Below, in pieces: positions 1 to 64,000 of a DNA stretch of 64,000 nucleotides. Source of the DNA: Falsiroseomonas oleicola. GTDB lineage: Bacteria > Pseudomonadota > Alphaproteobacteria > Acetobacterales > Acetobacteraceae. The notes under the pieces were generated by a model. That model worked only from the letters and a program-made list of their open reading frames with translations. It was not told the origin of the DNA and ran no database searches. Made by a program: the position numbers and the translations under genes. The DNA lies in NCBI RefSeq assembly GCF_019029495.1, contig NZ_JAERQM010000010.1, positions 1 through 64,000 on the forward strand, written 5' to 3'. How positions within the stretch are numbered: the first letter of the stretch is position 1; each line of letters opens with the position of its first letter.

Positions 1-53
1 CTGGATCATCTGGCTATGGCGAGGCTCTGCGTAGCGGCACGGCGCTGACAAGC

Positions 54-3000
54 GTGCCGCGTTCTTCCCCGGTGCTGGTCTCGGCCGCCTTCGCGGCGCT
101 GTGCGGCCTGGCGGCACCGGCCGCCGCGCAGCCGGTCTGGATCGGACCGGGTACGGATTTCAACACCGCGACGAATTGGAGCACCGGGACGCTGCCGGGC
201 GTGGGCGGGTTCATCTTCCAGAACACCGGGCCGACCAGCCTGTCCACCAGCACCTCATCGAACTTCCGTGGCATCCTGTATGACGTCGGTGCGCCGACCT
301 ATACGATCACCGCCACCGGAGTCACGACGCTGGAAGGCAACGTCGTCAACAATTCGGGCGTCGAACAGGTCATTATCATCCCGAACGGCCAGGCCATGTC
401 GGTGCAGGGTACCTCCGCCACCGGCACCAACGTCACCTATCAGATCGATGGCGGGATGGTTCTCCGCAACAGTAGTGTGGGCGGCGAGTCGAATTTCATC
501 GTCAACGGGCAGATGGTGATCCAGGGCGCGGCGCGGACCATCACCATGGGCGCGCTCAGCGGCGGCGCCAATGTCAGCCTCGACACCACGAGTGATGTCC
601 GCCTTGTCATTGGCGGGCTGAACACGGTTGAGACCTATTCCGGGGTGCTCCGGCAGAACCAGACTGGCCTGATGACGCTCGAGAAGGTCGGCACCGGCGT
701 GCTGACGCTGACCGGCACCAATACCTACACCGGCGGCACGACCATCACCGCGGGCACCCTGCAGATTGGCAATGGCGGCGCGGGCGGCAGGCTCGGCACC
801 GGCGCGGTGGTGAACGACGCAGCGCTGGTCTTCAACACCACCAGCGCGCAATCCGTGGCGGATGTGATTTCCGGCACCGGCACGCTGAGGCAGAACGGCA
901 GCGGCGTGCTGACGCTAGGCGGCGCCAATACCTATTCGGGTGGCACGACCATCACCACGGGCACCATTGCGCTGAATGACCTCGGTGGCCTTGGCACCGG
1001 CGGCGTGAGCCTGGATGGCGGCACGCTGCGCGGCAATGTCACGGGCACGCTCGCCAACGATATCGCCGTGGCCACTGCCGGCCTGGGCACGATCAGCGCC
1101 GCGACGGGCCAGACGGTGACGCTGACGGGCCAGTTCAGCCTGGGCGACGACGCCGTGATCGTCTTCGGCAGCCTGGCCAATACCGGCACGCTGATCGCGC
1201 AGTTCAGCGGTATCAGCACCACCAACCCGCCGGGTTCCCTGCGCATCGCGGGCGGTACGCTGGTCAGCGGCAATCGCAGCATTGCCCAGCTCAGCGAAAG
1301 GATCACCACCACCACCATCGATGCCGGCGCGACCCTCGACCTCGACGGCAATACCCCGTCGTCCAGCTTCGCCATCAATGATCTGCGCGGCGCCGGGCGG
1401 CTGACGAATACGGGCGTCACCTATGTCCGGGCGGGCGATTTCTCCGGCGAGATCGCCGGCACGGCGCAGTTGGAGAAGATCGGCGCCGACACGCTGATCC
1501 TGACGGGCGCCAATAGCTACACCGGCGGCACGACCATCACCGCGGGTACGCTGCAGGTGGGCAATGGCGGTACCACGGGCGCGCTCGGCACCGGCGCGGT
1601 GGTGAACGATGCGGCGCTGGCCTTCAACCGCGGCAATGCGGTGACCTTCGGGGAAGTGATCTCCGGCACCGGCACGCTGACGCAGAACGGCAGCAGCGTG
1701 TTGACCCTGACCGGCGCGAATACCTATTCGGGCGATACCACCATCGCGGCGGGCACGCTGCGGGTCGGCAATGGCGGCACCACGGGCACGCTGGGCAGCG
1801 GGGCGGTGGTGAACAATGCGGCGCTGGCGTTTGATCGCAGCGATGCGGTGACGGTCGGCAACCTGATCTCCGGCACCGGCACGCTGGCGCAGAATGGCAG
1901 CGGCGTGCTGACGCTGACGGGCGCCAACACCTATTCCGGTGGCACCGCGCTCCGCGCCGGCACCATCGAGATCGCCAATGGCGGCGCGCTCGGCACCGGG
2001 ACCCTGACCTTCGATGGCGGTGCGCTACGCGCGACTGGGACGGACACGCTGGCCAACGCGATCGCGCTGAATACCGGCGCCAGCGCCAGCATCACCGCCG
2101 CGGCGGGAGAGACGCTGACCCTGACCGGCGCGCAATCCCTGCCCGGCGTCAACACGCTGGTCTTCGGCTCCGCAACCGATACCGGAATCATCCGCTATCG
2201 GCCCACATCGGTGAACTTCGCGTCGATGACCGAGCTTCGCGTGGCGGGCGGCACGCTTCGGATCGGCAATGCCATGCCGGGCGCCAACAGCACCATCATC
2301 GAGGCCGGCGCGACGCTCGATTTCAGCGAGCGGAGCAGCACGACCGAACAGATCACAAATCTGCAGGGTGCGGGGGACCTGATCAATCCGAACACCACCC
2401 TGCTTGTGTCCGGCAACTTTGCCGGACGCATCATGGGCAGCGGCGACATCGACAAGATCGGCATGGGCACGCTGATCCTGACCGGCGCAAACAGCTATTC
2501 CGGTGGCACGACGATCCAGACCGGCACGGTGCAGGTGGGCGATGGCGGCACCAGTGGCACGCTGGGCAGCGGGGCGGTGGTGAACAATGGCGCGCTGGTG
2601 TTCAACCGCTCCGATGCGGTGACGGTCGGCAACCTGATCTCCGGCAGCGGCACGCTGACCCAGGATGGGCCGGGCAACCTGATCCTGAACGCGGCCAATA
2701 CCTACACCGGCGCCACCACGGTACAGGCCGGTCGGCTTTCGGTGAATGGCTCCATCGCCGCATCCTCCGGCGTCACGGTGGAAGCGGGCGGCACGCTGGG
2801 CGGCACGGGCAGCCTGCCGGGGGTTGCGGTGCGGGCGGGTGGCGCGATCGCGCCGGGCAATTCGATCGGCACGCTGACCGTCAGCGGCGACCTGGCGCTG
2901 GCGCCGGGCTCGACCACGCAGATCGAGGTGCAGGGCCCGCTGGCGGACCGGATCAACGTCTCCGGCACGGCGACGCTGGGCGGCACGCTGCAATTGGTGG

Positions 3001-4325
3001 CGCTGGGCGGCAGCTACAGCTTCAACGCGCCCTATACGCTGATCCAGGCCGGCGCGGTGGCGGGCAGCTTCGCCGCGCTGGACACGCAGGGCAGCTTCGG
3101 CGCCGGCGTGACCAGCACGGTGAATACCACGGCGACGGAGGCGCAGCTGCTGCTGACGCCGGCGATGCTGGTGCCGATCATCACCGACCCGCCGCCGCCG
3201 GCAACCCCCGGCGTGCCGGTGCCGATCCTGGGCCAGGGCACGCCGAACCAGATTGCGGTGGCGGCGGGCCTTGACCGTGCGGTGACGGACGGGGCCGATG
3301 TCTCGGCCTTCTTCCCGCTGTACAACCTGCCGGCGGCGCAACTGCCGCGCGGGCTGGACCAGGTCTCGGGCCAGGTGCATGCGGTGGCGGCGGGGCTGCA
3401 CGCGCAGGGCGCCGGGCAGTTCCTGGGCGCCATCCTGGACCCGGCGCGGGATGCGGAGGCGCCGGGCGATGGCGCGGCCGGCTCCACCCCGCGCTACGCG
3501 GTCTGGGCCACGGCGCTGGCCGCCAACCAGCGGATGGAGGCGGGCGGCAACGCCACGAACTCCGTCTCCTCGACCAGCGGCGGCGTGGCGGCGGGGGCGG
3601 ATGTGCGGCTCTCCGCGCAGGTGGTGGCGGGCTTCGCCCTGGCGGCGACGGGTGCGACGGCGCGGCTGTCGGATGGCCTTGGCCGGGCGGAAGGCACCCA
3701 GTTGCAGGGGGCGGTGCATGGCACGGGCCAGTTCGGGCCGCTGCGGCTGGCGGCGGCGCTGGCCTATGGCGCGATGGAACTTTCGACGGAGCGCTCGGTG
3801 CCGTTCCTCGGCGCCGGTGACCTGCGCAGCGATGTGACGAGCCAGGGCGTCTCCACCCGGCTGGAGGCCGGCTGGCGGGTGGCGGATGTGCTGCCGGGCG
3901 TGGCGCTGACACCGGCGCTGGCCTTCCAGGGCAGCTGGTACACGGTGCCGAGCTACACGGAACGCGCAACGGGCGGGCAGGGGGCGGCGGCGCTGGCAGT
4001 GGCCGGGCAGACGCAGGGCCAGTCGCGGCTGGAGATGACGGTGCGGGCGGATACCAGCCTGGGCCCGGCGCTGAGCGGCTTCGCGCGGGCGGGCTGGGCG
4101 GCCTACCTCCAGCGGGATGCGGGGATGAGCGCGCAGTTCATCGGTCTGCCGCAGGCCGGCTTCACGGTCAGCGGGCCGCGGCCGGATGCGCATGCGGCGC
4201 TGGTCTCGGGCGGGCTGGACTGGCGGCTGAGCCCCTCCACCACCGTGACCGCGCGGGTGGATGCGGAGCTTTCGGGCAATAGCCACGCCGTGAACGGCAC
4301 GGCCCGCATCCGCTACGCCTTCTGA
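54..4325 (+). CDS. Autotransporter with PATR passenger repeats and C-terminal beta-barrel
   Basis: Type Va secreted protein, predicted to export its own passenger through a C-terminal outer-membrane barrel. The GTG start is followed by a hydrophobic signal peptide ending near AAPAAAQ (residues 1-26). The passenger (about 27-1130) is rich in Gly, Thr, Asn and Ala. It carries seven copies of the autotransporter-associated beta-strand motif, of the form LTLTGANTYSGGTTI, beginning near residues 217, 286, 481, 550, 619, 807 and 876. A Pro-rich linker near 1040-1055 precedes the barrel (about 1146-1423), which ends in the Phe expected for BAM recognition. The frame stays open to the window edge, so a start before base 1 is possible, but the signal peptide favours 54. 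No protease or lipase motif was seen. Adhesin or biofilm function is inference. Confidence 0.88.
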   Translation: MPRSSPVLVSAAFAALCGLAAPAAAQPVWIGPGTDFNTATNWSTGTLPGVGGFIFQNTGPTSLSTSTSSNFRGILYDVGAPTYTITATGVTTLEGNVVNNSGVEQVIIIPNGQAMSVQGTSATGTNVTYQIDGGMVLRNSSVGGESNFIVNGQMVIQGAARTITMGALSGGANVSLDTTSDVRLVIGGLNTVETYSGVLRQNQTGLMTLEKVGTGVLTLTGTNTYTGGTTITAGTLQIGNGGAGGRLGTGAVVNDAALVFNTTSAQSVADVISGTGTLRQNGSGVLTLGGANTYSGGTTITTGTIALNDLGGLGTGGVSLDGGTLRGNVTGTLANDIAVATAGLGTISAATGQTVTLTGQFSLGDDAVIVFGSLANTGTLIAQFSGISTTNPPGSLRIAGGTLVSGNRSIAQLSERITTTTIDAGATLDLDGNTPSSSFAINDLRGAGRLTNTGVTYVRAGDFSGEIAGTAQLEKIGADTLILTGANSYTGGTTITAGTLQVGNGGTTGALGTGAVVNDAALAFNRGNAVTFGEVISGTGTLTQNGSSVLTLTGANTYSGDTTIAAGTLRVGNGGTTGTLGSGAVVNNAALAFDRSDAVTVGNLISGTGTLAQNGSGVLTLTGANTYSGGTALRAGTIEIANGGALGTGTLTFDGGALRATGTDTLANAIALNTGASASITAAAGETLTLTGAQSLPGVNTLVFGSATDTGIIRYRPTSVNFASMTELRVAGGTLRIGNAMPGANSTIIEAGATLDFSERSSTTEQITNLQGAGDLINPNTTLLVSGNFAGRIMGSGDIDKIGMGTLILTGANSYSGGTTIQTGTVQVGDGGTSGTLGSGAVVNNGALVFNRSDAVTVGNLISGSGTLTQDGPGNLILNAANTYTGATTVQAGRLSVNGSIAASSGVTVEAGGTLGGTGSLPGVAVRAGGAIAPGNSIGTLTVSGDLALAPGSTTQIEVQGPLADRINVSGTATLGGTLQLVALGGSYSFNAPYTLIQAGAVAGSFAALDTQGSFGAGVTSTVNTTATEAQLLLTPAMLVPIITDPPPPATPGVPVPILGQGTPNQIAVAAGLDRAVTDGADVSAFFPLYNLPAAQLPRGLDQVSGQVHAVAAGLHAQGAGQFLGAILDPARDAEAPGDGAAGSTPRYAVWATALAANQRMEAGGNATNSVSSTSGGVAAGADVRLSAQVVAGFALAATGATARLSDGLGRAEGTQLQGAVHGTGQFGPLRLAAALAYGAMELSTERSVPFLGAGDLRSDVTSQGVSTRLEAGWRVADVLPGVALTPALAFQGSWYTVPSYTERATGGQGAAALAVAGQTQGQSRLEMTVRADTSLGPALSGFARAGWAAYLQRDAGMSAQFIGLPQAGFTVSGPRPDAHAALVSGGLDWRLSPSTTVTARVDAELSGNSHAVNGTARIRYAF
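702..2820 (+). repeat. PATR repeat units with a 207-bp period inside the autotransporter gene
   Basis: Seven related units start at 702, 909, 1494, 1701, 1908, 2472 and 2679. Within each cluster, successive units are spaced by exactly 207 bp (69 codons): 702 to 909, 1494 to 1701 to 1908, and 2472 to 2679. Units share near-identical segments such as GGCGCCAATACCTATTC and GTGGTGAACAATG. This points to tandem duplication of a beta-helix rung block. The units are coding and in frame, not a CRISPR array. Confidence 0.8.
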
Positions 4326-4434
4326 GGCGGGTGGGCGCGGGGCTGCAGCCGGGTGCGCGGGGGATTGAGGGCTTCGCGGGGCATTCCTGGCTGAAAGCTC
4401 CAGCAACTCCCGCGGCCTCTCATTGCGACTGATA

Positions 4435-5600
4435 CCAACGGCATGACGTGTTGACTCGTGATGAGGGATTCCCGTGGTCACGGTGGCTGTGGTTCGCTGC
4501 CTTCTTTTGAAGGAGCAATGCGCATGGTGGCGGTGGCGATCACGCGTGATGAGCATGACGCGGCGTCGCTAAGGCGGGCGGCGTCCAGCAGCCGAGATGC
4601 GGACGCGGCGCGGCGGATGCTGGCGCTGGCCCTCATGCTGGAAGGCACCTCTCGGGCGGATGCGGCGCGACTGTGCGGGATGGACCGGCAGACGCTGCGC
4701 GACTGGGTGCACCGCTACAACGAGGCGGGGCTTGGTGGCCTGTCGGCGCGGCCGCATGGCGGTGGGCCGCGGCGGCTTTTGTCGGCCGAGCAGGAGGAGG
4801 TTGTCGCCGCGTTGGTGCGTAGCGGCCCGGACCCGGCCGAGCACACCGTGGTGCGTTGGCGACGGGTCGATCTTGCCGCGGTGATCGAGGCCCGGTTCGG
4901 GGTGCGCTTGCCGAGCGTACGGTCGGCGCGCTGCTGCGCCGGCTGGGTTTTGTAGGGCTATCAGTGCGGCCGCGGCACCCGGCGCATGACGCCCAGGCCC
5001 AGGAGGCACACAAAAAAACTTCGCCGATCTGGTCGCCGCGGCGATCCCGCCGCACGCACGCGGCAAGCCGATCGAACTCTGGTGGCAGGACGAGGCCCAC
5101 GTCGGCCAGCAGGGTACCCTGACGCGCGTCTGGGCCGACAAGGGCAGCCGTCCGCCCGCACCGCGCGACCAGCGCTACCGCTGGGCCTACCTGTTCGGCG
5201 CCGTCTGCCCGGCGCGTGGCGTTGGTGCCGGCCTGGTGCTGCCGGTCGCCAATGGCCGCGCCATGAATGAGCACCTTGCCGAGATCAGCCGCCAGGTCGC
5301 ACTCGGCGCGCACGCGTCGTCACGCTCGACGGCGCGGGCTGGCACCAACCCGGCGGCAAGCTGCGCATCCCCGACAACATCAGCCTGCTGCCGCTGCCGC
5401 CCTATTCCCCCGAACTCAACCCAGTCGAGAACGTCTGGCAGTTCCTCCGCCAGAACCACCTCAGCAACCGCGTCCATGAGACCTACGACGCCATCGTCGG
5501 CGCATGCTGCAACGCATGGAACTCCCTCGTCGCAGAACCCGCCCGCATCACCTCCATCGCCGCACGCGATTGGGCAGCGGTCAAAGCGTAATGCCGTCGG
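4435..5600 (+). mobile_element. IS630-family insertion sequence, degenerate
   Basis: An 1166-bp element bounded by TA dinucleotides at 4433-4434 and 5601-5602, the target duplication expected for IS630. The terminal inverted repeats are CCAACGGCATGACG at the left end and CCGACGGCATTACG at the right end read on the minus strand (12 of 14 identical). One transposase reading region fills the interior, but it is broken by frameshifts, so the copy is probably immobile unless supplied with transposase. It sits just upstream of the start codon of the AhpD-like gene, and the duplicated TA supplies the A of that ATG. Confidence 0.85.
4518..5591 (+). pseudogene. IS630-family transposase, three frameshifts
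   Basis: The start ATG 4518 has a good ribosome site (AAGGAG). The N-terminal part, with helix-turn-helix (LEGTSRADAARLCGMDRQTL), is in the first frame to about 4915. The reading then continues in other frames: from about 4915 to 5015 (RTVGALLRRLGFVGLSVRPR), from about 5015 to 5315 (IELWWQDEAHVGQQGT, first catalytic Asp) and from about 5315 to the stop (VTLDGAGWH, second Asp; PPYSPELNPVENVW, catalytic Glu). All DDE motifs survive. Each shift corresponds to loss of one base; the second falls at an A7 run near 5011. Decay is the simplest reading. Sequencing errors, or translational slippage at the A7 run, cannot be excluded. Confidence 0.85.
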
Positions 5601-5601
5601 T

Positions 5602-6261
5602 ATGATGCCGCATCAGGGCGCCATGGCGGCCGCCCTGCCGGATCTGCAGGACGCCTATGGCGTCATGTACCGCGCGCTGACGCTGACGGATTGCCATCTC
5701 GACCCCTTCGAGAAGGAATTCGTCTGGCTCGCCATCCTGACGGCGGCCGATGAGCATGTCGGCACCCACCACGTCGACCTGTTCTTCCGCACCGGCGGCA
5801 CCGGGCGGCAGGCGGAGGCGGCCTTCCGCCTCGTCGCCTGGGCGTGGGGCGCGGAGACCTTCGCCTTCCTCGACCGGCACTGGCAGGGCTATTTTCCCGA
5901 GGTTCCGGCGGCGCGCGGCTATCTGGACGGGGTGGCGGCGCTGGTCGCCGGACTCGACGTGCCGCCGGCCCTGGCCCGGCTGGCGCTGCTCGGCATCCAT
6001 GCGGCGCGGGGCGAGGAATGGGCGCTGGCCGTTGATCTGGAGGCCGCCTATGGCGCGGCGGTGCCCGAGCCGAAGATGGCGGAGGCGCTCAGCCTGGCGC
6101 TCTGGCCCTGCGGTGTGAACCAGTTCCTCAAGGCCAGCGTGGTCTGGCTGACCCTGCTGCGCAGCGGCCGGGTCAATCCCTCCGCGCCCTTCCGGGAATG
6201 GGCGGAGACGCCGGGGCAGGATGGCTTCGTGCTGCCGCCGCGCGGGGGTGAGGCGGGCTAG
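5602..6261 (+). CDS. AhpD/carboxymuconolactone decarboxylase-like protein
   Basis: A 219-residue soluble protein if ATG 5602 is used. ATG 5605, or ATG 5623 behind AGGGCG, are alternatives. The segment LDPFEKEFVWLAILTA followed by EHVGTHHVDLF resembles the helical core of the AhpD-like/carboxymuconolactone decarboxylase fold, but the CxxC redox pair of true AhpD is absent, so peroxidase activity is doubtful. A second, similar helical half appears to follow (about 110-190). The IS630 copy ends one base before the ATG, so the native promoter and any ribosome site have been separated from the gene. The 3' end overlaps the convergent neighbour by 4 bp. The family assignment is tentative. Confidence 0.6.
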   Translation: MMPHQGAMAAALPDLQDAYGVMYRALTLTDCHLDPFEKEFVWLAILTAADEHVGTHHVDLFFRTGGTGRQAEAAFRLVAWAWGAETFAFLDRHWQGYFPEVPAARGYLDGVAALVAGLDVPPALARLALLGIHAARGEEWALAVDLEAAYGAAVPEPKMAEALSLALWPCGVNQFLKASVVWLTLLRSGRVNPSAPFREWAETPGQDGFVLPPRGGEAG

Positions 6262-6902
6262 CGAAGGCTGCGGCAGTTCCGCTCGAAGGCCGCGAACAGG
6301 GCCGCGCCGCCGCTGATGTCGAAGGTGACTGTCTGTGGCCGACCGCGGCTGACCAGACCATGAATCCGCAATGACCTGCCACGGGCCAGAAGCGCCAGCG
6401 TCTGTTCCGAGAGCGCGGCATGGTTGCGCTGCACGTCGTCCGACAGCGTCACGATGTCATCGGCGCCGTTGACCTGCACGCGTCGCCGGACGCCGTCGAT
6501 CTCCATGACAGCCTCCTCCCCCCGAAAGTGCCAGCCGCGCGGGGCGCCGAAATGGGCCATGACGAGGAAGTCTCCGTCGACGGCCCGGCCGCAACCGAGG
6601 CTCAGGGCCGATCGACGGTCCCTGGCCTGAATGCCCAGATCCCACTGCACGGTCGTCGGGGCCGTGAGGCGCCAGGCGGTGGACCGTGCCGCCGGCGCCG
6701 GCGGGCGCCGGCTTTCGGTCCCGACCCTGCCATCGGAGTCGACGCAGCGTTGCACGAAGGCGTCCCGCGCCGAGCCGGTCAGGCCACGGTCGCTGGCGGC
6801 GGCCCCGCATTGCCAGACCAGTTGCTGCACATCCATCTGCGCCTGGGCGGGCGCGGTGGCGGAAGAAGCCATCAAGATGGCCAGCATGAACGCGGGGCGC
6901 AT
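6258..6902 (-). CDS. Secreted hypothetical protein with PsiF-like motif
   Basis: A 214-residue protein with a clear signal peptide (MRPAFMLAILMASSATAPAQAQ) and a good ribosome site (AAGGAG at 6914-6919 on the minus strand). Residues 31-54 match the spacing of a PsiF repeat (C..A...GL.G..R..F...C). The rest is beta-rich, with two further Cys residues and no recognised domain. It is likely periplasmic. The context gives no function: it sits between the IS-disrupted locus and an ABC exporter. Confidence 0.6.
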   Translation of the reverse strand: MRPAFMLAILMASSATAPAQAQMDVQQLVWQCGAAASDRGLTGSARDAFVQRCVDSDGRVGTESRRPPAPAARSTAWRLTAPTTVQWDLGIQARDRRSALSLGCGRAVDGDFLVMAHFGAPRGWHFRGEEAVMEIDGVRRRVQVNGADDIVTLSDDVQRNHAALSEQTLALLARGRSLRIHGLVSRGRPQTVTFDISGGAALFAAFERNCRSLR

Positions 6903-7014
6903 CCTGTCTGCTCCTTGGTCCGATGGCGAAATCTTCCGACTTCATCTTCAGGAGTCAAGCAGTGGGGCAGGGTCGGCTGGTCCATGCCGCGCATCGTCGC
7001 AGGCGGTCCCGGCT

Positions 7015-8790
<1,776 letters not shown>

Positions 8791-8814
8791 CCCGCCGCGC
8801 CCTGCAGCAACAGG

Positions 8815-10134
8815 CTACTCCATGAAGCCGGGCTCCAGCAGGCGCGGGATCAGCAGCGCCACATCCGGCAGCAGGATCAGCAGCACCAGAACCATGAACA
8901 TCGGCACCAGCATGATCAGAACGTCCTTCAGCACGTCGACCAGCCGCAACCCGGCGATGGAACAGCAGATCAGCAGGCACAGGCCATAGGGCGGCGTCAC
9001 CAGGCCGAAGGCCAGGGAGACGATGCTGATCATGGCGAAATGCACCGGGTGGATGTCGCCCGCCGCCGCGATCGGCTGGAGGATGGTGCCGACGATGATG
9101 ATGGCCGGGATCGCATCCAGGAAGCAGCCCACCACCAGGAAGGTCGCCGCGATGAAGAAGCCGGTCGCGATCGACCCCATCTCCCAGGCCGAGACGCCGG
9201 AGAGCAGCGCCTGCGGGATCTGGTAGAAGGCCATCAGCCAGCCGAAGACGCTGGCGGTGCCGACGCAGAACAGCGTGATGGCGGCGAAGCGGCCGGTGCG
9301 GCTGAAGGCATCGTACAGCCCGCGCATGTCCATCTTGCGATAGACCAGCAGCGACAGCGCCAGGGCATAGAGCACGGCGATACAGGCCGCCTCGGTGGGC
9401 GTGAACCAGCCGAAGATCTTGCCGCCGATGATGATGAAGGGCGTCATCAGCGCGGGGATGGAGATGAACAGCGCGTGCGCCAGCTCACCCCAGGTGGCCT
9501 TGGGATAGGTCGGGTAGTTCCGCAGCTTCGCATAGACATGCACCGTGCCCATCTGCGAGGCCGCCAGCAGCAGCCCCGGCAGGATGCCGGCCAGGAACAG
9601 CGCGCCGATCGAGGTGGTCAGCACCCCGCCCCAGACGATCATCAGGATCGAGGGCGGGATCACCACCGCGAGCACGGAGGAGACGGCGGTGATGGCGACC
9701 GAGAAGCTCGGCGAGTAGCCTTCCTTGATCTGCGCATCGATGAAGACGCGGCCCTGGCTGGCGGCGTCCGCCGTGGAACTGCCGGAGATGCCGGCGAAGA
9801 ACACCGACAGCACGACATTGATCTGCGCCAGCCCGCCGGGCAGATGCCCCACCATGGATCGTGACAGCGTGACCAGCCGGTCCGTGATGCCGCCCGCGGT
9901 CATCAGGTTGGCGGCCAGCAGGAAGAAGGGCACGGCCAGCAGGATGAAGGAGTTGTAGGAGTTGAACGTCTCCTGCACCAGGATCATCGGCCAGAGGCGG
10001 TCTTCCAGGATGAAGGCCGGCAGGCAGGCGATACCCAGGCTGACCGCCACCGGCACGCGCAGCGCCAGCAGGGTGAAGAAGATGCCGAACATGATCCACG
10101 CGGCTTCGCCGGTGGCCAGTGCATTGCCGCCCAT
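8815..10134 (-). CDS. dctM: TRAP transporter large permease (DctM)
   Basis: A 439-residue, roughly 12-helix DctM/SiaM-type membrane subunit, which carries out sodium-coupled uptake of a carboxylate delivered by DctP. Family features include NSFILLAVPFFLLAANLM, GISGSSTADAA and the C-terminal VTPPYGLCLL region. ATG 10134 is chosen because it overlaps the dctQ stop by one base (TGATG), the usual translational coupling. Upstream in-frame codons would lie inside dctQ. It forms an operon with dctQ and dctP in the order P-Q-M. Confidence 0.92.
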   Translation of the reverse strand: MGGNALATGEAAWIMFGIFFTLLALRVPVAVSLGIACLPAFILEDRLWPMILVQETFNSYNSFILLAVPFFLLAANLMTAGGITDRLVTLSRSMVGHLPGGLAQINVVLSVFFAGISGSSTADAASQGRVFIDAQIKEGYSPSFSVAITAVSSVLAVVIPPSILMIVWGGVLTTSIGALFLAGILPGLLLAASQMGTVHVYAKLRNYPTYPKATWGELAHALFISIPALMTPFIIIGGKIFGWFTPTEAACIAVLYALALSLLVYRKMDMRGLYDAFSRTGRFAAITLFCVGTASVFGWLMAFYQIPQALLSGVSAWEMGSIATGFFIAATFLVVGCFLDAIPAIIIVGTILQPIAAAGDIHPVHFAMISIVSLAFGLVTPPYGLCLLICCSIAGLRLVDVLKDVLIMLVPMFMVLVLLILLPDVALLIPRLLEPGFME

Positions 10135-10649
10135 CAGGAATCCGCCCTTTCGCCGTGCAGCAGGACCTGCACATCGTCCCACATGCGTTCACCGGCGAAG
10201 ATCACCCAGGTGACGCCGGCGATCGGCCAGGCGATGTGGATGGTCCAGAGCGGCAGTTCCGCCAGTTCGCTGATCCGGTACCAGGCGGTATCGGTGAATT
10301 CCCAGCCATAGACGATGAAGACATAGGCGAAGCCCAGCACGAACAGCGCCGAGAGGATGTCCATCGCCGCCTTGGCGCGGCCGCGCAGGTTGTAGAACAG
10401 GTCGACGTTGAAATGCGTCGCCTCGCGCACGCCGATCATGCTGCCGATCATGATCATCCAGACCAGCAGGAAGCGGGACAGTTCCTCGGTCCAGATGTAG
10501 CGCGGGATGAAATCCACGAAGCGCGCGAAGATCTGCATGGTGACGGGCAGGATGATGCTGATGACGGTGACGACCAGCAGCACGTCGAGGCAACGCGCAT
10601 AGAAGGCGGTGATGCGGCGGAACAATCCGCGCGCGCCCTGTGGCGGCAT
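10134..10649 (-). CDS. dctQ: TRAP transporter small permease (DctQ)
   Basis: A 171-residue inner-membrane protein with four predicted helices. It contains the DctQ-typical segments YIWTEELSRFLLVWMIMIG and REATHFNVDLF. It pairs with DctM as the membrane part of the TRAP system. It is the middle gene of dctP-dctQ-dctM and is separated from dctP by a terminator-like hairpin, which may lower membrane-subunit expression relative to the receptor. Confidence 0.9.
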   Translation of the reverse strand: MPPQGARGLFRRITAFYARCLDVLLVVTVISIILPVTMQIFARFVDFIPRYIWTEELSRFLLVWMIMIGSMIGVREATHFNVDLFYNLRGRAKAAMDILSALFVLGFAYVFIVYGWEFTDTAWYRISELAELPLWTIHIAWPIAGVTWVIFAGERMWDDVQVLLHGERADS

Positions 10650-10683
10650 GCGGCTGGGTATCCTTCGCTTGTGGGCTCTGGGA

Positions 10684-10715
10684 GAAAAATGGCGGGGCGC
10701 GCGGCGCGCCCCGCC
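10684..10715 (-). terminator. Hairpin plus T-tract between dctP and dctQ (attenuating terminator)
   Basis: A perfect 11-bp stem, 10691-10701 with 10705-10715, with a 3-nt loop. On the minus strand it is followed by a T-run (ATTTTT), a textbook intrinsic terminator 9 bp after the dctP stop. Because dctQM lie directly downstream, it probably acts as a partial terminator favouring the periplasmic receptor. Confidence 0.75.
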
Positions 10716-10723
10716 CGGAAGAC

Positions 10724-11722
10724 TCAGGAGGTCAGTGCGTTGATGGCGGAGAAGATGCGGTCCGCATCGATCTCCTTCGCGTAGGCCTCCATCACCGGCG
10801 CGACGGCGGCGTTCATCTCCGCGCGCTGCGTGAAGGCGATCTTCTTCAGGCGGCCTGCGGATTCCAGCGCCGTGATCTTCGCCGCATCCTCGCTGCTTTC
10901 CGCATTGCGGCCGAAGACGCCGGCCTCACGGCCCGCGCGACGGATCGCTTCCTGCAGCTCGCGCGGCAGGCGGGACATGGTCTGCACGGAGAAGCACAGC
11001 GGCCGCACGGTGATGGCGTGCTCCGTCATGATGAGGTTCGGGCCGACTTCGTAGAAGCGCATCTGCTCGACACCCGCGGCCTCGTTCTCACCGGCCTGGA
11101 TGACGTTGTTCTGGATGGCGTTGTAGACCTCGTTATAGGCGATCACCTGCGGCGCCATGCCGATCGCCTGGAAGGTGCGCGACCAGATCGGCGCGCCCTG
11201 CACGCGCACGCGCAGCCCGCGCAGTTCCGCCATGTTCGTGGCCGGGCGGTTGGAGAAGATGTTGCGCGTGCCGCCGCCGGCATAGCCGATCAGGGCGACG
11301 CGGGCGCGGCGCTCGACCTCGTCAGACACGGGCTTCAGCATGTCGCCGTCCAGCACCTTGTTCCAATGCGACAGGTCGCGGAACAGGAAGGGCGCGTCGA
11401 TGAAGGGCGCGGCGCGGCTGAAGGTGGACATATGCGCCGGGCTGACAATGCCGAAGTCGACGGCGCGGCCGGCGGACATGTACTCGAAGTACTGCTTCTC
11501 CAGCCCCAGGGAGCTGTTGAGATGCCAGACGAAGTTCACCGGCCGGCCGTAATATTCCACCACCTTCGTCGCAAAATGCTTCATCGCGCGGGTGAAGACA
11601 TGTTCCTCGTTGAACTGGCTGGCGCCGTTCAGCGTGATCGGCGTCTGCGCGCGGACCACATGTGGTGCGGCCAGCAGGCCGGAGGCAGCGGCGATGCCGC
11701 CGAGCAATGCGCGACGTTCCAT
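10724..11722 (-). CDS. dctP: TRAP transporter substrate-binding protein (DctP family)
   Basis: A 332-residue periplasmic receptor. The N-terminus MERRALLGGIAAASGLLAAPHVVRAQ is a signal peptide with an Arg pair. The body has the DctP fold, including the substrate-carboxylate Arg region GLRVRVQGAPIWSRTFQAIG and the hinge segment around NEVYNAIQNNVIQAGEN. The ribosome site is GGGGAAG. It is first in the TRAP operon. The ligand is unknown; the neighbouring CoA-transferase and hydratase genes suggest an organic acid that is activated to a CoA thioester, which is inference. Confidence 0.9.
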   Translation of the reverse strand: MERRALLGGIAAASGLLAAPHVVRAQTPITLNGASQFNEEHVFTRAMKHFATKVVEYYGRPVNFVWHLNSSLGLEKQYFEYMSAGRAVDFGIVSPAHMSTFSRAAPFIDAPFLFRDLSHWNKVLDGDMLKPVSDEVERRARVALIGYAGGGTRNIFSNRPATNMAELRGLRVRVQGAPIWSRTFQAIGMAPQVIAYNEVYNAIQNNVIQAGENEAAGVEQMRFYEVGPNLIMTEHAITVRPLCFSVQTMSRLPRELQEAIRRAGREAGVFGRNAESSEDAAKITALESAGRLKKIAFTQRAEMNAAVAPVMEAYAKEIDADRIFSAINALTS

Positions 11723-11812
11723 GGATAGCTTCCCCTTGTGATTGCCGGGTCAAGACGCCCGGGTTTACGCGGGCAGTCTAAACTGCCTTCGCCATGCTTG
11801 GAAACCGCCCAG

Positions 11813-12250
11813 TTACCCGGGCTGCGCCACCCATTTCATCAGGTGGCGGGCGACCAGGCAGGTTTCGCCTTTCTGGTTCATCACCTCGCAGGCCGCTTCC
11901 GACCGGCGGCGTGCGGCGTCCAGGCTGTCCACGCGGTAGCGCGCGGTCAGGCTGTCGCCGATGAAGGCGGGGGCCAGGAAGCGCACGCGGTCATAGCCGA
12001 TGGAAACCGGTACACCCTCCGCCCCCGCCGCGATCGCCCGCTGCGCCATGGCCGACGCCGTGGCGGAGAGCAGGCCCAGCACCAGCGCCCCATGGGCGAT
12101 CCGCTGGCCATAGGGCGTGCGCGCGGCGTAGTCGGCATCGACATGCAGCGGGTCGTGATCGCCGGTGATCTCCGCCGTCAGCAGCAGGTCGCGTTCCGTC
12201 AGCGTCTTGGCGAAGCTGGACTCCGCGCCGGTCTCGATCCCGAAGATCAC
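11813..12250 (-). CDS. MaoC-like hotdog dehydratase
   Basis: A 145-residue MaoC/R-hydratase-like protein from GTG 12250, which overlaps the CoA-transferase stop by 4 bp (GTGA). It shows the hydratase signature: ITGDHDPLHVDADYA with catalytic Asp/His, followed by YGQRIAHGALVLGLLSA. The predicted reaction is hydration of a trans-2-enoyl-CoA or dehydration of a 3-hydroxyacyl-CoA. Coupling to the upstream CoA-transferase suggests they act on the same substrate. An extension upstream of the GTG would lie inside the transferase gene and is rejected. Confidence 0.85.
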   Translation of the reverse strand: MIFGIETGAESSFAKTLTERDLLLTAEITGDHDPLHVDADYAARTPYGQRIAHGALVLGLLSATASAMAQRAIAAGAEGVPVSIGYDRVRFLAPAFIGDSLTARYRVDSLDAARRRSEAACEVMNQKGETCLVARHLMKWVAQPG

Positions 12251-13815
12251 GGCGCCAGGCCCGCGAGGCGGTCGGAGACCGGGCGGCCGGGGCGTGCGGC
12301 GATATCGGCGGCGAGGTCCATGCGCGCCGCCGCGAACAGCCTGGCATCCATCTGCCGGAGGCTCGCCGCGATGGCGGGCCGAAAGCCCATGCGACCGCAC
12401 ACCTCCTCCACCGTCAGGCCGGGTGCGATTTCCACCATCTCCGGCCCCGCCGCGCCGAGCTGGAAGACGGCTGCTTCCGTCACATACAGCACCGGCTGGC
12501 CGCGTTCGCGGGCGAAGGCGCCGGAGAAGGTGATCTGCTCCACTTGCGCCACCGCCTTGGGCTTGCCGCCGGCGGTCAGCGTGCCGCCGAAGATCACGCG
12601 CTTCGCATGCTGGCTGATATTGATGAAGCCGCCCGGCCCGATCAGCTTCCCGCCGAAGCGGGAGACATTCACATTTCCCGCCGCATCGAATTCCGCGAAG
12701 GACAGGAAGGCGAGGTCGAGCCCGCCACCATCGTAGAAGTCGAACTGATAGGGCTGGTCGACCTGCGCATCCGGGTTCATCGCCGCCCCGGCCTCGCCGC
12801 CCGAGGCCGGCGCGCCGCCGATATTGCCCTGCTCATTGGTCAGGCAGATGGCGTCGAGGCAGCCTTCCTCCGCCGCCACATTGGCGATGCCGGTGAAGAT
12901 GCCGCTTCCGAGATTGCAGATGGCGCGCGGAAACAATTCCAGCGCCCCGCGCCGCGCCACGATCTTGCGGGCATCCAGCTTCAGGCGGGGGATGTCGTCC
13001 AGGGGAATGCGGAACTCGCCCGAATAGGCGGGGGAATAGGGGGTGAGGTAGGTCTGCTCCTGCTCCGGCGCCACGACCACCAGATCCACCAATATGCCGG
13101 GGATCTTCACCATCTTCGGATGCAGGCTGCCGCGGCGCACCACGCGCTTCACCTGCACCACCACGATGCCACCGCAGCGCTTCGTCGCCTGTGCCTCGGA
13201 GAGCATCTCCAGCGTCACCGCCTCCTGCTCCATGGAGACATTGCCGTCCTCATCCGCGGTGGTGCCGCGCAGGAAGGCGACATCGACATGATAGGGCTTG
13301 TAGAACAGCATCTCCTCGCCGCGCAGCGTCACCAGCTCCACCAGATCTTCCTTGGCGGAGGGGCTCTGGCGGCCGCCCTCGACGCGTGGATCGACGAAGC
13401 TGTGCAGCCCGGTCTTCGTGAACAGCCCCATCCGCCCGGCGGCCATTTCGCGCATGAGCTGGGACAGCACGCCCTGCGGCAGGGACCAGGCCTCGATCTC
13501 ATCGGCCAGGGCCATGGCGCCGACCGGCGGGCTGTTGACGTAGCTGCCGGCGATATTGCGCTTCAGCAGGCCCTTCCGGGCCAGATGGCCGAGGCCGCGC
13601 GTCCCGCCATCGCCCACGCCCACAGGATGCAGCGCCGTGATGCCGCGCGGCGCGCCCGATTCGGCGAAACGCGCGCCGAGCGCGGCGAGCAGCGCCTCCG
13701 GCACCGCATGCCCACCGCCGGAGCCACCGATCAGCAGCGTATCGCCATCCCGCAGCAGCGATGCCGCCTGCCGCGCCGTCACTTTGCGCATCCCGCCCGT
13801 TTCCCCAACCGTCAT
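12247..13815 (-). CDS. Family I acyl-CoA:acetate/3-oxoacid CoA-transferase (YdiF type)
   Basis: A 522-residue single-chain CoA-transferase with fused alpha and beta halves. The alpha half has LLIGGSGGGHAVPEALL. The beta half has the catalytic Glu loop LTNEQGNIGGAP (Glu near residue 328), which forms the glutamyl-CoA intermediate. The expected role is transfer of CoA to an imported carboxylate. It is first in a two-gene operon with the MaoC-like gene and is divergent from the enoyl-CoA hydratase, with 29 bp between the starts, so the two operons probably share a control region. Confidence 0.88.
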   Translation of the reverse strand: MTVGETGGMRKVTARQAASLLRDGDTLLIGGSGGGHAVPEALLAALGARFAESGAPRGITALHPVGVGDGGTRGLGHLARKGLLKRNIAGSYVNSPPVGAMALADEIEAWSLPQGVLSQLMREMAAGRMGLFTKTGLHSFVDPRVEGGRQSPSAKEDLVELVTLRGEEMLFYKPYHVDVAFLRGTTADEDGNVSMEQEAVTLEMLSEAQATKRCGGIVVVQVKRVVRRGSLHPKMVKIPGILVDLVVVAPEQEQTYLTPYSPAYSGEFRIPLDDIPRLKLDARKIVARRGALELFPRAICNLGSGIFTGIANVAAEEGCLDAICLTNEQGNIGGAPASGGEAGAAMNPDAQVDQPYQFDFYDGGGLDLAFLSFAEFDAAGNVNVSRFGGKLIGPGGFINISQHAKRVIFGGTLTAGGKPKAVAQVEQITFSGAFARERGQPVLYVTEAAVFQLGAAGPEMVEIAPGLTVEEVCGRMGFRPAIAASLRQMDARLFAAARMDLAADIAARPGRPVSDRLAGLAP

Positions 13816-13844
13816 TGCGGCTATCCTAGCCGCAAAGCGGGGGA

Positions 13845-14594
13845 GTGAAAGCTGTGGCCGAGGCCAAGGACGGAGAGGTGACGCTGGAGGTGGCGGAAGG
13901 CGTGGCGGTGCTGACGCTCGACCGCCCCGCCAAGCACAACGCCATCACCAATGCGATGGCCGCCGAACTCGCCAACCATGCGCGCCGGATCAATGACGAT
14001 GACGCGGTGCGCGCCGTGCTGCTGCGCGGCGGCGGCACGCGCGCCTTCTGCGCCGGCATGGACCTGCGCGCCATCGAGGCCTTTCCGACCGCCTGGGATT
14101 TCCGGCATCGGCCGGATTATCCGGGCGCGGTGCGCGCCATCCGCAAGCCGGTGGTGGCCGCGATCAAGGGTTGGGCGCTGGGCGGCGGCTTTGAACTCGC
14201 GCTCGCCGCCGATATCCGCATCGCGGCGGAGAGCAGCCGCATCGGCTTTCCCGAGGTGACGCGCGGCTGGGTCGGCGGCGGTGGCGCCTCCCAGATGCTG
14301 CCGCGCGTCGCGGGCTTCGGCCAGGCGATGCGGCTGCTGCTGACCGGCGAGCAGATCGACGGGGCGGAGGCGCTGCGGCTGCGGCTGGTGGAACAGCTCG
14401 TGCCGGATGATGCGCTGGAGGACACGGCGAAGGCGCTGTGTGCGCGCCTCGCGGCGCTGTCGCCGGTGGCGGTGCAGGCGGTGAAGGCGGCGGTGCGACA
14501 GTCGCTGGAGGCACCGCTGACCGCGGGCTTCGCCTATGAGAACGAGATGAACGTGCTGTGCCTGGCGGCTTTACGCGAAGGGGGACGGGCATGA
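13845..14594 (+). CDS. Enoyl-CoA hydratase/isomerase family protein
   Basis: A 249-residue crotonase-fold enzyme. The oxyanion-hole segments are FCAGMDLRAI and GWALGGGFELALAADI. Both hydratase glutamates are present (about Glu117 and Glu137, in GFEL and FPEV), so hydration of an enoyl-CoA is plausible. The GTG start has a GGGAG ribosome site. Its stop overlaps the next start (ATGA). It lies opposite the CoA-transferase operon. Together they suggest beta-oxidation-like processing of a CoA ester. Confidence 0.85.
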   Translation: MKAVAEAKDGEVTLEVAEGVAVLTLDRPAKHNAITNAMAAELANHARRINDDDAVRAVLLRGGGTRAFCAGMDLRAIEAFPTAWDFRHRPDYPGAVRAIRKPVVAAIKGWALGGGFELALAADIRIAAESSRIGFPEVTRGWVGGGGASQMLPRVAGFGQAMRLLLTGEQIDGAEALRLRLVEQLVPDDALEDTAKALCARLAALSPVAVQAVKAAVRQSLEAPLTAGFAYENEMNVLCLAALREGGRA

Positions 14595-15610
14595 TCGGCA
14601 TCGGTGTCGTCGGGCTGGGCATGGCGACCCAGCCGCATATGCTGGCGATCCGCGATCTGGAGGAAGTTGGCACCGCAAGGCTGGTCGGCGGCTTTTCGCC
14701 GAGTTCGGAACGTCGGGCGGGTTTCGCCCTGCGCTGGAAGGCGCCCGTCTTCGACAGCCTGGAGGCGCTGCTCGCCGCCCCGGGCCTCGACCTGGTGCTG
14801 GTGCTGACACCGCCCGGCCAGCACCTGCCCGTGGCGCGCGCGGCGGCGGCATCCGGAAAACACATGCTGGTGGAGAAGCCGCTGGAACGCACGGCGGCCG
14901 AGGCGGCGCAACTCGTGCAGGTGGCGCGGGAGGCGGGGGTGACGCTCGGCGTCGTCTTCCAGCACCGCTTCCGGCCGGCGGCGCTGCGGCTGAAGCAGGC
15001 GGTGGCGGGCGGTGAGCTGGGCAGGCTGTTGTCCTGCTCGGCCAGCATCCGCTGGTGGCGCGACGCGGCCTATTTCGCGCAGCCGGGCCGGGGGATGAAG
15101 GCGCGGGATGGCGGTGGCGTGCTGCTGACCCAGGCGATTCATACGCTGGACCTGCTGCTGCACATCGCCGGCCCGCTGGCCCGCCTCGGCGCGCTGGCGA
15201 AGACCAGCGGGTTGCGCGCCATCGACACGGAGGACATGGCCAGCGCCGCGCTGCAATTTGCCAGCGGCGCCATCGGCGCGCTGGATGCGACGACGGTGGC
15301 CGAGCCCGGCTATCCCGAACGCGTCGAGATCGCCGGCACCGGCGGCAGCGCGGCGCTGGTGGCGGAACGGCTGGAGCTGCATGTGAAGGGCAGGGCGGTC
15401 GAGATCGTCGATGGCGCCATGGCCGGTGGCGGGGGTGCCGACCCCATGGCCTTCGACCATGGCCCGCACCGCGCGATGATCGCCGAAGTTTGCGCCGCCA
15501 TCACGGAGGTCCGTGCCCCGATGAATGATGGCGTCACCGGCCTGCCCGTGCTGCACGCCATCGAGGCGATTCTGCGCAGCGCCGAGTCAGGCGGCTTCGT
15601 CGATCTGTAG
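14591..15610 (+). CDS. Gfo/Idh/MocA family NAD(P)-dependent oxidoreductase
   Basis: A 339-residue protein with N-terminal Rossmann fold (GIGVVGLGMATQPHM) and the family EKP motif in MLVEKPLERTAAEA. The C-terminal beta-sheet domain (about 130-320) is typical of sugar or inositol dehydrogenases and their relatives. ATG 14591 overlaps the hydratase stop by 4 bp, showing translational coupling. Its substrate is unknown, and its place in a CoA-ester cluster is unusual for a sugar enzyme. Confidence 0.82.
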   Translation: MIGIGVVGLGMATQPHMLAIRDLEEVGTARLVGGFSPSSERRAGFALRWKAPVFDSLEALLAAPGLDLVLVLTPPGQHLPVARAAAASGKHMLVEKPLERTAAEAAQLVQVAREAGVTLGVVFQHRFRPAALRLKQAVAGGELGRLLSCSASIRWWRDAAYFAQPGRGMKARDGGGVLLTQAIHTLDLLLHIAGPLARLGALAKTSGLRAIDTEDMASAALQFASGAIGALDATTVAEPGYPERVEIAGTGGSAALVAERLELHVKGRAVEIVDGAMAGGGGADPMAFDHGPHRAMIAEVCAAITEVRAPMNDGVTGLPVLHAIEAILRSAESGGFVDL

Positions 15611-15621
15611 GGGCGGCTGAT

Positions 15622-16107
15622 TCACGCCTCCGGCCGTTCCGGCCTCTGGCGATCAGACGCCAGCGTGTGGACCATCAGGTCGTTCTCACCCCTCTGCACG
15701 ACCTCATCCCTCTGGTTCACGAGATCGAACCCCATGGTGACGATGCCGCGCCCGGGTTTCCGGGTCGCGCGCTTCGACAGCACGGTGATGCGCGCGGCGA
15801 TGCGGTCGCCGACCAGGATCGGGCCCGCAAAGGTCCAGCGCCAGCCGAGCGAGACAATCGCGGCAAATTTCACGGGCGCGCGGTTCTTCAACCCGTCGCA
15901 GAGCGCGAGGCCCAGCAGCCCATGCGCGACGCGGCCGGGATAGCCCAGGCCGCGCGCATAGTCGTCATCCATGTGGATGTCGAAGAAGTCCCCGGTCAGG
16001 CCGGCGAAGGCGATGATATGCGCCTCCGTCACCGTGATGCCGCCGGTCTCGATGACCAGGCCGGGCTCGACCTGCTCGTAGCGCAGCAGCGCCGGGTCGA
16101 TCTTCAT
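15622..16107 (-). CDS. MaoC-like dehydratase
   Basis: A 161-residue hotdog-fold protein from ATG 16107. The signature LTGDFFDIHMDDDYARGLGYPGRVAHGLL carries the Asp/His dyad, although the usual N-P between catalytic residues is F-D here. It lies 7 bp after the cupin gene, same strand. It is the second MaoC paralogue of the region and probably belongs to the same pathway. It ends 11 bp from the convergent oxidoreductase gene. Confidence 0.8.
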   Translation of the reverse strand: MKIDPALLRYEQVEPGLVIETGGITVTEAHIIAFAGLTGDFFDIHMDDDYARGLGYPGRVAHGLLGLALCDGLKNRAPVKFAAIVSLGWRWTFAGPILVGDRIAARITVLSKRATRKPGRGIVTMGFDLVNQRDEVVQRGENDLMVHTLASDRQRPERPEA

Positions 16108-16114
16108 GCTCGGA

Positions 16115-16630
16115 TCAGGCTTGGGCCGCCTGGACCTCGACATAGGGCAGGCGCTTCACGCGATCCATGTTGACGCCCTCGATCCGCAGCAGCCGGGTCG
16201 GGCCGTCGCGGCGCGGGGAATGCAGCTCGCCCGGCTCGTACAGATAGGCATCGCCGGGGCGCAGCGTGTAGTCGCGCAGGCGCAGCGCCTTGCCGGACTT
16301 CATGCCCTCGGGCCGCGCCAGGCATTCATAGTCGGTCATCACCGTCTCGCCCGTCGCCTGGCCATAGATGGCCCAGGAGGGGCCGTGGTCATGCGGGCTG
16401 CTGGTCTTGGCATCCGAATAGGCATGGGCGAGGACGGCGAAGCCCAGCTCCGGGTCCTCATAGATCACCTGGCGCTCCGGCGTGCCCTCGGGGATGGCCG
16501 CGGCGACGAAGCCGGCGTCCTTCAACGCCTCCTGCACCAGGGCGCAGACCTTCTCCCGCCCGGGCTTGCCGGGGTTGTCCTTCAGCGCGGTGCGGCATTG
16601 CGCAGCAAAATCTTCGACTGTCAGGGACAT
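16115..16630 (-). CDS. Cupin-domain protein, cysteine-dioxygenase-like
   Basis: A 171-residue single-domain cupin. The metal-binding motif 1, HDHGPSWAIYGQATGETVMTDY, supplies His80, His82 and Glu95; motif 2 contains YEPGELHSPRRDG with His137. The layout resembles cysteine dioxygenase and related mononuclear-iron cupins, but the substrate cannot be assigned. The ribosome site is AAGGAGGAG. It lies downstream of tctA beyond a strong hairpin and upstream of a MaoC-like gene. Confidence 0.7.
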   Translation of the reverse strand: MSLTVEDFAAQCRTALKDNPGKPGREKVCALVQEALKDAGFVAAAIPEGTPERQVIYEDPELGFAVLAHAYSDAKTSSPHDHGPSWAIYGQATGETVMTDYECLARPEGMKSGKALRLRDYTLRPGDAYLYEPGELHSPRRDGPTRLLRIEGVNMDRVKRLPYVEVQAAQA

Positions 16631-16646
16631 TTCAGGGCTCCTCCTT

Positions 16647-16672
16647 GGCCGGGACGACTTTTCGCCCCGGCC
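16647..16672 (-). terminator. Strong hairpin after tctA
   Basis: GGCCGGGGCGA and TCGTCCCGGCC (minus strand) form an 11-bp stem with one G-U pair and an AAAG loop. The hairpin lies between the tctA stop and the cupin start, just before the cupin ribosome site. It lacks a clear T-tract, so it may be a weak terminator or an mRNA-stabilising or translational element. Confidence 0.5.
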
Positions 16673-16706
16673 GGCCCGGTGTCAACCATTCGGCTCAGGC
16701 GCCGAT

Positions 16707-18224
16707 TCAGGCGACGGCGGAGGCGGCCTTCAGCGCGCGCCGACGGCGGATGTCGCGCCGCAGCGAAAGCCCCAGCGAGACCGCCATCAACACCAGGATC
16801 CCGACCGCCACCGGATGCTCCAGGATATAGAGCGGATCGCCGCCCGCGAGCTGCCAGGCGCGCAGCAGCTCCGTCTCGATCAGCTTGCCGAGCAGCAACC
16901 CGACCACGATGGCGGCGACCGGGAAGCCGTAGCGCGACATCAGCCAGCCCAGAACCGCGAAGACGAACAGCGTGATCGGCCCGGCGATGGAACCCTCGAT
17001 GGCGAAGGCGCCCATGGTCGACATCACCAGGACGCTGGGGATCAGGTAGCGCAACGGCAGGCGGACCACGGTGCTGGCGACGAAGACGAAGGCGGTGCCG
17101 ACCAGCAGCAGGATCAGCGCCTGGGCGAAGTTGGAAATGATGATCGCATAGACGATGTCCCGGTTCTGCTCCATGAAGCGCGGCCCGCCGATGACATTGT
17201 GCATGGCGAAGGAGGCCAGCAGGATCGCCGTCGCGCCGCCGCCCGGAATGCCCAGCGCCAGCATCGTCGCCATGGACCCGCCCTCGGAGGAGCTGTTGGC
17301 CGATTCCGCGGCGATCAGCCCGCGCGGATTGCCCTTGCCATAGCTTTCGGGGTCGGGCGAGACGCGCCGCGCCTCGCCATAGGAGATCAGGTTGGCGATG
17401 GAGGAACCCACGCCCGGCACCGCGCCGATGAAGACGCCGATGAAGGAGCCGCGCAGCAGCGCCACCGGGCTGCCCAGCACCAGCCCGCCACCGGCGATGA
17501 TGCGGCGCAGGCTGATGGTGCGTTTCGATTCATCGGCGACGATGAACTTCGCATTCACCAGGGCGAAAAGCTGGCTGGCGGCCAGCAGGCCCACCATCGC
17601 GGGGATCGTCGGCACGCCATCCAGCAGCCAGGGGATGCCCATGTCGCCGCGCATATAGCCGGCGGTGTTCATGCCGACCGTGCCGCAGAGCACGCCGATC
17701 CCCGCCGCGAAAAGCCCCTTGGTGACGGAGGAACCGCCGATCGAGCCCAGCAGCACCAGGCCCCAGATGCCGATCGCCGCCATCTCATACGGCCCGATGC
17801 GCAGCACGATCTCCGCCAGCGGCTGCACCAGCACGAAAAGGATCACATAGGAGATCAGCACACCGATGCAGGAGGACACCAGCGCCGCGCCCAGCGCCTC
17901 GTTGTGCAGCCCCTTCTGCGCCATCGGATAGCCGTCGAAGGTGGTGGCGACGGCCGAGGATGTGCCGGGGATGTTGATGAGCACCGCGGGGATCGAGCCG
18001 CCGAACCCCGCCCCGGTATAGACCGAGGTGAGGAAGATGATGGCCGGCAGGAAGTCCATGTAGAGCGTGGCCGGCAGCACCAGCGCCATCGCCATGGAGA
18101 CGGAGATGCCGGGCAGGGCGCCGAACAGCAGCCCGATCAGCAATCCGGGCACCACCCAGATCCAGGCATCGAGCGAACCGCCCAGCATGTTGAGGGCGGC
18201 GCCGAAGGCGGGGAAGTCGATCAT
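16707..18224 (-). CDS. tctA: Tripartite tricarboxylate transporter large permease (TctA)
   Basis: A 505-residue inner-membrane protein with about 11-12 helices. The family hallmark GGSIPAVLINIPGTSSAVATTFDGYP is present and is followed by the conserved LGIPGGGATAILLA repeat half. It forms the transport channel for a carboxylate presented by the Bug receptor. It is the last gene of tctC-tctB-tctA, with short spacers. Confidence 0.93.
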   Translation of the reverse strand: MIDFPAFGAALNMLGGSLDAWIWVVPGLLIGLLFGALPGISVSMAMALVLPATLYMDFLPAIIFLTSVYTGAGFGGSIPAVLINIPGTSSAVATTFDGYPMAQKGLHNEALGAALVSSCIGVLISYVILFVLVQPLAEIVLRIGPYEMAAIGIWGLVLLGSIGGSSVTKGLFAAGIGVLCGTVGMNTAGYMRGDMGIPWLLDGVPTIPAMVGLLAASQLFALVNAKFIVADESKRTISLRRIIAGGGLVLGSPVALLRGSFIGVFIGAVPGVGSSIANLISYGEARRVSPDPESYGKGNPRGLIAAESANSSSEGGSMATMLALGIPGGGATAILLASFAMHNVIGGPRFMEQNRDIVYAIIISNFAQALILLLVGTAFVFVASTVVRLPLRYLIPSVLVMSTMGAFAIEGSIAGPITLFVFAVLGWLMSRYGFPVAAIVVGLLLGKLIETELLRAWQLAGGDPLYILEHPVAVGILVLMAVSLGLSLRRDIRRRRALKAASAVA

Positions 18225-18236
18225 GGTGCGTGGCGC

Positions 18237-18698
18237 CTAGAGCAGGCTGGTGGGGAAGGGGTAGGGCACCAGCAGGCGGAAGCCATGGACCACGCCGAGC
18301 ATGAACAGGGGCGGGAACAGCAGCAGCGGCAAGGGCTTGCGCTCCCCGCCGATCACCAGCGCCACCAGGGTGAAGCCCCAGATGGAAAGGTCGTAGCCCA
18401 CCGCCTCCAGCCCCAGGATGAACAGCCCGAAGGCGCCAACCATGGCGAGGATGCGCAACACCTCGGCCGGCGTCTCCCGCACCTCGCCCTCGGTCACCGG
18501 CATGCGCAGGAAGCCGAAGGCGAGGAACACCCAGAGGCCCAGCACCAGCCAGGCCGTAGGTTGCAGCAGCAGCAGGTTCTGCGGGTCGTGCGACACGCCC
18601 CGCGCTTCCAGAAGATAGGCCAGCGCGATGCCGGCCAGCGCGGTCACCAGGGCCAGCGGGGCCCAGGCGATGCGGCGCCGCAAGATGGCAGTCTGCAT
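18237..18698 (-). CDS. tctB: Tripartite tricarboxylate transporter small permease (TctB)
   Basis: A 153-residue membrane protein with four predicted helices, as expected for TctB. Its position between tctC and tctA identifies it more strongly than its sequence, since the family is weakly conserved. It is an inner-membrane partner of TctA. Confidence 0.85.
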   Translation of the reverse strand: MQTAILRRRIAWAPLALVTALAGIALAYLLEARGVSHDPQNLLLLQPTAWLVLGLWVFLAFGFLRMPVTEGEVRETPAEVLRILAMVGAFGLFILGLEAVGYDLSIWGFTLVALVIGGERKPLPLLLFPPLFMLGVVHGFRLLVPYPFPTSLL

Positions 18699-18720
18699 TC
18701 GCGGCGCCTCCGGCCTGGGT

Positions 18721-19734
18721 TCAGGCCTGCTTCAGCAGGTCGGCATAGCGTTCCATCAGCGCGGCGCTGCTGAGATAGGCGCGGTTCGATGCCTCCGGCC
18801 CATACCAGGTGGTGGCGAGCTGCTGGTTGCCGAGGGTGCTGACGCATTCCGGATCCTTGGTCGCCGCCTCGATGGCGCGCAGCAGGATGGCATAGCGTTC
18901 CGGCTGCGCCGCGACGAAGCGCTTCAGCACGACGAAGCCGCGCTGCGAGCCATCGACCGATTGCGGCTGGAAGCCAGCGGCGCGGGCATGGTCGGTCAGC
19001 AGCGGCGCGTCCGGATAGTCGGTGGACTTCTCGTCGCTGAACAGCAGCAGCGGCTTGATGCGGTCCTTGATCGGCAGGAAGCCCTCGCCGCCGACGAAGC
19101 CGACATCGACATGCCCGCCCGCCGTCGCCGTGCGCGCCGGCCCGCCGCCATCATAGGTGACAACCCGCACGCGCGACCGGTCGATGCCATGTGCCTGCAT
19201 CCAGAGCGCCATGTTGATGAGATCGGCCGAGGCCGGCTGCACGCCGATGGACAGGCTGCGCGGATCGGCCTTCAGCCGCTGCACGACCTCATCGATCGAA
19301 TTGATGCCCTTGCTGGTGGCGCAGGCGGCCAGGGTCAGGTCGCGGGAGGGCAGGTTGATCATGTGGAAGTCGTCCGCCTTGTAGCGGGCGTTCCGCGTCA
19401 GGATCGACAGGGGGATATACGGGCCGGCCGAATGCACCATCACCATGTAGCCGTCATCCGGCTGCTGCATGTAGAAGGTGTTGCCCAGCACCGTGCCGCC
19501 GCCGGGGCGGTTCACCACCGTCACCGGCTGGCCGATATGCTTCTGCACGAAGGGCGCCATGGCGCGGGCCAGGCGGTCATTGTAGCCACCCGTGGCAAAG
19601 GGCACGAGCAGCGTGATCGGCCGCTCCGGAAAGGTCTGCGCGCGCGCAATGCCCGGGGCGGCCAGCGCGGCACCGGCACCGGCCGCCAGCAGCAGCGCGC
19701 GACGGCGCGGAATCGCATGAATGGAATCGGTCAT
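18721..19734 (-). CDS. Bug-family tripartite tricarboxylate transporter receptor (TctC)
   Basis: A 337-residue periplasmic binding protein. ATG 19734, behind GGGAGAGG, gives a signal peptide with Arg-Arg-Arg (IPRRRALLLAAGAGAALAAPG). The mature start FPERPITLLVPFATGG and RPGGGTVLGNTF are standard Bug motifs that contact the ligand carboxylate. It is first in the tctCBA operon and divergent from the SDR gene across 130 bp. An upstream in-frame ATG at 19824 would add a non-signal-like tail and is rejected. Confidence 0.9.
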   Translation of the reverse strand: MTDSIHAIPRRRALLLAAGAGAALAAPGIARAQTFPERPITLLVPFATGGYNDRLARAMAPFVQKHIGQPVTVVNRPGGGTVLGNTFYMQQPDDGYMVMVHSAGPYIPLSILTRNARYKADDFHMINLPSRDLTLAACATSKGINSIDEVVQRLKADPRSLSIGVQPASADLINMALWMQAHGIDRSRVRVVTYDGGGPARTATAGGHVDVGFVGGEGFLPIKDRIKPLLLFSDEKSTDYPDAPLLTDHARAAGFQPQSVDGSQRGFVVLKRFVAAQPERYAILLRAIEAATKDPECVSTLGNQQLATTWYGPEASNRAYLSSAALMERYADLLKQA

Positions 19735-19864
19735 GACCCGTCCTCTCCCTGAATGGCGGCGCTGGGCGCCGCGCGGTTCTTGATCTTCGTAAGTCCAGTT
19801 AGACAGGCTATTGCTGACAGTCAACGGCTTAGCACGGCGCGACGCCGATCGAGGGGAGGCTGGG

Positions 19865-20656
19865 ATGGATCTTGGATATCAGGGGCGGCGCGTGCTGGTG
19901 GTCGGCGCCTCCACCGGCATTGGCTATGCCACGGCGAAGCTGCTGGTGGCGGAGGGGGCGGAGGTGATGATCGCCTCCCGCAACGCCGCCGCCATTGCCG
20001 ATTCGGCGGCGCGCATCGGCGCCGAATGCGGCCGCGCGCCGGCCACCGCGGTGGCGGACCTGACGCAACAGGGCGCGGCGGAACGACTGATGGCGGCGGC
20101 CCAGGCGCGCTGGGGCGGACTCGATGCGCTGGTCGATGCCGTCGGCGGGTCCATCCGTTCGGGCTTCGAGGCGCTGACGGATGAGGATTGGCTCGGCAAC
20201 TACCAGTTCAACGTGCTGTCGGCGGTGCGGGCGGTGCGCGCCGCCCTGCCGCTGCTGCGCCAGGGCCAGGCGCCCGCCATCGTGCTGCTCGGCGCGGCGG
20301 CCTCGCGCATGCCCTATCCGAACCAGATCGTCTCCAACGTCCACAAGGCGGGGCTGCTGGGCCTGACCAAGACGCTGGCCGGCGAATATGCGGCGGAGGG
20401 TATCCGCGTGAACTGCGTGGCGCCGGGCCGCACCCTGACTCGGCTGTGGCAGGACCGCGCGGAGAAACTGGCGGCGGAGCAGGGCCGCGCGGTGGCGGAG
20501 GTGATCGCCGAATTCGCCCATGAAATCCCGCTCGGCCGCTTCGCGACGGCGGAGGAGGTGGCGGTGATGGTGGTCTGGCTGTCGAGCCCGCGCGCCGCCT
20601 ATGTCACCGGCCAGACGGTGAATGTGGATGGCGGCATCGCGCGGGGCCTGTTGTAG
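19865..20656 (+). CDS. SDR-fold protein with atypical active site
   Basis: A 264-residue short-chain dehydrogenase/reductase fold. The cofactor motif VVGASTGIG (residues 12-20) and the C-terminal GIRVNCVAPG and VTGQTVNVDGG segments are intact. Where the family has Y-x-x-x-K, this protein reads SNVHK (Ser157, Lys161), and the usual catalytic Ser position 13 residues earlier is Ala. The redox activity is therefore questionable, although NAD(P) binding looks preserved. The start ATG 19865 has a GGGGAGG-type ribosome site. It is divergent from tctCBA, which suggests shared control and a related substrate. Confidence 0.8.
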   Translation: MDLGYQGRRVLVVGASTGIGYATAKLLVAEGAEVMIASRNAAAIADSAARIGAECGRAPATAVADLTQQGAAERLMAAAQARWGGLDALVDAVGGSIRSGFEALTDEDWLGNYQFNVLSAVRAVRAALPLLRQGQAPAIVLLGAAASRMPYPNQIVSNVHKAGLLGLTKTLAGEYAAEGIRVNCVAPGRTLTRLWQDRAEKLAAEQGRAVAEVIAEFAHEIPLGRFATAEEVAVMVVWLSSPRAAYVTGQTVNVDGGIARGLL

Positions 20657-20706
20657 TCCAGGCGCTGGCGCCAGGCGTGGCGGTTTCGGTTGTATTTCCG
20701 CCGTAA

Positions 20707-20860
20707 TCGAGTAAGCCCTGCCAGGCCGCGCCGCCCGCCAGGGTGGGCGCGGTGGGGGCTGTTCGGGCGCAGCCAGGCCGGCGCCTGCTGGTAAGCGGCT
20801 GCGCTGCCGGGCTGCTCGCCCGGGCCCTCTGCGATGCACCATCTGGGGACCCGCTGACGC
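20707..20860 (+). promoter_or_regulatory. Structured 5' leader of nhaA, riboswitch candidate
   Basis: Three consecutive hairpins lie before the start codon. The first pairs 20726-20732 with 20746-20752 (7 bp). The second pairs 20767-20774 with 20797-20804 (8 bp) and encloses a smaller AGGC/GCCT hairpin. The third pairs 20807-20812 with 20818-20823. GTAAGC (20711, 20791) and GCCAGGCCG (20720, 20772) each occur twice. Known nhaA-I and nhaA-II leader RNAs respond to lithium and control this gene in proteobacteria. Membership in such a class is suspected from the context only; I could not compare covariance models. Confidence 0.4.
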
Positions 20861-22069
20861 ATGGCCGAGACCAGCCCAAACCAACGCCGCCCCTTCTCGA
20901 TGCTGCGCAACTTCATGGATGGCGAGGCCTCCGGCGGCCTGGTGCTCATGGGGGCCGCCGTGCTGGCGCTGATCGTCGCCAACTCCGCCCTGGCGCCCAG
21001 CTACTTCGGCGCGCTCGGTGCCTATCTGGGCCCGCTGTCGCTGCTGCACTGGATCAATGACGGGCTGATGGCGGTGTTCTTCCTGCTGGTCGGCCTGGAG
21101 ATCAAACGGGAGGTTCTGGACGGCCAGCTTTCCACCTGGTCGCGCCGTGCCCTGCCGGGCATTGCCGCGCTCGGCGGCATGGCCGTGCCGGCGCTGATCT
21201 ACCTGGCCTTCAACGGCTCCGACCCCACGGCGGTGCGCGGCTGGGCAATTCCGGCTGCGACCGATATCGCCTTCGCGCTCGGCGTGCTGTCCCTGCTGGG
21301 TTCGCGCGTGCCGATCTCGCTCAAGGTGTTCCTGACGGCGTTGGCGATCATCGACGACCTGGGCGCCGTTGCCATCATCGCGGTGTTCTACACCGGCAAC
21401 ATCTCGATGCTCGACCTTGGCCTGGCGGCCGCGGTGATCGCCGGGCTGGTGGCGATGAACCGCGCCGGGGTGATGAAGCTGTGGGCCTATCTGCTGCTGG
21501 GCGCCGTGCTGTGGGTGCTGGTGCTGCGGTCGGGCGTGCATGCCACGGTGGCGGGCGTTCTGCTGGCCTTCACCATTCCGCTGCGGCCGGCCCCGGGGGC
21601 GCCGGACAACCTGGCACATTCGCCGCTGCACCAGTTGGAACACGCCCTGCACCGTTGGGTCGCCTTCCTGGTCATCCCGATCTTCGGCTTCGCCAATGCC
21701 GGGGTCAGCTTCGCCGGCGTCACACTGGCGACGCTGGGCAACAACCTGACGCTCGGCGTGGCGATGGGCCTGTTCTTCGGCAAGCTGGTCGGCGTCTTCG
21801 GCTTCGCCGCCATCACCATCCGCTCCGGGCTGGCGGAACTGCCGATGGGGGCGAGCTGGCTGCAGCTGCTGGGCATTTCCCTGCTCTGCGGCATCGGCTT
21901 CACCATGAGCCTGTTCATCGGCCTGCTGGCCTTCGCCAATGACCCGCATCTTCAGGACAATGTGAAGATCGGCATCCTGATGGGCTCGATCCTGGCTGGC
22001 CTGGCGGGGTTCCTGCTGCTGCGCCTGGTGCCGCGCCGCGTTCCGGCGCCAAAGACGGCGGAGGCCTGA
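20861..22069 (+). CDS. nhaA: Na+/H+ antiporter NhaA
   Basis: A 402-residue inner-membrane antiporter that exchanges internal sodium or lithium for protons. The expected 12-helix layout is visible. The ion-binding Asp pair lies in [15 protein letters not shown], and helix IV contains [14 protein letters not shown]. The length is close to E. coli NhaA (388). GGGGA lies 11 nt upstream of the ATG. The gene stands alone, behind a structured leader, and is convergent with the large sensor kinase. Confidence 0.95.
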
Positions 22070-22073
22070 TTCC

Positions 22074-22096
22074 AGCGGCCCTTCCGCGTGGCCGCT
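22074..22096 (+). terminator. Possible terminator hairpin after nhaA
   Basis: AGCGGCC and GGCCGCT form a 7-bp stem with a 9-nt loop, 5 bp after the nhaA stop codon. No T-tract follows, so termination is only suggested. Confidence 0.35.
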
Positions 22097-22190
22097 CCGG
22101 GTCGCCCTCGAACGGTCGTGCGCAGGGCACGCCTGCGTCGTGACGCCCATTCGGGTGCTCGAACCGGTCGAGAGGCAGGCCCGCCGAATT

Positions 22191-22259
22191 GAGGCGGCAC
22201 CCGCCCCGCCCTTCGCGGTCAGCCTGAGGCGGCGCCCGCCGCCGCCTTTCGCGGGTCAG
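22191..22259. repeat. Imperfect direct repeat of about 34 bp at the nhaA/kinase convergence
   Basis: The first copy, 22191-22222, starts GAGGCGGCACCCGCC and ends CTTCGCGGTCAG. The second copy, 22226-22259, starts GAGGCGGCGCCCGCC and ends TTTCGCGGGTCAG. The second copy overlaps the stop codon of the large kinase gene. It could be a local duplication or a pair of termination hairpins. Confidence 0.6.
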
Positions 22260-25200
22260 GCGCGGCGCGCGGCGCCCTCCGCCACCACCTGCTGCCCGGC
22301 CACATCCTCCAAAGCCTGTTCCAGGGTTTCCACGCGGATTGGCTTTTCCACATGGCCGTCCATGCCGGCCTGCTGGCAGGCCTCGATATCCTCCCGGAAG
22401 GCGCCGGCCGTCACGGCCAGGATCGGCACCATCCCGACCCGGCCAGGCAGGGCGCGGATGCGGCGCGTCGCTTCCAGCCCATCCATGCCGGGCATCTGCA
22501 CATCCATCAGCACGGCGTCATAGCTGCCGCCGCTGCGCGCCACCGCTGCCACCGCCGCGGCGCCATCCGCCACCAGATCCACCCGATGACCCACCGATTC
22601 CAGCGCCGCCCGCAGCAGCAGCCGGTTGGCCGCGACATCGTCCGCGGCCAGGATCCGCAGCGGCCGGCGTGCGGTGCCATGCGGCCGCCGCGGATATCCC
22701 GCCTCGTCCAGGACCTCCGGATTGGCCGGCGCGGTCGGCACCAGCTCGGGCAGCACGAGCGGTGGCGGCACGCGGCCGCTCGGGGCCGGGGGCAGGGCGC
22801 CTTCCGCCTGTGCCGCGGCTGGCGCGGGCAGTTCGAACCAGAACAGGCTGCCGCGCCCGCCCGGCCCCGGCTCATATTCGATCTGCCCGCCCAGCAGTGC
22901 GGCGAAGCGGGCCGAGACGGCAAGCCCCAGTCCCGACCCGGCCGCGCCGCTGCCATCCGGATCGTAGCGCACGAAATCCTGGAACAGCCGGCCATTCAGC
23001 AGGGGCGAGACGCCCGGCCCGGTATCGCTGACATCGAAGCGCAGCCGGCCCTCCAGCGGGCGGAAGACCCGCAGCGTGACGCCGCCCGCCTCGGTGAACT
23101 TCACGGCATTGCCGAGCAGGTTCAGCAGGATCTGCCGCACCCGCGCCCGGTCCATCAGCACCGCGCGCGGCACGTCGGCCGCGACCTCGATACGCAGCGT
23201 CAGGCCCTTCTCGTCGGCCGAGGGGCGCAGCAGCTCGACGCAGGACCGCGCCAGCGCCGCGGCATCCGAGGGCTCAAGCCGAGGGGCCTCGGCCCGGCCG
23301 GCCTCGATGGTGCTGATCTCCAGCAGCCGGCCGACCACGCCGGCCAGATGCTCCCCGGCGTCGGAGATGGTGCGCACCTGCTCGCGGTGGTCCGGCCCCA
23401 GGCTGCGGTCGCGCATCATGAGTTGCGCCCAGCCGAGGATGCCGTTCAACGGCGTGCGCAGCTCGTGGCTGGCGGCCGAAAGGAAGCGCGACTTCACGGC
23501 GCTCGCCGCCCGCGCGGTGTCCAGTGCCGAGGCAAGACGCGCCGCCATCACGTCCAGCCGGCTGGCCAGCGCCGCCAGTTCCGGCGTCGCCACCCGCATA
23601 TCCAGGCCGACCCGCGCGGAAAGGTCGCCATCGGCCAGCCGGTCCACGGTATGTCCCAGCCGGCGGATCGGCCGCAGCACCAGGAATTCCCCCATCGCCA
23701 GCACCAGCCCCACCAGCACCAGGCCGCCGATGCCCATCAGCAGGTAGGACAGCAGCCGGCGCTGTTGCACGGGGGCCAGCAGCACCGCCTCATCCACGCC
23801 GACAATCACCCGCGCGCCGCTGAGGCCGAGTGGCGCATAGCTGAACAGGCCCTCCACACCCGGGCGGATCGGCGCGCGCATCTGGCCGGGATTCGAATTG
23901 GCCAGCGCCGCGCGCGCCACCGGATGGTCGCTGACATCGCTGCCGATGCCCCAGCGCGCACGTTCCGTCGCATCCGCATCCGGCATATGCAGCCCGACCA
24001 GCCGCCCGGTCCCATCGATCAGGCCGATCCGGAAGGACGTCGGCGTGCTGGCCGTGAGGCGCCGCATCAGCCATGCGACGTCGAGGCCTGCGGACATCAC
24101 CCCGGTCAGCCCACCCTCGGCATCCTGGATCGGCCGGCCCAGATACAGCATGGGTTGCCCGTCGCCCGACAGCGGGCGGGTCAGGCCCGAGAGCACGTCG
24201 GTGCGGTCTCGCAGCGCCTGCCGGAAAGCCGGGCTGTTGGCCAGGTTGACCGGCGGCGTGCCGCGGCTGGTGCAGGCCGTCCAGCCATCGGGTCGCACCG
24301 TCGCCAGCGAATAAAGCCAGGCCGCGCCGCCGGTGACCTCCCGCAGCACATCGGTGCAGGCTGGCGCGGCCGCGCTGTCGCGCAGGCTGTCCAGCACCGC
24401 CGGAACGCGGGAGAGGGCACCGAGCAGCGCCTGCGCCTGCTCGACCAGCGTATCCATCTCCCGCGCGCCGCGTTGCGCCACCTCGGCGGCCTGGGCCTCG
24501 GCGGTGGCGATGCGGTCGCGCGCCTCGGTCTCCAGCAGCCAGGTGGCGAAGGTCAGCATCGGCAGCAGCGCCAGCAAAGCGAGACCCGCCCAGCGCAGCC
24601 GCACCTTGCGCACCCAGTTCGCGCGGCGTCCGGCCGCGCGTGAGCCGCTGCGGCCCGGGGTGGGGGGAATGGCGGGCCGCGGCGGCAGGATCCAGGCCGA
24701 AGACACCTGCGGCACGGCCTCTGGCACCGGCGGCACGGGGTGCGGCCGGCCGATAAGATAGCCCTGGATCAGGTCGCAGCCCTCGGCGCGCAGGTAGTCG
24801 AGCTGCGCCTGGGTCTCGACGCCTTCCGCGCAGGCCTTGATGCCGAGGCCGCGGCACAGCTGCAGCACCGCACGCACCACGTTGCGCGCCTTGTCGCTGC
24901 TGTCCATGTCGCGGATGAAGGAGCGGTCGAGCTTCACCTTGTCGAGCGGCAGGGTGTGCAGATAGCCGAGCGAGGAATAGCCGGTGCCGAAATCGTCGAG
25001 CGCGACGCGCACGCCGAGCACGTGCAACTCCTCGATCGTCACCGCCGCCGCCGCCTCATCCTTGATGAGGGTGCCTTCGGTCACCTCCAACTCCAGCCGG
25101 TCCGGCGACAGGCCGGAATCGCGCAGCATCGCGGCGACCAGGCCCGCCAGCCCACCGAGATGGAAGCGGGAGGCGGAGACGTTCAGCGCCACCTTGAGCT

Positions 25201-26569
25201 TGTGCGGCCAGGCGGCGGCCTGGCGGCAGCCCTCCCGCAGCACCCATTCATCCAGCATCCCACCCAGGCCGCAGGCCTCGGCGATGGGCACGAAGACGGC
25301 CGGGGAGACCGGGCCGTGGCCCGGGCGGTCCCAGCGCAGCAGCGCCTCGCAGCTCACGATCCGGCCGGTCTTCGCATCCGCAACCGGCTGCCACTCGAAG
25401 CGGAAGGCGCCATGGGCGAGGGCGCTGCGCAGGTCGCGTTCCAGCGCCTGGCGGCCGGCGAGCTGCCCCTCCATCGCCGGGTCGAAGCGCATCTGCTGGC
25501 CGCGGCCCTGGTTCTTCGCCGCATAGAGCGCATTGTCGGCCCGCCGCAGCAGCGCATCCGCGTCCAGCCCATCGGCCGGTGCCAGCGCATAGCCGACCGA
25601 GGTGCGGATCGGCACCGGCTGGCCTTCATATTCGAACGGCGCGCTCAGCGCCTCGATCAGCCGCACCGCCAGCGCATCGGCCTCTGCCGCCGTGGTGGGG
25701 CCGGACAGGATCACGGCGAATTCATCGCCGCCGAGGCGCGCCACCGTATCGGCCTGCCGCACCGAGGCGGTCAGCCGTCGTGCCGCTTCCCGCAGCAGGG
25801 CATCGCCGCCGGCATGGCCGAGCAGGTCGTTCACCGCCTTGAAGCGGTCGAGGTCCAGGCAGAACACCGCGAAGCTGTGCGCCTCCGGCCCCCTGGCGCG
25901 GCCGATCGCCTCCTCCAGCCGCTGTTCGAACAAAGGGCGGTTGCCGAGGCCGGTCAGCGGGTCGCGCAGCGCCGCCGACTGCGCCGATTCGAGGCTGCTG
26001 CGCAGTTCGATCGCCGCCGCCACGCCCTGGGCGATATCGGCCAGGGCGCGGGAGGCGGCCTCCGGCATCTGCCGTGGCAGGTTGTCCAGCACACAGAGCG
26101 TGCCGAGCGCATGGCCGGCGCGGTCGATGATCGGCGCGCCGGCATAGAAGCGGACATGCGGTGGGCCGATCACCAGTGGATTGTTCGCGAAACGCGGATC
26201 CTGCGCCGCATCCTCCACCACCATCACCCGCTCGGGCTGGAGGATGGCATGGGCGCAGAAGGAGCTGCGGCCTGGGATTTCCCGCAGCTCGACCCCAATC
26301 GCGGCCTTGAACCACTGCCGGTCCGCATCGATCAGGGAAACCATTGCCATCGGCGTGCCGGCGAGATGCGCCGCGAGGCGGGCAAAGGCGTCGAATCGGG
26401 CATCCTGCGCGGTGTCGAGGATCCCGGCCGCGTGCAGCGCCTTCAGGCGTTCGGTCTCGTTCGCGGGCAGTGCGGCCGGAGCCAAGGCGATCCCTCGCTT
26501 CTCTTCAAAGTGGCGAAAATCCAGCACAGACAACTCTAGGTAGCATGAAACTGTAGATTTCTCGTGCAT
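22256..26569 (-). CDS. Fusion of GAF-GGDEF-EAL module with membrane hybrid histidine kinase
   Basis: One uninterrupted 1437-residue frame. GAF about 40-190. GGDEF about 200-355, with intact GGDEF (280-284) and inhibitory-site RQAD (271-274). EAL about 375-610, with EALLRW, NVSASRF, EVTEGTL, DDFGTG, KLDRSF, AEGVE and QGYLIGRP, so both cyclase and phosphodiesterase sites look competent. A Pro-rich linker (612-650) leads to TM1 (about 660-678), an extracytoplasmic Cache-like domain (680-930), TM2 (about 940-962), HAMP, HisKA (His1035 in [10 protein letters not shown]), HATPase (N box [22 protein letters not shown]) and a receiver (Asp1356, Lys1409). c-di-GMP turnover and phosphorelay are thus joined in one chain. 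ATG 26569 lacks a clear ribosome site; a start nearer residue 15-34 is possible. Confidence 0.85.
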
Positions 26570-26627
26570 GGAATGCCAGCGGCAGCGATGTAGGAAATGG
26601 TTGTAATTTGTCTGCGCCGGGCATCGC

Positions 26628-26658
26628 CGGTTTCGAGCCGGCGGGTTTCGAGCCGGCA
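26628..26658. repeat. Short tandem repeat between the two kinase genes
   Basis: The 15-base unit GGGTTTCGAGCCGGC occurs twice in near-identical tandem form just after the stop of the upstream kinase gene. On the minus strand the GCCGG/CCGGC ends can pair, so it may serve as a weak terminator between the two co-oriented kinase genes. Confidence 0.5.
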
Positions 26659-26663
26659 GGCTT

Positions 26664-28382
26664 CTAGCTGGCCGGCACCAGCAGATGGATGGTGCTGCCG
26701 CGCCCCGCGGTGCTCTGCGCCGTCAAGGCTCCTCCGGCGCGACGCAGGAAGGCGGCGACCATCGCGAGGCCAAGGCCGGTGCCGCGTCCCACGGGCTTGG
26801 TCGTGAAGAACGGCTCTCCCAGCCGCGCCAGCACCTCCGGCGGCATGCCATGGCCCGAATCGCTCACGCTGATGCGCAGATAGGCCCCCGGCGGCAGATC
26901 CGGCGCGTCGCGCGGGGTGGGGGGGGCCGAGAGGCGGTGCGCGGTGATCCGCACTTCACCACCCTGTGGCATGGCATCCCGCGCATTGGCCGCGAGGTTG
27001 ATCAGCGCCGTCTCCAGCTCCGCCCGGTCCAGCCCCGGCGCGCTGCGCAGGCCGGGCGGGACCTCGCAGCGCACCCGGATGCCGGCACCCAGGGTCGCGT
27101 TCAGCAGCAGGGCAAGCTCGCGCAGCGAGGCGCTGACATCGATCGGCTGGGCGGTTGTCAGGGCCACCGGGTCGATGCGGCGCGTGGTGTCCAGCAGCCG
27201 GCGCGACAAGGCGGTGGCACGTTCCGCATGGCGCGCGAGGTGCCCGGCCACCTGGCGCACCCGCTCCTGATCCTCCGCATGGCGGTCCAGCAGACGGGCG
27301 GCGGCGACGACCGATTGGGTGATGTTGCCGAAATCATGCGCCAGCCCGCCGGCCAGCAGCCCCAGCGTCGCCTGGCGTTCGGCCCCGCGTGCCCGGGCCT
27401 CGGCCAGGCTGCGGCTGCGCATGGCGCGTTCGGCCTGCCAGATCGCCGCCAGCAGCAGCGCGATGCCGAGGCCCGCCCCCACCAGCGGCCCCAGCATGCG
27501 GCGCGCCCATTCCCGCAGAAGCGCCTGTTCCGACAGCCCATAGGCGATGCCGATATCGTGCCGCAGCAGCCGCCGGAAGGCGGTGAGCCGCGCCACGCCA
27601 TCGACGGGTGAGGGGCCGCGCAGTGTCGCCACATGGCCCCGTCGCAGCGCCCGCAGCATGTCCCCGGCCCGGCGCGGCAGGGCGGCGCCCTCCGGACTTC
27701 CCGGCGCCGGCACCGCCGCCAGCACCGCGCCGTCCAGGCGGAACAGGGTCACGGCATCCTGCGGGGTTTCCAGGATGCTGCGATAGAAGGACTGGAAATT
27801 GGCGGGCCAGAGCGCCGCCAGTATCGCGCCGCCATCGCTCATCCCATCCGCCCGCGCGCGCGGGCGGACCAGCGGAAAGACCAGCGTGCCGGAATCCGCA
27901 TCCCGCACCACCTGTCCGATGAAGGGGGCGTCGCGGATGGGGGAGCCGGCCGGCAGGGCCGCGACATAGTCCTGCCCCGACACGTCCTGCGCGGGCGCGT
28001 CCAGTGTTCGGGCCGAGGACATCACCTGAAGTCCGCCCGGGTCGATCAGCGCCAGGCCGCCGGAATTCTGGTTCACCGCATCCAGGGCGCGCAGGAAATC
28101 GAACAGCGAGCGGTCCCCCGCCACAGCACCCCAGTCCTGGCCGAGCATGCGCTGCTCGATGGCCGCGATGGTGAGCTCCTGCGCCTCGAAGGCGCGAAGG
28201 GCGTGTTCGTGCAGCATGTCCGCCACGCGCTGCACCCGCCCCCGCGCCGCCTGTTCCGCGGCGTGGTAGGTGCCGAAGCCGGTGGCCGCCAGCGCCGCCA
28301 GCGGCAGCAGGACCGCGAGCGCGCGCAGCAGCCTCAGCCCGCCGGCCCGGGCGGCCGGCGGGATGACGGGCTTGCCCCTCAC
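26664..28382 (-). CDS. Membrane sensor histidine kinase with Cache-like sensor
   Basis: A 572-residue kinase with TM1 (about 18-38), a periplasmic Cache-like region (about 40-290, with [12 protein letters not shown]), and TM2 (about 298-316). The phospho-acceptor is His349 in [14 protein letters not shown], an HWE/NtrB-like HDFxN box. The ATPase domain has the N box [19 protein letters not shown] and GTGLGLAMV. No receiver is fused. It lies directly upstream of the 1437-residue fusion kinase on the same strand (94 bp gap), whose receiver could be its partner. No separate response regulator is adjacent. Confidence 0.85.
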
Positions 28383-28597
28383 GCGGGCGCCATCACCGCG
28401 CTGCGTTGCCCTGCGACGGAATGGCGCCGCGCCATTGGTGGTCTGGCGCGGCCGGCATGGGGTCGGGCTATCATCATGCTGGCGATATTAACCTGACCAT
28501 GGCCGGGGTGTAATCACCCGCGGTCCATCGCGTCGCGGCGCAATGCGCGGGCGGCGCGGTGATTTCATCGTCGCCGGACTTGCTGTAGAGCGCGCTG

Positions 28598-29692
28598 GTG
28601 AACGCCCTTCTGCCTGCCCGCCTGGCCATCATCATCCCCGTCTATGGCGAGGCGGCGAATGTCGCCCCGCTGGTCGCGCGGCTCGATTCCGCCCTGGCCG
28701 GTCTGGCCTGGGAGGCGGTGTTCGTCGATGACGACAGCCCCGATGGCACCGCCGCCGCGGCGCGCGCCATCGCCGCCACCGACCCCCGCATCCGCTGCAT
28801 TCGCCGTATCGGCCGGCGTGGGCTGGCTTCCGCCTGTATCGAGGGGTTCCTCTCCATCTCCGCGCCCTTCGTCGCCGTGATGGATGGCGATCTTCAGCAT
28901 GACGAGACCATCCTGCCGGCCATGTTGGCGGCGGTTGAGGCTGGCGCCGATATCGCCATCGGCAGCCGCCATGTCGCCGGCGGCGCGGCGCAGGGCGGGT
29001 TCTCGGCCGCGCGTGGCGCGCTCTCGGAAGGTGGCGCGGCGCTGGCGCGGTTGCTGCTGCCCGTGAAGGTCGCCGATCCGATGAGCGGCTTCTTCCTGCT
29101 GCGCCGCGACCTGGTGGAGGAGGTGGCGCCGCGCCTGGCCGCGCGCGGCTTCAAGATCCTGCTCGACATCCTGCTCTCGGCCCGCCGCAGGCTGGTGGTG
29201 GCGGAACTGCCCTACAGCTTCCGCTCCCGCCAGGCGGGGGAGAGCAAGCTGGATGCGACGGTACTGCTGGAATTCGGCGCGCTGCTGCTGGACAAGGCGA
29301 CGCGCGGCGCGGTGCCGCTGCGCTTTGTGGCCTTCGCGGCGGTCGGCGCCATCGGCTTGCTGGTGCATATGGTGGCGCTGGCCCTGCTGGTCGGGCCGCT
29401 GGGCTTTGGGCCGGCGCAATGGGCGGCGACCTTTGTCGCCATGACGGCGAATTTCGTGCTGAACAACCGCATCACCTATCGCGACGCCCGGCTGCGCGGG
29501 GGGGCGCTGTGGCGCGGCCTGGCGCTGTTCTACCTGGTTTGCGGCATCGGCGCGGCGGCCAATGTCGGCATCGCCGGGCTGCTGGTGCGCGATGGGCTGC
29601 TGGCCTGGGGTGCGGCGGGGGCGGCCGGCGCGCTGATCACCGTGGTGTGGAACTACGCGGTGTCCTCCACCCTGGTGTGGCGCGCCCGATGA
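28598..29692 (+). CDS. Polyprenol-phosphate glycosyltransferase (GT2) fused to GtrA domain
   Basis: A 364-residue protein. The GT2 domain (about 8-225) has LAIIIPVYGEAANVAPLV, DDDSPDGT and the metal-binding VMDGDLQHDE, as in dolichol-phosphate mannosyltransferase. The C-terminal GtrA-like domain (about 240-360) has four helices and NFVLNNRITYRD. It likely transfers a hexose to undecaprenyl phosphate at the inner membrane, with GtrA aiding flipping or anchoring. Translation starts at GTG 28598. Its stop overlaps the next start (ATGA); the partner is an ArnT-like transferase that would use the lipid-linked sugar. Confidence 0.88.
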   Translation: MNALLPARLAIIIPVYGEAANVAPLVARLDSALAGLAWEAVFVDDDSPDGTAAAARAIAATDPRIRCIRRIGRRGLASACIEGFLSISAPFVAVMDGDLQHDETILPAMLAAVEAGADIAIGSRHVAGGAAQGGFSAARGALSEGGAALARLLLPVKVADPMSGFFLLRRDLVEEVAPRLAARGFKILLDILLSARRRLVVAELPYSFRSRQAGESKLDATVLLEFGALLLDKATRGAVPLRFVAFAAVGAIGLLVHMVALALLVGPLGFGPAQWAATFVAMTANFVLNNRITYRDARLRGGALWRGLALFYLVCGIGAAANVGIAGLLVRDGLLAWGAAGAAGALITVVWNYAVSSTLVWRAR

Positions 29693-31119
29693 GCCTCGCC
29701 TGGCTGCTGCTGGGGGTGACGGCGCTGCGCCTGGGCGTGGCGGCGCTGGTGCCGCTGGCGCCCGACGAGGCCTATTACTGGGTCTGGTCCCGCACGCTTC
29801 AGGGCGGCTATCTCGACCATCCGCCGATGGTCGCCTGGTTCATCCGGGCGGGCACGCTGCTGGCCGGCGAGAACGCTTTTGGCATCCGGCTGATCGGGCC
29901 GATTTCGCTCGCCATCGCCTCCCTGTTGCTGGCGCGGGCCGGAGATGCGCTGTTTCCGGACCGCAGGCCGGGCTTCTGGGCGGCGCTGCTGTTCAACGCC
30001 ACGCTGCTGGTCGGCGTCGGCGGCATATTGGTGACGCCCGACCTGCCGCTGCTGGTGTTCTGGACTGCCGCGCTCTGGGCGCTGGCGCGGCTGCATGCCT
30101 CGCAAGACGGGCGCTGGTGGCTGGCCTTCGGGCTGCTGGCGGGGTTCTCGTTATTCTCCAAATACACGGCCGTGCTGCTTGGCGCCGGCGTGGTGCTCTG
30201 GCTGCTGGCCTGCCGCGACGCCTGGCGCTGGTGGCGGGACTGGCGGCTTTATGCCGGCGGCGCGCTGGCGGTGCTGGTCTTCCTGCCGGTGGTGCTGTGG
30301 AACGCGCGGAACGACTGGGCCTCCTTCGCCAAGCAGGGCGGCCGGGCCGGGACGGATGAGGCGGGCTTCACCCTGCGCTATCTCGGCGAGTTGATCGGCG
30401 GGCAGATCGGCCTCGCGACGCCGCTGGTCTTCCTGCTCTGCGTGGTGGGCGTGGCGGTGGCGGCGCGGCGCTGGTGGCGGGGCGATGCGGCGGCGGGGCT
30501 GCTGGCGGCGCTGGTGCTGCCGGGCACCGCGCTGTTCCTGTGGCAGGCGACCGGCAGCCGGGTGCAGGGCAATTGGCCGGCCATCCTCTACCCCGCCGCC
30601 TGCCTCGCCGCCGCCGCCTTCCTGCCGGCGCGGCTGCATCGCTGGCAGCGGCCGGCCGTCGGGCTCGGCGCCGTGCTGGCGCTGGCGGTCTATGTCCAGG
30701 CCGCCTTCGCGCCGCTGCCGCTCGGCCGTCGGCAGGACCCGACGCTGGCGCGGCTTGGCGGCTGGCCGGAGCTGGCGCAGGCGGTGGAGGCGGAGCGCCG
30801 CGCGCTCGGCGCCGGCTTCGTGGCGGCGGAGGAATATGGCCTGGCCGCGCAGCTCGCCTTGAACCTGCCGCCGGGCATCCCGGTGGTGGCGCTGAATCCG
30901 CGATGGGCACTTTTTAATCTTCCGCGCCCCGTGCCCGGCGTAACCGGTGTGCTGGTGCAGAGCGAAAGACGGGACAGCGCGCCCGACTGGCCCGGAGCCG
31001 AGCCGGTCGGACGCAGCCTGCCGCGCAGCCGGCGCGGCATCGAGGCGGAGCGCTATCGCGTCTTCCGGATCGAGTCGCGTCCGGATCTGCCACCTTCCGC
31101 GATCCTTCCCCGTCCTTGA
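29689..31119 (+). CDS. ArnT/PMT-like membrane glycosyltransferase (GT83-type)
   Basis: A 476-residue multi-spanning enzyme. The N-terminal loop after helix 1 has APDEAYYWVWS, carrying the Asp/Glu pair typical of GT-C enzymes, and YLDHPPMVAWFIR, a conserved ArnT-family motif. About 10-12 helices are predicted, with a soluble C-terminal tail. It is likely to move a sugar from a polyprenyl phosphate donor onto a lipid or polysaccharide at the periplasmic face. ATG 29689 overlaps the stop of the donor-synthesising GT2-GtrA gene, strong evidence that the two work as a pair. Confidence 0.85.
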   Translation: MSLAWLLLGVTALRLGVAALVPLAPDEAYYWVWSRTLQGGYLDHPPMVAWFIRAGTLLAGENAFGIRLIGPISLAIASLLLARAGDALFPDRRPGFWAALLFNATLLVGVGGILVTPDLPLLVFWTAALWALARLHASQDGRWWLAFGLLAGFSLFSKYTAVLLGAGVVLWLLACRDAWRWWRDWRLYAGGALAVLVFLPVVLWNARNDWASFAKQGGRAGTDEAGFTLRYLGELIGGQIGLATPLVFLLCVVGVAVAARRWWRGDAAAGLLAALVLPGTALFLWQATGSRVQGNWPAILYPAACLAAAAFLPARLHRWQRPAVGLGAVLALAVYVQAAFAPLPLGRRQDPTLARLGGWPELAQAVEAERRALGAGFVAAEEYGLAAQLALNLPPGIPVVALNPRWALFNLPRPVPGVTGVLVQSERRDSAPDWPGAEPVGRSLPRSRRGIEAERYRVFRIESRPDLPPSAILPRP

Positions 31120-31171
31120 CGGAAGGCTGGGTCGCACGATGCTTTAGACACGACCCAGGGCGGAGACCTCC

Positions 31172-32161
31172 ATGTTCATCAAGCGACGGCGCGGTTGGGA
31201 GATTCCGGAAAGCCAGGCGACCCCGGAACATCTGGTGCTGGGCCGCCGCGCCCTGATGGCCGCCGCGGGCGCCGGGGCGATGCTCGCGCCCAGCGTTGCC
31301 AAGGCCCAGTTCTGGCGCCGCAGCGAACCCGCCGACCCCTGGACCCGCCTGCCGGCCGAGATTCCCGACCTGCCACCGGCCATGCGCAACACCCGCTACC
31401 CGGCGGATCGCGCTTTGTCACCCGAGCGGGACGCCGTCACCTTCAACAATTTCTACGAGTTCGGCAGCGACAAGGGTATCTGGAGCACGGCGCTGCGGAT
31501 GCCGACACGGCCCTGGACCATCAAGGTGGATGGCATGGTCGAAAGCCCCGGCGAATTCGACGTGGATGACCTGATCCAACGCATCGGGTTGGAGGAGCGG
31601 GTCTATCGGCTGCGCTGCGTCGAGGCCTGGGGCATGACCGTGCCCTGGACCGGCTTCCAACTGTCCAAGCTGCTCGACATCGTGAAGCCGCTGGGCAGCG
31701 CGAAATTCGTGCGCTTCGAAACGGCCCAGAAGCCCGAGGTGATGACCGGGCTGCGGCAGTCCTGGTACCCCTGGCCGCATATCGAGGGCTGCACCATCGA
31801 GGAGGCGGCGAATGAGCTGACCTTCATGCCGGTGGGCCTGTTCGGCCGCCCGCTGCCGCCGCAGAATGGCGGGCCGTTCCGCGTGGTCTTCCCGTGGAAG
31901 TATGGCTTCAAGTCGGGCAAGTCGATCGCGCGCATCACCCTGACGGACCAGCGCCCGGTCTCGTTCTGGGAGACCTTGCAGGCCAGCGAATACGGCTTCT
32001 GGGCCAATGTGAACCCGCAGGTGCCGCATCCGCGCTGGTCCCAGGCGACGGAGCGGCTGATCGGCAGCAATGAACGGGTGCCGACGCGGATGTTCAACGG
32101 CTATGGCGACTTCGTCGCCGGGCTCTACACCAACCTTCAGAATGAAAGGCTTTGGGCCTGA
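31172..32161 (+). CDS. msrP: Protein-methionine-sulfoxide reductase catalytic subunit MsrP
   Basis: A 329-residue periplasmic molybdenum enzyme that repairs oxidised Met in envelope proteins. The N-terminus has a Tat-type signal (LGRRALMAAAGAGAML, residues 23-38). The Mo-ligand Cys lies in YRLRCVEAWGMTVPW (Cys149). C-terminal motifs such as FPWKYGFKSGKSI match the family. The usual membrane partner MsrQ is not adjacent; instead a small two-helix membrane protein overlaps its 3' end. Confidence 0.92.
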   Translation: MFIKRRRGWEIPESQATPEHLVLGRRALMAAAGAGAMLAPSVAKAQFWRRSEPADPWTRLPAEIPDLPPAMRNTRYPADRALSPERDAVTFNNFYEFGSDKGIWSTALRMPTRPWTIKVDGMVESPGEFDVDDLIQRIGLEERVYRLRCVEAWGMTVPWTGFQLSKLLDIVKPLGSAKFVRFETAQKPEVMTGLRQSWYPWPHIEGCTIEEAANELTFMPVGLFGRPLPPQNGGPFRVVFPWKYGFKSGKSIARITLTDQRPVSFWETLQASEYGFWANVNPQVPHPRWSQATERLIGSNERVPTRMFNGYGDFVAGLYTNLQNERLWA

Positions 32162-32415
32162 AATTCCTCGGACTGCTGCTGCTGATCGTGGCGCTGGCGC
32201 TGGGCCTCTGGTTCGGCACCGACACGCCGCTGGGCGCCGCGATTTTTCAGTTATGGCCGGAATTCCTGAACACCTTCCAGGCGGGGGTGCAGCGGCGCGT
32301 CCTGCCGGAATTGTGGGACTGGGTGATCCTGCCCGTGCTGCTCTGGCCGGTCTGGGCTGTGCCGGCCGGGTTGGGCGGGCTGTTCCTGCTGCTGGGCCTT
32401 GCGCGCCGGCGGTGA
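32152..32415 (+). CDS. Small two-helix membrane protein downstream of msrP
   Basis: An 87-residue protein starting at TTG 32152, overlapping the msrP end by 10 bp. Residues 3-22 and about 55-84 form two hydrophobic helices, flanked by a positively charged ARRR tail. It is too short to be MsrQ, which has six helices and heme-binding His residues. The overlap implies translational coupling to msrP. No known family was recognised. Confidence 0.6.
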   Translation: MGLKFLGLLLLIVALALGLWFGTDTPLGAAIFQLWPEFLNTFQAGVQRRVLPELWDWVILPVLLWPVWAVPAGLGGLFLLLGLARRR

Positions 32416-32457
32416 CAAACAGCGGCGCGGGCCCCCGCAATGCTTGCTGGCCCTGCC

Positions 32458-33663
32458 TCAGGCCTCGCTTGGCTGTGGCGTGGGCTGGATCGCGGGTGCC
32501 ACGGGCCGTGAGCCCGGCAGCATTTCCTGCGCCGTGACGTAGCGCGCCACGCGCTCGGGCCATAGCGCCTGGCGGGCGGCGATGGCCTCGGCGACGCGGC
32601 CTTCGATCTCCGCCTCGGTCGGCAATTGCCAATCCGTGCCGCGGCAAAGCCCGGCCTCGCGCAATTCGTCGCGAAGCTGGGCCATATCGGTCAGGGCGAG
32701 CCCGGTGAAGCTGGCATAGGCATCCACTCGCCCGTCCTGGAGCGCCATCACCGCGCCGCGCGTCGCCTGGATCACCCGGGCCTGTCGCAGCCCTGCGGCG
32801 GCGATCTCGCGCGACAGGCTCGCCGCCAGGGGGCGCCGGCGTGCGATCACCGCGATGCGCTGGTCCGCCTCGACCTGACCAATGCCGAGATGGATCGCCG
32901 AGCTTTCCGAGAAGACGATCTGCCGGGCGCAGGCATAGGCGGCAACCTGCTCCGAGACCGTCATCTGCTCGGGGTAGAGGATGGCATAGCCCTCGCCGAT
33001 CAGGTTCTCCTCCAACATGTCCTCGAACAGGTCGCGCCCCTGCTGCTCCGGCAGCCGGCGGCGGGAGACGTAGAGGCGCGGCAGCACCAGCCCCTTCCGC
33101 ACCCGCCGCGACTCCCGCATCTGCCGCAGCATGGCGAGGTATTCGGCATTGTCCTCCGCCGTTGTCTCGGGCTGGGCGAAGAGAATCTGGTCCGGCATGG
33201 CGAGATGGGCGAAGCGGGTGGGCGTTTCCACCATCAGCAGCGGCCGCCGCGGCCCGCCGATGCCGAAGCAGGCCAGCATGTCGACCACCGCCGGCAGCTT
33301 GTGCGGGCTGCCGGCGGGATTGCGGAAGGTGTGGTCCGGCAGGCGCAGGAAGACGACGCCGTCGATCCCGTTCTGCAACTGGCGCAGCGCCCAGAGCCGG
33401 CCGAGCGTGGTCAGTTGATGCCCGAAATGCCGCTGCAGCCAGCCGCCGAACAGGTAGCGTCCAGGCTGCACCGGCAGATCCTCACCCCGACATTCGGCGG
33501 GCTGGATGTTCATGGCCAGGTCGCCAAGGTGGCGACTGCTGTCGACGAGGGCGCCTTCGGCATCGAAGACACCGCCATCGACCTGCCAGCGCATCTGGCT
33601 GTCGCGCTGGAGCCCCGAGCAGGGGGCCACCAACGCATTCTCGACCCATCGCAGGCCCGCCAC
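32458..33663 (-). CDS. Glycosyltransferase family 61-like (DUF563) protein
   Basis: A 401-residue soluble protein. The central part, with FGGWLQRHFGHQLTTLGRLWALRQ near the N-terminal third, LPRLYVSRRRLPEQQGRDLFED, and EQVAAYACARQIVFSESSAIHLG, matches the layout of GT61 proteins acting on polysaccharide or protein targets. The GTG start lies 10 bp after the aminotransferase stop on the same strand. It likely acts in exopolysaccharide or O-chain biosynthesis; acceptor and donor are unknown. Confidence 0.72.
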   Translation of the reverse strand: MAGLRWVENALVAPCSGLQRDSQMRWQVDGGVFDAEGALVDSSRHLGDLAMNIQPAECRGEDLPVQPGRYLFGGWLQRHFGHQLTTLGRLWALRQLQNGIDGVVFLRLPDHTFRNPAGSPHKLPAVVDMLACFGIGGPRRPLLMVETPTRFAHLAMPDQILFAQPETTAEDNAEYLAMLRQMRESRRVRKGLVLPRLYVSRRRLPEQQGRDLFEDMLEENLIGEGYAILYPEQMTVSEQVAAYACARQIVFSESSAIHLGIGQVEADQRIAVIARRRPLAASLSREIAAAGLRQARVIQATRGAVMALQDGRVDAYASFTGLALTDMAQLRDELREAGLCRGTDWQLPTEAEIEGRVAEAIAARQALWPERVARYVTAQEMLPGSRPVAPAIQPTPQPSEA

Positions 33664-33673
33664 CTGAGGTGCC

Positions 33674-35083
33674 TCAGACCAGCGTCAGGCTTTCCCGCCG
33701 CAGCTGCACCGTCACCGCATCCAGCGCCCGCCCGGCGCGCTCCACCATCCGGTCGATATCGTCGATCTGCATGATGAGCGGCGGGGAGAAGGCCATGGCG
33801 TCGTTCGGCAGGCCGCGCAGGATCACGCCCTCGGCCTCACCCGCCTTGGCAAGCCGCGGGCCGATCTTGACGGAGGGGTCGAAGTTCTTCCGCGTCGCCT
33901 GGTCGGCCACCAGTTCCACCGCGCCGACCATGCCGACGCCGCGCACTTCGCCGACCAGCGGATGGCCTTCGAAGCGGTCGCGCAGCGCCTTCTGCATATG
34001 CGCGCCGACGGTGCGGACATGCTCCACCAGGTTCATCTCGTCGTAGATCTTCAGCGTCTCCATCGCCACGGCGGCGGAGACCGGATGGCCCGAATAGGTG
34101 AAGCCATGGCCGAAGGTGCCGATGGTGGCGGAGCCATCCGCCAGGCCCTGGAAGACCTTGTCGTTGATGATGATGGCCGAGATCGGTAGGAAGGAGGCCG
34201 ACAGCGCCTTGGCGCAGGTGATGATGTCCGGCGTGATGTCGAAGGTCTGGCAGCCCCAGTAGTTGCCGGTGCGCCCGAAGCCGCAGATCACCTCATCGGC
34301 CACGAACAGCACGTCGTACTTGCGCAGCACGGCCTGGATCTTGGCGAAATAGGTGGCGGGCGGCACCATCACGCCGCCGGCGCCCATCACCGGTTCCGCG
34401 AAGAAGCCGGCGACGGTCTCCGGCCCCTCGCGCAGGATCGTCTCCTCAAGTTCCGTGGCCAGTCGCGTCGCGAAATCCTCCTCCGACTCGCCGGGCAGTC
34501 CGCCGTGGTAGTGGTGCGGCGTCGAGACATGGATGAAGCGGTCGGACACCGGCAGGTCGAACATCTTGTGGTTCGCCGGCAGGCCGGTGAGGGACCCCGC
34601 CACGGCGGTGATGCCGTGATAGGCCTTGTGGCGCGCGATCAGCTTCTTCTTCAGCGGGCGGCCGATGGCGTTGTTGTAGTACCAGATCATCTTGACCGCG
34701 GTGTCGTTCGCCTCCGACCCGCTATTGGCATAGAACACCTTGCTCATCGGGCAGGGCGCGCGCTCGATCAGCATCTCCGACAGGTCGATCAGCGGCTCAT
34801 GCGACTTGGCCGTGAAGGCGTGGTAGAAGGGCAGCTTGAGCATCTGCTGATGCGCCACATCCGCCAGCCGCTTGCTGCTGAAGCCCAGCGAGGCGCACCA
34901 GAGGCCGGCCATCGCCTCGATATATTCCTTGCCCTGGTCGTCCCAGACCCGCACGCCCTCGCCGCGGGTGATCACCACCGGGCCGTTCACCGCATGGGCG
35001 CGCTGGTCCGTGTAGGGGTGCATGACATGGGCGATGTCGCGGGCGGCGTTGGAATTGCGGGCCGCGTTGGCGGGGGGCGTCAT
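33674..35083 (-). CDS. Class III PLP-dependent aminotransferase
   Basis: A 469-residue omega-aminotransferase family enzyme. It has VWDDQGKEYIEAMAGLWCASLGF near the N-terminus, the PLP phosphate loop YANSGSEANDTAVKMIWYY, the FVADEVICGFGRTG segment, and the Schiff-base Lys in ITCAKALSASFLPISA. It resembles pyruvate-dependent beta-alanine or polyamine aminotransferases, but substrate choice cannot be read from sequence alone. It is followed on the same strand by a GT61-like gene and is divergent from the molybdoenzyme gene. Confidence 0.9.
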   Translation of the reverse strand: MTPPANAARNSNAARDIAHVMHPYTDQRAHAVNGPVVITRGEGVRVWDDQGKEYIEAMAGLWCASLGFSSKRLADVAHQQMLKLPFYHAFTAKSHEPLIDLSEMLIERAPCPMSKVFYANSGSEANDTAVKMIWYYNNAIGRPLKKKLIARHKAYHGITAVAGSLTGLPANHKMFDLPVSDRFIHVSTPHHYHGGLPGESEEDFATRLATELEETILREGPETVAGFFAEPVMGAGGVMVPPATYFAKIQAVLRKYDVLFVADEVICGFGRTGNYWGCQTFDITPDIITCAKALSASFLPISAIIINDKVFQGLADGSATIGTFGHGFTYSGHPVSAAVAMETLKIYDEMNLVEHVRTVGAHMQKALRDRFEGHPLVGEVRGVGMVGAVELVADQATRKNFDPSVKIGPRLAKAGEAEGVILRGLPNDAMAFSPPLIMQIDDIDRMVERAGRALDAVTVQLRRESLTLV

Positions 35084-35232
35084 GGCGCTGGTCGATCCTC
35101 GGGCAGGTGTCCTGGAGCGCGAAGCCTAGACCCTTTTCGGCCAAGTGGAAGCGCAACGCGTCGCGATAGGGTCGCGACGGTTGCCCCGGCCCGCGCCCGG
35201 CGGCAGATTGCAGGCAGCACGGGAACCGACAC

Positions 35233-37533
35233 ATGACCGAGATCAAGCCGCATTCCGCCCATTGGGGCGCCTTCGACGCGATCGTCGAGAATGGCCGCTT
35301 CGTCGAGGCCCGCCCCTTCGCGCGCGACCCCTTTCCCGGCAGCCTGCTGTCCTCCATGCCCGATGCGGTGCATGGCAAGGCGCGGATCGACCGCCCCTAT
35401 ATCCGCGCCGGCTGGCTGCGCGGCGAAAGGCGCGGATCGGCGCGCGGCGGCGATGACTTCGTGCCGGTCGGCTGGGACGAGGTGCTGCGCATCGTGGCGG
35501 AGGAAACCGGCCGCATCCGCGCGGAACACGGCGCACCCTCGATCCTCGGCGGGTCCTATGGCTGGTCCTCCGCCGGGCGCTACCACCATGCGCGGACACA
35601 GCTGCACCGCTATCTCGGCCTGGGCGGCGGCTTCACCAGCCAGGTGACCAACTACTCCTACGGCGCCGGCATGACGCTGATGCCCCATATCCTCGGCACC
35701 AATGAGGTCGTGCAGGGCCGCGTTACCGACTGGGGCAGCATCCGCCGCAACACCAAGCTGATGCTGTGCCTCGGCGGGCTGCCGCTGAAGAACGGGCTGG
35801 TGACGGCGGGCGGCGGCGGCGCGCATGAATATGTGCCGCTGATGAAGCAGGCGGCCGAGGCCGGCGTGCGCTTCGTCAATATCAGCCCCTTCCGCGGCGA
35901 TGCGGCCGATTTCCTCGGTGCCGAATGGGTGCCGATCCGCCCCAACACCGATGCGGCGCTGATCCTCGCCATGGCGCATGTGCTGATCGCGGCGGGGCGC
36001 GAGGATACGGATTTCCTCACCCGCTGCGCCACCGGCTTCGACCGCTTCCGCGCCTATGTGATGGGGGAGGTGGATGGCGTGGCGAAGACCCCCGACTGGG
36101 CCGCCGCCATCACCGAGGTGCCCGCCGAGACCATCCGCCGCCTGGCCCTGGAAGCCGCCGGCGCGCCGACCATGCTGACCGCCACCTGGTCCATCCAGCG
36201 CGCCGAACACGGCGAGCAGCCCTGGTGGGCGCTGGTGGCCTTCGCGGCGATGCTGGGCGGCATCGGCAGACCGGGGCAGGGGATTGCCTTCGGCTATGGC
36301 AGCATCAACGGCATGGGCACGCCGCGGCAGGAACTTCCCTCCGTCTCCGGCCCCGGGGTGCGCAACCCCTGCGGCGCCTATATCCCCGTGGCGCGGGTGA
36401 CGGAGCTGCTGGAGCGGCCGGGCGAGATTCTACAGTACAATGGCCGCGACCTGCTGCTGCCCGATATCCGCATGATCTGGTGGGCCGGCGGCAACCCCTT
36501 TCACCACCATCAGGACCTCGGCCGGCTGCTGCGCGGCTGGAACCGGGCGGAGACGGTGGTGGTGGCGGAGCCCTGGTGGACCTCCGTCGCGCGTCACGCC
36601 GATATCGTGCTGCCGGCGACGACGACGCTGGAACGCAACGATATCGCCAGCTCCTCCCGCGACCGCTTTGTCCGCGCCATGCATCAGGCGATCGCGCCGG
36701 TGGCGCAGGCGCGCAACGATGTGGATATCTTTGCCGACCTCGCCGAGGCGGCGGGATTCCGGGACAGTTTTACGGAGCAGCGGGACGAAAGCGCCTGGCT
36801 GCAGCACATGTATGGCCGCTGGCGCCAAGCCTGCGCCAAGCAGGGCGTGGTGGTGCCCGATTTCGAGACCTTCTGGGAAACCGGCCATGTCGAGATTCCG
36901 GCGCCGGAGACGGATTTCGTGCAATTCGCGGATTTCGCTGCCGATCCGGAGGCGAACCCGCTGAACACCCCCTCCGGCAAGGTCGAGATTTTTTCCGAAA
37001 CCATTGCCAGCTTCGGCTATGCCGAAACGCCGGGCCACCCGGTGTGGCACGAGCCAACTGAATATCTCGGCAGCAAGCTGGCCGCGAAATACCCGCTGCA
37101 TATGCTGTCCTTCCAGCCGGCGACGCGGCTGCATGGGCAGTTGGATAGCGGCCGGGTGGCGGCGGCGGACAAGATCCAGGGCCGCGAGCGGCTGCGCATG
37201 AACCCGGCGGATGCGGCGGCGCGCGGGCTGGTGGATGGCCAGGTGGTGCGGGTGTTCAACGACCGCGGCGCGGTGGCGGCGGGGGTCGAGGTGACGGAGG
37301 CGATCCGCCCCGGCGTGGTGGCCATGGCCACCGGCGCCTGGTGGAACCCCGAACGGCCGGGCGCGACGGACAGCGCCTGCCTGCACGGGAATGCGAATGT
37401 GCTGACACAGGATGTGGGGACATCGCGGCTGGGACAGGGCTCGGCGGCGCAGTCTTGCCTTGTGGAGATTGAGGGCTGGGTGGGGGAGGCGGGGGCTGTG
37501 ACGGTGCATGGGCCGCCGAAGGGGGCGTCTTAG
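35233..37533 (+). CDS. Molybdopterin-dependent oxidoreductase, BisC/TorZ type
   Basis: A 766-residue DMSO-reductase-superfamily enzyme that lacks the N-terminal iron-sulfur Cys motif, as in biotin sulfoxide reductase and TMAO/DMSO reductases. The probable Mo-ligand Ser lies in GGSYGWSSAGRYHHA. The molybdopterin-dinucleotide-binding C-terminal domain (about 620-750) has MLSFQPATRLHGQLDSG and GDAA-like turns. No Tat signal is visible, so it is probably cytoplasmic, which favours biotin or methionine sulfoxide reduction over respiratory use. No cytochrome partner is nearby. Confidence 0.85.
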   Translation: MTEIKPHSAHWGAFDAIVENGRFVEARPFARDPFPGSLLSSMPDAVHGKARIDRPYIRAGWLRGERRGSARGGDDFVPVGWDEVLRIVAEETGRIRAEHGAPSILGGSYGWSSAGRYHHARTQLHRYLGLGGGFTSQVTNYSYGAGMTLMPHILGTNEVVQGRVTDWGSIRRNTKLMLCLGGLPLKNGLVTAGGGGAHEYVPLMKQAAEAGVRFVNISPFRGDAADFLGAEWVPIRPNTDAALILAMAHVLIAAGREDTDFLTRCATGFDRFRAYVMGEVDGVAKTPDWAAAITEVPAETIRRLALEAAGAPTMLTATWSIQRAEHGEQPWWALVAFAAMLGGIGRPGQGIAFGYGSINGMGTPRQELPSVSGPGVRNPCGAYIPVARVTELLERPGEILQYNGRDLLLPDIRMIWWAGGNPFHHHQDLGRLLRGWNRAETVVVAEPWWTSVARHADIVLPATTTLERNDIASSSRDRFVRAMHQAIAPVAQARNDVDIFADLAEAAGFRDSFTEQRDESAWLQHMYGRWRQACAKQGVVVPDFETFWETGHVEIPAPETDFVQFADFAADPEANPLNTPSGKVEIFSETIASFGYAETPGHPVWHEPTEYLGSKLAAKYPLHMLSFQPATRLHGQLDSGRVAAADKIQGRERLRMNPADAAARGLVDGQVVRVFNDRGAVAAGVEVTEAIRPGVVAMATGAWWNPERPGATDSACLHGNANVLTQDVGTSRLGQGSAAQSCLVEIEGWVGEAGAVTVHGPPKGAS

Positions 37534-37626
37534 CGAGGTGAAGCGATATATACTGAATGTCTAATATATGTTTCTCTTATTCTCAGTGGCAACTAGGTCA
37601 CTGTTAAAGGCCTGAAGTATCATCTT

Positions 37627-37643
37627 CCGGGAAAATTTACCGG
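37627..37643. promoter_or_regulatory. Palindromic operator candidate upstream of the ParA-like gene
   Basis: CCGGGAAAATTTACCGG is a 17-bp interrupted palindrome (CCGG-n-AAA-n-TTT-n-CCGG) 62 bp upstream of the start codon. ParA-type ATPases commonly regulate their own promoters, so this is a plausible operator. No confident -35/-10 pair was identified. Confidence 0.4.
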
Positions 37644-37705
37644 GCACCATCATTGCGACTGGCGAAAGAAAATATGGCGCGCTATGTTGTTTTAAGAATG
37701 GAGGC

Positions 37706-38641
37706 GTGTACATGAAGATCGTATCAATCATCAATTATAAGGGTGGTGTCGGAAAGACATCCCTCACCGCTAATTTGGGCGCGGAGCTGGCGTGGCGAGG
37801 CAAGCGTGTTTTACTGGTTGATCTGGATCCGCAGGCAAGTCTGACATTTTCTTTTATTAGGCCGGATGAATGGAGTGCCAATTATGAAGCGAGCGGAACA
37901 ATTAAAGCTTGGTTTGATGCCCATGATAGCGGCGCTCCGATTCGTCTAGATTCTTTAATTACCTCGCCGCTGCGTATACAGCAAAAATTAGCGGGGAGGG
38001 GGCGGTTAGATATTATCTTTAGCCATTTAGGCTTAATTAATGTCGACCTCGAACTTGCCACTAGTCTCGGTGGGGCGAATTTAACTCAGTCAAAGCGGAA
38101 TTTCATTAGTGTGCATCGTAGGCTTGCGGATGGATTTGCGAAATTGGCCGAAGATCACGAATATGATGTTGTGTTGATAGATTGCCCTCCTAATTTTAAT
38201 ATTGTCACCAAGACTGCTATCATAGCAAGTAATTTTATACTTGTTCCGACTCGACCTGATGAACTTTCAACGCTTGGAATTGATTATTTGATCCGCAGCA
38301 TCAGGGGGCTGATATCTGACTATAACGAGTATATCGCGGTGGACACATCTTCTGCGGATGTTATTATAAAACCGGCAGTTATGGGGGTTGTATTTACAAT
38401 GATCCAGGAATATGGAGGGCAGCCGATTTCAGCTCAGCGCAATTATATCGCACGCGTCACCCGAGGTGCAAAACTGCCAGTGTTTAAGGCTTATATCAAA
38501 AAAAATGACACCCTTTTCGCTGGGGCGCCCGAATACGGCGTCCCGGTTGTTCTGACCTCCCACAATAACTACAGCCACCGAAGTGTTGTCGATGGCCTGG
38601 AAGAAGTTACAACCGAATTCGCTGGAAAAATAGGAATCTAG
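37706..38641 (+). CDS. ParA/Soj-type AAA ATPase
   Basis: A 311-residue ATPase. The deviant Walker A motif NYKGGVGKTS (residues 10-19), Walker A' VLLVDLDPQAS and Walker B VVLIDCPPNF define a ParA/MinD-type dimerising ATPase. There is no N-terminal DNA-binding domain, so it resembles chromosomal Soj or type Ib ParA. No parB or parS is present; the adjacent 129-residue gene (2 bp after the stop) is the likely partner. ATG 37706 has a ribosome site GGAGG; ATG 37712 is an alternative. The base composition is AT-rich, unlike its neighbours. Cargo positioning, plasmid remnant or defence functions are all possible. Confidence 0.85.
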   Translation: MYMKIVSIINYKGGVGKTSLTANLGAELAWRGKRVLLVDLDPQASLTFSFIRPDEWSANYEASGTIKAWFDAHDSGAPIRLDSLITSPLRIQQKLAGRGRLDIIFSHLGLINVDLELATSLGGANLTQSKRNFISVHRRLADGFAKLAEDHEYDVVLIDCPPNFNIVTKTAIIASNFILVPTRPDELSTLGIDYLIRSIRGLISDYNEYIAVDTSSADVIIKPAVMGVVFTMIQEYGGQPISAQRNYIARVTRGAKLPVFKAYIKKNDTLFAGAPEYGVPVVLTSHNNYSHRSVVDGLEEVTTEFAGKIGI

Positions 38642-38643
38642 AT

Positions 38644-39033
38644 ATGAGCACGCCCGAGATCGTTAGACTGCTTCGTGCGATAGCGGATGTTATAGAACGC
38701 AGCGATTCTACAGAGGTCCGCGCGGTTGCTGAGGCGCTCGAAAAAAAACCTAGTAGCGGCCGGAGGCAGTCTTCCAAGGCTCAAAAAAATCTTGACCTGC
38801 GCTCTGATTTGGATTTGGTCACCAGCAAATTGATGCAAATTAGTGATCGTGGCGAGGGTCGCGGTTTTCTGGCTAGTTTGAGGCTTTCAAGGGCAGACCT
38901 CACTTTAATCGGGCGCAAGAATAACGTTCATATCTTGAAGGAGGATAACCTGAGCGCCATCGAAGATAAAATTATCGAGTCGCTCATTGGGGCCAGACTT
39001 AATTCGAAAGCCATTCGTGGTGAAAATAGCTAG
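38644..39033 (+). CDS. Small partner of ParA-like ATPase, possible SAP-like C-terminus
   Basis: A 129-residue acidic/basic protein starting 2 bp after the ATPase stop, so almost certainly co-translated. Residues 1-32 form a predicted helix (IVRLLRAIADVIERSD). Residues 33-50 are Lys/Ser/Arg-rich and look disordered. Residues 80-122 (LRLSRADLTLIGRKNN, then AIEDKIIESLIGARLNSKAI) resemble the helix-extension-helix pattern of SAP-like nucleic-acid-binding modules. It could be a ParB-like adaptor that links the ATPase to DNA or cargo. This is inference; no known family was recognised with certainty. Confidence 0.65.
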   Translation: MSTPEIVRLLRAIADVIERSDSTEVRAVAEALEKKPSSGRRQSSKAQKNLDLRSDLDLVTSKLMQISDRGEGRGFLASLRLSRADLTLIGRKNNVHILKEDNLSAIEDKIIESLIGARLNSKAIRGENS

Positions 39034-39055
39034 CCGAAGGGCAAATTTCCGCATT

Positions 39056-40009
39056 TCACCCCAACACCCTCCTCAGCCACTCCCCACCCCCCGCCGCCGC
39101 CCTTCGCGCCGCCCGCACATGGTTCAGCGCCCGCAAGAACCCATGCGCCGTCCCCGCAAACACCTCCTGCTCCACCTCCACCCCCGCCGCCCGCAGCGCA
39201 TCGCCCATCGCCAAATTCTCGGAAGCCAGCACATCTAGCTCCGCCACATGCAACAGGCAGGGCGGCAGTCCGCGCAGATCGGCGCGGAGGGGGCTCGCCA
39301 CCGGGTTCAGCCGGTCGGCATGGCGTGGCGCGTAGCAGTCCCAATAGAACCGCATCTTCTCCCGCGTCAGGAAATAGCCATCGGCAAATTCCCGATAACT
39401 CGGCGTTTCGAAGTCCGCGTCGAACACCCCGTAATTCAGCAATAGCCCCGAAAGCCGCAGCCCCGGATCGGTCCGCCGCAGCAGCAGCGCCACGCCCATC
39501 GCCAGGTTCGCCCCCGCGCTGTCCCCGCCGAGCACGATCCGCGCCGGGTCCAGCCCCCATTCCGCGCCCTGCGTCGCCACCCAGCGCACCACGGCCGCGC
39601 ATTCCTCCACCGCCTGGGGGAAGGGCGCCTCCGGGCTCATCGCATAGTCCGGGCCGATCACGGCGCAGCCGGCGGAGGCCGCGTATTCGCGCATCAGCCG
39701 GTCATGCGTGTCGATGCTGTTCCACACCCAGCCGCCGCCATGCAGATAGACCAGCACGGGCAGCGTGCCCTCCACCGGGCGGTGCAGCCGGCACAGCAGC
39801 CGGCGGCCGCGGATCGGCAGCCAGCGATCGGCGCTTTCGGCCATCACCGGGCCGCCCTCGGTCAGGGGGATGTTCATTGCCTCGGTCAGCGCCCGAGCGG
39901 TGTCCAGCGGCAGGGTCAGGGTGATGGGCGGCTGCTTGGCGCCCTCCGCCTCCATCATCGCGTTGAAGGCGAGCATTTCCGGGTCCCAGCGGGGGTCTTG
40001 GGCGGGCAT
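39056..40009 (-). CDS. Alpha/beta hydrolase, hormone-sensitive-lipase (HSL) family esterase
   Basis: A 317-residue carboxylesterase. The HSL oxyanion motif VYLHGGGWVWN, nucleophile elbow VLGGDSAGANLAM, acid Asp in AELDVLASEN and His in GTAHGFLRAL form the triad. ATG 40009 is preferred over ATG 40024 because AAGGGAG lies directly upstream of it. It is probably cytoplasmic, as no signal peptide is visible. It converges with the AT-rich ParA module and is divergent from the acyl-CoA synthetase gene. Confidence 0.88.
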   Translation of the reverse strand: MPAQDPRWDPEMLAFNAMMEAEGAKQPPITLTLPLDTARALTEAMNIPLTEGGPVMAESADRWLPIRGRRLLCRLHRPVEGTLPVLVYLHGGGWVWNSIDTHDRLMREYAASAGCAVIGPDYAMSPEAPFPQAVEECAAVVRWVATQGAEWGLDPARIVLGGDSAGANLAMGVALLLRRTDPGLRLSGLLLNYGVFDADFETPSYREFADGYFLTREKMRFYWDCYAPRHADRLNPVASPLRADLRGLPPCLLHVAELDVLASENLAMGDALRAAGVEVEQEVFAGTAHGFLRALNHVRAARRAAAGGGEWLRRVLG

Positions 40010-40115
40010 TGTGGCTCCCTTCATCGGTTCCGCGCTATCGAAGGCGGGAAGACGGCGGCTGCCAAGCCCCCTTGCGTTGCGGCGCGACCGTCACGGCCCC
40101 ATGTTGCATTGCACA

Positions 40116-42743
40116 ATGAGCCTTTCCTCCAGCCTCTCCCACCATTCCGCGGTGCGCTTCCGCGAACAGGCCCTGTACCGGCCGCGCCATGTGGTGCTGG
40201 TGGCCGATCCCGCCGTGCCGTCCTCCGCGCCCATCCGCCACAACCTCGAATCCGGCGGATTCAGCGGCAGCCTGATGGTGCTGGGGGATGTGGCGGGCAT
40301 CGCCGGCCTGGCCCAGGCGCCGGACCTCGCCGTGCTGTCCGTGGCGCCAGGGCTGGTGGAGCCCGCCATGGCGGCGCTCTCCGCCCGAGGCTGCCATGCC
40401 GTGGTGGTGCCGGGCGCGGCGCCGGACCTCGCCGGCGCCAGCCGTCGCACGGGCGTGCGCGCGCTGGGGCAGGGCAGCTTCGGCATCTGCGTGCCGGGCA
40501 TCGGGTTGAACGCCTCGCTGTCGCATCTGCCGCCCCGGCGCGGGCGGTTGGCGCTGGTCGGGCAATCCTCCGCCCTCAGCCGCGCGGTGCTTGATTGGGC
40601 GGAGGCGGAGGCGGTCGGCTTCAGCCATGTCATCGGCATCGGCGAGAATGACGACCTCGGCTTCGCCCATGCGCTGGACTGGCTGTCCCGCGACCCCGGC
40701 ACCGGCGCCATCCTGCTGGAACTGCGCCACATCAAGAACCGCCGCATGTTCATCTCCGCCGCCCGCGCCGCCGCGCGGATGCGCCCGGTGGTCGCGATCC
40801 GCGCCGGGGGGCGGCTGGCCGACCCCTCCGGCACCGCCGATGCGGTGATGGAAGCGGCGCTGCGCCGGGCCGGCGTGCTGCGGGTGACGGGGCTGGACGA
40901 CCTGCTCTCAGCGGCGGAGACGCTGGCGCGGGTGAAGCTCGGCACAGGCGTGGCGCCGGGGGCGGGCATCGCTTTGGTGGCCAATTCCACGGGGCTCGGG
41001 CTGCTGGCGGCCGATGCGGTGCTGGAAGGTGGGGCGCGTCTGGCGACCCTGCCGGCGGAGGCGATGCAGGCGCTGGAAATCGGCCTGCGCCCTGGCTGGT
41101 CCGGCGCCAATCCGCTGATCCTGGGGCCGGGCGCGGCGACCGGGCTGGGGGAGGCGGCGATGATGCTGGCCGGCATCCGCCAGGTGGATGCCGTGGTGGC
41201 GCTGCATGCGCCGGAGGCCGGGGAGGATGCGGCGCTGCTGGCCGCCACCCTCTCCGCCGCCGCCAAGGCGACCCGGGCGGCGCCGATCCTGGTCTGCTGG
41301 TCCGGCCAGGCCACGGCGGGCGCCCAGCGCGGCGCCCTGGCCGCCGCCGGGCTGGCGGTGTTCGCGACGCCGGAGGCCGCGGTGCGCGGCGCGCTGCATC
41401 TTTTGAAGGACCGCCAGAACCGTGCCGCCGCCGCCGAACTCCCCGGCCGCCAGGTGCTCGCCCTGCAGCCGGACCGCGCCGCCGTGCAGCGCATTCTGGC
41501 CGCCGTGCGGGCGGAGGGAAGGCTGTCGCTGGCGGAGGATGAGGCGCTGGCGCTGCTCGCCGCCTATGGGCTCCCGGTGGTGGCCGGGCAGGTCGCCGCC
41601 GATGTGGCGGGGGCGGAGGCGGCGGCGCAGGCCCTGGGCTTCCCGGTGGTGCTGAAACTCCGCTGCCCCGACATCGCCCGCAAGACGGAGGTCGGCGGCG
41701 TCGTGCTCGGCCTGCGCAGCCGCCTCGCGGTGCGGGAGGCGGCGGAGGCGATGCTGGACCGCGTGGCGCGGGAACGGCCTGGGGCGCGGCTGACCGGCTT
41801 CCTGGTGCAACGCCAGGCCCAGGGGGCGCAGGAGCTGCGCATGCGACTGGGGGACGACGCCATGTTTGGCCCCTTCATCGGCTTCGGCCTGGGCGGCACC
41901 GCGGCCGACCTGCTGCGGGATGAGGGCTTCGACCTGCCGCCGCTGAACCACGCTTTGGCCGGCGCGCTGATCGGCCGCAGCCGCGCCGCGCCCTTGTTGG
42001 CGGGCTATCGCGACCATGCGGCGGTGGATCTGGATGCGGTGGCGGGTGCGCTGGTGCGCCTCTCGCAGATCGCGGTGGATTTTCCGGAGATCGAAAGCCT
42101 CGGCGTGAATCCGCTCTTCGCCTCGGCCGGTGGGGTGATGGCGGCCGATGCCTCCTGCCGGCTGCGCCCGGCGGGCCGCAAGGCCATGCTCGCCGTGCCA
42201 CCCTATCCGGAGGAGCTGTCGGCACCCTGGCAGGCACGGTCGGGCGAGACGCTGCTGGTGCGGCCGATCCGGCCGGAGGATGCCGAGGCCCATGCCGAGA
42301 TGTTCCGCCGCCTGACGCCGGAGGATGTGCGCTGGCGCTTCTTCAGCCAGATGCGGGAACTGCCGCCGGTGCAGATCGCCCGGCTGACCCAGATCGACTA
42401 CGACCGCGAGATCGCCTTTGTCGCCATGCGCCGTCGGCCGGATGGGTCGGAGGACATGCTCGGCATCTCCCGCCTGATCCGGGAATCAGATGGCCAGACG
42501 GCGGAATTCGCCGTGGTGGTGGATGCGGCGATGAAGGGCCAGGGCCTCGGTCGGCACCTGATGCAGCGCCTGTTCGACTGGGCGCAGGCGGAGGGGGTGC
42601 GCCACATCGTCGGCCAGATCCTGGCCGACAACGCCCCCATGCTCGCCTTCATCCGCGCCCTCGGCTTCACCACCCGGCGCAGCCCGGAGGATGAGGAGGT
42701 GGTGGAGGCCCGGCGGGAGATCCCGCCAAGCCCCGCGGCTTAG
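40116..42743 (+). CDS. Acyl-CoA synthetase (ADP-forming)-like protein fused to GNAT acetyltransferase (Pat type)
   Basis: An 875-residue protein with the architecture of protein lysine acetyltransferase Pat/YfiQ. A CoA-binding and succinyl-CoA-ligase-like region (about 10-440) is followed by an ATP-grasp domain (about 450-690, with GFPVVLKLRCPDIARKTEVGG). A GNAT domain (about 709-865) follows, with LLVRPIRPEDAEAHAEMFRRL, VVDAAMKGQGLGRHLMQRL (the acetyl-CoA pyrophosphate loop) and an ADNAPML segment. It likely acetylates lysines in acyl-CoA synthetases and other enzymes. The start could also be ATG 40101; neither has a clear ribosome site. It converges with the XRE regulator, overlapping by 4 bp. 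Confidence 0.85.
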   Translation: MSLSSSLSHHSAVRFREQALYRPRHVVLVADPAVPSSAPIRHNLESGGFSGSLMVLGDVAGIAGLAQAPDLAVLSVAPGLVEPAMAALSARGCHAVVVPGAAPDLAGASRRTGVRALGQGSFGICVPGIGLNASLSHLPPRRGRLALVGQSSALSRAVLDWAEAEAVGFSHVIGIGENDDLGFAHALDWLSRDPGTGAILLELRHIKNRRMFISAARAAARMRPVVAIRAGGRLADPSGTADAVMEAALRRAGVLRVTGLDDLLSAAETLARVKLGTGVAPGAGIALVANSTGLGLLAADAVLEGGARLATLPAEAMQALEIGLRPGWSGANPLILGPGAATGLGEAAMMLAGIRQVDAVVALHAPEAGEDAALLAATLSAAAKATRAAPILVCWSGQATAGAQRGALAAAGLAVFATPEAAVRGALHLLKDRQNRAAAAELPGRQVLALQPDRAAVQRILAAVRAEGRLSLAEDEALALLAAYGLPVVAGQVAADVAGAEAAAQALGFPVVLKLRCPDIARKTEVGGVVLGLRSRLAVREAAEAMLDRVARERPGARLTGFLVQRQAQGAQELRMRLGDDAMFGPFIGFGLGGTAADLLRDEGFDLPPLNHALAGALIGRSRAAPLLAGYRDHAAVDLDAVAGALVRLSQIAVDFPEIESLGVNPLFASAGGVMAADASCRLRPAGRKAMLAVPPYPEELSAPWQARSGETLLVRPIRPEDAEAHAEMFRRLTPEDVRWRFFSQMRELPPVQIARLTQIDYDREIAFVAMRRRPDGSEDMLGISRLIRESDGQTAEFAVVVDAAMKGQGLGRHLMQRLFDWAQAEGVRHIVGQILADNAPMLAFIRALGFTTRRSPEDEEVVEARREIPPSPAA

Positions 42744-43615
42744 CCGCCGCTGGCGCGGATCAGTTCCCGCACCCGCGCCGCCGCGGCCGCACCCTTCATC
42801 GCGTCGCGCCAGGCGACTTCCGCCACGCGCTGATGCGCCGCCACCGCCTCATCCGCCGCGGTGATGGAGCCGACGCCGAGGCCGCCATTCGGGGGGGTAT
42901 CGGCCGGGAAGGGGGAGGAGACGACATGCGCCCTTTCCCGCCCGCGCAGCACCATGAAGCCGCCGGTGGGCTCGACGCCCGAGGCGAGGCCGATCTGCAC
43001 GCCGATCGGCACGCTTTCCATCATCGCGGCGATCGCCTCCGCCTCCGCCCGCGCCGCCGCCAGGCAGCGCTGGCGGGTGCGTTCCGGCACCGGCAGGCCG
43101 GCGGCCACGCCATCCTGCAGGAAGCGGCGCAGGGCGGCCTCGCCGAGGATGGCGATGATGGTCGGGCGGCGTGCCGCATGCAGGCGCTTGCGGGCCGAGA
43201 GGAGCCCCAGCGCCTGGTCGGCGCTGGCACGCGCCTGGAGGCGTTCCGGCGCCGCATCCGCGGCCTCGGTCCAGGCCTCGCCGACGGCGCCGTCGAAGGC
43301 ATCCGTGGTGGTCTGGTAGCAGAAGGCGCCGCCGACGATCAGGATCTGATCCGCCTGCTCCTCCACCTGGCGCAGCCGTTCCTGGAAGGCCAGGGGGCGG
43401 GCGAAATACTCGACGCCGATGCCGAGCAGCGACAGCGGCGAAATCTTCAGAAGCTCCGCGAGGCGCCGGATCGTGTCCAGCTTGATGACCTCGCCCTTCT
43501 CATACCGGTACAGCGCGGCGCGGGAGACACCGAGGCGTGCCGCGATCTCCTCCGCCCGGAGGCCGGATTCGAGGCGGTAGGCGCGCAGTTGCTGCCCTAT
43601 GTCCGCGAAACGCAT
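42740..43615 (-). CDS. XRE-family transcriptional regulator with large C-terminal domain
   Basis: A 291-residue protein from ATG 43615. The N-terminal helix-turn-helix (about 5-60) reads RAEEIAARLGVSRAALYRYEKGEVIKLD. The C-terminal domain (about 90-290) contains no recognised ligand-binding motif and may sense a small molecule. An upstream in-frame ATG (43675) would add a non-conserved tail before the HTH. It ends overlapping the Pat-like gene on the opposite strand. Targets are unknown. Confidence 0.8.
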   Translation of the reverse strand: MRFADIGQQLRAYRLESGLRAEEIAARLGVSRAALYRYEKGEVIKLDTIRRLAELLKISPLSLLGIGVEYFARPLAFQERLRQVEEQADQILIVGGAFCYQTTTDAFDGAVGEAWTEAADAAPERLQARASADQALGLLSARKRLHAARRPTIIAILGEAALRRFLQDGVAAGLPVPERTRQRCLAAARAEAEAIAAMMESVPIGVQIGLASGVEPTGGFMVLRGRERAHVVSSPFPADTPPNGGLGVGSITAADEAVAAHQRVAEVAWRDAMKGAAAAARVRELIRASGG

Positions 43616-43773
43616 GCAATCCCCCGTAGGTCCATTGATCCAGATACAACCACGATCGGGGAGACAGAATCTCACGGATCGTGCGGCTGGCGCTAAAATG
43701 CGGGACGGCGGCGCTCAAGGCAACGCGAAAAGCACGGGAAAATGGTGGTCATTGCGGAGTCATAACGCCTCAT

Positions 43774-43802
43774 GGTTGTGAAAATTGTCATTCATCACAA
43801 CC
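43774..43802. promoter_or_regulatory. Inverted repeat in the gap between XRE gene and glxR
   Basis: GGTTGTGA (43774-43781) and TCACAACC (43795-43802) form a perfect 8-bp inverted repeat with a 13-base AT-rich spacer, in an otherwise gene-free 266-bp gap. The half-sites and spacing suit a dimeric regulator. It lies 159 bp upstream of the XRE gene start, so autoregulation is possible; a second hairpin after glxR is also possible. Confidence 0.4.
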
Positions 43803-43827
43803 CTGGAGGGCGCCGTCGCGTCAGGCT

Positions 43828-43854
43828 GACGCGGCGGGGGCATGCCGCCGCGTC
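43828..43854 (-). terminator. Hairpin terminator after glxR
   Basis: GACGCGGCGG and CCGCCGCGTC form a perfect 10-bp stem with a 7-nt loop, 27 bp downstream of the glxR stop codon. No U-tract follows, so it may need assistance, but its position fits the end of the hyi-pncA-glxR operon. Confidence 0.55.
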
Positions 43855-43881
43855 CTGCCATCCTCGTGGCGCCGATTTGCC

Positions 43882-44766
43882 TCAGGCGTCGGGTGCCACC
43901 TTGTGCGCGGCAAGTGTTTCCAAGGCCTTGACCATGCCGGAATGGTCCCACGCGGCCCCGCCGAGCGCGGCGCAGGCGGCGAAAAGCTGGGCAGTTGAGG
44001 CGGTATTGGGCAGTGCGACGCCCAGTTCCTTGCCCGCCTGCAGCGCCAGGTTGAGGTCCTTCTGGTGCAACTCAATCCGGAATCCCGGCGCGAAGGTGCG
44101 CTTGATCATCCGCTCACCGTGAAGTTCAAGTATACGTGAGGTGGCAAGTCCGCCCATCAGCGCCTGCCGTACCTTGGCCGGGTCCGCCCCCGCCTTGCTG
44201 GCGAAGACCAGGGCTTCGCCCACCGCCTCGATGGTCAGGGCGACGATGATCTGGTTGGCGACCTTGCAGGTCTGGCCGGCGCCGGTGTCGCCCACCAGGG
44301 TGATGTTCTTGCCCATGGCCTCGAACAAGGGCTTGGCCCGCTCGAAGGCCGCTTCGCTGCCGCCAACCATGATGGTCAGCGTCGCCTGCTTGGCGCCCAC
44401 CTCGCCGCCGGAGACCGGGGCATCGAGGTAGTCGCAGCCCTTCTCCGCGACCTTGGCGGCGAAGGTCTTGGTGGCGGTCGGGCTGATGGAGGACATGTCG
44501 ATCACCAGCTTGCCCGGGGCGAGGCCGGCCGCGACTCCGCCGGCGCCGAACAGCGCGGCTTCCACATCGGGGGTGTCGGGCACCATCAGGATGATGACCT
44601 CCGCCGCCGCGGCCACCGCGCTGGCATCCGGCAGGATGGTCAGCGCCTCCCGCAACTCGGCGGTCAGGCTGGCGCGGTCGGGGGCGCAGACCTCATGGCC
44701 CGCGGCCTTGAGATGGAGTGCCATGGGCTTGCCCATGATGCCGAGGCCGATGAATCCGATTTTCAT
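43882..44766 (-). CDS. glxR: 2-hydroxy-3-oxopropionate (tartronate semialdehyde) reductase
   Basis: A 294-residue beta-hydroxyacid dehydrogenase that reduces tartronate semialdehyde to glycerate with NAD(P)H. The N-terminal Rossmann motif is MKIGFIGLGIMGKPMALHL. The substrate loop has YLDAPVSGGEVGAKQATL, and the catalytic Lys lies in GAGQTCKVANQIIV. ATG 44766 precedes the Rossmann strand directly. It is last in an operon with hyi and pncA. hyi supplies the isomer pair hydroxypyruvate/tartronate semialdehyde, supporting glyoxylate assimilation, although glyoxylate carboligase is not in this window. Confidence 0.9.
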   Translation of the reverse strand: MKIGFIGLGIMGKPMALHLKAAGHEVCAPDRASLTAELREALTILPDASAVAAAAEVIILMVPDTPDVEAALFGAGGVAAGLAPGKLVIDMSSISPTATKTFAAKVAEKGCDYLDAPVSGGEVGAKQATLTIMVGGSEAAFERAKPLFEAMGKNITLVGDTGAGQTCKVANQIIVALTIEAVGEALVFASKAGADPAKVRQALMGGLATSRILELHGERMIKRTFAPGFRIELHQKDLNLALQAGKELGVALPNTASTAQLFAACAALGGAAWDHSGMVKALETLAAHKVAPDA

Positions 44767-44786
44767 TGCGAAGGTCTCCAGAGGTT

Positions 44787-45431
44787 TCAGATGAGGGCGG
44801 AGGCGGTGGTGAAGTGGATGCCGGCCGCGGCCAGGCGCCGGCGGCTGGCATCGAGGGCCTCCAGGGGACCGAGCCGGGCACAGGCATCCTCGACCAGCCA
44901 GGTCTCGAAGCCGAGGGCCGCGGCATCCTCGGCGGTCCAGTCGACGCAGTAGGGGCGGGTGATGCCGGCGATGAACAGGCGCCGCACCCCCACGGCCCGC
45001 AGCCATTCGGCGAGGCCCGTCCCAGTTTTCCGGTCATTTTCCCGGAATGCGGAATAACTGTCGATCGTGGGACGGAATCCCTTGCGCAGCACAAGCACGA
45101 CCTTGGCCTGGTCCAGCGCGGAATGGATCGCCGCGCCCGGCGTGGCCCGCACGCCATGGTCGGGCCACAGCACCTGTGGCCCGTAGGGGGTCTCCACCTG
45201 GTCCAGCGGCGCGCGGCCGGGGTGCTGGGAGGCGAAGGACAGGTGCCGCGGGTGGTGCCAGTCCTGCGTGACCACGGCCCGCGCGATGGGCCCGGCCAGG
45301 ATGCGGTTGATGACCGGGATCACCGCCTCCGCCCCCGGCACCGGCAGCTCGTCGGGGCACAGATCCATGAAGGTCGGCTGCGGGTCCACGACCAGCAGCA
45401 GATCCTCCTGCGGGTGCAGGGGGGCGGGCAT
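44787..45431 (-). CDS. pncA: Nicotinamidase PncA
   Basis: A 214-residue isochorismatase-fold amidase that converts nicotinamide to nicotinate for NAD salvage. The catalytic triad is Asp16 (LLLVVDPQ), Lys117 (VLRKGF) and Cys162 (RPYCVDWTAEDA). Metal ligands appear in TQDWHHPRHLSFASQHPG, and the family segments VLWPDHGV and TIDSYSAF are present. It lies 3 bp after hyi and 20 bp before glxR, an unusual placement for a salvage enzyme. A related amide substrate cannot be excluded. Confidence 0.87.
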   Translation of the reverse strand: MPAPLHPQEDLLLVVDPQPTFMDLCPDELPVPGAEAVIPVINRILAGPIARAVVTQDWHHPRHLSFASQHPGRAPLDQVETPYGPQVLWPDHGVRATPGAAIHSALDQAKVVLVLRKGFRPTIDSYSAFRENDRKTGTGLAEWLRAVGVRRLFIAGITRPYCVDWTAEDAAALGFETWLVEDACARLGPLEALDASRRRLAAAGIHFTTASALI

Positions 45432-45434
45432 GGC

Positions 45435-46214
45435 TCAGCCCTTGTAGGGGCTGAACCAGCCGAGGCCCGCCACCGTCTCGCCGGCTGGGCGGTATTCGCA
45501 GCCGATCCAGCCCCGGAAGCCCAGCGCGTCGATCCGGTCGAAGACGAAGGGCCAGTTCACCTCGCCGGTGCCGGGCTCGTTGCGGCCGGGATTGTCGGCC
45601 ACCTGCATATGGGCGATCAGCGGCAGGTGCTTTTCCACCCGCTTGACGATGTCGCCCTCGGTGATCTGGCAGTGATACAGGTCGAACTGCATGCCGACCT
45701 TCTCCGCCCCGATCGCCTGGATGATGGCGGCGGCCTGGTCGGTGGTGTTCAGGAAGAAGCCGGGAATGTCGCGGTGGTTGATCGGCTCGATCACCGGCTT
45801 CACACCGGCGGGCGCGGCCAGCTCCGCCGCCCAGGCGAGGTTGGCCGCGAGCGTCGCGGTCATCGCGTCATGCGGCACGCCGGCCGGCGCCAGGCCGGAC
45901 ATGACATGGATGCGCGGGCATTCCAGCGCCGCCGCATAGTCCAGCGCCTTGCGGAAACCTTCCTTGAACTCCGCCTGGCGGCCGGGCAGGGCGGCCTGGC
46001 CGCGCTCGCCCTGACTCCAGTCACCGGGCGGGCCGTTGAACAGCACCTGGGACAGGCCGTTGTCCTTCAGCCGGGTGGCGATCTCGGCGGCGGGGAAGTC
46101 ATAGGGGAACAGGAATTCCACCGCCTTGAAGCCGGCCTTGGCGGCGGCGGCGAAGCGGTCGAGGAATGGCAGCTCGGTGAACATCAGCGAGATATTGGCG
46201 GCAAAACGCGGCAT
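45435..46214 (-). CDS. hyi: Hydroxypyruvate isomerase
   Basis: A 259-residue TIM-barrel enzyme of the AP-endonuclease-2-like isomerase group, interconverting hydroxypyruvate and tartronate semialdehyde. It starts PRFAANISLMFTELPFLDRF, a strong Hyi signature. VIEPINHRDIPGFFLNTTDQA contains the metal-binding Glu, and QFDLYHCQITEGD and EPGTGEVNW follow. It is first in the hyi-pncA-glxR operon, next to the reductase that uses its product. Confidence 0.92.
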   Translation of the reverse strand: MPRFAANISLMFTELPFLDRFAAAAKAGFKAVEFLFPYDFPAAEIATRLKDNGLSQVLFNGPPGDWSQGERGQAALPGRQAEFKEGFRKALDYAAALECPRIHVMSGLAPAGVPHDAMTATLAANLAWAAELAAPAGVKPVIEPINHRDIPGFFLNTTDQAAAIIQAIGAEKVGMQFDLYHCQITEGDIVKRVEKHLPLIAHMQVADNPGRNEPGTGEVNWPFVFDRIDALGFRGWIGCEYRPAGETVAGLGWFSPYKG

Positions 46215-46369
46215 GGCGGTCTCCTTCCCCTCCGGTGATCCCGGACGGGGGTGATGCCTTGGCCCCCCGCGCCCGGCAAGCCCGCCGGCCCGGTGCGGGG
46301 TTGGGGCGGAGGATGCGTGCGCGCGGCTCGGGCTTCCGCTAAGTCTCGATTCCCAGGCTGGAATCCCCG

Positions 46370-47443
46370 ATGAGCCAAGACACCCTCCGCCCCGCCCGCC
46401 TGCTCGGTCTGGTTGCGCTGCTCGCGCTCGGCCTGGGCTGTTTCTGGGTGATGCGGCCCTTCATCTCCGCGCTGCTCTGGGCGGTGATCCTGACCTACAC
46501 GACCTGGCCCGCCTTCCGCATGCTGCGGGAGAAGACGGGCCTCGGCCCCGGCAGCGCCGCTTTGGTGATGGTGCTGGCGGAATTCGTGCTGATCGCCCTG
46601 CCTCTGGTCTTCGCCACGCCGACGACGCGGGAGGAGATCGACGGGCTGCGCAGCTCCTTCGAGAGCCTGCTGGTCACTGGCCTGCCCAGCCTCGCCACCT
46701 GGCTCGGCGGTCTTCCCTATGTGGGGGAGCCGATCCGGGGGCTGATGAGCGGCTGGGATTCCACCTTTGCCGGCCTGTTCGAGGCGATCAGCCCCTATGC
46801 GGGCGGCATCGCCAGCAATGCCCTGGCGGTGCTTCTGGCGCTGCTCTCGGGCATCGCCGAGCTCATCATGGCCATCTTCCTGGCCTTCTTCTTCTACCGC
46901 GACGGTCCCGCCATGGCGGCCCAGGCCGAGGCGGTGATGGAGAAGATGGCCGGTCCCGGCACGCGGCGGCTGATCCTGCTGACCGGCAATGTCACGCGCG
47001 GCGTGGTCTATGGCCTGCTGGGCACGGCGGTGGTGCAGGGGGCGATGACCGTCTTCGGGCTGTGGATCGCCGGCGTGCCGCAGCCGGTGCTGCTCGGAGT
47101 GGTGGCCGGCGTGCTCTCCATCCTGCCGGTGGGGGCGCCGCTGGTCTGGGTGCCGGCCACGATCTGGCTTTTCACCCAGGGGGAGACGGGCTGGGGGCTG
47201 TTCATGGGGGTCTACGGCGCCGCTGGGATATCGTCGGTGGACAACGTCATCCGGCCCTGGCTGATCAGCCGCGGCGCCGACCTGCCCTTGCTGCTGACGC
47301 TGCTGGGGGCGATCGGCGGGGTGATCGGGTTTGGCATCCTCGGGCTGTTCCTGGGGCCTGTTCTTCTGGCAGTCGGCTTCACCCTGCTGCGGGAATGGGC
47401 AGGGAAGGGGTCCTCGGCGCCTAGCGCCAAGCCCCTGACCTGA
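46370..47443 (+). CDS. AI-2E family (YdiK/TqsA/PerM-type) permease
   Basis: A 357-residue inner-membrane protein with about eight predicted helices, the length and layout of the AI-2E transporter family (PF01594). It has the paired N-terminal helices (ALGLGCFWVMRPFISALLWAVILTY) and the conserved C-terminal GVYGAAGISSVDNVIRPWLIS segment. Members transport diverse small molecules or ions; the AI-2 connection is not implied here. The following dpp operon is on the same strand but separate (110 bp). Confidence 0.85.
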   Translation: MSQDTLRPARLLGLVALLALGLGCFWVMRPFISALLWAVILTYTTWPAFRMLREKTGLGPGSAALVMVLAEFVLIALPLVFATPTTREEIDGLRSSFESLLVTGLPSLATWLGGLPYVGEPIRGLMSGWDSTFAGLFEAISPYAGGIASNALAVLLALLSGIAELIMAIFLAFFFYRDGPAMAAQAEAVMEKMAGPGTRRLILLTGNVTRGVVYGLLGTAVVQGAMTVFGLWIAGVPQPVLLGVVAGVLSILPVGAPLVWVPATIWLFTQGETGWGLFMGVYGAAGISSVDNVIRPWLISRGADLPLLLTLLGAIGGVIGFGILGLFLGPVLLAVGFTLLREWAGKGSSAPSAKPLT

Positions 47444-47553
47444 GATCGGGCTTCCGAAGCCCTTCGCGGCACGATATGGACCATGGTCTGACAGGCAGGT
47501 TTCCGGCAGGCGGGCGCAACGACCCGTCGCCCTTCAAGCAGGGGGTATCTGGG

Positions 47554-49152
47554 ATGAGAAGGTTGCTTCTGGCCGCGGCCGCGGTGATGGCGCTTGGCGT
47601 CATGGCGCCGGGCATGGGTGGGGCCTCGGCCCAGACGGTGCGCTGGGCGGCGGCGGGCGATCCGAACACGATGGATCCGCACAGCCAGAATGTCGGCACC
47701 GTCACCATGGTGCTCCAGCAGATCTATGACCCGCTGATCCACCGCAACGCCGACCTGTCGCTGCGCCCGGGCCTGGCGCTGTCCTGGACCCAGGTCGAGC
47801 CCACCCGCTGGCGCTTCGTGCTGCGGCCCGGCGTGAAGTTCCACGGTGGCGAGGCCTTCACCGCCGACGACGTGGTGTTCAGCATCGGGCGGGCGCGACA
47901 GCCCACCTCCAACTTCGGCATCTATGTCGATACGGTGCAGGAAGCGGTGAAGGTCGATGAGTTCACCGTCGACGTGGTGACCCGCATCGCCGACCCGATC
48001 CTCCCGAACAAATTCGCCTCCGTCTACATGATGTCGAAGGCCTGGTCCGAGGCGAACGGCGCCACTCGCCCGCAGAACACCCGGGCGCGGGAGGAGATGC
48101 ACACCACCCGCAACACCAACGGCACCGGCGCCTTCCGCCTGGCGAGCCGGGAGAATGACGTGCGCACGGTGCTGCGCCGGAACACCGAATGGTATGGCTG
48201 GGCCGAGCCCGATTCGGCGCGGGCGAATGTGCAGGAAATCCAGTTCCGTCCCATCGCCTCCGACGCCACGCGCATCGCGGCGCTGCTGTCCGGCGAGGTG
48301 GACTTCGTGCTCGACCCGCCCTTGCAGGACCTGAACCGCCTGCGCGCCGCGCAGAATATCCGCGTGCTGGAAGGGCCGGAGGTGCGCACCATCTTCCTGG
48401 CCTTCGACGTGGCGCGGCCGGAACTGCAATACAGCGATGTGCGTGGCCGCAACCCCTTCGCCGACCTGCGGGTGCGGCAGGCGCTGTACCACGCGATCGA
48501 TATCCAGGCGATCCATCGCACCACCATGCGCGGCCAGTCCGTGGTCACCGGTACCTTCTTCCCGCCGCAGGTGAATGGCTACAGCCAGGCCGAGGATACG
48601 CGCCTGCCCTATGACCAGGCCCGCGCCCGTGCCTTGCTGGCGGAGGCAGGCTATCCGAACGGCTTCGGCATCACGCTGGACTGCCCGAACAACCGCTACA
48701 TCAATGACGAGCAGATCTGCCAGGCGGTGGCGGCGATGTGGACGCGCGTGGGCGTGCGCACCAGCGTGAAGGCGCAGCCGCTGGCGCCCTTCTTCGCGCA
48801 GATCCAGCGCCAGGATACCAGCGCCTATCTGCTCGGCTGGGGCGTGCCGACGCTGGATGCGCTGTATTCCTTCCAGTCGCTGCTGGCCACGCGCAACGGC
48901 GCGCAGGGCGACGGTATCTGGAACTATGGCGGCTATTCCAACCCGCGCATGGATGCGCTGGTGGAGCGGATGAAGACCCAGTCGGGCGCCGACCGCATGG
49001 CCGCGATCCATGAGGCGCTGCGCATCTACCGCGAGGACGTGCCGCATATCCCGCTGCACCACCAGATGATTCCCTGGGCCATGCGCAGCAACTTCACCAT
49101 CCCGCATGCGGCGAACAACCAGCCCTACTTCCGCTTCGCCCGCATCGACTGA
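47554..49152 (+). CDS. ABC transporter substrate-binding protein, family 5 (DppA/OppA-like)
   Basis: A 532-residue periplasmic receptor. ATG 47554, behind AGGGGG, gives a signal peptide ending near GGASAQ. The mature part carries the SBP_bac_5 signature VKFHGGEAFTADDVVFSIGR and the late RIYREDVPHIPLHHQM segment. It binds peptides, opines or other nickel-like or glycoside ligands; the substrate is unknown. It is first in a five-gene operon with two permeases and two ATPases. Confidence 0.9.
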   Translation: MRRLLLAAAAVMALGVMAPGMGGASAQTVRWAAAGDPNTMDPHSQNVGTVTMVLQQIYDPLIHRNADLSLRPGLALSWTQVEPTRWRFVLRPGVKFHGGEAFTADDVVFSIGRARQPTSNFGIYVDTVQEAVKVDEFTVDVVTRIADPILPNKFASVYMMSKAWSEANGATRPQNTRAREEMHTTRNTNGTGAFRLASRENDVRTVLRRNTEWYGWAEPDSARANVQEIQFRPIASDATRIAALLSGEVDFVLDPPLQDLNRLRAAQNIRVLEGPEVRTIFLAFDVARPELQYSDVRGRNPFADLRVRQALYHAIDIQAIHRTTMRGQSVVTGTFFPPQVNGYSQAEDTRLPYDQARARALLAEAGYPNGFGITLDCPNNRYINDEQICQAVAAMWTRVGVRTSVKAQPLAPFFAQIQRQDTSAYLLGWGVPTLDALYSFQSLLATRNGAQGDGIWNYGGYSNPRMDALVERMKTQSGADRMAAIHEALRIYREDVPHIPLHHQMIPWAMRSNFTIPHAANNQPYFRFARID

Positions 49153-49277
49153 TTGGGGCGGCTGCCGCCTGTGTGGCGCAGCCAGGCGGCCGAAGGCCGT
49201 GCCCGGTGTATGAGGGCCAAAATACTACTGGCGGCACCAGCCGGCGCCGCCATCACTGCCAGCCGTATCGAGGGACC

Positions 49278-50261
49278 GTGTTCGCCTTCATCATCAGCCG
49301 CATATTGCAGGCCCTGCCCGTCATGCTGACGGTCGCCCTGCTGTCCTTCGCGATGTTCGCCTATGTCGGCGACCCGGTCGCCATCATGCTGGGGCAGGAC
49401 TACACCGTGGCGCAGCGGGATGCGCTGGTGGCCGATCTGGGACTGGACCAGCCCTTCTTCGTGCAATTCGCCAAGTTCGTGGTGAATGCGGCGCAGGGCG
49501 AATTCGGCCTGTCCTACCGCCTGTCGCGCCCCGTCGCGCAGCTCATCGTGGAACGCGCGCCGGCGACGCTTGAGCTCGCGCTTTGCGCGGCCTTCCTGGC
49601 ACTGGCGATCGGCGTGCCGATGGGGGTCTATACCGGCCTCTACCGCAATTCCTGGCTCAGCCGCTTCTTCCTGACCTTCAGCCTGATCGGTGTGTCGCTG
49701 CCGACCTTCCTCATCGGCATCCTGCTGATCCTCACCTTCTCCGTCTGGCTCGGCTGGCTGCCCAGCTTCGGGCGGGGCGACACGGTGAATGTCGGCGGCT
49801 GGAGCACGGGGCTGCTGACCTGGTCGGGGCTGAAGGCGCTGATCCTGCCTTCCATCACGCTGGGCCTGTTCCAGCTCACGCTCATCATGCGGCTGGTGCG
49901 GGCGGAGATGATGGAGGTGCTGCGCACCGACTACATCAAGTTCGCCCGCGCGCGAGGCCTGACCAACCGCGCGGTGCATTTCGGCCATGCGCTGAAGAAC
50001 ACGCTGGTGCCGGTCATCACCATCACCGGCCTGCAGCTCGGCGCCATCATCGCCTTCGCCATCGTGACGGAGACGGTGTTCCAATGGCCCGGCATGGGGC
50101 TGCTGTTCATCCAGAGTGTTGGTGCCGCCGACATTCCCGTGATGTCCGCCTATCTGCTGCTGATCGCGCTGATGTTCGTCACCATCAACCTGATCGTCGA
50201 CCTGCTGTACTATGCGGTGGATCCCCGCCTGCGCATCGGCCGCGGCAAGGGGGCGCACTGA
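49278..50261 (+). CDS. ABC transporter permease, DppB type
   Basis: A 327-residue inner-membrane subunit with six predicted helices. GTG 49278 is preferred because GAGGGA lies directly upstream and the protein then begins FAFIISRILQALPVM, as in the DppB/OppB family. The EAA-like loop EVLRTDYIKFARARGLTNR contacts the ATPases. It pairs with the DppC-type permease. Confidence 0.9.
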   Translation: MFAFIISRILQALPVMLTVALLSFAMFAYVGDPVAIMLGQDYTVAQRDALVADLGLDQPFFVQFAKFVVNAAQGEFGLSYRLSRPVAQLIVERAPATLELALCAAFLALAIGVPMGVYTGLYRNSWLSRFFLTFSLIGVSLPTFLIGILLILTFSVWLGWLPSFGRGDTVNVGGWSTGLLTWSGLKALILPSITLGLFQLTLIMRLVRAEMMEVLRTDYIKFARARGLTNRAVHFGHALKNTLVPVITITGLQLGAIIAFAIVTETVFQWPGMGLLFIQSVGAADIPVMSAYLLLIALMFVTINLIVDLLYYAVDPRLRIGRGKGAH

Positions 50262-50262
50262 G

Positions 50263-51183
50263 ATGGCCCAGATGAATGCCATTCAGAGGGCGCTGGACAG
50301 CGACATCTGGTATTCCTTCACCCGTTCGCCGATCACCGTGGCTTCCGCCATCGTCGCGCTGATCTGCGTCGGCGGCGCCGTGCTGGCGCCCTGGATCGCG
50401 CCGCACAACCCCTTCGACCTGGCCTCCCTGCAGCTCATGGACGCCTTCAAGCCGCCGGCCTGGGAGGCGGATGGCGATCCGAACTACCTGCTGGGCACGG
50501 ATGACCAGGGGCGCGACGTGCTTTCCGCCATCATGTATGGCGCGCGGGTCTCGCTGCTGGTCGGCTTCTGCGCCGTGCTGCTCTCCGTCTCCATCGGCAT
50601 CACCGCGGGCCTCGCGGCGGGCTATATGGGCGGGACGGTGGATGCGGTGCTGATGCGCATCGCCGACATCAAGCTGACCTTCCCCACCATCCTGATCGCA
50701 CTGCTGATCGATGGCGTTGTCCGGGCGGCGCTACCACGCGAGGTGCATGACCAGATCGCGCTCTATGTCGTGATCTTCGCCATCGGCATCAGCAACTGGC
50801 CGTCCTTCGCGCGCACTGTGCGCGGATCGACGCTGGTGGAGCGCAACAAGGAATATGTGCAGGCGGCGCGGGTCATCGGCCTGTCCCGCGCGCGCATCAT
50901 GGTGACGCATGTGCTGCCCAATGTGTTGGGGCCGGTGCTGGTCATCGCCACGCTGAACCTGGGCTTCGCCGTGCTGGCGGAGGCCACGCTGTCCTTCCTC
51001 GGCGTCGGCGTGCCGCCGACCCAGCCCTCGCTGGGCACGCTGATCCGTATCGGCAATGACTTCCTGTTCTCCGGCGAATGGTGGATCACCATCTTTCCGG
51101 GCATTGCCCTCATTCTCCTGGTGCTGTCCGTGAACCTGCTGGGCGACTGGCTGCGCGACGCCCTGAACCCGAAGCTCCGATAA
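50263..51183 (+). CDS. ABC transporter permease, DppC type
   Basis: A 306-residue inner-membrane subunit. It contains the OppC N-terminal segment, the hallmark LLGTDDQGRDVLSAIMYGARVSL, and the EAA-like loop KEYVQAARVIGLSRARIM. ATG 50263 follows the DppB-type stop by one base. Its own stop overlaps the next ATG (TAATG). It is the second permease of the peptide-type importer. Confidence 0.92.
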   Translation: MAQMNAIQRALDSDIWYSFTRSPITVASAIVALICVGGAVLAPWIAPHNPFDLASLQLMDAFKPPAWEADGDPNYLLGTDDQGRDVLSAIMYGARVSLLVGFCAVLLSVSIGITAGLAAGYMGGTVDAVLMRIADIKLTFPTILIALLIDGVVRAALPREVHDQIALYVVIFAIGISNWPSFARTVRGSTLVERNKEYVQAARVIGLSRARIMVTHVLPNVLGPVLVIATLNLGFAVLAEATLSFLGVGVPPTQPSLGTLIRIGNDFLFSGEWWITIFPGIALILLVLSVNLLGDWLRDALNPKLR

Positions 51184-52166
51184 TGACCGCACCCCTGCTT
51201 GAAGTCCGTAACCTCCGCGTGGAGTTTCCCACGCGCCGCGGCACCCTGGTGGCTTTGAACGACGTGTCCTTCAGCATCGCGCAGGGCGAGGTGCTGGGCG
51301 TGGTGGGCGAATCCGGCGCCGGAAAGTCCATGACCGGCGCGGCCATCATCGGCTTGCTGGAACCTCCCGGCCGCATCGCCGGCGGCGAGATCCTGCTGAA
51401 CGGAAGGCGGATCGACAATCTTCCCTATTCGGAATTGCGAAAACTGCGCGGGCGCGAGATCGGCGCGATCTTCCAGGACCCGCTGACCACACTGAACCCG
51501 CTCTACACCGTCGGCGCCCAGCTCATCGAGACGATGGTCACGCATCTGCCGCTGAACCCGGCCCAGGCGCGGGCCAAGGCGATCGAATGGCTGGAACTGG
51601 TCGGCATTCCCGCCGCCAGCCAGCGTATCGACAGCTACCCGCATGAATTCTCCGGCGGGATGCGCCAACGCGTGGTCATCGCCCTGGCCCTTTGCGCGGA
51701 GCCGAAGCTGATCGTGGCGGACGAGCCCACCACGGCGCTGGATGTTTCGATCCAGGCGCAGGTCATCGCCCTGCTGAAATCCCTGGCGCGGGAGAAGGGC
51801 ACCAGCATGATGCTGGTCACCCACGACATGGGCGTGATCGCGGAAACGGCGGATCGCGTGGCGGTGATGTATGCCGGCCGCATCGTCGAGATCGGCGCGG
51901 TGCGCAATGTGGTGCGCCATGCCAGCCACCCCTATTCCGCCGGCCTCATGGGCTCCATCCCCCCGGTCGGGCGGCGGCTGGACCGGATGCAGCAGATCGA
52001 CGGCTCCATGCCCCGGCTTTCCGCCATCCCGCCTGGCTGCGCCTATAACCCGCGCTGCCCAAAAGTCTTCGACCGCTGCCGGGTGGAGCGGCCGGAGCTG
52101 ATGCCGGCTGGGGACAGCCTCGCCGCCTGCTGGCTCTATGCCGAGGGAGCACCGCGCCATGCGTGA
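51183..52166 (+). CDS. ABC transporter ATP-binding protein, DppD type
   Basis: A 327-residue ATPase with Walker A GESGAGKS, signature HEFSGGMRQRVVIALAL, Walker B LIVADEPTTALD and H-loop MLVTHDMG. The C-terminal oligopeptide-transporter extension (about 230-327) has the Cys cluster GCAYNPRCPKVFDRC found in DppD/OppD, which can bind an iron-sulfur cluster. It overlaps the previous stop by one base and the next gene by 8 bp. Confidence 0.92.
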   Translation: MTAPLLEVRNLRVEFPTRRGTLVALNDVSFSIAQGEVLGVVGESGAGKSMTGAAIIGLLEPPGRIAGGEILLNGRRIDNLPYSELRKLRGREIGAIFQDPLTTLNPLYTVGAQLIETMVTHLPLNPAQARAKAIEWLELVGIPAASQRIDSYPHEFSGGMRQRVVIALALCAEPKLIVADEPTTALDVSIQAQVIALLKSLAREKGTSMMLVTHDMGVIAETADRVAVMYAGRIVEIGAVRNVVRHASHPYSAGLMGSIPPVGRRLDRMQQIDGSMPRLSAIPPGCAYNPRCPKVFDRCRVERPELMPAGDSLAACWLYAEGAPRHA

Positions 52167-53199
52167 TCCCATCGGCACCCCGATGCTGGAGACGATCAAC
52201 GTCGCCCGCCACTTCGACGTCTCCCGCCCCCTGGTGCAGCGCGTGCTGGCGCGGGAGGGAAGGCGCAGCCTGAAGGCGGTGGATGGCATTTCCTTCGCCA
52301 TCGAAAAGGGCACCACTTTGTCGCTGGTCGGCGAAAGCGGCTGCGGCAAGTCCACGGTCGCTCGGCTGGTCGTCGGCCTCTACGGCCCGACCTTCGGCAG
52401 CGTGATCTTCGACGGCCAGGATCTTTCGCAGGCGCGGGCGGATAGCAGCCAGCGCCGGCGCATGCAGATGATCTTCCAGGACCCCTATGCCAGCCTGAAC
52501 CCCCGCTGGCGGGTGCGCGACATCATCGCCGAGCCGATCCGCGCCTTCGGCCTGATGAAGGACAAGGCGGAGATCGGCGCCAAGGTGGCCGAACTGCTGA
52601 CCCAGGTCGGCCTGTCCCCGCTCGACGGCCAGAAATTCCCGCATGAATTCTCGGGCGGCCAGCGCCAGCGCATTTCCATCGCCCGCGCGCTCTCCTCCAA
52701 CCCGGAATTCCTGGTATGCGACGAGCCGACGAGCGCGCTCGATGTCTCGGTGCAGGCGCAGATCCTGAACCTGATGAAGGACCTGCAGCAGCGGCTGGGG
52801 CTGACCTATCTGTTCATCAGCCACAACCTGGCCGTGGTGCGGCAGGTCAGCGACCGCGTCGGTGTCATGTATCTCGGCCGGCTGGTGGAGCTGGCGCCGG
52901 CGGAGACGCTGTTCACCACCGCGCGCCACCCGTACACGCGGGCGCTGATGGAGGCGATTCCGGACCTGGAAATGACCGGCCGCCAGCGCATCCCGGTGGG
53001 CGGCGAGGTGCCGAGCCCGATCAACCCACCCAGCGGCTGCCCCTTCCACCCGCGCTGCCCGCTGGCCGATGCGCGCTGCAAGGCGGAGCGGCCGGAGATG
53101 ATCCCGGCCCGCGGCACGCCGGAGACGATGGTGGCCTGCCACGCGGTGGAAGAAGGCCGCGACCGGGTCGGGGAACCGCTGGTCGCGGCCGGCGGCTGA
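52159..53199 (+). CDS. ABC transporter ATP-binding protein, DppF type
   Basis: A 346-residue ATPase, second nucleotide-binding subunit of the importer. It has Walker A GESGCGKS, signature HEFSGGQRQRISIARAL, Walker B LVCDEPTSALD and the C-terminal GCPFHPRCPLADARC Cys motif. ATG 52159 overlaps the DppD-type gene by 8 bp. It closes the operon and is followed by a strong hairpin. Confidence 0.92.
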   Translation: MRDPIGTPMLETINVARHFDVSRPLVQRVLAREGRRSLKAVDGISFAIEKGTTLSLVGESGCGKSTVARLVVGLYGPTFGSVIFDGQDLSQARADSSQRRRMQMIFQDPYASLNPRWRVRDIIAEPIRAFGLMKDKAEIGAKVAELLTQVGLSPLDGQKFPHEFSGGQRQRISIARALSSNPEFLVCDEPTSALDVSVQAQILNLMKDLQQRLGLTYLFISHNLAVVRQVSDRVGVMYLGRLVELAPAETLFTTARHPYTRALMEAIPDLEMTGRQRIPVGGEVPSPINPPSGCPFHPRCPLADARCKAERPEMIPARGTPETMVACHAVEEGRDRVGEPLVAAGG

Positions 53200-53208
53200 C
53201 AGCCGTTG

Positions 53209-53239
53209 GGCCCTCCTCCCCGCCAGGGGGAGGAGGGCC
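53209..53239. terminator. Bidirectional terminator between dpp operon and tctA
   Basis: GGCCCTCCTCCCC and its exact complement form a 13-bp stem with a 5-nt loop in the 46-bp gap between two convergent operons. The stem is very stable. No U-tract follows on either side. Confidence 0.65.
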
Positions 53240-53245
53240 GCGGCG

Positions 53246-54751
53246 TCAGGCCTGCGCGTGGACGCGGCGAGACGACCGCAGCGCGGACCACACGGTCCAG
53301 ATCAGCAGCGCAGCGCATAGCCCGAGCAGGGATGCGCTGATCGGCCGGTCGATGAACACCATCATGTCGCCGCGCGACAGCAGCATGGCGCGGCGCAGGT
53401 GTTCCTCCATCAACGGGCCCAGCACATAGCCCAGCAGCAGCGGTGCCGGCTCGAAGTTCAGCAGCTTCATGCCGTAGCCGAGCAGGCCGAAGACCAGCGC
53501 CAGCCCGACATCGAACAGCGCGTTGTTGATGCTGTAGACGCCGATGCAGACGAAGAACAGGATTGCCGGATACAGGATGCGGTAGGGCACCAGCAGCAGC
53601 CGCGTCCAGATTCCGATCATCGGGATGTTGATGATCACCAGCAGCAGATTGCCGATCCAGAAGCTGGCGATCAGGCTCCAGAAGATGTCCGGATGCTCGG
53701 CCGGGAAGCGCGGGCCGGGCTGGATGCCGAAGATGATGAGCGCCCCCAGCATCAACGCCATCACCGCATCGCCCGGCACGCCCAGGGTGAGGGTGGGGAT
53801 GAAGGCGGTCTGCGCGGCGGAGTTGTTGGAGGCCTCCGGCGCCGCGATGCCCTCGATCGTGCCCTTGCCGAAACGCTCCGGCGTCTTCGAGATCTTCTTC
53901 TCGAAGGCGTAGGACATGAAGGAGGCGATGGTGCCGCCGGTGCCGGGCAGGATGCCGAGCACGGCGCCGATTCCGGTGCCGCGCAGGATCGGCGCGACGC
54001 AGCGCCGCACCTCCGCCATGGTCGGCAGCATGGAACGCATGCTCATCGCCCCGCGCGCGATGATCGACCCCTGCGGCCGGTTCACATTGGCCAGGATGTC
54101 GGCGATGCCGAACAGGCCGGTGGCGACCGCGACGATGTTGACGCCGTCGGACAGTTCCGGGATCCCGCCCGTGAAGCGCTGCTGACCGGTCTGCACATCG
54201 GTGCCGATCATGCCGATCAGCAGGCCGAGGATGACCATGGCGATGCTCTTCAGCGCCGAGCCCTGGGCGAGGGTGGAGGCCGCGATCAGCCCCAGCGCCA
54301 TCATGGCGAAGTAGTCGGCCGGGCCGAAGCTCAGCGCCGCGCGCACCATGAAGGGCGAGAAGAACATCATGATGAGGATGCCGACGCAGGCGCCGATGAA
54401 GGACGACATCATCGAGGTGAAGATCGCCACGCCCGCGCGCCCCTGGCGGGCCATCGGATAGCCGTCCAGGCAGGTGACGGCATGCGAGGCGACGCCCGGG
54501 ATGTTCAGCAGGATCGAGGTTGTCGCACCGCCATATTGCGCGCCGTAATAGATGCCGGCGAGCATGATGAGCGCGCCGGATGGCTCCAGCCCGAAGGTGA
54601 TCGGCAGCAGGATCGAGATCGCCGCCAGCGGTCCGATCCCCGGCAGCACGCCGATCAGGTTGCCGACGATGACACCGAGCAGCGAATAGCCGAGGTTGGT
54701 CAGCGTGAAGGCGATGCCGAATCCGGCCGCCAGGTTGTCGAAGACGTCCAT
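53246..54751 (-). CDS. tctA: Tripartite tricarboxylate transporter large permease (TctA), second copy
   Basis: A 501-residue inner-membrane protein with about 11-12 helices. The family signature appears as GGATTSILLNIPGVASHAVTCLDGYP, and the second half has LTLGVPGDAVMALMLGAL. It is about as distant from the tctA at 16707 as members of different TTT systems usually are. It follows tctB by 3 bp. No Bug receptor gene is linked, so the ligand-binding protein must be encoded elsewhere. Confidence 0.92.
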   Translation of the reverse strand: MDVFDNLAAGFGIAFTLTNLGYSLLGVIVGNLIGVLPGIGPLAAISILLPITFGLEPSGALIMLAGIYYGAQYGGATTSILLNIPGVASHAVTCLDGYPMARQGRAGVAIFTSMMSSFIGACVGILIMMFFSPFMVRAALSFGPADYFAMMALGLIAASTLAQGSALKSIAMVILGLLIGMIGTDVQTGQQRFTGGIPELSDGVNIVAVATGLFGIADILANVNRPQGSIIARGAMSMRSMLPTMAEVRRCVAPILRGTGIGAVLGILPGTGGTIASFMSYAFEKKISKTPERFGKGTIEGIAAPEASNNSAAQTAFIPTLTLGVPGDAVMALMLGALIIFGIQPGPRFPAEHPDIFWSLIASFWIGNLLLVIINIPMIGIWTRLLLVPYRILYPAILFFVCIGVYSINNALFDVGLALVFGLLGYGMKLLNFEPAPLLLGYVLGPLMEEHLRRAMLLSRGDMMVFIDRPISASLLGLCAALLIWTVWSALRSSRRVHAQA

Positions 54752-54754
54752 GGC

Positions 54755-55219
54755 TCAGCGCCCCCCGGTGAAGAGCGGGAAGATGATGCCCAGCCCGTAG
54801 ATGAAGATGGCGACACCGCCGATGGCGACGGCGACCGCCAGCAGGCCGGCGGTCAGCGGCCGGTTGCCGCGGTCCACCAGGGCGCTGATGCCCACCAGCA
54901 ACAGGATGGCCGGCACCAGGCCGAGATGCTCCCCCGCCAGGATGAAGGCGAAGATGCTGGCGGAGATGCCGAGCACGGCGCGCAGGGAGGGCATTTCGGG
55001 CAGCCCGTCGTCCCACATCTTGCGGATGAAGCCCTTGGCCACCACGGCGGCGCCGAGGGCGCAGCAGATCCAGCCCAGCAGGACGGGGAAATAGCCCGGG
55101 CCCATGCGGCGGGCGGAGCCGAAGGAATAGTCATCGGCGATGACGAGGGCGGCGGCGCCGATGGCGATCAGGACCAGACCGCCGATGACATCGCGCGGGT
55201 CCAAGCGGGCTGTCTTCAT
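54755..55219 (-). CDS. tctB: Tripartite tricarboxylate transporter small permease (TctB), second copy
   Basis: A 154-residue, four-helix membrane protein. The N-terminal helix LVLIAIGAAALVIADDYSFG and the motif RRMGPGYFPVLLGW are typical of TctB. It is the first gene of a two-gene tctBA operon. A sigma-54-like promoter lies 119 bp upstream. The partner receptor tctC is missing here. Confidence 0.9.
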   Translation of the reverse strand: MKTARLDPRDVIGGLVLIAIGAAALVIADDYSFGSARRMGPGYFPVLLGWICCALGAAVVAKGFIRKMWDDGLPEMPSLRAVLGISASIFAFILAGEHLGLVPAILLLVGISALVDRGNRPLTAGLLAVAVAIGGVAIFIYGLGIIFPLFTGGR

Positions 55220-55337
55220 GGATGGCGCGCACCCGGCGCCACATGGCTTCGGGGCGAGCCCGACCCAAATCTCTGCATCCTACGATCCTTCCCGAATGCG
55301 GACCGTCGCCCCGGCGCGACGGCATCGGGATCGCCAT

Positions 55338-55353
55338 ATCAAGCCCCGTGCCA
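55338..55353 (-). promoter_or_regulatory. Sigma-54-type promoter candidate for tctBA
   Basis: On the minus strand TGGCACGGGGCTTGAT matches the sigma-54 pattern TGGCACG-N4-TTGCW at all positions except the -12 C, which is A. It lies about 119 bp before the tctB start, next to a gene for a GAFTGA-containing activator. The deviation at the -12 GC lowers confidence. Confidence 0.5.
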
Positions 55354-55393
55354 GGAAGTTTTTATAGAAACATCAGTGTCTTGCTGGATTCCG

Positions 55394-55453
55394 TCCGGAT
55401 CGGTGTTCGGCGCGGCGAACGGGCGCGCCGGTGCTAGGTCCGGAATTCCGGAC
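55394..55453. promoter_or_regulatory. Activator-binding region candidate, perfect 16-bp palindrome
   Basis: GTCCGGAATTCCGGAC at 55438-55453 is a perfect palindrome. A further TCCGGA half-site lies at 55394-55399. These sit about 40-100 bp upstream of the -24 element of the sigma-54-like promoter, the usual place for enhancer sites of NtrC-family activators. Confidence 0.5.
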
Positions 55454-55478
55454 GTGGTGCCGGGTCATGGGGTGGTCG

Positions 55479-56786
55479 TCAGCTATCCAGCCTCAGCCGC
55501 CGCATGCGCTCCCACATGGTGGTGCGGGATATGCCGAGAAGCTGCGCCGCCTCCGCCACCCGGCCGCCGGAACGGGCCAGGACGCGGCGGATGTGGTCGC
55601 GCTCCGCCAGGTCGCGCGCCTCGGCCAGCGAGACGGGTGTCGTGGTCGTGACGGCCTGGCCGGGGAAGATGTCGTCCGGCGTCAGGATCGGGTGGTTGGC
55701 CAGGATGGCGGCGCGCTCGATGCGGTTGCGCAATTCCCGCACATTGCCCGGCCAGGGGTGGTCCAGCAGCGCCTCCAGCGCCGGGGCGCCGAGGGTCAGG
55801 CCGGGGCGGTGGAAGGCGCGCGCGAAATGCGCGGCGAAGGCCTCCGCCAGGCCGTACAGATCCTCCGGCCGCTCCCGCAGCGGGGGCAGCACCAGTTCGA
55901 CCACCGCCAGGCGGTAGTACAGGTCCTGCCGGAAGCCGCCATCTGCCAGCCTGCTCTGCAGGTCGATGTTCGTCGCGGCGACGATGCGGGCGTGCAGCGG
56001 CAGGGTGTCCCGCCCGCCGACCCGGGTGAAGCTGCGTTCCTGCAGCAGGCGCAGCAGCTTGGCCTGTAGCGGCGGTGCCAGTTCGCCGATCTCGTCGAGG
56101 AACAGCGTGCCGTCCGCCGCGCGCTCGGCGAATCCCTCATGGCGCTGCGTCGCGCCGGTGAAGGCGCCCCGCTCATGGCCGAAGACCTCGCTCTCCATCA
56201 GTTCGGATGGGATGGCGGCACAGTTCACCGCGACGAAGGGGGCGGCGGGGTTGGCGCCCAGCGCATGCAGCCGGCGTGCCGCGATCTCCTTGCCCGCGCC
56301 GCTCTCGCCGCTCAGCAGGACGGGCGTCGTCACCTGGGCCAGGCGTGCCAACTGGCTGGCCAGCAGGCGCATGGCGGGGGATTGCCAGCCGGCCTCGGCC
56401 GCCTGCGGCGCCGCCGTCGCCGGTGCACCGAGAAGACGCAGCTTCTCCAGCAGCAACTGCGGCGGGAAGGGCTTCACCAGGTAGTCGTCGGCGCCGGCGC
56501 GCAGCAGGCGCACGGCCTGCGCGACCTCGCCATAGGCGGTGGCGACGATCACCGGCGTGGCGCCGATCTCCGGCATCAGGCGCAGCAGCAGCGCCTCCCC
56601 GCTCTCATCCGGCAGGCGGATGTCGCAGACGACCAGTGAGGGGCGATGGCGGCGCAGCAGCGTCTCGCCCTCCGCCGCCGTACGGGCCCACCAGCAGGTC
56701 ACGCCTTCCAGGTTCAGGCGCTGGACCAGGGAGGTGCCGAGCACCTCGTCATCCTCCACCAGCAGGAGGGAGGCCGCGCCACTCAT
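55479..56786 (-). CDS. Sigma-54-dependent response regulator, DctD/NtrC type
   Basis: A 435-residue activator. The receiver (about 5-115) has acidic ED at 11-12, phospho-acceptor Asp55 (VVCDIRLPD) and Lys105 (LVKPF). The AAA+ domain (about 135-365) has Walker A GESGAGKE, the sigma-54 contact loop GAFTGA (207-212) and Walker B FLDEIG. The C-terminal Fis-type helix-turn-helix reads GRVAEAAQLLGISRTTMWERM. Its start overlaps the kinase stop by 4 bp. The likely target is tctBA, given the palindrome and sigma-54-like site just beyond its 3' end. Confidence 0.9.
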   Translation of the reverse strand: MSGAASLLLVEDDEVLGTSLVQRLNLEGVTCWWARTAAEGETLLRRHRPSLVVCDIRLPDESGEALLLRLMPEIGATPVIVATAYGEVAQAVRLLRAGADDYLVKPFPPQLLLEKLRLLGAPATAAPQAAEAGWQSPAMRLLASQLARLAQVTTPVLLSGESGAGKEIAARRLHALGANPAAPFVAVNCAAIPSELMESEVFGHERGAFTGATQRHEGFAERAADGTLFLDEIGELAPPLQAKLLRLLQERSFTRVGGRDTLPLHARIVAATNIDLQSRLADGGFRQDLYYRLAVVELVLPPLRERPEDLYGLAEAFAAHFARAFHRPGLTLGAPALEALLDHPWPGNVRELRNRIERAAILANHPILTPDDIFPGQAVTTTTPVSLAEARDLAERDHIRRVLARSGGRVAEAAQLLGISRTTMWERMRRLRLDS

Positions 56787-58195
56787 GCCGGGTGGTCCGG
56801 GTGGCGGGGGATCTCGATGCTGATGCGGCTGCCACCGGGCCGGGACTCGACGCCGATATGGCCGCCGAGGCTGCCTGCCAGCCGCGCCGCCACCTCCAGC
56901 CCCAGCCCGTCGCCGATGCCGGCGGGACTGAGGCCCAGCAGCAGGCCCTCCGCCGCCGGCGGCAGGCCGCCGCCCTGATCCTCCACCTGCACCCGCAGCA
57001 TATCGCCCTGGCGCGCCGCGCGCAGCAGCACCTGGCCCCCCGGCGGGGTGGCCGCGATGGCGTTCAACAGCAGGTTCAGCACGATCTGGCGCACCTGAAC
57101 GCCATCGGTCCGGAAGGGTTCGGCCAGCGTCACCGCCCAGGCCAGGTCGACGCCGCGACGGCGGGCCTCCGGCAGCACCAGCGCATGCAGGTCGTCCAGG
57201 TCGGCGGCCGTGACAGGCCGGGCTTCCGGCGGTGGCCGCTGGGTGGCCAGGGTGGTGCGGACCACGGTCTCGATCTGCTGGAGCCCGCGCTCCACCAAGT
57301 CGAGGGACCGGGTTCGCACGGCCGCGTCGCTGCCGAAATGGCGCAGCGTGTCGATCGCATTGAGCATGCCGGCCAGCGGGTTGCGCACCTCATGCGCCAC
57401 CGTGGCGGCGAGGCGGCCGAGCACGGCCACCCGCTCCCGCTCGGTCAGCCGGGCGGCCAGCGCTTCGCGTTCCCGCAGATGGCCCATCAACCGCTCCAGC
57501 GCCGCCTCCAGGCGGCCGGCCTCGGTGCGGCGTGGTGGGGGCTCCTCCGTCCTGGGTTCCTGCCGCGCCGTCATCTGCTCCAGAAAGGCGGCGACCTTCA
57601 GCACCGGTTGCATCAGGCGGGCGGCCAGGTCGGCGGCCATTATCGCCGCGAAGCCGGCGAGCAGCAGGCAGGCGAAACCCAGGCGCAGCCGCAGCCCGTC
57701 CCGCCGGCGGATGACGTCGGGGAAGGCCAGTTGCACGGCGGCCAGGGCCACCACCCGGTTGTTCTGCACGACCTCCCGCTGTGCCCAGGCGATTCGGCCC
57801 CCCTCGCTGGGTTCCCAGTGGCTGGCCAGTTCGCCCCGTGTCATCGGCGGTTCGGCGTCCGTGGCGCCGGCGCGCGCCAGGATGGTGCCGTCGGGCAGGC
57901 CGACGGCGATGATCCGGTCCACCACGCCCACCTGGAATCCCAGCGCGCGTTCAAGCGCCTTCTGGAGGGTGGGGATGTCGTTGGTCTCCAGCGCCTGCAC
58001 GGCGGCGGAGGACAGGGTGTCCAGATAGACCGCCGCCATGGTCTCGGTCTGGTGGTCGATCTCACGGCCCATGATGAACATGGTGAACTGCGCCGAGGCG
58101 AGGCCGGTCAGGAAGATGGCGATGCCGGCCATGAGCGGGAGCCGCGCAGCCACGGACAGGAAGGGACGGCGGGGTCCGAAGGAGGTCGCTTGCAT
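56783..58195 (-). CDS. Membrane sensor histidine kinase, DctB-like
   Basis: A 470-residue kinase with TM1 (about 16-38), a periplasmic sensor region (about 40-168) and TM2 (about 170-190). The HisKA His is His268 in ATVAHEVRNPLAGML. The ATPase domain has the N box IVLNLLLNAIAATPPGG, EDQGGGL and GDGLGLEVAARL. It is first in a two-gene operon with the sigma-54 activator, so carboxylate sensing for TTT uptake is a reasonable inference. Confidence 0.88.
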   Translation of the reverse strand: MQATSFGPRRPFLSVAARLPLMAGIAIFLTGLASAQFTMFIMGREIDHQTETMAAVYLDTLSSAAVQALETNDIPTLQKALERALGFQVGVVDRIIAVGLPDGTILARAGATDAEPPMTRGELASHWEPSEGGRIAWAQREVVQNNRVVALAAVQLAFPDVIRRRDGLRLRLGFACLLLAGFAAIMAADLAARLMQPVLKVAAFLEQMTARQEPRTEEPPPRRTEAGRLEAALERLMGHLREREALAARLTERERVAVLGRLAATVAHEVRNPLAGMLNAIDTLRHFGSDAAVRTRSLDLVERGLQQIETVVRTTLATQRPPPEARPVTAADLDDLHALVLPEARRRGVDLAWAVTLAEPFRTDGVQVRQIVLNLLLNAIAATPPGGQVLLRAARQGDMLRVQVEDQGGGLPPAAEGLLLGLSPAGIGDGLGLEVAARLAGSLGGHIGVESRPGGSRISIEIPRHPDHPA

Positions 58196-58260
58196 CGCCC
58201 AGCTATGGCCCGCGTCCAGGTGAAGGGCAAACCGCCCTCAGCCGGCCGTGGCGCCGGACG

Positions 58261-59766
58261 TCAGCGCCGCTGCGCCGCGAAGCGCACCGCTTCCTCCGCC
58301 GCGCGGAACAGGGCGCGCGCCTTCTGGTGGGTCTCCTGGTACTCGGCTTCCGGGTCGCTGTCCGCCACCACGCCGGCGCCGGCCTGCACATGCATCAGCC
58401 CGTCCTTCACCAGGGCGGTGCGCAGCGCGATGCAGATGTCCATGTCGCCATCGGCGCCGAAATAGCCGACGCCGCCCGCATAGGCACCGCGGCGGGAGGG
58501 TTCCAGCTCCTCGATGATCTGCATCGCCCGGACCTTCGGCGCGCCCGACAGCGTGCCGGCCGGGAAGCCGGCGGTGAGTGCGTCCAGCGCATCCAGCCCC
58601 GGGCGCAGACGGCCCACCACCTCGGACATGATGTGCATGACCTGGGAATAGCGCTCGACCTGGAATTTCTGGGTGACCCGGACGGAGCCGATCTCCGCCA
58701 CGCGGCCGACATCGTTGCGGCCGAGATCGATCAGCATCAGGTGCTCGGCCAGTTCCTTCGGATCGGCCAGCAGCTCTGCCTCCAGCCGCTTGTCCTCCTC
58801 CGGCGTCGCGCCCCGGGGACGGGTGCCGGCGAGCGGCCGCAGCTTGACCTCGCCATGCTTCACGCTGACCAGGATTTCCGGGGAGGCACCGACCAGAGAG
58901 AGGCCCTGCAGGTCGAGGAAGAACAGGTAGGGCGCCGGGTTTAGCCGGCGCAGCGCGCGATACAGCGAAAAGGGCGGCAGGCCGAAGGGCGCGGTGAAGC
59001 GCTGGGCGGGCACCACCTGGAAGACGTCGCCGGCGGTGATGTAGTCCTTCGCCCGCAGCACGGCGGCCTTGTAGGCCTCCTTGGTGAAGTTGGAGGTCGG
59101 CGCGGGCGGCACCGGCAGGCTGGCGGCGGGCGCCGGGCGGGGCAGGGGGCGGTCGAGCGCCGCCTCGGCCTCATCCAGCCGCGCCTGTGCCAGGTCCCAG
59201 GCCGATTTCGGGTCCTGGCCGGCTTCGGGCCAGACCGGCGTCACCAGGGTCAGCGTATCCCGCACATGGTCGAAGACGGCGACCAGGGTGGGGCGGATCA
59301 TCACCGCCTCCGGAATGCCGAGCACATCCGGATTGGCATCCGGCAGGCGTTCCATGTGCCGGACCATGTCGTAGCCGAGATAGCCGAACAGCCCGGCCGC
59401 GATGGAGGGCAGCCCGGCCGGCATCGGCATGCGCGTCGCCTGGACCAGGGTCCGCAGGCTGTCGAGCGGTGGCGCCGGATCGGCCACGAAGGCATGCGGG
59501 GCCGACAAGGCGTGGCGGTTGATCTCCGCGCGGCCGTCGCGGCAGCGCCAGACCAGGTCGGGCTCCATGCCGAGGGCGGAAAAGCGCCCGCGCGCCGCGC
59601 CGCCTTCCACCGATTCCAGCAGGAAGGCGTTGTGGCGCCCCTGGACGAGGCGGAGATAGGCGCCGACCGGCGTGTCCAGATCGGCGACGCGCTCCCGGAA
59701 CACCACCTGGCCCTGGCCGGCGGCGAGGCCTTCCGCGAAGCTGGCGAAGCTGGACATGGCGCTCAT
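58261..59766 (-). CDS. trpE: Anthranilate synthase component I
   Basis: A 501-residue chorismate-utilising enzyme, the first committed step of tryptophan synthesis. The N-terminal feedback segment has the LLES motif (HNAFLLESVEGG). The catalytic C-terminal domain has FLDLQGLSLVGASPEILV, RPLAGTRPRGATPEED and GTLSGAPKVRAMQIIEELEP. ATG 59766 overlaps the ppiD-like stop by 4 bp. trpG, trpD and trpC do not follow, so the amidotransferase subunit must be elsewhere. No leader peptide or attenuator is visible here. Confidence 0.95.
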   Translation of the reverse strand: MSAMSSFASFAEGLAAGQGQVVFRERVADLDTPVGAYLRLVQGRHNAFLLESVEGGAARGRFSALGMEPDLVWRCRDGRAEINRHALSAPHAFVADPAPPLDSLRTLVQATRMPMPAGLPSIAAGLFGYLGYDMVRHMERLPDANPDVLGIPEAVMIRPTLVAVFDHVRDTLTLVTPVWPEAGQDPKSAWDLAQARLDEAEAALDRPLPRPAPAASLPVPPAPTSNFTKEAYKAAVLRAKDYITAGDVFQVVPAQRFTAPFGLPPFSLYRALRRLNPAPYLFFLDLQGLSLVGASPEILVSVKHGEVKLRPLAGTRPRGATPEEDKRLEAELLADPKELAEHLMLIDLGRNDVGRVAEIGSVRVTQKFQVERYSQVMHIMSEVVGRLRPGLDALDALTAGFPAGTLSGAPKVRAMQIIEELEPSRRGAYAGGVGYFGADGDMDICIALRTALVKDGLMHVQAGAGVVADSDPEAEYQETHQKARALFRAAEEAVRFAAQRR

Positions 59767-61664
59767 GGCACAACCTGTTGCAGCAGGGTCGGGCTGATCC
59801 GCGGCGCGGCGCGGTTGCGCAGCGCCGCCACATAGGCGGCGTTCAGGTCATCGGCCATCTGCTGCTGCGCGCTGCGGCGGGCATTGTCGAGCGCGGCCTG
59901 ATCCGCGGCCGGGTCGGTCGAGACCACTTCCAGCAGTTGCGCCACGGCGAAGCCGGCGGCGGTGGGTGCCATGGTCGGCTCATTCACCGCGATGCCGAAC
60001 AGCACCGACAGCAATTCGCGCGGCACGGTCAGGCCCGGCGCGCCCGGTTCCGGCTGGCGGCCGAAGGGGCCCATGCGGGTGCTCGTCAGGCCGGCGGCGC
60101 TGGCGGCCGCTTCCAGCGTCTGGCCGCCGCGCACGGCGGCGAGCAGGCCGGCGGCCCGCGCCTCCTGCGCCCGGCGCTTCGCGTCATTGGTCCAGGCGAG
60201 GCGCACATCCGCCTCCACCTGTTCGAAGGGCCTCAGCGCCGGCGCGTTCACGGCGCGGATCTCGATGCCCATGAAGCCCTGCGCCTCGCGGAATTCCTGC
60301 AGGCGGGGGGCGGCGCCCTGGTCGGCGGCGAAGATGGCGCGCAGCGCCTCCGCCCGCGCGGCGACGGGCACCGGCAGCACGGCGGGCAGGCCCTCCGCGT
60401 CGCGGCCCTCGGCATCCAGGCTCAGGGTGGCAACCGTCAGGCCGAATTCGCGGGCGGCCTGTTCCAGCGGCGCGCCGCCGGCAATCGCATCCTCCACCCG
60501 GTTGGCGCGTTCGAAGGCCAGGTCGCCGGCGCGTTCCAGCGCCACATCCTGGCGCAGGCGGTCGCGCACCTCCTCCAGCGTCGAGGTGCGGCCCGGGGTG
60601 ACAGCCGCCACCCGCATCACATGCCAGCCGAAGGGCGATTGCACGGGGTCGGTCACGGCGCCCTGCGCTGCGCCGAAGGCGGCCTCGGCCAGTTCCGGCA
60701 GCGGCAGGTCGGCGCGCGGCACATTGCCGAGCGACAGCGCCGCGCCACCGGCCGCGGTCGCCGCCTGCTCGATCGCGGCGAAATCGGGGTTGGCGCGCCA
60801 CATCCCGGCAATGCGCTGGGCCGTCGCCTGGTCCGGCAGCAGCGCCTGCTGCAGGTCGCGCCGCTCCGCCGTCTCATACTGGCCCCGGCGTTGCTCATAG
60901 GCGGCGGCGAGGTCGGCGTCGGAGATCTCGATCTGATCGGCGAGGTTGTCGGCCGTCAGCACGGCGAGGGTCACTTCCCGCAGGGCGGGGGTGGAGAAGC
61001 GTTCCGGGTTGTTGGCGTGGAAGCGTTGCAGCGCCGCCTCGGTCGGCGGTTCCGGCTCCGGCGCATCCAGCAAAGGCAGTTCCACCACCTGGGCGATGCG
61101 GCGTTCCTGTTCGTAGCGCACCAGGGCACGGGCCAGGACGTCCGGCGCGGGCGCGCCGGCGCGGACGGCGCCGGAAAGCTGGATTCGCTCCAGGTCGTCG
61201 CGGACAATGCGCAGGAACTGCGCCTCCGTCATGTCGTTCTGGCGCAGGAACTGGTCGAGCACGAGCCGGTCATACTGGCCGGCGGTCTGGAAATTCGGGA
61301 TGGCGAAGATATAGGCCTGCACCGCCTCATCCGGCGTGGACAGGCCGAGCCGCGTGGCCTCCGCCCGCTGGGCGCGCTCCGCGATCAATTGTTCGACCGC
61401 CTGCATGGCGATGGCGCGGCGCAGCGGCTCCTCCGCCTCGAAGCCCTGGCCGAGCTGGGCCTGCACCCGCTGCAATTCGCGGCGCGCGGCCATCTGGGCC
61501 TCGGGCACCTCGATATCGCCGCCCTCCATGCTGACGACGGCGGTTTCCCGGCCGAAATCGCGCACGGTGTCCTCGATCCCCCAGATGGCGAAGGAAAGGA
61601 CCAGCAGGAGGAAGAGGACCTTGGCGAACCAGGTCTGGGTGAGCTTGCGGAACCAGGTGATCAT
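59763..61664 (-). CDS. ppiD: Peptidylprolyl isomerase PpiD-like, SurA N-terminal domain
   Basis: A 633-residue membrane-anchored periplasmic chaperone. ATG 61664 gives MITWFRKLTQTWFAKVLFLLL, with a single N-terminal anchor helix (about 14-30). A SurA-N-like chaperone region (about 35-220) and a parvulin-type domain (about 235-370, with QSPFGWHVMRV) follow, then a long C-terminal chaperone-like part. It aids folding of exported proteins. Upstream in-frame codons would enter the divergent tpiA start region and are rejected. It is cotranscribed with trpE. Confidence 0.88.
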   Translation of the reverse strand: MITWFRKLTQTWFAKVLFLLLVLSFAIWGIEDTVRDFGRETAVVSMEGGDIEVPEAQMAARRELQRVQAQLGQGFEAEEPLRRAIAMQAVEQLIAERAQRAEATRLGLSTPDEAVQAYIFAIPNFQTAGQYDRLVLDQFLRQNDMTEAQFLRIVRDDLERIQLSGAVRAGAPAPDVLARALVRYEQERRIAQVVELPLLDAPEPEPPTEAALQRFHANNPERFSTPALREVTLAVLTADNLADQIEISDADLAAAYEQRRGQYETAERRDLQQALLPDQATAQRIAGMWRANPDFAAIEQAATAAGGAALSLGNVPRADLPLPELAEAAFGAAQGAVTDPVQSPFGWHVMRVAAVTPGRTSTLEEVRDRLRQDVALERAGDLAFERANRVEDAIAGGAPLEQAAREFGLTVATLSLDAEGRDAEGLPAVLPVPVAARAEALRAIFAADQGAAPRLQEFREAQGFMGIEIRAVNAPALRPFEQVEADVRLAWTNDAKRRAQEARAAGLLAAVRGGQTLEAAASAAGLTSTRMGPFGRQPEPGAPGLTVPRELLSVLFGIAVNEPTMAPTAAGFAVAQLLEVVSTDPAADQAALDNARRSAQQQMADDLNAAYVAALRNRAAPRISPTLLQQVVP

Positions 61665-61740
61665 GCCGTCCCGGTAGCCGGAAATGCCGCCGGTTGCCAG
61701 CCCGGCACGAGGTTGGTAGGCGAAGTCAACGCTCAAGGAG

Positions 61741-62487
61741 ATGCCCGTGACCCCCGGAATCCGCCCCCTCATCGCCGGCAACTGGAAGATGCATGGCACG
61801 TTGCGGGAGGCGGTGGCGCTGGCCGAGGCGGTGCAGGCCGGGGCTGCCGGTCTGCCGGCGGACCTGCTGATCTGCCCGCCTTTCGTTCATATCCCGGCCC
61901 TGGCCGCGATGGCGGGGCGGACGGTGGCCTTGGGCGCGCAGGATTGCCATGCGGCGGCCAAGGGCGCGCATACCGGCGACACCTCCGCCGCCATGCTGCG
62001 GGACATCGGCGCCACCCATGTGATCTTGGGCCATTCCGAACGCCGCGCCGACCATGGTGAGACCGATGCCGTGGTCCAGGCCAAGGTGAAGGCTGCGCTG
62101 GCCGCAGGTCTGGTGCCGGTGGTCTGCGTCGGCGAGACGGAGGCGCAGCGCCTGGCGGGGGAGGCGGAGGCCGTGGTGCGCCGGCAGCTCGCCGAGTCGC
62201 TACCGGACGATTTCGCCGGCATCATCGCCTATGAGCCGGTCTGGGCCATCGGCACCGGCCGCACCCCGACCGAGGCCGACATCGCCGCCATCCACGCCAC
62301 CATCCGCGACAGCCTGGTGGCGCGATTCGGCGCGGCGGGGCAGGGCACGCATATTCTCTATGGCGGCTCGATGAAGCCGGGCAATGCGAAGGCGATCCTG
62401 GCTTTGGCGAATGTCGATGGCGGGCTGGTCGGCGGCGCCAGCCTGGTCGCGGCGGATTTCCTGGCCATCGCCGCGGCAGCGGAATAG
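61741..62487 (+). CDS. tpiA: Triosephosphate isomerase
   Basis: A 248-residue TIM barrel that interconverts dihydroxyacetone phosphate and glyceraldehyde 3-phosphate. Catalytic Lys is in IAGNWKMHG, His in ILGHSERR and Glu in AYEPVWAIGTGRTPT. The phosphate loop ends with LYGGSMKP and GGLVGGASL. It is divergent from ppiD by 76 bp and begins the tpiA-secG-pyrG block common in alphaproteobacteria. Confidence 0.96.
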   Translation: MPVTPGIRPLIAGNWKMHGTLREAVALAEAVQAGAAGLPADLLICPPFVHIPALAAMAGRTVALGAQDCHAAAKGAHTGDTSAAMLRDIGATHVILGHSERRADHGETDAVVQAKVKAALAAGLVPVVCVGETEAQRLAGEAEAVVRRQLAESLPDDFAGIIAYEPVWAIGTGRTPTEADIAAIHATIRDSLVARFGAAGQGTHILYGGSMKPGNAKAILALANVDGGLVGGASLVAADFLAIAAAAE

Positions 62488-62584
62488 GCGAGGGGGGGGG
62501 GTCCAAATCGAAGTCGATCTGAAATTTCTGGCTGCTGGGCTACGCCTAGCCTAGAATCATCGCCCCAGACGGGACAGGCAGCCC

Positions 62585-62830
62585 ATGTCCACCTCCACTG
62601 AATTCGCGCGTTTCATGGCCGATCACGCGACGGCCGAGGCCCGGCAGGGTCTGCTCGCCGAACTTGGCGTCAACCCTGCCCCAGCCCGGCTCGCCGGCTG
62701 GGCGCGCAGCCGCGGCTATGAGCTGACGGAGGCGGATTTCCAGCCCCGGCCCATCAGCGACGCCGAATTGGACCAGGTGGCCGGCGGGGCGCGCCCGCCG
62801 CCGCCGCATATATTGCTATTTATGGGCTGA
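62585..62830 (+). CDS. Nif11-leader RiPP precursor candidate
   Basis: An 81-residue peptide. The leader (1-68) has the Nif11-like pattern: an N-terminal helix with EFARFMADHATAEARQGLL, then LAGWARSRGYELTEADF, and finally ISDAELDQVAGG, the ELxxVAGG double-Gly cleavage motif of this family. The predicted 13-residue core is ARPPPPHILLFMG, rich in Pro, then hydrophobic, with no Cys, Ser or Thr. The core therefore cannot be a lanthipeptide or thiopeptide. No modification enzyme or peptidase-containing transporter is nearby. It lies between tpiA and secG. ATG 62585 has only a weak GGGACAGG upstream. Confidence 0.75.
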   Translation: MSTSTEFARFMADHATAEARQGLLAELGVNPAPARLAGWARSRGYELTEADFQPRPISDAELDQVAGGARPPPPHILLFMG

Positions 62831-62971
62831 GCCGGATCGGCGGAGAGGCCGCCCCGCTCCGCACCTAAACCTGCTTCGCCGCGAAGCCTGACTCTCGGCG
62901 CGACCAGCCGGCAGGGAGGCGTAACGGCGACGCTGGTCATGACCGGCCAGACCCGCTAGAAGGCGCCCGCC

Positions 62972-63304
62972 ATGACCAATCTCCTCCTCGTCTTTTTCCT
63001 GCTTGTCACCCTGGCGCTGATCGGGGTCATTCTCGTGCAGCGCAGCGAGGGTGGCGGCCTGGGCATCGGGACGTCCCAGGGCATGGGCGGCTTCATGTCC
63101 GGCCGCGGCACCGCCAACCTGCTGACGCGGACCACCGCGGTGCTCGGCACCATCTTCATGGCGCTGGCGCTGGTGCTGGCCATGCTCGGCAAGGGCCAGG
63201 CGCCGCGCGGCTCCATCCTCGACATGCCGGCGGGCAGCCCGCCGGGCGCCGCCGCACCGGCCACCCCGGTGGCTCCGGTCGCGCCGACGGTGCCCAACAA
63301 CTGA
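62972..63304 (+). CDS. secG: Preprotein translocase subunit SecG
   Basis: A 110-residue inner-membrane subunit of the SecYEG channel. It has two helices (about 2-20 and 52-70), the conserved loop VQRSEGGGLGIGTSQGMGGFMSGRG and the usual alphaproteobacterial Pro/Ala-rich tail. The ribosome site is AGAAGG. It lies between tpiA and pyrG, as expected. Confidence 0.94.
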   Translation: MTNLLLVFFLLVTLALIGVILVQRSEGGGLGIGTSQGMGGFMSGRGTANLLTRTTAVLGTIFMALALVLAMLGKGQAPRGSILDMPAGSPPGAAAPATPVAPVAPTVPNN

Positions 63305-63402
63305 GTTTCCATCCCCGCGCGACACCCGCGCAGGGAGCATGCCTGCCACAATCGGTTCCAACACGCCGGACGGGTTCCCAGACCCGCCCGGCTTCGCTAT
63401 GA

Positions 63403-64000
<598 letters not shown>

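Follow-up and report, generated by a model that had tools for sequence, protein, structure and literature searches.

A GAF-GGDEF-EAL enzyme and a membrane hybrid histidine kinase in one open reading frame of Falsiroseomonas oleicola and its relatives

Falsiroseomonas oleicola encodes a protein in which a c-di-GMP enzyme with intact GGDEF and EAL motifs is joined to a hybrid histidine kinase with two membrane helices. The gene lies in the first 64,000 nucleotides of contig NZ_JAERQM010000010.1 (the window, to which all coordinates refer), where positions 22256-26569 of the minus strand form a single open frame of 1437 codons. An earlier note had proposed one uninterrupted frame uniting both halves, and the open reading frames, the Pfam searches and the motif scans bear this out. 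The reading that we prefer, with a probability of roughly 0.53, is a hybrid kinase that works as a dimer and keeps a c-di-GMP enzyme tethered to the membrane, where c-di-GMP would act locally, and that relays phosphate to an HPt protein. The individual parts of the fusion are already known. Here an enzyme with both active sites is welded to a membrane phosphorelay, with both halves constrained in five species, and this offers a natural construct in which to ask whether c-di-GMP and phosphate signals interconvert within one molecule. The features are as follows.

22256-26569, minus strand: fusion gene, GAF-GGDEF-EAL-linker-TM-dCache-TM-HAMP-HisKA-HATPase_c-REC (open frame, uninterrupted in relatives; start uncertain)
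26009-26401, minus strand: GAF, aa 57-187 (Pfam PF01590, 58.4 bits)
25499-25972, minus strand: GGDEF, aa 200-357 (Pfam PF00990, 155.3 bits)
25718-25759, minus strand: RxxD I-site followed by the GGDEF motif, aa 271-284 (pattern scan, five of five fusions)
24743-25438, minus strand: EAL, aa 378-609 (Pfam PF00563, 241.3 bits)
24590-24742, minus strand: linker, Pro-rich then basic, aa 610-660 (dN/dS and alignment)
24533-24589, minus strand: TM1, aa 661-679 (hydropathy; a helix in the sensor model)
23801-24505, minus strand: extracytoplasmic dCache sensor, aa 689-923 (Pfam dCache_1, 31.4 bits, below cut-off; fold match)
23699-23755, minus strand: TM2, aa 939-957 (hydropathy)
23534-23680, minus strand: HAMP, aa 964-1012 (Pfam PF00672, 30.2 bits)
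23297-23494, minus strand: HisKA, aa 1026-1091, presumed phospho-acceptor H1035 (Pfam; SHELRTPLN motif)
22820-23152, minus strand: HATPase_c, aa 1140-1250 (Pfam; N, G1 and G2 boxes)
22310-22654, minus strand: REC, aa 1306-1420, presumed phospho-acceptor D1356 (Pfam; structure matches)

The GAF, GGDEF, EAL, HAMP, HisKA, HATPase_c and REC domains all score above the curated Pfam cut-offs, and every catalytic motif that was scanned for is present, in agreement with the earlier claim that the GGDEF, EAL, kinase His, ATP-binding and receiver Asp motifs are intact. In the GGDEF domain, R271 of the RxxD site precedes the GGDEF motif by five residues, as in the four relatives. The catalytic residues of EAL domains are E, N, E, DD, K, E and Q. 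The corresponding patterns lie at 408, 462, 492, 525, 545, 581 and 602 (among them EAL at 408, DDFGTG at 525, K546, E582 and Q602); the relative in G222 misses the LNVS pattern but has VNVS and so retains the N. The C-terminal half carries what defines a hybrid histidine kinase, namely a phospho-His (SHELRTPLN at 1034), an N-box (1150), G1 and G2 boxes (1182 and 1211) and a C-terminal REC with a phospho-Asp (LMDV at 1354, VTA at 1385, EKPI at 1407), and Pfam finds HisKA, HATPase_c and C-terminal REC in the four relatives as well. These motifs suggest that the GGDEF-EAL half has both cyclase and phosphodiesterase activity, but even with intact motifs its main role could be to break down or to sense c-di-GMP. 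The solved GGDEF-EAL part of a 'Motility regulator' (4rnh), which has no kinase half, matches aa 199-612 with an E-value of 6.9e-100. A model of the N-terminal half made without an alignment had a pLDDT of only 39.4 and was discarded.

The frame of 1437 codons needs a correction at its beginning, where the position of the start codon is uncertain. In an alignment with three relatives of the genus the first invariant columns lie at A32. A TTG at 26485 (aa 29) has AGGG six bases ahead of it and is aligned with the GTG of the orthologue in G007, whose open frame counts 1414 codons compared to 1411 from that GTG. As this leaves merely three more open codons, a start further upstream is hardly possible in G007. 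Judged from the sequence, the TTG is the likely start codon, and the protein would then have about 1409 residues.

The sensor is the one domain whose Pfam score falls below the cut-off. In the five fusions dCache_1 reaches 31.4, 37.1, 25.4, 43.8 and 31.9 bits, all below the cut-off of 45, whereas the one stand-alone kinase that was scanned (G330) scores 46.3 bits. The predicted structure of the sensor (mean pLDDT 81.9) has a two-lobed Cache fold between two hydrophobic helices and matches solved dCache sensors, with 3lif (E-value 2.4e-12, TM-score by target 0.77), KinD (4jgo) and DctB (3e4o) among them. Because of these matches of the model we take the domain as a real dCache sensor despite its 31.4 bits.

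A stop or frameshift overlooked in the stretch from EAL to TM1, a concern of the earlier note, would split the protein into two genes. It is true that a chance open run over about 50 codons is possible in DNA of 72% GC. However, the fusion is uninterrupted in 4 of 15 genomes of the genus, our own included, and in 1 of 3 of another genus, so it is not an assembly slip. These are five different assemblies from five related species, the relatives' fusions count 1392-1452 residues, and an artefact, refuted at the level of sequence, has a negligible probability. The junction query, for which the top 3 or 4 candidates of each genome were scored, spans the junction in at least 3 of 299 genomes of the family, at least 1 of 385 of the class and at least 1 of 398 of the phylum, counted among the matches listed in E-value order. 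The rarity claimed earlier holds for this arrangement in the genomes sampled; the wider class of histidine kinases with GGDEF or EAL is already described.

Within the genus, dN/dS values of 0.12-0.27 show purifying selection on the domains of the enzyme and of the kinase. Compared with the three genus relatives, these are 0.16-0.19 for GGDEF, 0.12-0.17 for EAL, 0.14-0.17 for HisKA plus HATPase and 0.22-0.27 for REC (the pairs analysed were our protein against four relatives and one further pair, G002-G001). These low values indicate that both halves are selected to work. The linker and the sensor are loosely constrained (0.66-1.02), and the linker (aa 613-655) reaches 0.86-1.02 against the same three relatives. 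Being neither conserved nor likely rigid, the linker leaves room for the halves not to signal to each other at all. The direct coupling of an extracytoplasmic signal to c-di-GMP that had been proposed is hypothetical, and a Pro-rich, poorly conserved connection between EAL and TM1 disfavours a rigid link. It is conceivable, if improbable, that the two enzymes are independent and share one chain for co-expression or membrane placement only. The Pro-rich linker with a dN/dS of about 1 would fit this, as would a genus in which a kinase relative lacks both the c-di-GMP half and REC, but the retention of the fusion in two genera with constraint on both halves argues against it. We consider it very unlikely that, besides the long protein, the kinase is also made alone through an internal start or linker cleavage. 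All four genus members have an ATG at aa 671, three have one at 668 and three have a GTG at 656. However, the candidate starts fall at TM1 or within it, a place where Met and Val are to be expected; in G222 the stretch from aa 598 to 673 contains no start codon, and reading the codons of our sequence by eye we saw no ribosome-binding sequence ahead of the ATG.

Unfused relatives suggest how the protein came about. In 22 of 23 sensor relatives that are not part of a fusion, the sensor begins 13-64 residues from the frame start, as in the stand-alone kinases. Stand-alone TM-dCache-TM-HAMP-HisKA-HATPase kinases that resemble the kinase half are found in G330, G074, G158 and G308, and those in G208 and G279 also carry REC. 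They are 26-35% identical to the fusion in the sensor and 49-54% in the kinase and, unlike the fusion, have no GGDEF-EAL in frame or in the 15-19 kb around them. For the genus that has the stand-alone kinases, an operon of unfused genes was also considered and rejected: no frame within 15-19 kb of the six kinases matched the query GGDEF or EAL at E 1e-6. In these genomes GGDEF-EAL relatives sit elsewhere; the nearest of them shares 52% identity, in a match that begins only at residue 183 or 194, and the full-length ones (matching from residue 24-36) are 36-38% identical. G019 (L013) has a stand-alone GAF-GGDEF-EAL protein of 607 residues that is 48% identical to the N-terminal half and lacks the kinase half. 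It appears that a GAF-GGDEF-EAL enzyme was joined, through a flexible Pro-rich linker, ahead of TM1 of a hybrid histidine kinase of the ordinary TM-dCache-TM-HAMP type. In the tree of the C-terminal half (27 rows) the stand-alone kinases are nested among the fusions, which form one group in none of 200 bootstrap trees, so the tether can be lost or was gained twice, a point against the reading that we prefer. The trees exclude identical rows, rows covered to less than 85% and 14 loci taken as duplicate or partial, and the tree of the N-terminal half (14 rows) leaves out the GGDEF-EAL relatives from genomes with stand-alone kinases.

A cell has many c-di-GMP enzymes, and among the leading ideas on how their specificity is maintained is that tethered enzymes act locally. 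In the reading that we prefer, the kinase half would dimerise in the membrane and hold two GAF-GGDEF-EAL modules together there. A small extracytoplasmic ligand would be sensed by the dCache domain and signalled through TM2 to HAMP, and phosphate would pass from H1035 to D1356 of the protein's own REC and then to an HPt protein elsewhere. The cytoplasmic GAF domain may set the balance between synthesis and breakdown, and c-di-GMP made or removed at the membrane may act locally, on the protein's own kinase or on partners gathered around it. We regard as rather unlikely a further step, in which the ligand sets the kinase and the N-terminal turnover of c-di-GMP feeds back locally on the phosphorelay of the same chain, or the phosphorylated REC on the enzyme. 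If true, a single membrane protein would convert between two signalling currencies with no need of a partner that diffuses.

The receiver bears on another possibility. The six best matches of REC in the structure library are receivers of sensor kinases, followed by CheY, and the second best is the hybrid kinase 6qrj, which we take to be ShkA, a protein whose chain to our knowledge has no GGDEF or EAL. Sensor-kinase receivers are classed as relay type in a paper which also states that the CckA receiver shows no shape change upon modification (PMC9981736). As the same source says that ShkA-like receivers resemble output-type receivers, and as 6qrj is the second-best match, our REC may not be of the relay type. 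The protein could be a permuted two-component system in one chain, whose C-terminal REC, when phosphorylated, would control in cis the GGDEF-EAL at its own N-terminus, much like the REC of a REC-GGDEF-EAL response regulator. We think this unlikely. One chain does hold what makes up a c-di-GMP two-component pair, separate genes for a kinase and an EAL response regulator adjoin elsewhere (for example in L268, with a 20-base overlap), and the presumed ShkA match belongs to a receiver type described as output-like. On the other hand, the best matches are those six sensor-kinase receivers, the CckA receiver keeps its shape, and about 950 residues separate REC from GGDEF.

The fusion's neighbours vary between genomes. 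Directly beside it in the window lies a second kinase.

26664-28382, minus strand: adjacent histidine kinase, dCache_1_like and HATPase_c (Pfam; co-occurrence)

This kinase had been suggested as a second input, and we considered it as a dedicated partner. The two are not always together, and the idea was dropped: three genomes have fusion and kinase, in one (G002) the fusion stands without this kinase next to it, and four (G012, G003, G013 and G005) are fusion-free and have the orthologue next to the same GT2 gene. The kinase thus does not accompany the fusion in a conserved way. Seven HPt matches were found in the genome; neither an HPt protein nor a response regulator stood out as the partner.

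Several known proteins combine similar parts. SgmT of Myxococcus xanthus, presented as the first c-di-GMP receptor among the histidine kinases known to its authors, is a hybrid kinase with GAF, kinase, REC and GGDEF in one chain (PMC3509222). In SgmT the order is GAF-HK-REC-GGDEF and the C-terminal GGDEF has a degenerate active site, whereas ours is N-terminal and intact; EAL and a Cache sensor, both present here, are not among the four domains listed in the section describing SgmT (PMC3509222). GSU3350 of Geobacter sulfurreducens, called a 'monster multidomain' protein, unites a histidine kinase with GGDEF, and the passage that describes it makes no mention of EAL, which our fusion has (PMC1183210). 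EAL proteins of Caulobacterales and Rhizobiales with HisKA, HATPase, Hpt or HAMP are likewise EAL-kinase fusions of Alphaproteobacteria, but their cluster is placed in the EAL group and not in the GGDEF_EAL group, unlike the fusion (PMC9756655). ShkA of Caulobacter is also a hybrid kinase tied to c-di-GMP; there, c-di-GMP is described as binding the pseudo-receiver, whereas our protein has its own GGDEF-EAL (PMC7010744). As far as these sources go, fusions of histidine kinases with GGDEF or EAL form an already described class, and the present protein is an unusual arrangement of known parts and not a new kind of system. A GAF-GGDEF-EAL enzyme joined to a membrane hybrid kinase in exactly this way was not noticed in the literature searched.

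Searches for other fusions gave a similar picture. In 268 loci, 95 frames of at least 200 residues match EAL and 180 match the kinase, and nothing beyond copies of the five fusions has both in one frame. As these loci were picked by similarity they are no census, and independent fusions with unrelated sensors would escape. Among the best 5000 plasmid records, no single place covered 80% of the query. From 100 rows listed in two plasmid searches, eight places where EAL or GGDEF-EAL lies close to a kinase were examined (H3, H10, H42, H57, H60, H61, H62 and H63), and in all of them these were separate genes or frames. Two REC-motif patterns run against the contigs, a poor way to find fusions, gave no frame of at least 300 residues with EAL or GGDEF and a kinase among the 80 loci listed. 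As a separate observation, L053, L058 and L118 join GGDEF to REC alone, and L053 and L058 also carry EAL.

The fusion is a real, conserved gene that is rare within the sample. Its frame is open over 1437 codons, and the order of Pfam domains in it is GAF, GGDEF, EAL, dCache_1 (below cut-off), HAMP, HisKA, HATPase_c and REC. Among the best 25 of 142 NCBIfam matches, a GGDEF domain model alone passes the cut-off. The genes lie in the following order.

NhaA gene
22256-26569, minus strand: fusion (TM1-Cache-TM2 sensor at 23699-24589)
26664-28382, minus strand: adjacent kinase
GT2/GtrA
presumably an ArnT-like gene
presumably an MsrP-like gene

Full-length matches, 75-76% identical, were present in 4 of the 15 genus genomes (the source genome, G001, G002 and G007), and the three relatives' frames of 1452, 1426 and 1411 residues are uninterrupted; a TGA counted for G007 sits ahead of its GTG. 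The fusion of G222, from another genus (1 of 3 genomes there), is likewise uninterrupted, with identical Pfam order and 1392 residues counted from the first start codon. A frameshift or missed stop, which the earlier note had named as the possible undoing of its single-frame fusion, is therefore excluded. The rarity it had supposed holds for the sampled genomes: a junction query (aa 560-1110) was spanned in 3/299 family genomes (the source genome, G007 and G222, in a sample without G001 and G002), and only in the source genome among 385 class and 398 phylum genomes. The start codon is uncertain. The ATG (26485-26569 region) is doubtful; a TTG at 26485, preceded by AGGG, matches the relatives better and aligns with G007's GTG, upstream of which that frame extends by just three codons. 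The first invariant alignment columns are at A32.

The motif scan also upheld the claim of intact catalytic motifs in both halves, with an I-site RxxD five residues ahead of the GGDEF motif, the EAL catalytic set, the kinase H, N, G1 and G2 boxes and the REC residues all present. Two hydrophobic helices, TM1 and TM2, border the sensor, and the Arg/Lys count in 15 residues (6 ahead of TM1 versus 2 behind) fits a cytoplasmic N-terminus. A model of aa 640-1015, built from a four-row alignment (mean pLDDT 81.9), opens with a single helix that starts at aa 642 and continues across TM1, with low confidence for the initial residues; the Pro-rich stretch ahead of this helix lies outside the model. Foldseek placed two integrative chemoreceptor models on top and histidine kinase dCache sensors next, with dCache matches to 3lif (E 2.4e-12), KinD 4jgo and DctB 3e4o. 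The best sensor match in a PDB sequence search reached only E 0.24 (KinD).

Against the three genus relatives, dN/dS (dS by a simple Nei-Gojobori count) was 0.21-0.23 for GAF, 0.16-0.19 for GGDEF, 0.12-0.17 for EAL, 0.18-0.36 for HAMP and 0.22-0.27 for REC, suggesting that selection has preserved the working state of both halves. The linkers gave 0.86-1.02 (EAL-TM1) and 0.77-1.22 (HATPase-REC). In the sensor with its two TM helices, rapid change (0.66-0.83) goes with a fixed kinase output (HisKA plus HATPase, 0.14-0.17), as if ligands differed between relatives. The G002-G001 pair is concordant (EAL 0.22, sensor 0.66, linker 0.75). Ratios against G222 are higher (GGDEF 0.37, EAL 0.50, kinase 0.51, REC 0.33, sensor 0.90); in some parts of that comparison the synonymous differences approach saturation.

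The best-supported reading of the observed anatomy and selection is a hybrid kinase tethering a c-di-GMP enzyme, for which we infer enzyme activity, dimer coupling and local action. Among solved structures, the six closest to its REC are sensor-kinase receivers, with CheY next; the second best, 6qrj, we take to be ShkA. The genome has 7 HPt matches; most belong to frames 338-1453 residues long, one to a 147-residue frame, and none stood out as the partner. In the excerpts of PMC9981736, hybrid-kinase receivers are assigned to the relay type and the CckA receiver keeps its shape upon modification, which favours passage of phosphate out to an HPt protein over control in cis. The paper also likens ShkA-like receivers, the presumed class of the second-best match 6qrj, to output receivers, which tells against that preference.

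The modules, and the joining of kinase and c-di-GMP domains as such, are already known; completeness and order are unusual. This rating follows from proteins described in the literature: SgmT (GAF-HK-REC-GGDEF; PMC3509222), an HK-GGDEF protein from Geobacter (PMC1183210), and, from Caulobacterales and Rhizobiales, EAL proteins that carry HisKA, HATPase and Hpt domains (PMC9756655). The SgmT GGDEF is C-terminal and degenerate and binds c-di-GMP, whereas that of the fusion precedes the kinase with its motif intact. Kinase and c-di-GMP regulator are on separate proteins in PMC8846402, PMC9239204 and PMC5932348, as far as their excerpts go.

Adjacent-kinase presence was scored at the GT2 neighbourhood. 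GT2 was found in 14/15 genus genomes, G011 being the exception, and the kinase lies beside it in 7/15, together with the fusion in the source genome, G001 and G007 and without it in G012, G003, G013 and G005. G002 has the fusion without the kinase alongside, and the GT2 neighbourhoods of G006, G009, G008 and G004 have neither; G009 carries a 39% relative of the kinase beyond MsrP. The contig end is too near for such a reading in G014 and G010. Since each gene occurs without the other alongside, their distribution argues that they are not a unit, and the earlier proposal of the kinase as a second input found no support. The kinase has HATPase_c, a dCache-like sensor and an H-box, GLAHDFGN; Pfam gave no HisKA match in it, and PRK13557 and CckA top its NCBIfam matches, all below cut-off.

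Outside the fusions, the sensor profile found 23 relatives among the loci collected by then; in 22 the sensor starts at residues 13-64 of the frame, the layout of stand-alone kinases, the exception (L101) being a weak partial match. Such frames have 770 aa with REC in G208 and G279, and 632-656 aa, in which REC was not found, in G330, G074, G158 and G308 of one genus. A tree of the N-half (14 rows) places all five fusions in a single group, with support 81/87 and recovery in 84% of 200 bootstrap trees. In that of the C-half (27 rows), G222 and the four REC-less kinases share a branch (100/98) nested among fusions, and 0/200 bootstrap trees keep the fusions together. The simplest reading would be one fusion event with both ends lost afterwards in the genus of the REC-less kinases; two separate fusions between related genes, or a swapped kinase half, are conceivable alternatives. 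The G330 kinase stands in a kinase-rich region (L164, 2539-13063) amid three long frames carrying DHRAKNALAVVQ, which we take to be HWE/HisKA_2-type kinases. On a Sphingomonas parapaucimobilis plasmid (L267, 2000-5726), an EAL gene and the ATP-binding (kinase) gene downstream of it overlap by 14 bases, with a response regulator next in line, the kind of setting that could yield an EAL-kinase fusion.
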